Below are positions 1 through 20,606 of a stretch of 20,606 nt of DNA, piece by piece. The DNA is from a virus. Both the position numbers and the translations under genes were made by a program. The first letter of the stretch is position 1. Every line of letters starts with the position of its first letter. Where the stretch lies: IMG/VR virus record IMGVR_UViG_3300038654_000006, positions 1 through 20,606 of that record; one strand, given 5' to 3'. The notes under the pieces are model-generated. The model saw nothing but the letters and a program-made list of their open reading frames with translations. It was not told where the DNA came from and did not search any database.

Positions 1-395
1 TTACTAAAGTCAGTCCCGCTGGACGTGTCTATTAATGGGAAGCTAGTTAGGCCCGAGCAGGATTGCCATGCTCCATAAAAGCTAGTCCCGCTGGACGTGT
101 CGATTAGGGGGAAGCTAGTTAGGCCCGAGCAGGACCGCCATGCCTGGTAAAATCGAGTCCCGCTGGACGCGTCGATCTGTGGGAAGCTGGTTAGGGACGA
201 GCATCCGGACCATGTTTTCTCAAAGTTAGTCCCGCTTGATGTGTCAATTAAAGAAAAGCTGGTTAGTGAGTCGCAGTATTGCCATGTTTTCTCAAAGTTA
301 GTCCCGCTGGACGTGTCGATTAGTGGGAAGCTGGTTAGGGAGCCGCAATCGTACCATGCGTTACTAAAGTTAGTCCCGCTGGACGTGTCTATTAA
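1..395 (-). repeat. Six tandem coding repeats with an exact 72-bp period
   Basis: The block AGTCCCGCTGGACGTGTC (plus-strand spelling) starts at 12, 84, 156, 228, 300 and 372, spaced exactly 72 bp each time, with variable bases between. The period is 24 codons and keeps the minus-strand adhesin in frame. The array continues off the left edge. The most conserved part encodes IDTSSGT; the linker codons vary, mostly around the Trp and Cys. Confidence 0.93.
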
Positions 396-1031
396 TGGGA
401 ACTCAGTAATCTCATTACGACGACTCCAAAAATAGCTAACATCAGCAACAGCCCCATAACTCGCTGTAGCACCATTATCTACAAAGTAGCCCTCTGTGTC
501 TGTTTTTTCCCCAGTAGTCATAGCCCCATTACGGAACAACGCTCCGACGATGGCAGTACCAGGGAAATCTTCACCGCCTAAGTCATAGGCCCCTGCTGGA
601 ATACTGACACCGTAGCTCGCTGTACCTTGATCTGTGGCCAAAACCATTGTGCCCGTCCAACCACCTGCGGGCACTGTAATAGTTAGATGGTCATCAGTTC
701 TGTCCAGCAATAGTCTGTCTGGCGTTACTTTATATACTGGCCTGTAGAAGCTAGTGGACTGTGCTGCGTTTACCTCGTTACCTGACTGATCTAACACCAA
801 TCCAACGAGGTCGCCATCAGATGTGACTGCCGTCGTGCCTGCTGAGTCTTGAAATAATGACTGTATGCTGAGAGCAATGGGTAGTGAAACGTAGAGTGCG
901 CCTGCTTCGCTAGCACCGAACATTGTGTCTATTATGCCCTGCAATGACGATTCTATGCCTGCGACCCACGTTAGACGAACAGAAGTTGCTTGTCGGTCAG
1001 TAGTGGATAAGTCTATAGGTGTTTCTGGCAT
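1..1031 (-). CDS. Tail-fibre-like adhesin with 24-residue leucine-rich repeats (C-terminus off the window)
   Basis: An open minus-strand frame begins at ATG 1031-1029 (MPETPIDLSTTD) after a good ribosome site (GGAGG, spacing 6) and runs without a stop off position 1, about 343 codons. Residues 1-100 are of unknown fold. Around residues 75-95 a phrase like DQSGNEVNAAQSTSFYRP resembles the start of LamG-like domains in phage fibres. From about residue 210 the protein becomes six tandem 24-residue units built on the pattern FPLIDTSSGTNF...aW..C.sLTS. This is the BspA/DUF285 type of leucine-rich repeat, found in surface and phage adhesion proteins. Each unit has one Trp and one Cys at fixed positions. 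The gene follows a small virion protein and gp14 on the same strand, consistent with a virion surface or host-recognition role. The function is inferred from repeat type and context; the true C-terminus is not seen. Confidence 0.8.
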   Translation of the reverse strand, partial: MPETPIDLSTTDRQATSVRLTWVAGIESSLQGIIDTMFGASEAGALYVSLPIALSIQSLFQDSAGTTAVTSDGDLVGLVLDQSGNEVNAAQSTSFYRPVYKVTPDRLLLDRTDDHLTITVPAGGWTGTMVLATDQGTASYGVSIPAGAYDLGGEDFPGTAIVGALFRNGAMTTGEKTDTEGYFVDNGATASYGAVADVSYFWSRRNEITEFPLIDTSSGTNFSNAWYDCGSLTSFPLIDTSSGTNFEKTWQYCDSLTSFSLIDTSSGTNFEKTWSGCSSLTSFPQIDASSGTRFYQAWRSCSGLTSFPLIDTSSGTSFYGAWQSCSGLTSFPLIDTSSGTDFS

Positions 1032-1096
1032 TATGCCTCCGTATTAATAAATATTGCGTAATTATAGGCACAAAACGTCCTGTACTATGTATTAAG

Positions 1097-1121
1097 AACC
1101 GGCCGATCGTGGCCGGTTTTT
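1097..1121. terminator. Strong GC-rich hairpin, probable terminator between minus-strand genes
   Basis: AACCGGCC (1097-1104), loop GATCGT, GGCCGGTT (1111-1118) form an 8-bp stem. The U-run is better in the plus direction (TTTTTA) than in the minus direction (TTCTTAAT). The flanking genes are both on the minus strand, so it would end transcripts from the small gene at 1156-1557 and may also stop antisense transcription. Confidence 0.65.
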
Positions 1122-1155
1122 ATACTTCCTTGTTACTCGACCTAGTTTTAAAACA

Positions 1156-1557
1156 TTAAGCAATTGTAATGCTTGGAGTGATGTCGTACGTGTCGTTTTC
1201 GTTAAACGTATACGGACCAGCAGAATCAACTTCAATAGTTAAAATACGCGGAGTAGATCCGGTAGTTACAATCGCATAACCTTGAACCGAACCTGTCCAG
1301 CCACCTGAACCAGTAGTAAAAGTCTGCAAAGCATAGCTTCCTGTGTCGTTAGTTACTGACCATGATGCATCAGCAAGGGTAATGCGAGCATAACCAGTAC
1401 CGGTTGGCTCTGTTAGTGTAGACGCCGTGATAGTTTCGGCTGGAGAACTGTTAGTAAACAATAACAGTTCTGTTTCAGTGCCGCGGTCGGCATCTGCGTT
1501 TACTAGTACTAAGTTTGCGATTAACGTTTCGCCTTCGTTGGGGGTAAATCCTGCCAT
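1156..1557 (-). CDS. Small probable virion protein, 133 aa
   Basis: The frame begins MAGFTPNEGETLIANLVLVNAD and has a clear ribosome site (AAAGGAG, about 8 bases before the ATG). It lies 66 bp downstream of gp14 and has its own late promoter box at 1592-1599. The protein is Thr/Ser/Gly-rich with alternating beta-like segments and no signal peptide or membrane helix. A GGWTGS motif near residue 85 also occurs as GGWTGT in the adhesin encoded just downstream, suggesting a shared beta-sandwich type or partnership. I do not recognise a named family. Position and composition point to a minor structural or fibre-associated protein; this is inference. Confidence 0.75.
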   Translation of the reverse strand: MAGFTPNEGETLIANLVLVNADADRGTETELLLFTNSSPAETITASTLTEPTGTGYARITLADASWSVTNDTGSYALQTFTTGSGGWTGSVQGYAIVTTGSTPRILTIEVDSAGPYTFNENDTYDITPSITIA

Positions 1558-1591
1558 AATAATTCTCCTTTAGCGTTTATTATATTACTTA

Positions 1592-1599
1592 TATTTATC
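1592..1599 (-). promoter_or_regulatory. T4-type late promoter box (GATAAATA)
   Basis: Minus-strand GATAAATA lies about 35 bp before the start of the 133-aa gene, with AAAGGAG between. One mismatch to the T4 late consensus TATAAATA. Confidence 0.6.
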
Positions 1600-1623
1600 A
1601 TTTATTGTTAGATAGTTCTTATG

Positions 1624-2868
1624 TCACGGTGATAAGTCTGTAAATGATATTACTGCATTTGAGTTAATTTCTACGTTTATATTGCCGACTATTGAATTAG
1701 TGTAATTGCCAACTAAAATATCATCACCTAAGCCCGACAGAGCAACGGAATCTTCAGCATACGAATTTTTAAACCTAACATCGTCATACATTTTGGCCCA
1801 TCGCACTCCGTCAAACTGAAACAATCGAACAGGATAAAAGTCAGTTCGTAAAAAGTAATCACCTTCTGAATTGTTTATTGGAAATTGATTGCCAGTTCCG
1901 AATGGCAATCCATTAGGCGGAGTTCCGTCTGTAATTAAGTAGCCTGTATATCCTAATTTAATAGGATCTGCAAACTCAACATCAGCAGAGTTAACAGTAC
2001 TATCATCTGCGTTAACAATAGCTACACTGCCGTCTGGGTTAACTGCTACTGTATAAAAGTGTGATACTTCGTAACCCCGGTACGGAACTTCAGCTACTGC
2101 TTCGTTGATAATTCCTTGGTTAATTTGCATTTCACGATCATATGTACTTAATAAATCTTTTAAAGTGTTTTCCTCGTACACAGCCCAGTCTGCTTCGGGA
2201 GGAGTTGTAGAAGTTTCAACTAATGCTTCATATAAAATCCCTTCATAACGAATTACTTGCCCGGGCTGATATGTTAACGTACTATCCCAATCGCCTTCGA
2301 AGATATCTTCGTTTGTGGGAACATCTAAGATATCTTTAAATTCTTGTCCGTTAACTATTTGTTTCAATTTTAAACGGTATAAATGAGGATACCAAGTATG
2401 TGAAAAACCTTCTGCTGCCCTGTTTACATCTTCAACTACATAAAAGCGTTTTAATGAAGTTGTAAAATTATTTTGGGCATATTCATCAGTTAAGTGAGGC
2501 AGTTCGATTACATCGCCACTCATTATTTTTCGACCTAATGTCTTAACAGAACTATTAATGTGAATGTTTATAAACAAAGTATCATTAGCAAGGAATAATC
2601 CAAACTGAGACAAGTCGAAATCTAAATCTTGAACATTGTAAATTGTGCGCATTCTATAAATATCAGCATCATATTTACGATCTCTGTTTTCTAGGAATAA
2701 CAAATCTTGTATTTGTGTTTCGTCTTTTATAATACTACCGTCGTCTGTACCGATATACTTATGTACATGAATATCAGTTCCGCCGACTGTAAATTGTTCT
2801 AAAATTTGTTTATCGAGAAAATGATAGTCGTTTCCTCTCTCCGGTTTATATAAGGATAATCGTGGCAT
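1624..2868 (-). CDS. 14: Neck protein gp14
   Basis: The 414-aa protein opens MPRLSLYKPERGNDYHFLD and contains QDLLFLENRDRKYDADIYRMR and FDLSQFGLFL, phrases I recognise from gp14 of T4-like cyanophages. T4 gp14 (about 256 aa) joins gp13 at the head neck, where the tail attaches. This version is much longer. Extra C-terminal material includes a W...Y.PG..V.Y.G..Y.A.....P....W stretch (about 192-233) resembling carbohydrate-binding type 5/12 folds. A second module near 330-370 reads GDYFLRTDFYPVRLFQFDG.RW. The ribosome site is AAAGGTG before ATG 2868. It is divergent from gp13 at 2934, whereas in T4 genes 13 and 14 are adjacent and co-directional. The assignment is confident for the N-terminal half; the role of the extra modules is inferred. 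Confidence 0.85.
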   Translation of the reverse strand: MPRLSLYKPERGNDYHFLDKQILEQFTVGGTDIHVHKYIGTDDGSIIKDETQIQDLLFLENRDRKYDADIYRMRTIYNVQDLDFDLSQFGLFLANDTLFINIHINSSVKTLGRKIMSGDVIELPHLTDEYAQNNFTTSLKRFYVVEDVNRAAEGFSHTWYPHLYRLKLKQIVNGQEFKDILDVPTNEDIFEGDWDSTLTYQPGQVIRYEGILYEALVETSTTPPEADWAVYEENTLKDLLSTYDREMQINQGIINEAVAEVPYRGYEVSHFYTVAVNPDGSVAIVNADDSTVNSADVEFADPIKLGYTGYLITDGTPPNGLPFGTGNQFPINNSEGDYFLRTDFYPVRLFQFDGVRWAKMYDDVRFKNSYAEDSVALSGLGDDILVGNYTNSIVGNINVEINSNAVISFTDLSP

Positions 2869-2893
2869 ATTTATTCACCTTTGCTTTAATACA

Positions 2894-2901
2894 TATTTAT
2901 C
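2894..2901 (-). promoter_or_regulatory. Late promoter box for gp14 (GATAAATA)
   Basis: Minus-strand GATAAATA lies 26 bp upstream of the gp14 start, with AAAGGTG between. It is back to back with the plus-strand box at 2908-2915. Confidence 0.6.
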
Positions 2902-2907
2902 GTAATT

Positions 2908-2915
2908 AATAAATA
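2908..2915 (+). promoter_or_regulatory. Late promoter box for gp13 (AATAAATA)
   Basis: AATAAATA is followed by GGAG at 2923-2926 and the gp13 ATG at 2934. By T4 geometry transcription would start near 2921, leaving a very short leader that still includes the ribosome site. Confidence 0.55.
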
Positions 2916-2933
2916 CAATAGCGGAGATTAACA

Positions 2934-3926
2934 ATGACTGATTTAGCAACACAGAAACAAGAAGTATATGATTACGTCTACAATATGTTAGGCGGCGGAA
3001 TGGTTGATGTAGAATTAGATCCCATTCATTATGCAACAGCATTGAATAAAGCATTAACACGCTTTAGACAACGAAGTTCAAATGCAGTTGAAGAGTCTTA
3101 TTTGTTCTTAACATTAATAGAAAATCAAAATGAATACATTATGCCTAAAGAAGTTATCGAAGTAAGACAACTATATAGACGTAGTGTCGGCAGTAAAGGG
3201 GTAGCAGGTAGTTCAAACTCTAGCGGCCCGGTGTTTTCTACAAGTAAAATAGTTACACTAACAACTAATCAAACGTTTGAAGTAGGGTACAATCTTGCGT
3301 CTGTAACTAGTGTAATTGTAACAGTTAATGGTACTGCAAGAGGCGACTTTACTGAAGACTACGGTACTAGAACAATTACTTTTACTACCCCGCTTAATGT
3401 TGGAGAAGTTGTTAACATAAAATTGTATACTGAAACTTTTACAAGTGGCTCTGAAATTGAACCATTTAATGCAGCGTTTACTAATACTTACTTATTGACA
3501 GGAACATCAAAGGTCGGCGGCCTGGCAACATACGAATTGTTTGCTGGATATCAAGAACTAGCAGGAAGAATGTTTGGTTCATTTATTGAATTTAAGTGGA
3601 ATCCGCCAACTAAAAAGCTAACAATTTTACAAAAGCCAAGAGGCACAGAAGAAGTATTAGTTTGGGCTTACAACTACAGACCAGATGACCAATTACTTAA
3701 TGACTATCTATCTATTCAATGGATTAAAGATTTTACTTTAGCATCATGTAAGTTTATGTTAGGTGAAGCAAGGTCGAAATTTGCAACCATTGCAGGTCCA
3801 CAAGGCGGCAGCACACTTAACGGCGACGCATTAAAAGCAGAAGCACAAGCAGAAATGGAAAAACTTGAAATTGAAGTAATGCAGCAAGTAGCCGGCGGTG
3901 GAGGCTATAGCTTCTTAATTGGCTAG
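2934..3926 (+). CDS. 13: Neck protein gp13
   Basis: The protein is 330 aa, close to T4 gp13 (about 309 aa). The opening TDLATQKQEVYDYVYNMLGG and the segment ALNKALTRFRQRSSNAVEES match gp13 of marine T4-like phages. gp13 sits on the portal-proximal neck and with gp14 seals the filled head and makes the tail-joining surface. A beta-rich insertion of about 60 residues (roughly 100-165, FSTSKIVTLTTNQTFEVGYN onward) breaks the helical family pattern. After it the conserved C-terminal part resumes (FIEFKWNPPTKKLTI, then LVWAYNYRPDD). The start is chosen from GGAG eight bases upstream. It is followed 37 bp later by the 207-aa gene in the same direction. Confidence 0.85.
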   Translation: MTDLATQKQEVYDYVYNMLGGGMVDVELDPIHYATALNKALTRFRQRSSNAVEESYLFLTLIENQNEYIMPKEVIEVRQLYRRSVGSKGVAGSSNSSGPVFSTSKIVTLTTNQTFEVGYNLASVTSVIVTVNGTARGDFTEDYGTRTITFTTPLNVGEVVNIKLYTETFTSGSEIEPFNAAFTNTYLLTGTSKVGGLATYELFAGYQELAGRMFGSFIEFKWNPPTKKLTILQKPRGTEEVLVWAYNYRPDDQLLNDYLSIQWIKDFTLASCKFMLGEARSKFATIAGPQGGSTLNGDALKAEAQAEMEKLEIEVMQQVAGGGGYSFLIG

Positions 3927-3963
3927 GTTTATTATTAATACGTATAACTAAAATAGGAAAATT

Positions 3964-4587
3964 ATGAGACTTAGAGAATTGTTAAAAGAAGGCAAAAATG
4001 TGCCTTGTATTGTAGTAGACGTACAACCTGAATATGCAGATTATTCAACAATTGATATGACTGAATTATGTCAATTTTTAGCTAACCAAAAAGCACCACT
4101 GCTAATGTTTGTTAATGCTGATGAAACTGGCATGACAGGCGACAATGTTGAGCATGATATATTTCCATTCTGGGAAGAACATTTTGAAAATGCTAACTTA
4201 GACTTTTATGAAGACGGCCTTCCCAACATGACATTTAACGATAAAGGTTATGGATACTTTAGATCATGGATGGATTCGGGTTTAGATGAAGCAATAATAA
4301 TTAAAACTATTAGAGAAATGTATCATCAGAAAGTCAACGATTCTAGAGAATTATTCAACGGCGACGAATCTGAAGATTATGAAGAAAAAATGGCATTGCT
4401 TGGAGTCACTGACGAAGATTTATTTAGTGATCCATTGTCTATAAACTGGACAAGTGTAGGACAACTTAAAAAACTTTCAGGCGCATATATAATGGGCGGC
4501 GGAAGAAACGAATGTTTACGAGAAGTAGAACTTCTAATGAATGCATTTAATATTAAGTATAAGCGTATAGAAAAATTTGTTTACTAG
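3964..4587 (+). CDS. Uncharacterised 207-aa phage protein, possibly isochorismatase-like fold
   Basis: The start has AGGAAAATT before ATG 3964. The protein is acidic in its middle third and soluble. Residues 13-22 (VPCIVVDVQP) resemble the first strand and catalytic Asp-x-Gln of isochorismatase-type cysteine hydrolases. Near the C-terminus GGGRNECLREVELLMNAF resembles the nucleophile region of that fold (Gly-rich turn, then Cys on a helix). A Lys in EAIIIKTIREMY could complete a D-K-C triad. The similarity is to the general pattern only, and I cannot name a family. It sits between gp13 and a nucleotide kinase, where T4 itself has no obvious counterpart. It may be a moron or metabolic accessory gene; function unproven. 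Confidence 0.7.
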   Translation: MRLRELLKEGKNVPCIVVDVQPEYADYSTIDMTELCQFLANQKAPLLMFVNADETGMTGDNVEHDIFPFWEEHFENANLDFYEDGLPNMTFNDKGYGYFRSWMDSGLDEAIIIKTIREMYHQKVNDSRELFNGDESEDYEEKMALLGVTDEDLFSDPLSINWTSVGQLKKLSGAYIMGGGRNECLREVELLMNAFNIKYKRIEKFVY

Positions 4588-4648
4588 AATTAGTTATTAC
4601 ATTGACTGCAACTCGTTCTATTATGAAATAATATTGATCTGATTGAGG

Positions 4649-4677
4649 TTGACAAAACTCTCTTTCTATAGTAGAAT
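4649..4677 (+). promoter_or_regulatory. Host sigma70-type (early) promoter before the nucleotide kinase
   Basis: A perfect -35 TTGACA (4649-4654), a 17-bp spacer and a -10 TAGAAT (4672-4677) lie directly before the kinase ribosome site. It is the only convincing host-type promoter I saw in the window; the other promoters look late-type. Confidence 0.7.
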
Positions 4678-4697
4678 TAGTGCTATGGAGATCGTTA

Positions 4698-5213
4698 ATG
4701 CAAAAACAAAAACAACTAAAACTATTAATTATAGGATATGGCCGACACGGCAAAGATACAGTATGTGAACTGTTACGCGACATACACGGTTACACATTTG
4801 AGTCTAGTAGTAAATTCTGTTCAAAACAGTTTATATTCAATAACCTAAAAGACAAATATAATTATAATTCAGAAAATGAATGCTTTGCTGATCGTCATAA
4901 TCACAGAGAAGAATGGTACAATGCCATATGTGAGTATAACAAAGATGATGCTGCAACGTTAGGATTTGAAATATTTAAAGAATATTCTATATACTGTGGC
5001 CTAAGAAATAAAGCTGAATTCCACGCAATGAAAAACCAAGGCATATTTGACTATGTAATATGGGTTGATCGTTCTGATCACCTTCCCCCCGAAAGCAAAG
5101 ATAGCATGACATTAGAACAATGGATGGCAGATTATACTATTGATAATAATAGTAGTCTGGAAATGCTACAAAAAAACGTAAATAATTTAATTTGCCATTT
5201 GCAGGATAAATAA
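4698..5213 (+). CDS. P-loop nucleotide kinase, putative dNMP kinase (T4 gp1-like)
   Basis: An upstream in-frame GTG at 4680 exists, but ATG 4698 has GGAG at a spacing of 7, so the 171-aa form is preferred. Residues 8-21 (KLLIIGYGRHGKDT) form a Walker A loop of the GxxxxGKD(T) type used by T4 gene 1 deoxynucleoside monophosphate kinase. Later IFDYVIWVDRS (about 137-147) fits the strand with substrate- or product-binding residues near the end of such kinases. It is shorter than T4 gp1 (241 aa). Such enzymes phosphorylate dNMPs to feed phage DNA synthesis. An early promoter fits that role, although the gene sits among late structural genes. Family level is confident; substrate specificity is inferred. 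Confidence 0.7.
   Translation: MQKQKQLKLLIIGYGRHGKDTVCELLRDIHGYTFESSSKFCSKQFIFNNLKDKYNYNSENECFADRHNHREEWYNAICEYNKDDAATLGFEIFKEYSIYCGLRNKAEFHAMKNQGIFDYVIWVDRSDHLPPESKDSMTLEQWMADYTIDNNSSLEMLQKNVNNLICHLQDK
5205..5212 (+). promoter_or_regulatory. Possible late promoter box overlapping the kinase stop codon
   Basis: GATAAATA includes the first two bases of the TAA stop (5211-5213). It may be a distal late promoter for gp18, or simply the codons Asp-Lys-stop. Confidence 0.35.
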
Positions 5214-5220
5214 TAAATCA

Positions 5221-5301
5221 GTCTCCTTAATCACAACTATTACGCATACTTTTAGAACGTTTGCGCTAAATACTGTTAATAAATAATAGTCGAAAGGAGA
5301 C
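5221..5301 (+). promoter_or_regulatory. Inverted repeat that can mask the gp18 ribosome site
   Basis: GTCTCCTT (5221-5228) is perfectly complementary to AAGGAGAC (5294-5301), which contains the gp18 Shine-Dalgarno. Only transcripts starting upstream of 5221 contain both arms. A long loop of 65 bases makes this tentative. Confidence 0.3.
5278..5285 (+). promoter_or_regulatory. Late promoter box for tail sheath (AATAAATA)
   Basis: AATAAATA lies 24 bp before the gp18 start, with AAAGGAG between. A second similar word, CTAAATAC, lies just upstream at 5265-5272. Confidence 0.55.
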
Positions 5302-5308
5302 AACAACC

Positions 5309-8300
5309 ATGGCACTAACCTCACCAGGTGCAGAAGTTAGCGTAATTAACGAAAGTTTTTATACGCCAGCTGAACCCGGCACAGTACCAATGATATTCGT
5401 TGCTTCTGCTGAAAATAAACAAAACGGCAGCAGCACAGGTGTTGCAACAGGCACCTTATCACAAAACGCAGGTCGTCCTTACTTAGTTACTTCACAACGT
5501 GAATTAACTGACTTGTTTGGCGATCCTATTTTTTACACAGACAGCAATAACAACCCAATACACGCAGGCGAACTTAACGAATACGGCTTACAAACAGCAT
5601 ATTCACTGTTGGGTGTTAGCAGCAGAGCATACGTTACACGAGCAGATATTGACCTAAGTGAACTTCAAGCTACTGCTACTGAACCTGGTTCTTTTCCTGT
5701 AAATGGTCAAAACTGGTTAGATACCGGCGTTACTGAATGGGGCATCTTTGAGTGGAATGCTAGTACAGAAAGTTTTGCACATCAAAACCCGATCGTCTTA
5801 ACGTTAGCTGATGCTGATAGACTCGATGGCTCTGGAATTCCTAAATCATCAGTTGGTAAAATTGGTGACTACGCAGTAGATACTAGCACAGACGAAATTA
5901 AGTACTTTGTTAAAAAAGCTGACAATACTTGGGAATTAATTACAGATGGCGGCCCAGAAGATCCTATGTTCTTTGCTGAGTCAGGGACATCTAATAACAA
6001 TGCCGATGCAACTGCTAGTTATGGAACTGATGGAACTTTTGACATAGCTCTTACACCAACTGGCTCTACGTTTACAGTTAACTTTGTTGCAAACACCGAT
6101 ACTAATGAACAGTCAATTTCAGAATGGGCTGATTTCATAAACACATTTGTTGTATCAGCAGGCGAATCTCTTACAGAGTTTAGAGTAGTTAGTCTTGGTA
6201 CAACACTTGGATTACTTTCAGATAACGGAACATATACTAGTGCTACTATTAGTAATTTAACAGGATCATTTTCGGGTGGAGTATTGGGGTTAACTGCTCA
6301 AGCATATACATTAACAACTGCTAGTGCACCAGTATTTGCCGACACGTTAATGTCTACGCAACCATATCCATTTACCAATTCCGGTGTTAATGTGCAACAA
6401 TTAGTTGATGTTAGTGGGTCGTTAGATATTACTGAAATAGGCGGCAGCGGCAATACTTACACATTATCATATAATACAAGTTATCCGAATGATCCAGATA
6501 ATAACGATCCTACTATTGATGACATGATAGAGGTTTGGAATAACACTGATCTTAGTGCTTCTGATCTTAAATTTTATGTAGGCACTGATAATGTTTTGAG
6601 AATTTTTTCTCCAGGTAATATACTTACTGGTTTTGAAATAGATAATACTTTTGATTCGCTTGATACCGATATCGGATTTCCAGAAGGAGTATATAGTTTT
6701 GATACTGCTAGCGGTTTTCCGTTACAAATATCTCCGCATACACAGATTCCAGAATGGAGAAGCACTGATACTAAACCAGCAGCATCAGGCGCTGTTTGGA
6801 TTAAAACAACTGAACCTAATTTAGGTGCTAAGTGGAGCTATAACAGATTCAATAGTAACACTGAATTGTTTGAAACAATATCGTTGCCGTTATATAAAGA
6901 TAATGCAAGTGCACTTTATAACCTAGATAGAGCAGGTGGTGGAACAAATCTTGAAATTGGAACTAGCTACGCTAAGTGGAATTCAACAGATGCAAGTCCA
7001 ATTAATGCAACATTTAGACTCTATGAAAGAGATACCACTGGCGTAACATCTGTTACTACAAGTGCAATAGCAACTGCTCTTTCAGGAGTATATTCAATTG
7101 CTATTTCCGAAACAGTACTGAATAGTCAGACTATATCAGCAGCTCAAACGATTACGTTCACAGCAACTGGTGCAGTATCTGACGCAGATTTGTTTGCAGC
7201 AGCGATTAACGGTGCTACATTAGTTAACGTCGAAGCATCTGTTAACAACTTGAATCAAGTTGTTATTACTCATGCATTAGGCGGCGACTTTGAGTTCTCA
7301 GCTGATACTACCGGCTTATTAACAGCAGTGGGTATTACAGATACTAAGATTACACAGTGGGCGCAACCAACTAATTACTTTGCACAAGCAGATGCTCCAC
7401 AAAGTGTAGCAGACAATGGAGCATTGTGGTACAACTCAGTAATTGACGAAGTAGATTTGCTAGTACATGACGGTACACAATGGGTTGGTGTAGATACTGC
7501 ACCAACAGTAAGTGCAACTGAGCCAACGTCAGCAGTTGACGGCGATATTTGGATTAGTACAGCTGATCTAGAAAACTATCCGATGATATATCGTTATGTT
7601 ACAGACACCTTTGTATTAATTGACAAAGCTGATCAAACCACTCAAGACGGTATTTTGTTTGCAGACGCACGTTGGGGTGTAGACGGCGGAACAACTACAG
7701 GGATTGAAATGGCAAGCATTGCTGACTTGTTAAGCAATACATACGTTGACGCAGACGCACCTGATCCAGCATTGTACCCAAGAGGTATGTTGCTTTGGAA
7801 CTTGCGCAGAAGTGGGTTTAATGTTAAGAAGTTTGTTAAAAACCACTTTGCAATTAACGGAGAATATCCAAATCGTTGGGTTACTGAATCAGCTAATCAA
7901 GCAGACGGTTCAGGAAGCTTTGGACGTAAAGCACAGCGTAAAGTTGTACAGCAAGCATTGCAAGCTATGATTAATAGTAACGATGCAATTCGCGATACTG
8001 AGACAAGATTGTTTAACGTTATGGCAACTCCGGGATATTCAGAACTAATCGGCGAAATGGTTACATTAAACTCTGATAGAGGATTAAGTGCATTTGTAGT
8101 TGGTGATACTCCTGCAAGACTTACACCCGATGCTACTTCACTAAACGACTGGGGACAAAACGTACTAGGTGCAGTTGAAGACAACGACCAAGGTCTTGTA
8201 ACTTTTGATGAAAACTTAGGTGTTTATTACCCATGGGGATTCACTAGTGATAATGCAGGTAATAATGTTGTAGTTCCGCCTAGCTTTATGGCACTCCGCA

Positions 8301-8863
8301 CAATTGCATTAAGTGATCAAGTTAGCTATCCGTGGTTTGCTCCAGCAGGAACACGACGCGGTGGAGTTACAAACGCATCTGCAAGTGGTTACGTTACCGC
8401 CGAAGGTGAGTTTGAAAGTGTTGCATTGAATGAAGGACAACGTGATACGTTGTATGCTAACTCAATTAATCCAATTACATTCTTAGCAGGAGCAGGACTT
8501 GTTGTTTACGGACAGAAGACTCGTGCTAGCGGTGCAAGTGCATTGGATAGAATTAACGTAGCTAGATTGGTAATTTATCTTAGAAGTCAGCTTAATACAT
8601 TGGCTAAACCTTATATTTTTGAGCCTAACGATAAGTCAACACGTGATCAAATACGTAATGCAGCAGAAAGCTTATGTTTAGAACTGGTTGGACAACGTGG
8701 TCTATATGACTTTATAGTGGTATGCGACGAGAGTAATAATTCGGCCAGTCGCATTGACAGAAATGAGTTATATTTGGATATTGCTGTGGAACCAGTGAAA
8801 TCTGTGGAATTTATTTTTATTCCATTAAGACTCAAGAACACAGGAGAAATAGCTGGTCTTTAA
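5309..8863 (+). CDS. 18: Tail sheath protein gp18, unusually long
   Basis: Contractile tail sheath subunit. The N-terminus (ALTSPGAEVSVINESF, then residues to about 115 with AYSLLGVSSRAYVTRADID) and the C-terminal third (about 800-1184, including VVYGQKTRASGASALDRINV and the ending VEPVKSVEFIFIPLRLKNTG) match T4-like gp18. At 1184 aa it far exceeds T4 gp18 (659 aa). The excess is a central insertion, about residues 115-800. This insertion has repeated small modules of the form P....G..W......L......W (near 480-525, 692-730, 733-772) and at least two Ser/Thr-rich beta domains, probably displayed outside the sheath. AAAGGAGAC precedes ATG 5309. Transcription likely comes from the late box at 5278 and ends at the hairpin after the stop. 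Confidence 0.92.
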   Translation: MALTSPGAEVSVINESFYTPAEPGTVPMIFVASAENKQNGSSTGVATGTLSQNAGRPYLVTSQRELTDLFGDPIFYTDSNNNPIHAGELNEYGLQTAYSLLGVSSRAYVTRADIDLSELQATATEPGSFPVNGQNWLDTGVTEWGIFEWNASTESFAHQNPIVLTLADADRLDGSGIPKSSVGKIGDYAVDTSTDEIKYFVKKADNTWELITDGGPEDPMFFAESGTSNNNADATASYGTDGTFDIALTPTGSTFTVNFVANTDTNEQSISEWADFINTFVVSAGESLTEFRVVSLGTTLGLLSDNGTYTSATISNLTGSFSGGVLGLTAQAYTLTTASAPVFADTLMSTQPYPFTNSGVNVQQLVDVSGSLDITEIGGSGNTYTLSYNTSYPNDPDNNDPTIDDMIEVWNNTDLSASDLKFYVGTDNVLRIFSPGNILTGFEIDNTFDSLDTDIGFPEGVYSFDTASGFPLQISPHTQIPEWRSTDTKPAASGAVWIKTTEPNLGAKWSYNRFNSNTELFETISLPLYKDNASALYNLDRAGGGTNLEIGTSYAKWNSTDASPINATFRLYERDTTGVTSVTTSAIATALSGVYSIAISETVLNSQTISAAQTITFTATGAVSDADLFAAAINGATLVNVEASVNNLNQVVITHALGGDFEFSADTTGLLTAVGITDTKITQWAQPTNYFAQADAPQSVADNGALWYNSVIDEVDLLVHDGTQWVGVDTAPTVSATEPTSAVDGDIWISTADLENYPMIYRYVTDTFVLIDKADQTTQDGILFADARWGVDGGTTTGIEMASIADLLSNTYVDADAPDPALYPRGMLLWNLRRSGFNVKKFVKNHFAINGEYPNRWVTESANQADGSGSFGRKAQRKVVQQALQAMINSNDAIRDTETRLFNVMATPGYSELIGEMVTLNSDRGLSAFVVGDTPARLTPDATSLNDWGQNVLGAVEDNDQGLVTFDENLGVYYPWGFTSDNAGNNVVVPPSFMALRTIALSDQVSYPWFAPAGTRRGGVTNASASGYVTAEGEFESVALNEGQRDTLYANSINPITFLAGAGLVVYGQKTRASGASALDRINVARLVIYLRSQLNTLAKPYIFEPNDKSTRDQIRNAAESLCLELVGQRGLYDFIVVCDESNNSASRIDRNELYLDIAVEPVKSVEFIFIPLRLKNTGEIAGL

Positions 8864-8881
8864 AAGACAATTTAAGAATAG

Positions 8882-8907
8882 AAAAAGGCAGTTATACTGC
8901 CTTTTTT
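8882..8907 (+). terminator. Rho-independent terminator after gp18
   Basis: AAAAAGGCAG, loop TTATA, CTGCCTTTTTT: a 10-bp stem with a U-run, 18 bp after the gp18 stop. Confidence 0.9.
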
Positions 8908-9033
8908 CTTGACCAGTGCCATTTACTACTCCCAAGAGATTGAACAAATATTATTTAGTTGTTTGTGACGTCTGTTGCTAAAATTTGACATAAATCTTAA
9001 GATAATGTCCTAGAATCTTTTTTCTTAATTTTA

Positions 9034-9041
9034 TATAAATA
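9034..9041 (+). promoter_or_regulatory. Late promoter for tail tube (TATAAATA)
   Basis: Exact match to the T4 late promoter consensus, followed by AAAGGAG and the gp19 start at 9068. It restarts transcription after the gp18 terminator. Confidence 0.8.
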
Positions 9042-9067
9042 CTAGTAATAAAAGGAGACATGATAAT

Positions 9068-9700
9068 ATGGCAATCTCGACATTATCAAAAATTACAGTA
9101 CCACTAGCAAGTGATCAAAGTGCAACAAGCCAGGGCTTGTTAATGCCTAAACTTCAATATCGCTTTAGGGTAACACTAGAAAACTTTGGGGTATCTGCAA
9201 ATACAACAGAATTAACAAAACAAGTGATTGACGTCACTCGTCCGAGTTTGACTTTCGACGAAATTGAAGTTCCTGTATACAACTCACGAGCATACCTTGC
9301 TGGTAGACACAGTTGGGAAACGTTGTCTCTTACATTAAGGGACGATGCTACAGGAGCAGTACAAAAGCAAGTAGGCGAACAACTACAGAAGCAGTTTGAT
9401 ATGTTTGAACAAGCAAGTGCAGTTTCTGGTATTGATTACAAGTTTGTAGCTAGAATTGAAATATTAGACGGCGGCAACGGTGCAACTGACATCCAGGTAT
9501 TGGAAACATGGGAGTGTTATGGTTGTTTTGTAACAAACGCAAACTATAATTCATTAGCGTACAGCACAAACGAAGTTGCAACTATTTCACTTACAATCAG
9601 ATTTGATAACGCAATACAAACACCAGTTGGTACCGGTATTGGTACAAATGTTGGTCGTACAGCTAATACACTTATTACTGGTGGCGGCGGCGCTCAGTAA
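9068..9700 (+). CDS. 19: Tail tube protein gp19
   Basis: The gene directly follows the sheath, as in T4. The 210-aa protein has the tube-fold wording of T4-like gp19: MPKLQYRFRVTLENFG near residue 26, VIDVTRPSLTFDEIEVPVYN, then SWETLSLTLRDDATG, and an ending beta region VLETWECYGCFVTNANYNSL. T4 gp19 is about 163 aa; the surplus is a short N-terminal extension and a Gly/Thr-rich C-terminal tail (about 185-210). Subunits stack as hexamers to form the rigid inner tube through which DNA passes. GGAG lies 10 bases before ATG 9068; an ATG at 9060 is out of frame. It has its own perfect late promoter and its own terminator, so it is a monocistronic unit, as expected for a high-copy protein. Confidence 0.93.
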   Translation: MAISTLSKITVPLASDQSATSQGLLMPKLQYRFRVTLENFGVSANTTELTKQVIDVTRPSLTFDEIEVPVYNSRAYLAGRHSWETLSLTLRDDATGAVQKQVGEQLQKQFDMFEQASAVSGIDYKFVARIEILDGGNGATDIQVLETWECYGCFVTNANYNSLAYSTNEVATISLTIRFDNAIQTPVGTGIGTNVGRTANTLITGGGGAQ

Positions 9701-9724
9701 TAATTAACTTTTAGGGATGCCATC

Positions 9725-9757
9725 AAGAAAGGAGTATTTATTGCTCCTTTCTTTGTT
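9725..9757 (+). terminator. Rho-independent terminator after gp19
   Basis: AAGAAAGGAG, loop TATTTATTG, CTCCTTTCTT, then TGTTTCT. A 10-bp stem beginning 24 bp after the gp19 stop. Confidence 0.85.
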
Positions 9758-9777
9758 TCTACACAGTCTAAACATGG

Positions 9778-9785
9778 CTAAATAC
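9778..9785 (+). promoter_or_regulatory. Possible late promoter box (CTAAATAC) abutting a start codon
   Basis: CTAAATAC lies 4 bp before ATG 9790, after the gp19 terminator and with no ribosome site between. If used with T4 geometry, the transcript would start at or near the ATG. Confidence 0.35.
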
Positions 9786-9789
9786 TATT

Positions 9790-10944
9790 ATGAGTAAACT
9801 TAATGGATTTTTAGACAACGTCGGCACAGCATCGGGCGATATAATTGAAACCGTTGCTGGCGAAGGACAGAATTTTGTACAAGGATTATTAAATCCTGGT
9901 GGAAGTCTTCGTGACTTTCAACACGCTGCCCGCTTATATATTGACAATGCCTTTAGGTTAGCACCTAAAGTTAAATTTCTTTATTTTGTTAATTTTACAT
10001 TATCAGACGAAGCATTACGGTTTGCACCTACGTTGGGCGGAAAGCACAGAGGTGTACTTAACATGTTAGTTAAGAGTGTTGACTTACCACAATACACTGC
10101 AACTGTTGAAACTAGAAATCAATATAACAGAAAAAAGAATACACAATCAAGTATACAATATACTGATGTTGCTATAAAAATGCACGACGACAATGCCGGT
10201 GTCACGACTCAGCTACTTGAAGCTTATTATCGATACTATTTTCAAGACCCAAATGTTGACACTACTGCTAGTTTCAATCCGAGGGGAACTTATTCTGAAA
10301 ACAGAACAGTAGTACCGCCCGAACCGCTTGGTAGTACCACTACTACACGGGAAAGAGCATTTCCTCGTTACGGTTTAGATAATGAAACTGCTACGCCGTT
10401 TTTTAAAGAAATAAAATTATACCAGTTCACAAGACAGTCTTATATGGAATACACATTAGTTAATCCTATAGTAGCTCAATGGGGCCACGACACAATGGAC
10501 CAAGCAGATAGCTCTGGTATAGCAGAAAACAGCTTAATATTAAAATACGAGTCAGTGTTATATAACGCCGGCCGAGTTTCAGAAGACGATCCGGCATTTT
10601 TTGCAGATACTCATTACGACAAAACCCTAAGTCCTTTGTCAGTTTTAGGTGGCGGTGTTGCAAACGTATTTGGAGGCGGCGGTATTCTAGACGGTGCTAG
10701 CACAACGTTAGAAAACATTGGCCAGGGAACTTTCGCAGGCGCAGGCATTGCTGGCATTGCCGCTGCTAATACTATAAGAAACCTCGATGCTCTGTCAGCT
10801 GATAACTTAAGAGCAGAAGGTCTAAATATAGTAAGAAGCGTTTCGTCACCAAGTAATGGTGGATTAGCTGGAGTCTTTGTTCCAAAGAATAACGGTAATT
10901 CCGGCGATGATAATACAACTACTACAGTGCAAGGGTTAGGTTAA
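9790..10944 (+). CDS. Tail-tube-fold structural protein (gp48/gp54-like candidate)
   Basis: A 384-aa protein I recognise as a type conserved in marine T4-like phages, though without a settled name. Residues 55-70 (LAPKVKFLYFVNFTLSD) and VKSVDLPQYTATVETRNQYN (about 97-116) resemble tube and tube-initiator proteins. So does the later pattern FFKEIKLYQFTRQSYMEYTLVN followed by ENSLILKYESVLYNAGRV. A Gly/Ala-rich C-terminal region (about 290-384) is low-complexity. It lies right after gp19 and overlaps the next gene at TAATG. T4 gp54 and gp48 start and cap the tube at the baseplate; a similar adaptor role is the best guess. No Shine-Dalgarno is visible before ATG 9790, which is unusual among the neighbouring genes. 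Confidence 0.75.
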   Translation: MSKLNGFLDNVGTASGDIIETVAGEGQNFVQGLLNPGGSLRDFQHAARLYIDNAFRLAPKVKFLYFVNFTLSDEALRFAPTLGGKHRGVLNMLVKSVDLPQYTATVETRNQYNRKKNTQSSIQYTDVAIKMHDDNAGVTTQLLEAYYRYYFQDPNVDTTASFNPRGTYSENRTVVPPEPLGSTTTTRERAFPRYGLDNETATPFFKEIKLYQFTRQSYMEYTLVNPIVAQWGHDTMDQADSSGIAENSLILKYESVLYNAGRVSEDDPAFFADTHYDKTLSPLSVLGGGVANVFGGGGILDGASTTLENIGQGTFAGAGIAGIAAANTIRNLDALSADNLRAEGLNIVRSVSSPSNGGLAGVFVPKNNGNSGDDNTTTTVQGLG

Positions 10945-12971
10945 TGATTACACCAAAACAGACAACTAGAACTACAACAAAGACTTTCTTTGATAGTTAC
11001 TACGATAAAAAATTAGAATATCCAAGTAACGAAGTAGACGCAGTGGTGGGATTTTTTGAAAAGAGAGGCTTCTCAAAAGCTACTGCAATAAATGTATCAA
11101 CTGCAATTTTACAACAAGCTAAAATCGACAACGTAAAAGTATTTGTGTTATTGGACTCTCTTAAAGGATCGTCAGACGTACAGTTAAGTAGTTTGATTGC
11201 TGAAATTTTAAATTATAACAGAAGAAAGACTAGTAGTTTAGGTTATAAAGTGCCAACCGCAGCAAATGCAGTAGAATCAAGAAATATAGAAATAATTGAC
11301 AATACTCGGGCAAACACAATTGAAAGTAATAACGTAATTACTGTAACATCAACTGCTACATTTAACTACGAAGAAGTTATTGCCTCTAGCCGGTGCGATT
11401 TGTCGACAGCCTCTTATGATTCTGTAAGTTTTGATCCTAATCAAGTATTTCCGAACTGGTTCACCGCGCGTAGTGTGAACTTTAAACCTGACGGCACTAA
11501 GATGTACGTTCTAGGCAGATATGAAGAAGGCAGAGTTTACCAGTACACTATGTCGACAGCCTGGGACTTAAGTACTGCCTCCTATAACTCAGTAAGTTTG
11601 GGCTTCTCCGGGCAGGACTTTGCACCAAATTGTGTAAAATTCAAACCTGACGGTACTAAGATGTACATGGTAGGAGCCAGTACCGGCTCAGTTTACCAGT
11701 ACACCTTATCAACAGCTTGGGATATATCTACAGCATCTTATGACTCAGCCAGTTTTAGCATTTCGTCACAAGATGGCAGCCCAGTAAGCATAGAATTAAA
11801 ACCTGACGGCGCTAAGCTGTACGTTCTCGGCGGCTCTAACGACTCAGTTTACCAGTACACCTTGTCAACCGCATGGGACCTAGATACAGCCTCTTATGAC
11901 TCAGCCAGTTTTAGCATTTCGTCACAAGATGGTGGACCAGGGGACATGGCATTTGAACCTAGCGGTACTAAAATGTACATTACTGGAGCCGTAAACAGAT
12001 CAGTTTTCCAGTACAGCTTATCGACAGCATGGGACTTGAATACCGCTTCCTACAACTCTGTAAGTTTTGACGTTTCGTCACAAAATACCAACCCCAATGG
12101 CATAGCATTCAAACCCGACGGTTCCAAGATGTACGTGGTTGAAGCCAGTTACAAAGAGGTGTACCAGTACTCCATGTGTAGCGAACCAGTCTGGTGCGAT
12201 GTGTCTACAGCCTCTTACGACTCTGTAAGTTTTAGCGCGACGTCGCAAGACTCTTTTCCAACTGGCATAGCGTTTAAACCCGATGGTACGAAAATGTACA
12301 TGGGCGGGGTCGGCAGCAACACGGTCTACCAGTACACCTTGTCAACAGCCTGGGACGTAGATACTGTCTCTTATGACGATGTTAGTTTTGATGTTTCCTC
12401 GCAAGGTGGACCAAGGGCCATAGCATTCAAACCTGATGGCACTAAGATGTACATGGTCAGGGCCGGCTGGAACAAGGTCCACCAGTACAGCCTATCAACA
12501 GCCTGGGACCTGGATACCGCTTCCTACGATTCTGTAAGTTTTAGCGTGACGGGGCAAGACAACACTCCGTGGGACATAGCATTCAAACCTGATGGCACTA
12601 AGATGTACGTAATCGGGGTTCTAAGCGACAAGGTTCACCAGTACAGCCTATCAACAGCCTGGGACTTAAGTACTGCCTCTTACGACTCTGTAAGTTTTAG
12701 CGCGACGTCGCAAGACATTGCTCCGTGGGGTATAGCGTTTAAGCCAGATGGGACTAAGATATACGTGGTAGGGGGCGACAGCGACACGGTCTACCAGTAC
12801 TCCCTATCAACAACATGGGACGTGGCTACTGCCTCTTACGACTCAGTCAGTTTTGACGTGTCGTCGCAAGACGTCGCTCCAAATGGCGTAGCGTTTAAGC
12901 CTGATGGTACGAAGATGTACGTTATGGGCCTTGATAGCGACACGGTTTACCAATACTCCCTGTGTCAATAA
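10944..12971 (+). CDS. Virion structural domain fused to a ten-repeat propeller-like adhesin
   Basis: The start overlaps the previous stop (TAATG), implying translational coupling. Residues 1-115 (TTKTFFDSYYDKKLEYPSNEVDAV..., ILNYNRRKTSSLGYKV) match a small structural protein found alone in related marine T4-like phages. Residues 151-674 are ten repeats of about 51 aa with the pattern W-D-(L/V)-x-T-A-S-Y-D-S-V-S-F...FKPDGTKMYV.G....VYQYSLSTA. This is a typical beta-propeller blade series. Five repeats run from Cys151 to Cys412 and five more from Cys418 to Cys674, the penultimate residue. Only one other Cys (230) lies in the array. I infer two five-bladed propellers on a virion anchor, possibly for host binding. 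The repeat DNA is visibly richer in G+C than the N-terminal part. Confidence 0.85.
   Translation: MITPKQTTRTTTKTFFDSYYDKKLEYPSNEVDAVVGFFEKRGFSKATAINVSTAILQQAKIDNVKVFVLLDSLKGSSDVQLSSLIAEILNYNRRKTSSLGYKVPTAANAVESRNIEIIDNTRANTIESNNVITVTSTATFNYEEVIASSRCDLSTASYDSVSFDPNQVFPNWFTARSVNFKPDGTKMYVLGRYEEGRVYQYTMSTAWDLSTASYNSVSLGFSGQDFAPNCVKFKPDGTKMYMVGASTGSVYQYTLSTAWDISTASYDSASFSISSQDGSPVSIELKPDGAKLYVLGGSNDSVYQYTLSTAWDLDTASYDSASFSISSQDGGPGDMAFEPSGTKMYITGAVNRSVFQYSLSTAWDLNTASYNSVSFDVSSQNTNPNGIAFKPDGSKMYVVEASYKEVYQYSMCSEPVWCDVSTASYDSVSFSATSQDSFPTGIAFKPDGTKMYMGGVGSNTVYQYTLSTAWDVDTVSYDDVSFDVSSQGGPRAIAFKPDGTKMYMVRAGWNKVHQYSLSTAWDLDTASYDSVSFSVTGQDNTPWDIAFKPDGTKMYVIGVLSDKVHQYSLSTAWDLSTASYDSVSFSATSQDIAPWGIAFKPDGTKIYVVGGDSDTVYQYSLSTTWDVATASYDSVSFDVSSQDVAPNGVAFKPDGTKMYVMGLDSDTVYQYSLCQ
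11394..12968 (+). repeat. Ten coding repeats of about 153 bp in two blocks of five
   Basis: Each unit encodes one propeller blade. Block 1 spans 11394-12179 and block 2 spans 12195-12968. Each begins with TGC-GA(T) (Cys-Asp) and ends with a Cys codon after QYS(M/L). The hexapeptide linker SEPVW plus Cys418 joins them. Near-identical DNA words such as TTTAAACCTGACGG and CAGCCTGGGAC recur, so recombination between units is possible. Confidence 0.88.
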
Positions 12972-13011
12972 GGGGCCCTATTCCCATAAATGGGTAGATG
13001 GCATTTTATCT

Positions 13012-13218
13012 ATGATTAAAACACTAAGAGTGACCACCACAAAAGCGCTGGAAAACCCGGCCATACAAGAGCTGGTGGTCTCGAATGACAACTTTGTAGG
13101 AGCTCCTTTGAAGTTAAAAACAGCTAAAAAGATTATGTTATTTAATAGTACCAAACAGTTCCGTACATATTTGCAACACAGACTGACCGTGGCGCCGCAT
13201 AGATCTCGATCTTATTGA
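13012..13218 (+). CDS. Hypothetical small protein, 68 aa (uncertain)
   Basis: Between the propeller gene and gp4 an open frame continues from inside the propeller gene. The only plausible start of its own is ATG 13012 (MIKTLRVTTTKALENPAIQE). The product is basic, with no recognised motif and a weak ribosome site. It could be a real small gene or a remnant of former fibre sequence. An 8-bp inverted repeat (GACCACCA 13032-13039, TGGTGGTC 13073-13080) lies inside it. Confidence 0.3.
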   Translation: MIKTLRVTTTKALENPAIQELVVSNDNFVGAPLKLKTAKKIMLFNSTKQFRTYLQHRLTVAPHRSRSY

Positions 13219-13232
13219 AACTAATATAAATT

Positions 13233-13685
13233 ATGGCAAGAAATTATGCAAAGGGAACATTTAAACCTACTAACCCTGCAAAATACGTAGGCACCAAAAC
13301 GATACAATATAGAAGTTCTTGGGAATTTCAGTTCATGAAATTTTGTGACGAGAATCCAAATGTGAAACAATGGGCATCCGAAGCGATAAGGATTCCATAC
13401 AAAAATCCAATTACTGGAAAGCATACTGTTTATGTTCCTGACTTCTTTATTGAATACTATGATCGTAATGGAAAAAGCCATGTTGAACTTATAGAAATAA
13501 AACCAGAAAATCAATCATTTAAAGAAAGTGTAGGACGTAACAAATTAAATCAGGCTGCGTGGGCAGTTAATCAAGCAAAATGGGAAGTTGCCAGAGCATG
13601 GTGTAAGCAGAAAGGCATTGTTTTTAGAGTAGTAACTGAAAGAGATATTTTCGCAGGAACAAAAGGCGCAGGCAAGAAACGATAA
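13233..13685 (+). CDS. 4: Head completion nuclease gp4
   Basis: The 150-aa length equals the family norm. The opening ARNYAKGTFKPTNPAKYVGT and the following YRSSWEFQFMKFCDENP match gp4 of T4-like phages. A PD-(D/E)xK nuclease core of the TnsA-like type is visible: Glu31 in SSWEF, Asp70 in VYVPDFFIEY, and Glu88-Ile-Lys90 in ELIEIKP. In T4, gp4 completes filled heads before tails attach. The start has no Shine-Dalgarno: the word TATAAATT abuts the ATG, but the start is fixed by the conserved N-terminus. It ends 30 bp before gp16. Its stop codon lies inside a late promoter box that could serve gp16. Confidence 0.88.
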   Translation: MARNYAKGTFKPTNPAKYVGTKTIQYRSSWEFQFMKFCDENPNVKQWASEAIRIPYKNPITGKHTVYVPDFFIEYYDRNGKSHVELIEIKPENQSFKESVGRNKLNQAAWAVNQAKWEVARAWCKQKGIVFRVVTERDIFAGTKGAGKKR

Positions 13686-13688
13686 ATA
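13681..13688 (+). promoter_or_regulatory. Late promoter box overlapping the gp4 stop (GATAAATA)
   Basis: GATAAATA contains the gp4 TAA stop (13683-13685) and lies 27 bp before the gp16 start. Confidence 0.5.
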
Positions 13689-13715
13689 ATTAAACTATTA
13701 GTTAATGGACATATT

Positions 13716-14222
13716 ATGACAAAGAAACTAGAAACCTTATTCGACCTTCCTGAATCAAAAGAGATTGTTGAAAAAGCGGAAAAACAACAACAAGATAAAA
13801 AATCTCAAGAGCTTAAATCACAACGAAGACTAAAACGTGACATGGCTGAGTTTGATAAAATAGCGTCGGCTCTACCGGCTGTTAAAGGTCTTGGAGAAAT
13901 GGCCGACACTGACCTTGGAAATGTTGCTGATAAAGCAATGGGGTCATACGACGACTTAATGAATTTAGGTATGAACGTCGAAGCACGATATGCAGGTAGA
14001 ATCTTTGAAGTAGCAGGCAGTATGCTGAAAACTGGACTTGATGCAAAAGTAGCTAAAATAGATAAGAAATTAAAAATGGTTGAACTACAACTTAAAAAAG
14101 AAAAATTAGACAAAGACAGCAAATCCGACGGCGATGACGAATTTAGTACCAGAGAAAATAGCGTTGTTACTGACAGAAATTCCCTAATGGAACGATTAAA
14201 GAACGTCGATAAAGATAAATAG
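13716..14222 (+). CDS. 16: Small terminase subunit gp16
   Basis: The 168-aa protein is close to T4 gp16 (164 aa). It opens TKKLETLFDLPESKEIVEKA, and its centre (SYDDLMNLGMNVEARYAGRIFE, then MLKTGLDAKVAKIDKKLKMV) matches gp16 of marine T4-like phages. The whole protein is helical and charged, with coiled-coil-like heptads before and after the conserved centre. gp16 forms rings that select concatemeric phage DNA and stimulate the gp17 packaging ATPase. T4 genes 16 and 17 are adjacent, but here three other genes (2.3 kb) separate them. The ribosome site is weak; the late box at 13681 probably drives it. Confidence 0.85.
   Translation: MTKKLETLFDLPESKEIVEKAEKQQQDKKSQELKSQRRLKRDMAEFDKIASALPAVKGLGEMADTDLGNVADKAMGSYDDLMNLGMNVEARYAGRIFEVAGSMLKTGLDAKVAKIDKKLKMVELQLKKEKLDKDSKSDGDDEFSTRENSVVTDRNSLMERLKNVDKDK
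14214..14221 (+). promoter_or_regulatory. Late promoter box overlapping the gp16 stop (GATAAATA)
   Basis: GATAAATA encodes the last Asp-Lys and overlaps the TAG stop (14220-14222). AGGAT and ATG 14244 follow. Confidence 0.5.
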
Positions 14223-14243
14223 TTAATACAATAGGATATTGCA

Positions 14244-14711
14244 ATGAGAAGTTTTACGGACATTATTTTAGAATCAAAAAAGACATACCAGTTCAAAATT
14301 GGCATAGCAGGTGAATTACCTGAGCATTTTGTTGGTCATTTAGAAAGTGGCCTTGAAAAGTTTGGACTGTCTAAGATGTCTAACGGTAAGAAGACGCCTA
14401 TACAAGAACGTCCCTTGGACTTTCCTGCGTTAGAAAATACCGAAATAACTTATTTTAATGTTGAGGTTAATTACCCGACAACTACGCAGGTATTACAACA
14501 ATACTTAGGTAATGTTTGTACAGTACCACAAAGTCACATTATTGTAAGAAGCCCTAATGAACCACAAGAAGCATATCAGAATACTGCAACAGACACTGAA
14601 TACGAAACATTACTAACTAAAAAGGAACTTGAATACGAATGTGGTCAAGATTTAGTTGGCGAAAAACGAATTATGAACTTTCTAAAAGAATTAGAAAAAG
14701 AAAAGGAATAA
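14244..14711 (+). CDS. Conserved marine T4-like phage protein, 155 aa, unknown role
   Basis: The protein begins MRSFTDIILESKKTYQFKIG. It has a conserved-looking centre (TPIQERPLDFP, then YFNVEVNYPTTTQVLQQYLG and SHIIVRSPNEPQEAY) that I recall from hypothetical proteins of cyanophages, found near the terminase genes. No catalytic motif, signal or membrane segment is seen. AGGAT lies before the ATG and a late promoter box at 14214 precedes it. It is followed 4 bp later by the next gene, so the two are likely co-translated. A head or packaging role is plausible from context only. Confidence 0.75.
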   Translation: MRSFTDIILESKKTYQFKIGIAGELPEHFVGHLESGLEKFGLSKMSNGKKTPIQERPLDFPALENTEITYFNVEVNYPTTTQVLQQYLGNVCTVPQSHIIVRSPNEPQEAYQNTATDTEYETLLTKKELEYECGQDLVGEKRIMNFLKELEKEKE

Positions 14712-14715
14712 ACCC

Positions 14716-15309
14716 ATGGACATGAAAAAACTAATTAGTACAATGATCAATATTGACACTGATAAAAAGCAATTAAACGAATCGGCTATTAAAGAATGTG
14801 GTACTATGCCAATGGAAGCAGAAGGCATGGCAGCAGAAGGCCAGCCAGTAGAAACCGGCGATGTTGCTGCAAACTTTTCTTTAACAGCAGCAGGCGAAGG
14901 TAATGTTACAAGCTTATTGAACATTATGAAAAACGCAGGGCTAGCAAATGCAGAACCAGTGACACAAGATAGTATGGATATGCGCAGTTCAATGGAACGA
15001 TATCGTTCAGACGTTGATGAACCGGAAATGAGCATGGATGCTACTGGACCGGAAATGGACGTAGACACAAGTGCATTTGATGATCCAGATGCCGGCGTTA
15101 GTGACCAAGATTCTGAAGTAATTAGCATGAGTTCGGATGACGACCAATATAATGAAGAAAATATTACAGAGTGGTCGCAAGAGGATGCACATGAACTAGA
15201 AATGTTACACGGAAAAGTACAACGTTTTACTAACGGTTCTAGAAGTGCAGGTGATCAATTTGAAGACTACGTTGACAACAAATTTGACGGAATTGACAGT
15301 AACAGCTAG
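14716..15309 (+). CDS. Acidic conserved phage protein, 197 aa, unknown role
   Basis: AAAAGGAATAA precedes ATG 14716. The sequence is strongly acidic (runs such as DVDEPEMSMDATGPEMDVDT and DPDAGVSDQDSE), Met-rich and without aromatic clusters, so it is probably largely disordered. The segment NVTSLLNIMKNAGLANAEPV near residue 63 looks like a short ordered helix. The composition is like phage prohead core or internal proteins, but I see no specific match to T4 gp22, gp67 or gp68. It shares operon position and acidic character with the next gene. The two may be parts of a protein that is single in relatives. Confidence 0.7.
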   Translation: MDMKKLISTMINIDTDKKQLNESAIKECGTMPMEAEGMAAEGQPVETGDVAANFSLTAAGEGNVTSLLNIMKNAGLANAEPVTQDSMDMRSSMERYRSDVDEPEMSMDATGPEMDVDTSAFDDPDAGVSDQDSEVISMSSDDDQYNEENITEWSQEDAHELEMLHGKVQRFTNGSRSAGDQFEDYVDNKFDGIDSNS

Positions 15310-15327
15310 CATAATGACTTAGCTACT

Positions 15328-16554
15328 ATGAACAAAGATGAGCAGTTTGCTGCTATACATGACCTTGTACGTGATGCCGAAAGACAATCATCAGACGACG
15401 ACTACACTGATGATTCTATGCGTAAAGGCGAAATGGGTGAAGAATACAGTAATGAGCCGGATGAAGAGTATCAAGATCATAACTATATGACTAAGCAATT
15501 ATCAGGTGGCATTAATCGTCAGAAAAAGCAGTATGCTAAAGCACAAGACGGTGACAATGCAATGGCTGTGGAAACTCTAAGAAAAACACTTAGCTCTGCA
15601 CTATCAGAAAAGAAAAAAAAACCTAAAGCTGTAAAAGAAGCTAGAGAATCGGTTATTAATCCAGAAGCTATTAAAGACATAATGGCTTCACCTTCTTTTG
15701 ACGAAATGAAAATGAAAGCAATTGATTTGTTAAAAACATCAAGTACTTCACGAAATAAAAGAATGCAACTACAAATGAACGTTGAAAATACAAAGAATCC
15801 GCCAGCTCTAGAGAAGTTATTGTGGTATACACTGTTAGCAGGCGAAGGTCACTCAACAGTTGGCTCTAAGTATCAGAAACAATTTGCAAGTACAGATAAC
15901 CATAGAAAAACTACAGAAGCTAGAAAAAAGAAAGAAGTGTTTTCGGACGAAGTAGTAAAGAAGATTACAACATGGAAGGGCAGCTTCGACGAATTAAAAC
16001 AACACGTATTAGAGCTAATAGCTGACTCAAGTACTGTAGATAAGAAAAAAGCTTACTGGGTTAATTCAATTGAAGGTACTACTGACCAAACTGACTTAGT
16101 GGCAAAAGTACTTAATATTAAACTAGCAGGCGAACAGAACGCAGTAATTGCTGGCAGAAAAGGGTATTCTAACGCTAACTACAATAAGCAATTTGAAGAT
16201 ACTGACGATTATGGATCAGAAGCACTTCCTGTAGATAACAGGAAAATGTGGATAGCGTTACACCTTGCAGTGGCTGACCGAAACGCTGTAAAGGACGCAT
16301 TTGATAAAAATGAAATACAGTTTACTACAAATGGTGACGAGACGTATCAGCAAAAACAAGGGTTTGAAGTTAATGCAGCAGGTGACATAACTTCTAACTT
16401 TTGGGGTCAATCCGAAAATATTGAATCAATGAATCAAGAATTACAGAATTGGATAACTAGCAAAGTAGATTTCGATAATCTAGAAAAATTTGCTGTAGAT
16501 GCTGATGCAAGTGATAAAGATGATGACTTTGACCAACGAGACATTAGGCGGTAA
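15328..16554 (+). CDS. Conserved phage protein, 408 aa, probable internal or virion protein
   Basis: An acidic start (residues 1-50) is followed by a patch, NEPDEEYQDHNYMTKQLSGG then INRQKKQYAKAQDGDNAMAV, that I recall from hypothetical proteins of marine T4-like phages. The rest is charged and helical, with two similar stretches: ESVINPEAIKDIMASPSFDEMKMKAIDLL (about 106-135) and EVFSDEVVKKITTWKGSFDELKQHVLELI (about 203-231). They look like a duplicated helical domain, since each is followed by KK/NKR...W/N and LLAGE or KLAGEQ. There is no ribosome site before ATG 15328 and no alternative start. The stop is directly followed by the terminase region in the same frame. Confidence 0.7.
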   Translation: MNKDEQFAAIHDLVRDAERQSSDDDYTDDSMRKGEMGEEYSNEPDEEYQDHNYMTKQLSGGINRQKKQYAKAQDGDNAMAVETLRKTLSSALSEKKKKPKAVKEARESVINPEAIKDIMASPSFDEMKMKAIDLLKTSSTSRNKRMQLQMNVENTKNPPALEKLLWYTLLAGEGHSTVGSKYQKQFASTDNHRKTTEARKKKEVFSDEVVKKITTWKGSFDELKQHVLELIADSSTVDKKKAYWVNSIEGTTDQTDLVAKVLNIKLAGEQNAVIAGRKGYSNANYNKQFEDTDDYGSEALPVDNRKMWIALHLAVADRNAVKDAFDKNEIQFTTNGDETYQQKQGFEVNAAGDITSNFWGQSENIESMNQELQNWITSKVDFDNLEKFAVDADASDKDDDFDQRDIRR

Positions 16555-16641
16555 TGAACTATCTCTAAAAGCTTAGACGGTGTTTTAATAAAAAAAGCTA
16601 ATCAGCAAGAAACTTATACTGAACAGCAACTAAACGAATTA

Positions 16642-18180
16642 ATGAAGTGCATGGATCCCGATGATGGATACATGTACTTTGCTAAAAATTATGCTTACAT
16701 TCAGCATCCTGTCCAAGGTAAGTTACTTTTTAAACCTTACGAGTATCAAGAACGGCTGTTACACAGTTATCATAATCACAGATTTAACATTAATATGCTC
16801 CCCCGCCAAACCGGCAAGGCGCTAGCTCTTGATACTCCTATTCCTACTATCTCTGGATGGACTACTATGGGAGATGTTAAAGTAGGAGATGACATACTCG
16901 ACGCTAATGGTAACGCCACTAAGGTTACATTTGCGACAGAAGTAATGAACAATCATAACTGTTATCGTGTTGAATTTGACAACGGCGAAGTCATTACTGC
17001 CGACGAGGACCATTTGTGGAGTGTTAATACTGGTTTTTGGACAGCTGGTCCAAAAATACAAACAACTAAAGAGATAAAAAATTATATCAAATCTCACAAT
17101 ACATGTGTCTATATAGATGCTGCTAAAGAGATTACTACTGACGAAATAGAACTGCCTATAGATCCGTATGTCTTAGGATTTTGGTTAGGAGACGGCGAAA
17201 GTGCTGGCGCTCGATACACACAATGCATCGCCGACAATAAGGAAATAATTCCAGAAATAGTAAGTCGAGGTTTTGAAATATCTAAGTCTTATACAAACGG
17301 CGCTAGCGTGGTTAGCGAAAATAGAACAATTTACGGATTGCGCGGAAAATTAAACAAAAACAATTTATTAAAAAATAAACATATTCCTGAAATTTATATG
17401 AGGGCATCTGTTAACCAACGAGTTGAGTTAATTCAAGGACTAATGGATTCTGACGGATCAGTAGATCACCGCAACGGAAGATGTGAGTTTTATCAAAAGA
17501 ACAAGAATTTAATTGCCCAAGTGCAAGAACTACTGTCGTCTTTAGGAATCAAACATAGGTGCAGCTATAAAGTCATAGGGGATCAAAAGTATTACACTAT
17601 TGGATTTGCAACCACTGCACACACTATGTTTAAACTTACTAGAAAAGTAAAACTCCAACAGAAGTGTAAAGGTCATCAAAAAAATACTCGACACTATATA
17701 AAGAGGGTAACTGAAGCAGAGTCAGTACCGGTAAGGTGTATTCAAGTAGACAACAACGATCATCTATTTCTATGCGGGAAATCTATGATTCCCACGCACA
17801 ATACCACCTGTGCAGCAGTTTACTTAGCATGGTACGCGATGTTTCATTCTAACCAAACTATTCTGATTGCTGCTCACAAATATACAGGTGCACAGGAAAT
17901 TATGCAGCGTATACGATATGTGTATGAATTATGTCCTAATTATATTAGAGCAGGGGTTGTAAACTACAATAAAGGTTCTATTGAATTTGAAAACAGCTCA
18001 CGTATTGTTAGCTCAACTACAACTGGTAATACAGGACGTGGCTTGGCTATTTCTTTATTATACTGCTTAGACGGTGATACTACAGTACAAATTCGAAATA
18101 AGAAAACACTTGTTGAAGAAGATATCACATTAGCGCAATTGCACGCCCGATTATTAAATGTCGATCACGTTCTCACATGA
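16642..18180 (+). CDS. 17: Large terminase gp17, piece 1: N-extein, intein 1, middle extein, intein 2 N-half
   Basis: Packaging motor ATPase, first of at least three pieces. Residues 1-59 are N-extein, ending at the Walker A motif PRQTGK. Residues 60-387 are a complete intein. Residues 388-474 resume the ATPase (TTCAAVYLAWYAMF, adenine-pocket-like AAHKYTGA, VNYNKGSIEFENSS, GRGLAISLLY) up to the Walker B motif. Residues 475-512 (CLDGDTTVQI...) are the N-half of a second intein, then TGA. After splicing, the parts read RQTGK-TT like T4 gp17. ATG 16642 is the first standard start in frame, but it has no ribosome site. The codons before it (16558-16641) translate to a terminase-like sequence (ETYTEQQLNEL), so the real start is probably further upstream. 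Confidence 0.9.
   Translation: MKCMDPDDGYMYFAKNYAYIQHPVQGKLLFKPYEYQERLLHSYHNHRFNINMLPRQTGKALALDTPIPTISGWTTMGDVKVGDDILDANGNATKVTFATEVMNNHNCYRVEFDNGEVITADEDHLWSVNTGFWTAGPKIQTTKEIKNYIKSHNTCVYIDAAKEITTDEIELPIDPYVLGFWLGDGESAGARYTQCIADNKEIIPEIVSRGFEISKSYTNGASVVSENRTIYGLRGKLNKNNLLKNKHIPEIYMRASVNQRVELIQGLMDSDGSVDHRNGRCEFYQKNKNLIAQVQELLSSLGIKHRCSYKVIGDQKYYTIGFATTAHTMFKLTRKVKLQQKCKGHQKNTRHYIKRVTEAESVPVRCIQVDNNDHLFLCGKSMIPTHNTTCAAVYLAWYAMFHSNQTILIAAHKYTGAQEIMQRIRYVYELCPNYIRAGVVNYNKGSIEFENSSRIVSSTTTGNTGRGLAISLLYCLDGDTTVQIRNKKTLVEEDITLAQLHARLLNVDHVLT
16819..17802 (+). other. Intein 1: contiguous class 3 intein with LAGLIDADG endonuclease in Walker A
   Basis: 328 residues are inserted between Lys59 and Thr388 of the Walker A motif. 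The first residue is Ala (ALALDTPIPT), not Cys or Ser. Class 3 markers are all present: Trp126 two residues after the block B His (DHLW), Cys366 in block F (VRCIQV), and Thr385 just before the terminal His386-Asn387. The LAGLIDADG endonuclease motifs are LGFWLGDGES (178-187) and LIQGLMDSDGSV (263-274); both keep acidic residues, so it may be active. The +1 residue is Thr. The family rules (WCT triad, block F nucleophile) are established; activity here is inferred. Confidence 0.92.
18064..18177 (+). other. Intein 2 N-terminal half (38 aa) in the Walker B motif
   Basis: CLDGDTTVQIRNKKTLVEED is a standard block A with nucleophile Cys475. The frame stops at TGA 18178 before any block B, so the split is far earlier than in ordinary split inteins. 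The last residues, LLNVDHVLT, may belong to a vestige of the intein C-terminus rather than to the working N-half. Confidence 0.85.
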
Positions 18181-18195
18181 CGAGTTTGCATTTGT
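18173..18195 (+). other. Vestigial intein/extein junction (Ser-His then DEFAFV)
   Basis: TCA CAT GAC GAG TTT GCA TTT GT, read one frame off piece 1, encodes SH-DEFAFV. The intact junction in piece 2 (19402-19430) reads TCG CAT CAG TGC GAT GAA TTT GCA TTT GT. The vestige lacks exactly the Gln and Cys(+1) codons. All three base differences in the aligned codons are synonymous third positions. Confidence 0.75.
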
Positions 18196-18202
18196 ATAAA
18201 TA
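18195..18202 (+). promoter_or_regulatory. Perfect late promoter (TATAAATA) before the HNH gene
   Basis: TATAAATA ends only 4 bp before ATG 18207, so T4 geometry places the transcript start at the ATG. It begins at the last base of the extein vestige. Confidence 0.65.
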
Positions 18203-18206
18203 AAGT

Positions 18207-19097
18207 ATGGATAAACTAAAACAATTTAAACGTAGAAATCAGAGAAGAAACGCTCACTTATATTCTGATAAGTTACTGGAAAATATTGATTATATAACTT
18301 GCCCTGTTAGCAATGAAAGATTAAGTATGATAAAATCATCTTATATTGAACGAGTACTAGAAATGTCAATAACAGAATATGATAGACTATATCCTGGGGT
18401 TAGAGGCGTGTCGATGGCCCGCAAAACGAATATTAAAAAAGGATTACATCAAACTGATGCAACTGGATTAACAGCATACCAACGCTCGCAAGTAACTGCA
18501 CAAGTAACATTATCGCAACTAGACGAAAACGGTATAAGCGGCTATGCTAAAAAAGGTCAAAAGACTCGCGAAACACATATGAATAATATTGATCAATTTG
18601 GCCGGAATGGTTATTCTCAATTAGCAACTCTTGCAATCATAAAAGGCAATACAACTAAAGCTATGAAAGGTATTATATTAGATCCTTCTCAGAGAAATGA
18701 ATTTTATCGTTATAAAGCAGTAGTAACATATATAACTGAGCAACACCGATCAGAAATAACAGACGGGTATAAAACAGGACTTGCAGGAGTAAAAGGTGCA
18801 TATCATATAGATCATATATTTTCGATAATGCAAGGATATAAAGCCAGTGTTAGTCCGTTATTAATAGGAAGTAATTATAATTTACAAATGATGCCATGGA
18901 AAGAAAACCTGTCAAAACATGGATCGTGCAACATAACATTAACTGCTTTATTAGAAAAAGCTAATTATACGTTAGACAGATCACTGTACGAGTTTAAAAT
19001 ATTTGCTAATATGATTAATAATGATATGCAAATAGTAGCGCCTGTGAGTGGAGCTAAACTAGTAAAGGAATTTAATGAATCAAACATACGCAAGTAA
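18207..19097 (+). CDS. Free-standing HNH-like homing endonuclease between terminase pieces 1 and 2
   Basis: The 296-aa basic protein is not similar to terminase. The N-terminus has CPVSNERL then EYDRLYPG (about 32-64), like the DNA-binding front ends of phage HNH enzymes. Three motifs D-x-x-G-x-x-x-Y follow at 84-91, 106-113 and 129-136, spaced 22-23 residues: a likely tandem DNA-contact array. The nuclease core is YHIDHIFSIMQGY (His200, Asp202, His203), NLQMMPW (Asn225) and KENLSKH (Asn234, Lys237, His238), an H-N-N arrangement. There is no ribosome site, but a perfect late box lies 4 bp before the ATG. Its 3' end overlaps the start of terminase piece 2 by 23 bp, so the two are likely coupled. 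It presumably cuts intein-free terL alleles. Confidence 0.8.
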   Translation: MDKLKQFKRRNQRRNAHLYSDKLLENIDYITCPVSNERLSMIKSSYIERVLEMSITEYDRLYPGVRGVSMARKTNIKKGLHQTDATGLTAYQRSQVTAQVTLSQLDENGISGYAKKGQKTRETHMNNIDQFGRNGYSQLATLAIIKGNTTKAMKGIILDPSQRNEFYRYKAVVTYITEQHRSEITDGYKTGLAGVKGAYHIDHIFSIMQGYKASVSPLLIGSNYNLQMMPWKENLSKHGSCNITLTALLEKANYTLDRSLYEFKIFANMINNDMQIVAPVSGAKLVKEFNESNIRK

Positions 19098-19410
19098 TAC
19101 AGAATATGAAATCCTAACTCCCAACGGCTGGGAAGATTTTAATGGAATTTTCTTAAATGAAAACGTAAATAAAGACTCTTGCAAAATAACGTTCACTGAT
19201 AACTCGTTAATTATTGCAACGCTTGAACATCGATTCTTTATTAAAGACGTTGAAATTAAAGTAAATGATATTAAAGTAGGCGATAAGTTAGATTCTAACA
19301 ATACTACTAAAACTGTATCCAAATTAGACAAAACTATATTAGAAGATACATATGAAATTTTTAATGCAACTAATCATGTAATACTTGCAAATAAGATTAA
19401 TTCGCATCAG
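19075..19410 (+). other. Intein 2 C-terminal half (112 aa)
   Basis: It opens with YEILTPNGWEDFNGI, close in pattern to the C-half of the atypically split AceL-TerL intein. Block B is here: Thr49-x-x-His52 in IIATLEHRFF. The C-terminus is NSHQ followed by Cys113, so the final intein residue is Gln instead of the usual Asn. It must pair with the N-half at 18064-18177 for trans-splicing. Confidence 0.87.
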
Positions 19411-19812
19411 TGCGATGAATTTGCATTTGTTGCACCAAATATTGCTGAAGAGTTTTGGACTTCAATATCTCCAACTCTTGCAACTGGGGGTAGTGCTATT
19501 ATTACAAGTACTCCTAATTCAGATGAAGATACATTTGCTACTATTTGGAAAGATGCTGAAAAGAAATTTGATGAATATGGTAATGAACAAGAAATAGGAA
19601 TTAACGGGTTCCATTCTTTTACAGCAGCATGGGACGAACACCCAGATCGAGACGAAACGTGGAAGGCAGAAGAAATTGGACGCATTGGTACTGAGCGCTT
19701 CCGGCGTGAATATGGTTGTGTGCGCGCAAGCACAGTTATTACTCTGCAAGACATACACGGTAATATATTTGACTCACCAATAGGCAGCTTGTTTAACACT
19801 ATAGATAGATAA
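19075..19812 (+). CDS. 17: Large terminase gp17, piece 2: intein 2 C-half, ATPase segment, intein 3 N-half
   Basis: ATG 19075 lies inside the end of the HNH gene, with AAAGGAA at a spacing of 5-6. Residues 1-112 are the C-half of intein 2. Residues 113-214 continue the ATPase: CDEFAFVAPNIAEEFW (Walker B Asp114 and catalytic Glu115), AIITSTPNSDEDTF (coupling motif, like TTTPNG of T4), AAWDEHPDRDETW, and RIGTERFRREYG at the end of the ATPase domain. Residues 215-245 (CVRASTVITLQDIHGN...) form the N-half of a third intein, then TAA. By analogy with T4, the next extein residues should be Cys-Glu-Phe, leading to the nuclease domain. That part is not in this piece. Confidence 0.9.
   Translation: MNQTYASNTEYEILTPNGWEDFNGIFLNENVNKDSCKITFTDNSLIIATLEHRFFIKDVEIKVNDIKVGDKLDSNNTTKTVSKLDKTILEDTYEIFNATNHVILANKINSHQCDEFAFVAPNIAEEFWTSISPTLATGGSAIITSTPNSDEDTFATIWKDAEKKFDEYGNEQEIGINGFHSFTAAWDEHPDRDETWKAEEIGRIGTERFRREYGCVRASTVITLQDIHGNIFDSPIGSLFNTIDR
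19717..19809 (+). other. Intein 3 N-terminal half (31 aa)
   Basis: CVRASTVITLQDIHGNIFDS and the following IGSLF fit block A of an atypically split intein. Length and site resemble the 25-aa N-half of AceL-TerL. Cys215 is the nucleophile, and TAA follows 31 residues later. Confidence 0.8.
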
Positions 19813-19815
19813 ATA
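19808..19815 (+). promoter_or_regulatory. Late promoter box overlapping the piece 2 stop (GATAAATA)
   Basis: GATAAATA contains the TAA stop at 19810-19812. GGAG (19837-19840) and the next start follow. Confidence 0.55.
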
Positions 19816-19843
19816 ATTGCACAAGAACAATTTAACGGAGAAT

Positions 19844-20606
19844 ATGATGAGTGCTGCAATTTATATAGAATCAAAAATAGACAATAACCGATATTGTAAA
19901 ACAAATGGACAATTTACTAGGCATCTAAAACGGAATAAACTAACGTATCAAGATTACTACGAGAAGCATATCACTAAGACTAGCCCTAAGTGTAGCTGCG
20001 GCGAACGACTTTCATTTTATCAACACACAGAAACTTACGCTAATAGTTGCGGAGATCCTAAGTGTGTAGGAGTAAGTGCATCGGCTACAAGGTCAAACTG
20101 GACTACTACTAAAAAAGAGAATGATTCTGCCAACAAAAAGAAAGCAGCAGCAAAACGAACAGATGCACAAAAAGAACTCCAGCTTAAAAAGGCACAAGCC
20201 ACGTTTAAAGAGAAGTACGGAGTTGCGTGGGGTTCTAATTTAGAGAGCCAAAAAGAAAAGTCAAGACAAACTAAACTATCAAAATATGGTAACGAAAAAT
20301 ATAATAATAGTAAGCAGGCTAGATTAAGTAAAATAAACCGTTCTGTTCAAGAAAAGAATAAGAGCAACCAACAAAGGCGCGAAACTAACTTAGAAAGACA
20401 CGGAGTTGAAAATGTGTTGCTGTTAACATCAACACCTAGTAAGATCAATAAAGGCAACCGTTCTATTAAAGATTACGTGTTGCCTAGTGGCATAGTTGTT
20501 GGAGTACGCGGTCACGAACCGTTTGCATTAGATATATTATTTAATGAGCTAAACTATGACGAAACTGACATAATTATGCATAATGACTATTCGGACTATG
20601 CAATTG
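19844..20606 (+). CDS. Free-standing Vsr-like homing endonuclease (C-terminus off the window)
   Basis: The frame is open from ATG 19844 (or 19847, a better distance from GGAG) to the window end, 254 codons. Residues 50-74 have a four-Cys pattern (C-x-C, then Cys69 and Cys74), a probable zinc site. A Lys-rich linker follows, then KEKYGVAWGSNLESQKEKSR, SKYGNEKYNNSKQ and ERHGVENVLLLTS. These are repeats of the (K/R)(Y/H)G..N..(S/T) type common in phage endonucleases. The last part, VVGVRGHEPFALDILFNELN, resembles the first catalytic segment of the Vsr-like enzymes found with fractured, split-intein genes. The rest of the active site would be downstream. It sits exactly between the N-half of intein 3 and the expected third terminase piece. 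Confidence 0.8.
   Translation, partial: MMSAAIYIESKIDNNRYCKTNGQFTRHLKRNKLTYQDYYEKHITKTSPKCSCGERLSFYQHTETYANSCGDPKCVGVSASATRSNWTTTKKENDSANKKKAAAKRTDAQKELQLKKAQATFKEKYGVAWGSNLESQKEKSRQTKLSKYGNEKYNNSKQARLSKINRSVQEKNKSNQQRRETNLERHGVENVLLLTSTPSKINKGNRSIKDYVLPSGIVVGVRGHEPFALDILFNELNYDETDIIMHNDYSDYAI

What the first reader, a model, noticed from the sequence alone, without database searches (positions are those of the whole stretch)
16642..20606. Large terminase gene fractured into at least three pieces by three inteins, two of them split around free endonuclease genes
Joined in order, the exteins (RQTGK, then TTCAAVYL...SLLY, then CDEFAFV...FRREYG) read as one normal T4-like gp17 ATPase. Each break has intein blocks at both ends, or at the visible end. 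Each split carries its own endonuclease gene with a late promoter box, so this is an organised arrangement rather than decay. It matches the fractured-gene pattern known from ocean metagenomes, but two consecutive fractures plus a third intact intein in one gene is exceptional.
Basis: partly seen in the sequence, partly recalled or inferred. Interest (0 to 1): 0.92.

Follow-up and report, generated by a model that had tools for sequence, protein, structure and literature searches.

The report
Phage terminase gene in trans-spliced pieces
A virus of bacteria encodes its DNA-packaging motor as several separate protein pieces that self-splicing inteins should stitch together, with DNA-cutting 'homing' genes lodged in the breaks; relatives show the same layout in up to four pieces, and one cultured phage has the pieces scattered over its genome.

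Summary
Window 16642-20606 is a T4-like TerL gene cut at three exact sites: (a) Walker A GK|TT, a contiguous class 3-type intein with a LAGLIDADG domain; (b) Walker B LLY|CDEF, an atypically split intein (38 + 112 aa) around a free endonuclease gene; (c) REYG|CEF, the N-half of a second split intein, another endonuclease gene, then the contig ends. The predicted third piece (C-intein + CEFLVFDE... nuclease domain) is present in relatives with the same double fracture. Among 98 distinct TerL alleles, 65 have all three sites exactly empty; the rest are a mosaic. One relative (L028) has TerL in four pieces. Cultured Salicola phage SCTP-2 has its pieces at three distant loci, which join into a 531-aa TerL. 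Inteins are far less diverged than exteins in several pairs, so they move. Fractured genes and TerL split inteins are known. Multiple fracture, dispersed pieces and half-site copies I did not find described; splicing and operator function are inferred.

The parts
16558..16818 (+). TerL extein 1 (N-terminal, ends PRQTGK = first half of Walker A). ORF with ATG begins 16642; conserved coding frame extends up to about 16558 without an ATG
16819..17802 (+). Intein a: contiguous, class 3-type (Ala1; W in ADEDHLW, C in PVRCIQ, T in IPTHN), LAGLIDADG endonuclease domain
   Evidence: WCT definition from PMC7891396
17803..18063 (+). TerL extein 2 (TTCAAVYL...SLLY)
18064..18180 (+). N-half of split intein b (CLDGDTT..., 38 aa) and stop
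18178..18196 (+). Non-translated copy of the downstream extein half-site (TGACGAGTTTGCATTTGTA ~ codons for DEFAFV)
   Evidence: PWM 31.1 bits vs null maximum 18.5; conserved in 18 loci
18195..18202 (+). TATAAATA late-promoter-like box in front of HEG1
18207..19097 (+). HEG1: free-standing HNH/Endo VII-like putative homing endonuclease (HIDH...N...N motif), 296 aa
   Evidence: phrog_5104 7e-17; alignment
19075..19410 (+). C-half of split intein b (112 aa, ends SHQ), own start and AAAGGAA ribosome-binding-like site
19411..19716 (+). TerL extein 3 (CDEFAFV...FRREYG; Walker B to end of ATPase domain)
19717..19812 (+). N-half of split intein c (CVRASTVITLQD..., 31 aa) and stop
19808..19815 (+). GATAAATA box in front of HEG2
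19844..20605 (+). HEG2, incomplete at contig end: DUF7487 / homing-endonuclease-like; complete relatives end in a PD...EVK-type motif

Best explanation
This is a T4-like large terminase gene invaded at three conserved codons by three independently mobile inteins. Intein a splices in cis. Inteins b and c are atypically split (short N-half, long C-half), so TerL is made as three polypeptides, E1-[a]-E2-Nb, Cb-E3-Nc and Cc-E4, which two orthogonal trans-splicing reactions join. Each split is occupied by a free-standing homing endonuclease that spreads its intein by cutting empty TerL alleles. HEG1 probably also represses itself by binding a copy of its homing half-site next to its late promoter. 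Shown by sequence: the pieces, exact junctions, conserved splice residues, empty and filled alleles, lateral movement of inteins, and the conserved half-site copy. Inferred: splicing itself, cutting of the TerL site by HEG1/HEG2, autorepression.
For: Gap 0 at all three junctions in 65 of 98 distinct alleles. Third piece with C-intein + CEF + Terminase_6C in relatives. Intein-end residues conserved: N2 always Cys1, C2 mostly SHQ|CDE (39 of 42), C3 mostly SSN|CEF (26 of 32); dN/dS 0.04-0.4 for intein halves wherever dS is finite, except one short N3 pair (0.59). No second TerL ATPase in the 151-kb relative. Lateral movement: L002 vs L010 N2/HEG1/C2 pS 0.20/0.31/0.17 vs exteins 0.65-0.83; L009 and L010 share 89 + 337 identical intein bases with exteins at pS 0.48-0.68; window vs L030 intein a pS 0.32 vs exteins >=0.71. 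SCTP-2 isolate: three distant TerL genes join at intein junctions into 531 aa, 47% identical with an intact TerL. No intron family in Rfam. Half-site copy.
Against: No splicing, cleavage or binding assay. The third piece is not in this record. N3 is only 31 aa, so its identification rests on position and relatives. HEG2 is frameshifted in L002/L004, so homing there may be lost. HEG1 has no fold or family match beyond weak PHROG hits. The HEG1 box lies so close to its ATG that a transcript starting there would be almost leaderless.
Confidence: 0.9

Rival explanations
1. The gene is broken: decayed inteins and endonucleases in a dead TerL, with an intact copy elsewhere.
For: Some neighbouring HEGs are broken (L029, L031, HEG2 in L002). 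Some relatives carry an extra TerL-like ATPase gene upstream (L007, L008, L030).
Against: Exteins and intein halves are under purifying selection. The 151-kb relative has no second TerL ATPase. The extra paralog stops at the end of the ATPase domain and is absent here. SCTP-2 is a cultured phage with only scattered pieces.
Confidence: 0.04
2. The pieces work without ligation, as separate subunits of a multi-chain terminase (like the HEG-split NrdA of Aeh1).
For: A gene-in-pieces RNR without ligation is known (cited in PMC10448857).
Against: Breaks a and b fall in the Walker A and Walker B coding sequence, and each has matched intein halves with conserved catalytic ends. Unligated pieces would not need intein ends.
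Confidence: 0.04
3. The half-site copy in front of HEG1 is only a scar of the event that put the endonuclease into the intein, without present function. (This rivals only the autorepression part of the best explanation.)
For: Copies of right extein sequence occur beside different HEG families, as a common capture mechanism would leave. Site-b inteins that lost the HEG have lost or decayed copies.
Against: 18 distinct loci keep it (1.97 differences per 18 against 2.97 in the coding copy) although nearby synonymous sites are near saturation; it varies almost only at wobble positions of DEFAFV (5/6 vs 1/12, p=0.004, not corrected for phylogeny); it is no more like its own E3 than like others', so recent conversion does not explain it.
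Confidence: 0.35
4. Assembly artefact: breaks are joins of unrelated reads.
For: Single metagenomic record; no reads available.
Against: The same arrangement at the same codons recurs in several independent contigs of 16-151 kb.
Confidence: 0.01

Closest known systems
Fractured genes with split inteins and free-standing HEGs (Dassa et al. 2009, NAR 37:2560; cited in PMC7891396, PMC6892783, PMC8228797; the paper itself is not held)
   Same: A conserved enzyme gene broken by a split intein with an endonuclease gene between the halves; phage/metagenome setting
   Different: Two consecutive fractures plus a cis intein in one gene; three fractures in L028; pieces dispersed in SCTP-2. Whether that paper contains a multiply fractured gene could not be checked
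AceL-TerL, GOS-TerL and consensus Cat-TerL atypical split inteins (PMC11766414; PDB 6dsl)
   Same: TerL, short N-half (25-37 aa) and about 104-aa C-half; the 6dsl C-extein begins CE as at site c; C3 of L004 matches 6dsl at 3e-10
   Different: Site b (LLY|CDEF) intein is a separate allele that mostly ends in Gln; C2 and C3 are about 26% identical
Mycobacterial DnaB class 3 inteins (PDB 6rix, 6bs8)
   Same: Ala1 and W/C/T pattern, 76-residue block match, E 8e-30; insertion at a GK|T is the same kind of site (from memory for DnaB)
   Different: Host protein is TerL and a LAGLIDADG domain is present
I-TevI/II/III operators of phage T4 (PMC2988022)
   Same: Homing-site-like sequence overlapping the late promoter of the endonuclease gene
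   Different: Here in split inteins; only the downstream half-site is copied; binding untested

Membership tests
T4-like large terminase (TerL) | Walker A, Walker B and nuclease domain in one ligated product | tested here: inconclusive
   Walker A/B parts in window; nuclease part only in relatives (Terminase_6C), because the record ends; ligation not testable
Fractured gene (Dassa type) | Split intein halves at ends of adjacent ORFs of one conserved gene | tested here: met
   Site b complete in window; site c N-half in window, both halves in L002/L005/L030
Fractured gene (Dassa type) | Free-standing endonuclease gene between the halves | tested here: met
   HEG1 and HEG2; endonuclease activity not testable
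Fractured gene (Dassa type) | Trans-splicing joins the pieces | not testable with these tools
   Only conserved residues, selection and the dispersed SCTP-2 pieces
Atypical (S2-type) split intein like AceL-TerL | IntN about 25-39 aa, IntC about 104-114 aa | tested here: met
   38/112 aa at b in the window; 31 aa at c in the window with 114 aa in relatives
Class 3 intein (intein a) | No nucleophile at residue 1 and a W-C-T triplet | tested here: met
   Ala1, ADEDHLW, PVRCIQ, IPTHN, definition in PMC7891396
Autorepressing homing endonuclease (I-TevI type) | Homing-site-like sequence overlapping the HEG promoter | tested here: met
   the box is a consensus match only and the homing site is assumed to be site b
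Autorepressing homing endonuclease (I-TevI type) | HEG binds both sites and represses | not testable with these tools
   none

The most novel reading that the evidence does not exclude
Homing endonucleases lodged in TerL split inteins control themselves through operators that copy the downstream extein half-site, a rule shared by unrelated endonuclease families at two sites; and natural selection has produced genes assembled from three or four polypeptides by mutually orthogonal split inteins, even when the pieces lie many tens to hundreds of kilobases apart.
Probability: 0.45. Interest if true: 0.87.

Novelty: new variant of a known kind. Interest (0 to 1): 0.75.

Why it matters
An essential motor protein that must be ligated from three or more chains is a natural counterpart of engineered tandem trans-splicing and a source of split-intein pairs that must be orthogonal: the middle piece has the IntC-extein-IntN order used to cyclise peptides, so cross-reaction would circularise it. 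The allele series (empty, contiguous, split, split with HEG, dispersed) lets the origin and reversal of gene fracture be read step by step. The half-site copies give a direct, cheap test of how these endonucleases choose and regulate their targets.

Tried and rejected
Group I/II intron reading: no Rfam match in 15000-20606. TATAAATA as evidence by itself: chance level. Half-site copy translated as DEFAFV or as an HEG leader peptide: the N2 stop overlaps it in most loci, the HEG-frame extension is closed in the window and three other loci, and variation falls outside that frame's wobble sites. Half-site copy in every fractured gene: none found in MIJ3 polB nor significantly in gp41-1 loci (one 12-base match in L235 only). 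HEG2: only weak upstream similarity to the REYG|CEF site, below the null maximum. Fold of HEG1 (pLDDT 71, no PDB match) and HEG2 (pLDDT 48) gave nothing usable. Opposite-charge pairing of halves: not seen. A wider search for free-standing HEG1 homologues outside TerL found only site-b copies.

Full report
WHAT IS THERE. The window is a complete 20,606-base IMG/VR record, so nothing lies beyond it in this assembly. From 16642 on, two ORFs carry large-terminase sequence (phrog_36964, 1.5e-109 and 4.6e-26). Removing intein segments at RQTGK|TTCAA (a), SLLY|CDEF (b) and REYG|CEF (c) gives extein blocks E1, E2 and E3. In 98 distinct relatives with all three sites readable, 65 have E1-E2-E3-E4 with exactly zero inserted bases at every junction. 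The breaks are therefore exact insertions in the P-loop, at the Walker B motif, and between the ATPase and nuclease domains.

THE THREE INTEINS. Intein a (328 aa) is contiguous with a LAGLIDADG domain and matches solved DnaB inteins over both ends (6rix 8e-30). It begins with Ala and shows W, C and T at the class 3 positions as defined in PMC7891396. Intein b is split 38 + 112 aa; in all b loci seen the N-half starts Cys, and the C-half ends SHQ|CDE in 39 of 42 cases, an unusual terminal Gln. Intein c is represented here by its 31-aa N-half. Its C-half and the last piece occur in L002, L004, L005, L006, L030 and L033; L004 7780-8880 reads 114 aa of C-intein, then CEFLVFDETL and a Terminase_6C domain. 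C3 matches the engineered consensus TerL intein 6dsl at 3e-10, so site c is of the AceL/GOS-TerL type; b is a different allele.

MOSAIC AND MOBILITY. Occupancy over 98 alleles: none 65, b 13, c 9, bc 4, ab 4, abc 2, ac 1. L031 has a, b and c with a truncated HEG1; L028 has all three sites occupied by split inteins, i.e. TerL in four ORFs. Inteins are much less diverged than their hosts in several pairs: L002/L010 N2, HEG1, C2 pS 0.20, 0.31, 0.17 against 0.65-0.83 in exteins; window/L030 intein a 0.32 against 0.71 or more; L009/L010 share 426 identical intein bases while exteins differ at pS 0.48-0.68. This is the mark of recent homing or transfer. L009 and L020 have lost the endonuclease and are fused in frame, with palindromic linkers, so fracture is reversible.

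SPLICING MUST MATTER. Intein halves show purifying selection (dN/dS 0.04-0.4 where dS is finite, one short pair 0.59). The 151-kb relative G001 has no second TerL ATPase. In the cultured Salicola phage SCTP-2 (MF360958.1) TerL is scattered: gene 534 (429 kb, minus strand) is E1 + a split N-half at GK|; gene 267 (256 kb, plus) is a C-half + E2 + N-half b; genes 225/224 (216-219 kb, minus) are an HEG1 homologue (35% identity) and C-half b + CDEFAFV..., with a further contiguous intein at PTIS|TGGK. Joined at the intein ends they form 531 aa that aligns end to end with the intact TerL of L037 at 47% identity. With pieces in different places and orientations, read-through and cis RNA splicing cannot restore the protein. 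This is strong but still indirect evidence for trans-splicing.

THE HALF-SITE COPY. Between the N2 stop and HEG1 lies TGACGAGTTTGCATTTGTA running into TATAAATA (18178-18202). It is a copy of the start of the downstream extein (codons for DEFAFV). A pattern search of 2.9 million viral contigs hit 18 stretches, all at this place in TerL site b. A matrix of extein starts scores it 23-35 bits in 11 of the loci tested against at most 18.5 in 40 random kilobases. It is absent where HEG1 is absent (L017, L025) or another HEG is present (L022, L028), and decayed where HEG1 is broken or lost (L018, L029, L031). It goes with the N-terminal half of HEG1 even where the C-terminal half and C2 are of another type (L168, L179, L182, L184). 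In 18 loci it differs less than the coding copy, and almost only at positions that are wobble positions in the coding copy, though it is not translated that way (the tests do not correct for shared ancestry). A protein that ignores wobble positions in its coding target would leave this mark. At site c, HNH and GIY-YIG endonuclease genes have the corresponding copy of the CEFLVFDE half-site at about 85-111 bases into the insertion, followed by an ATAAATA-like box (17.6-28.7 bits in seven loci, five of them more than 2 bits above the null maximum of 22). T4 intron endonucleases have operators like their homing sites overlapping late promoters; I-TevI binds and represses there (PMC2988022). I therefore favour autorepression (about 0.5), with a capture scar as main rival (0.35).

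WHAT IS KNOWN. Fractured genes, TerL split inteins and terminases as intein targets are published (PMC11766414, PMC7891396, PMC8228797). I found no paper in the held library on a gene with two or more split inteins, on the dispersed SCTP-2 TerL, or on half-site copies in split inteins, but primary papers (Dassa 2009, Bachmann 2015, Stevens 2018) are not held. Verdict: a real, well-supported new variant of a known kind.

Noticed in passing
L191, L249 2429-3322, L250 2857-3249 (Salicola phage SCTP-2, MF360958.1): TerL of an isolated phage is dispersed over three loci on both strands, with two split inteins and one further contiguous intein at PTIS|TGGK; annotated only as three 'terminase large subunit' genes.
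   Followed up: yes
L028 460-4700: TerL in four ORFs with split inteins at all three sites; site a split has no endonuclease, site b a 413-aa ORF without Pfam match, site c a GIY-YIG gene.
   Followed up: partly
L007 322-1128, L008 3635-4441, L030 3712-4491 (also L022, L185): A second, intein-free TerL-like ATPase-only gene directly upstream of TerL that stops near the site-c position (FRKEYECEI*). Absent in the window.
   Followed up: partly
L009 site b, L020 site b: Endonuclease lost and intein halves fused in frame; both linkers carry a palindrome, and in L020 it is built from the end of the N-half.
   Followed up: partly
window 16553-16642: The conserved start of TerL lies in frame but has no ATG; the ATG at 16553 is in another frame. 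Non-ATG start or a small indel.
   Followed up: no
L197, L204, L210, L235 (gp41-1 loci): The GIY-YIG gene in the gp41-1 split intein has TATAAATA 20 bases after the N-half stop inside a conserved inverted repeat GTAAGTTATACT...AGTATAACTTAC.
   Followed up: no
L002/L004 6739-7716: HEG2 is frameshifted near its catalytic end by a short duplication.
   Followed up: no
window 3-1031 and 10944-12971: Two proteins with regular internal repeats (TSFPLIDTSSGT...; AFKPDGTKMYVVG...) next to tail and neck genes.
   Followed up: no
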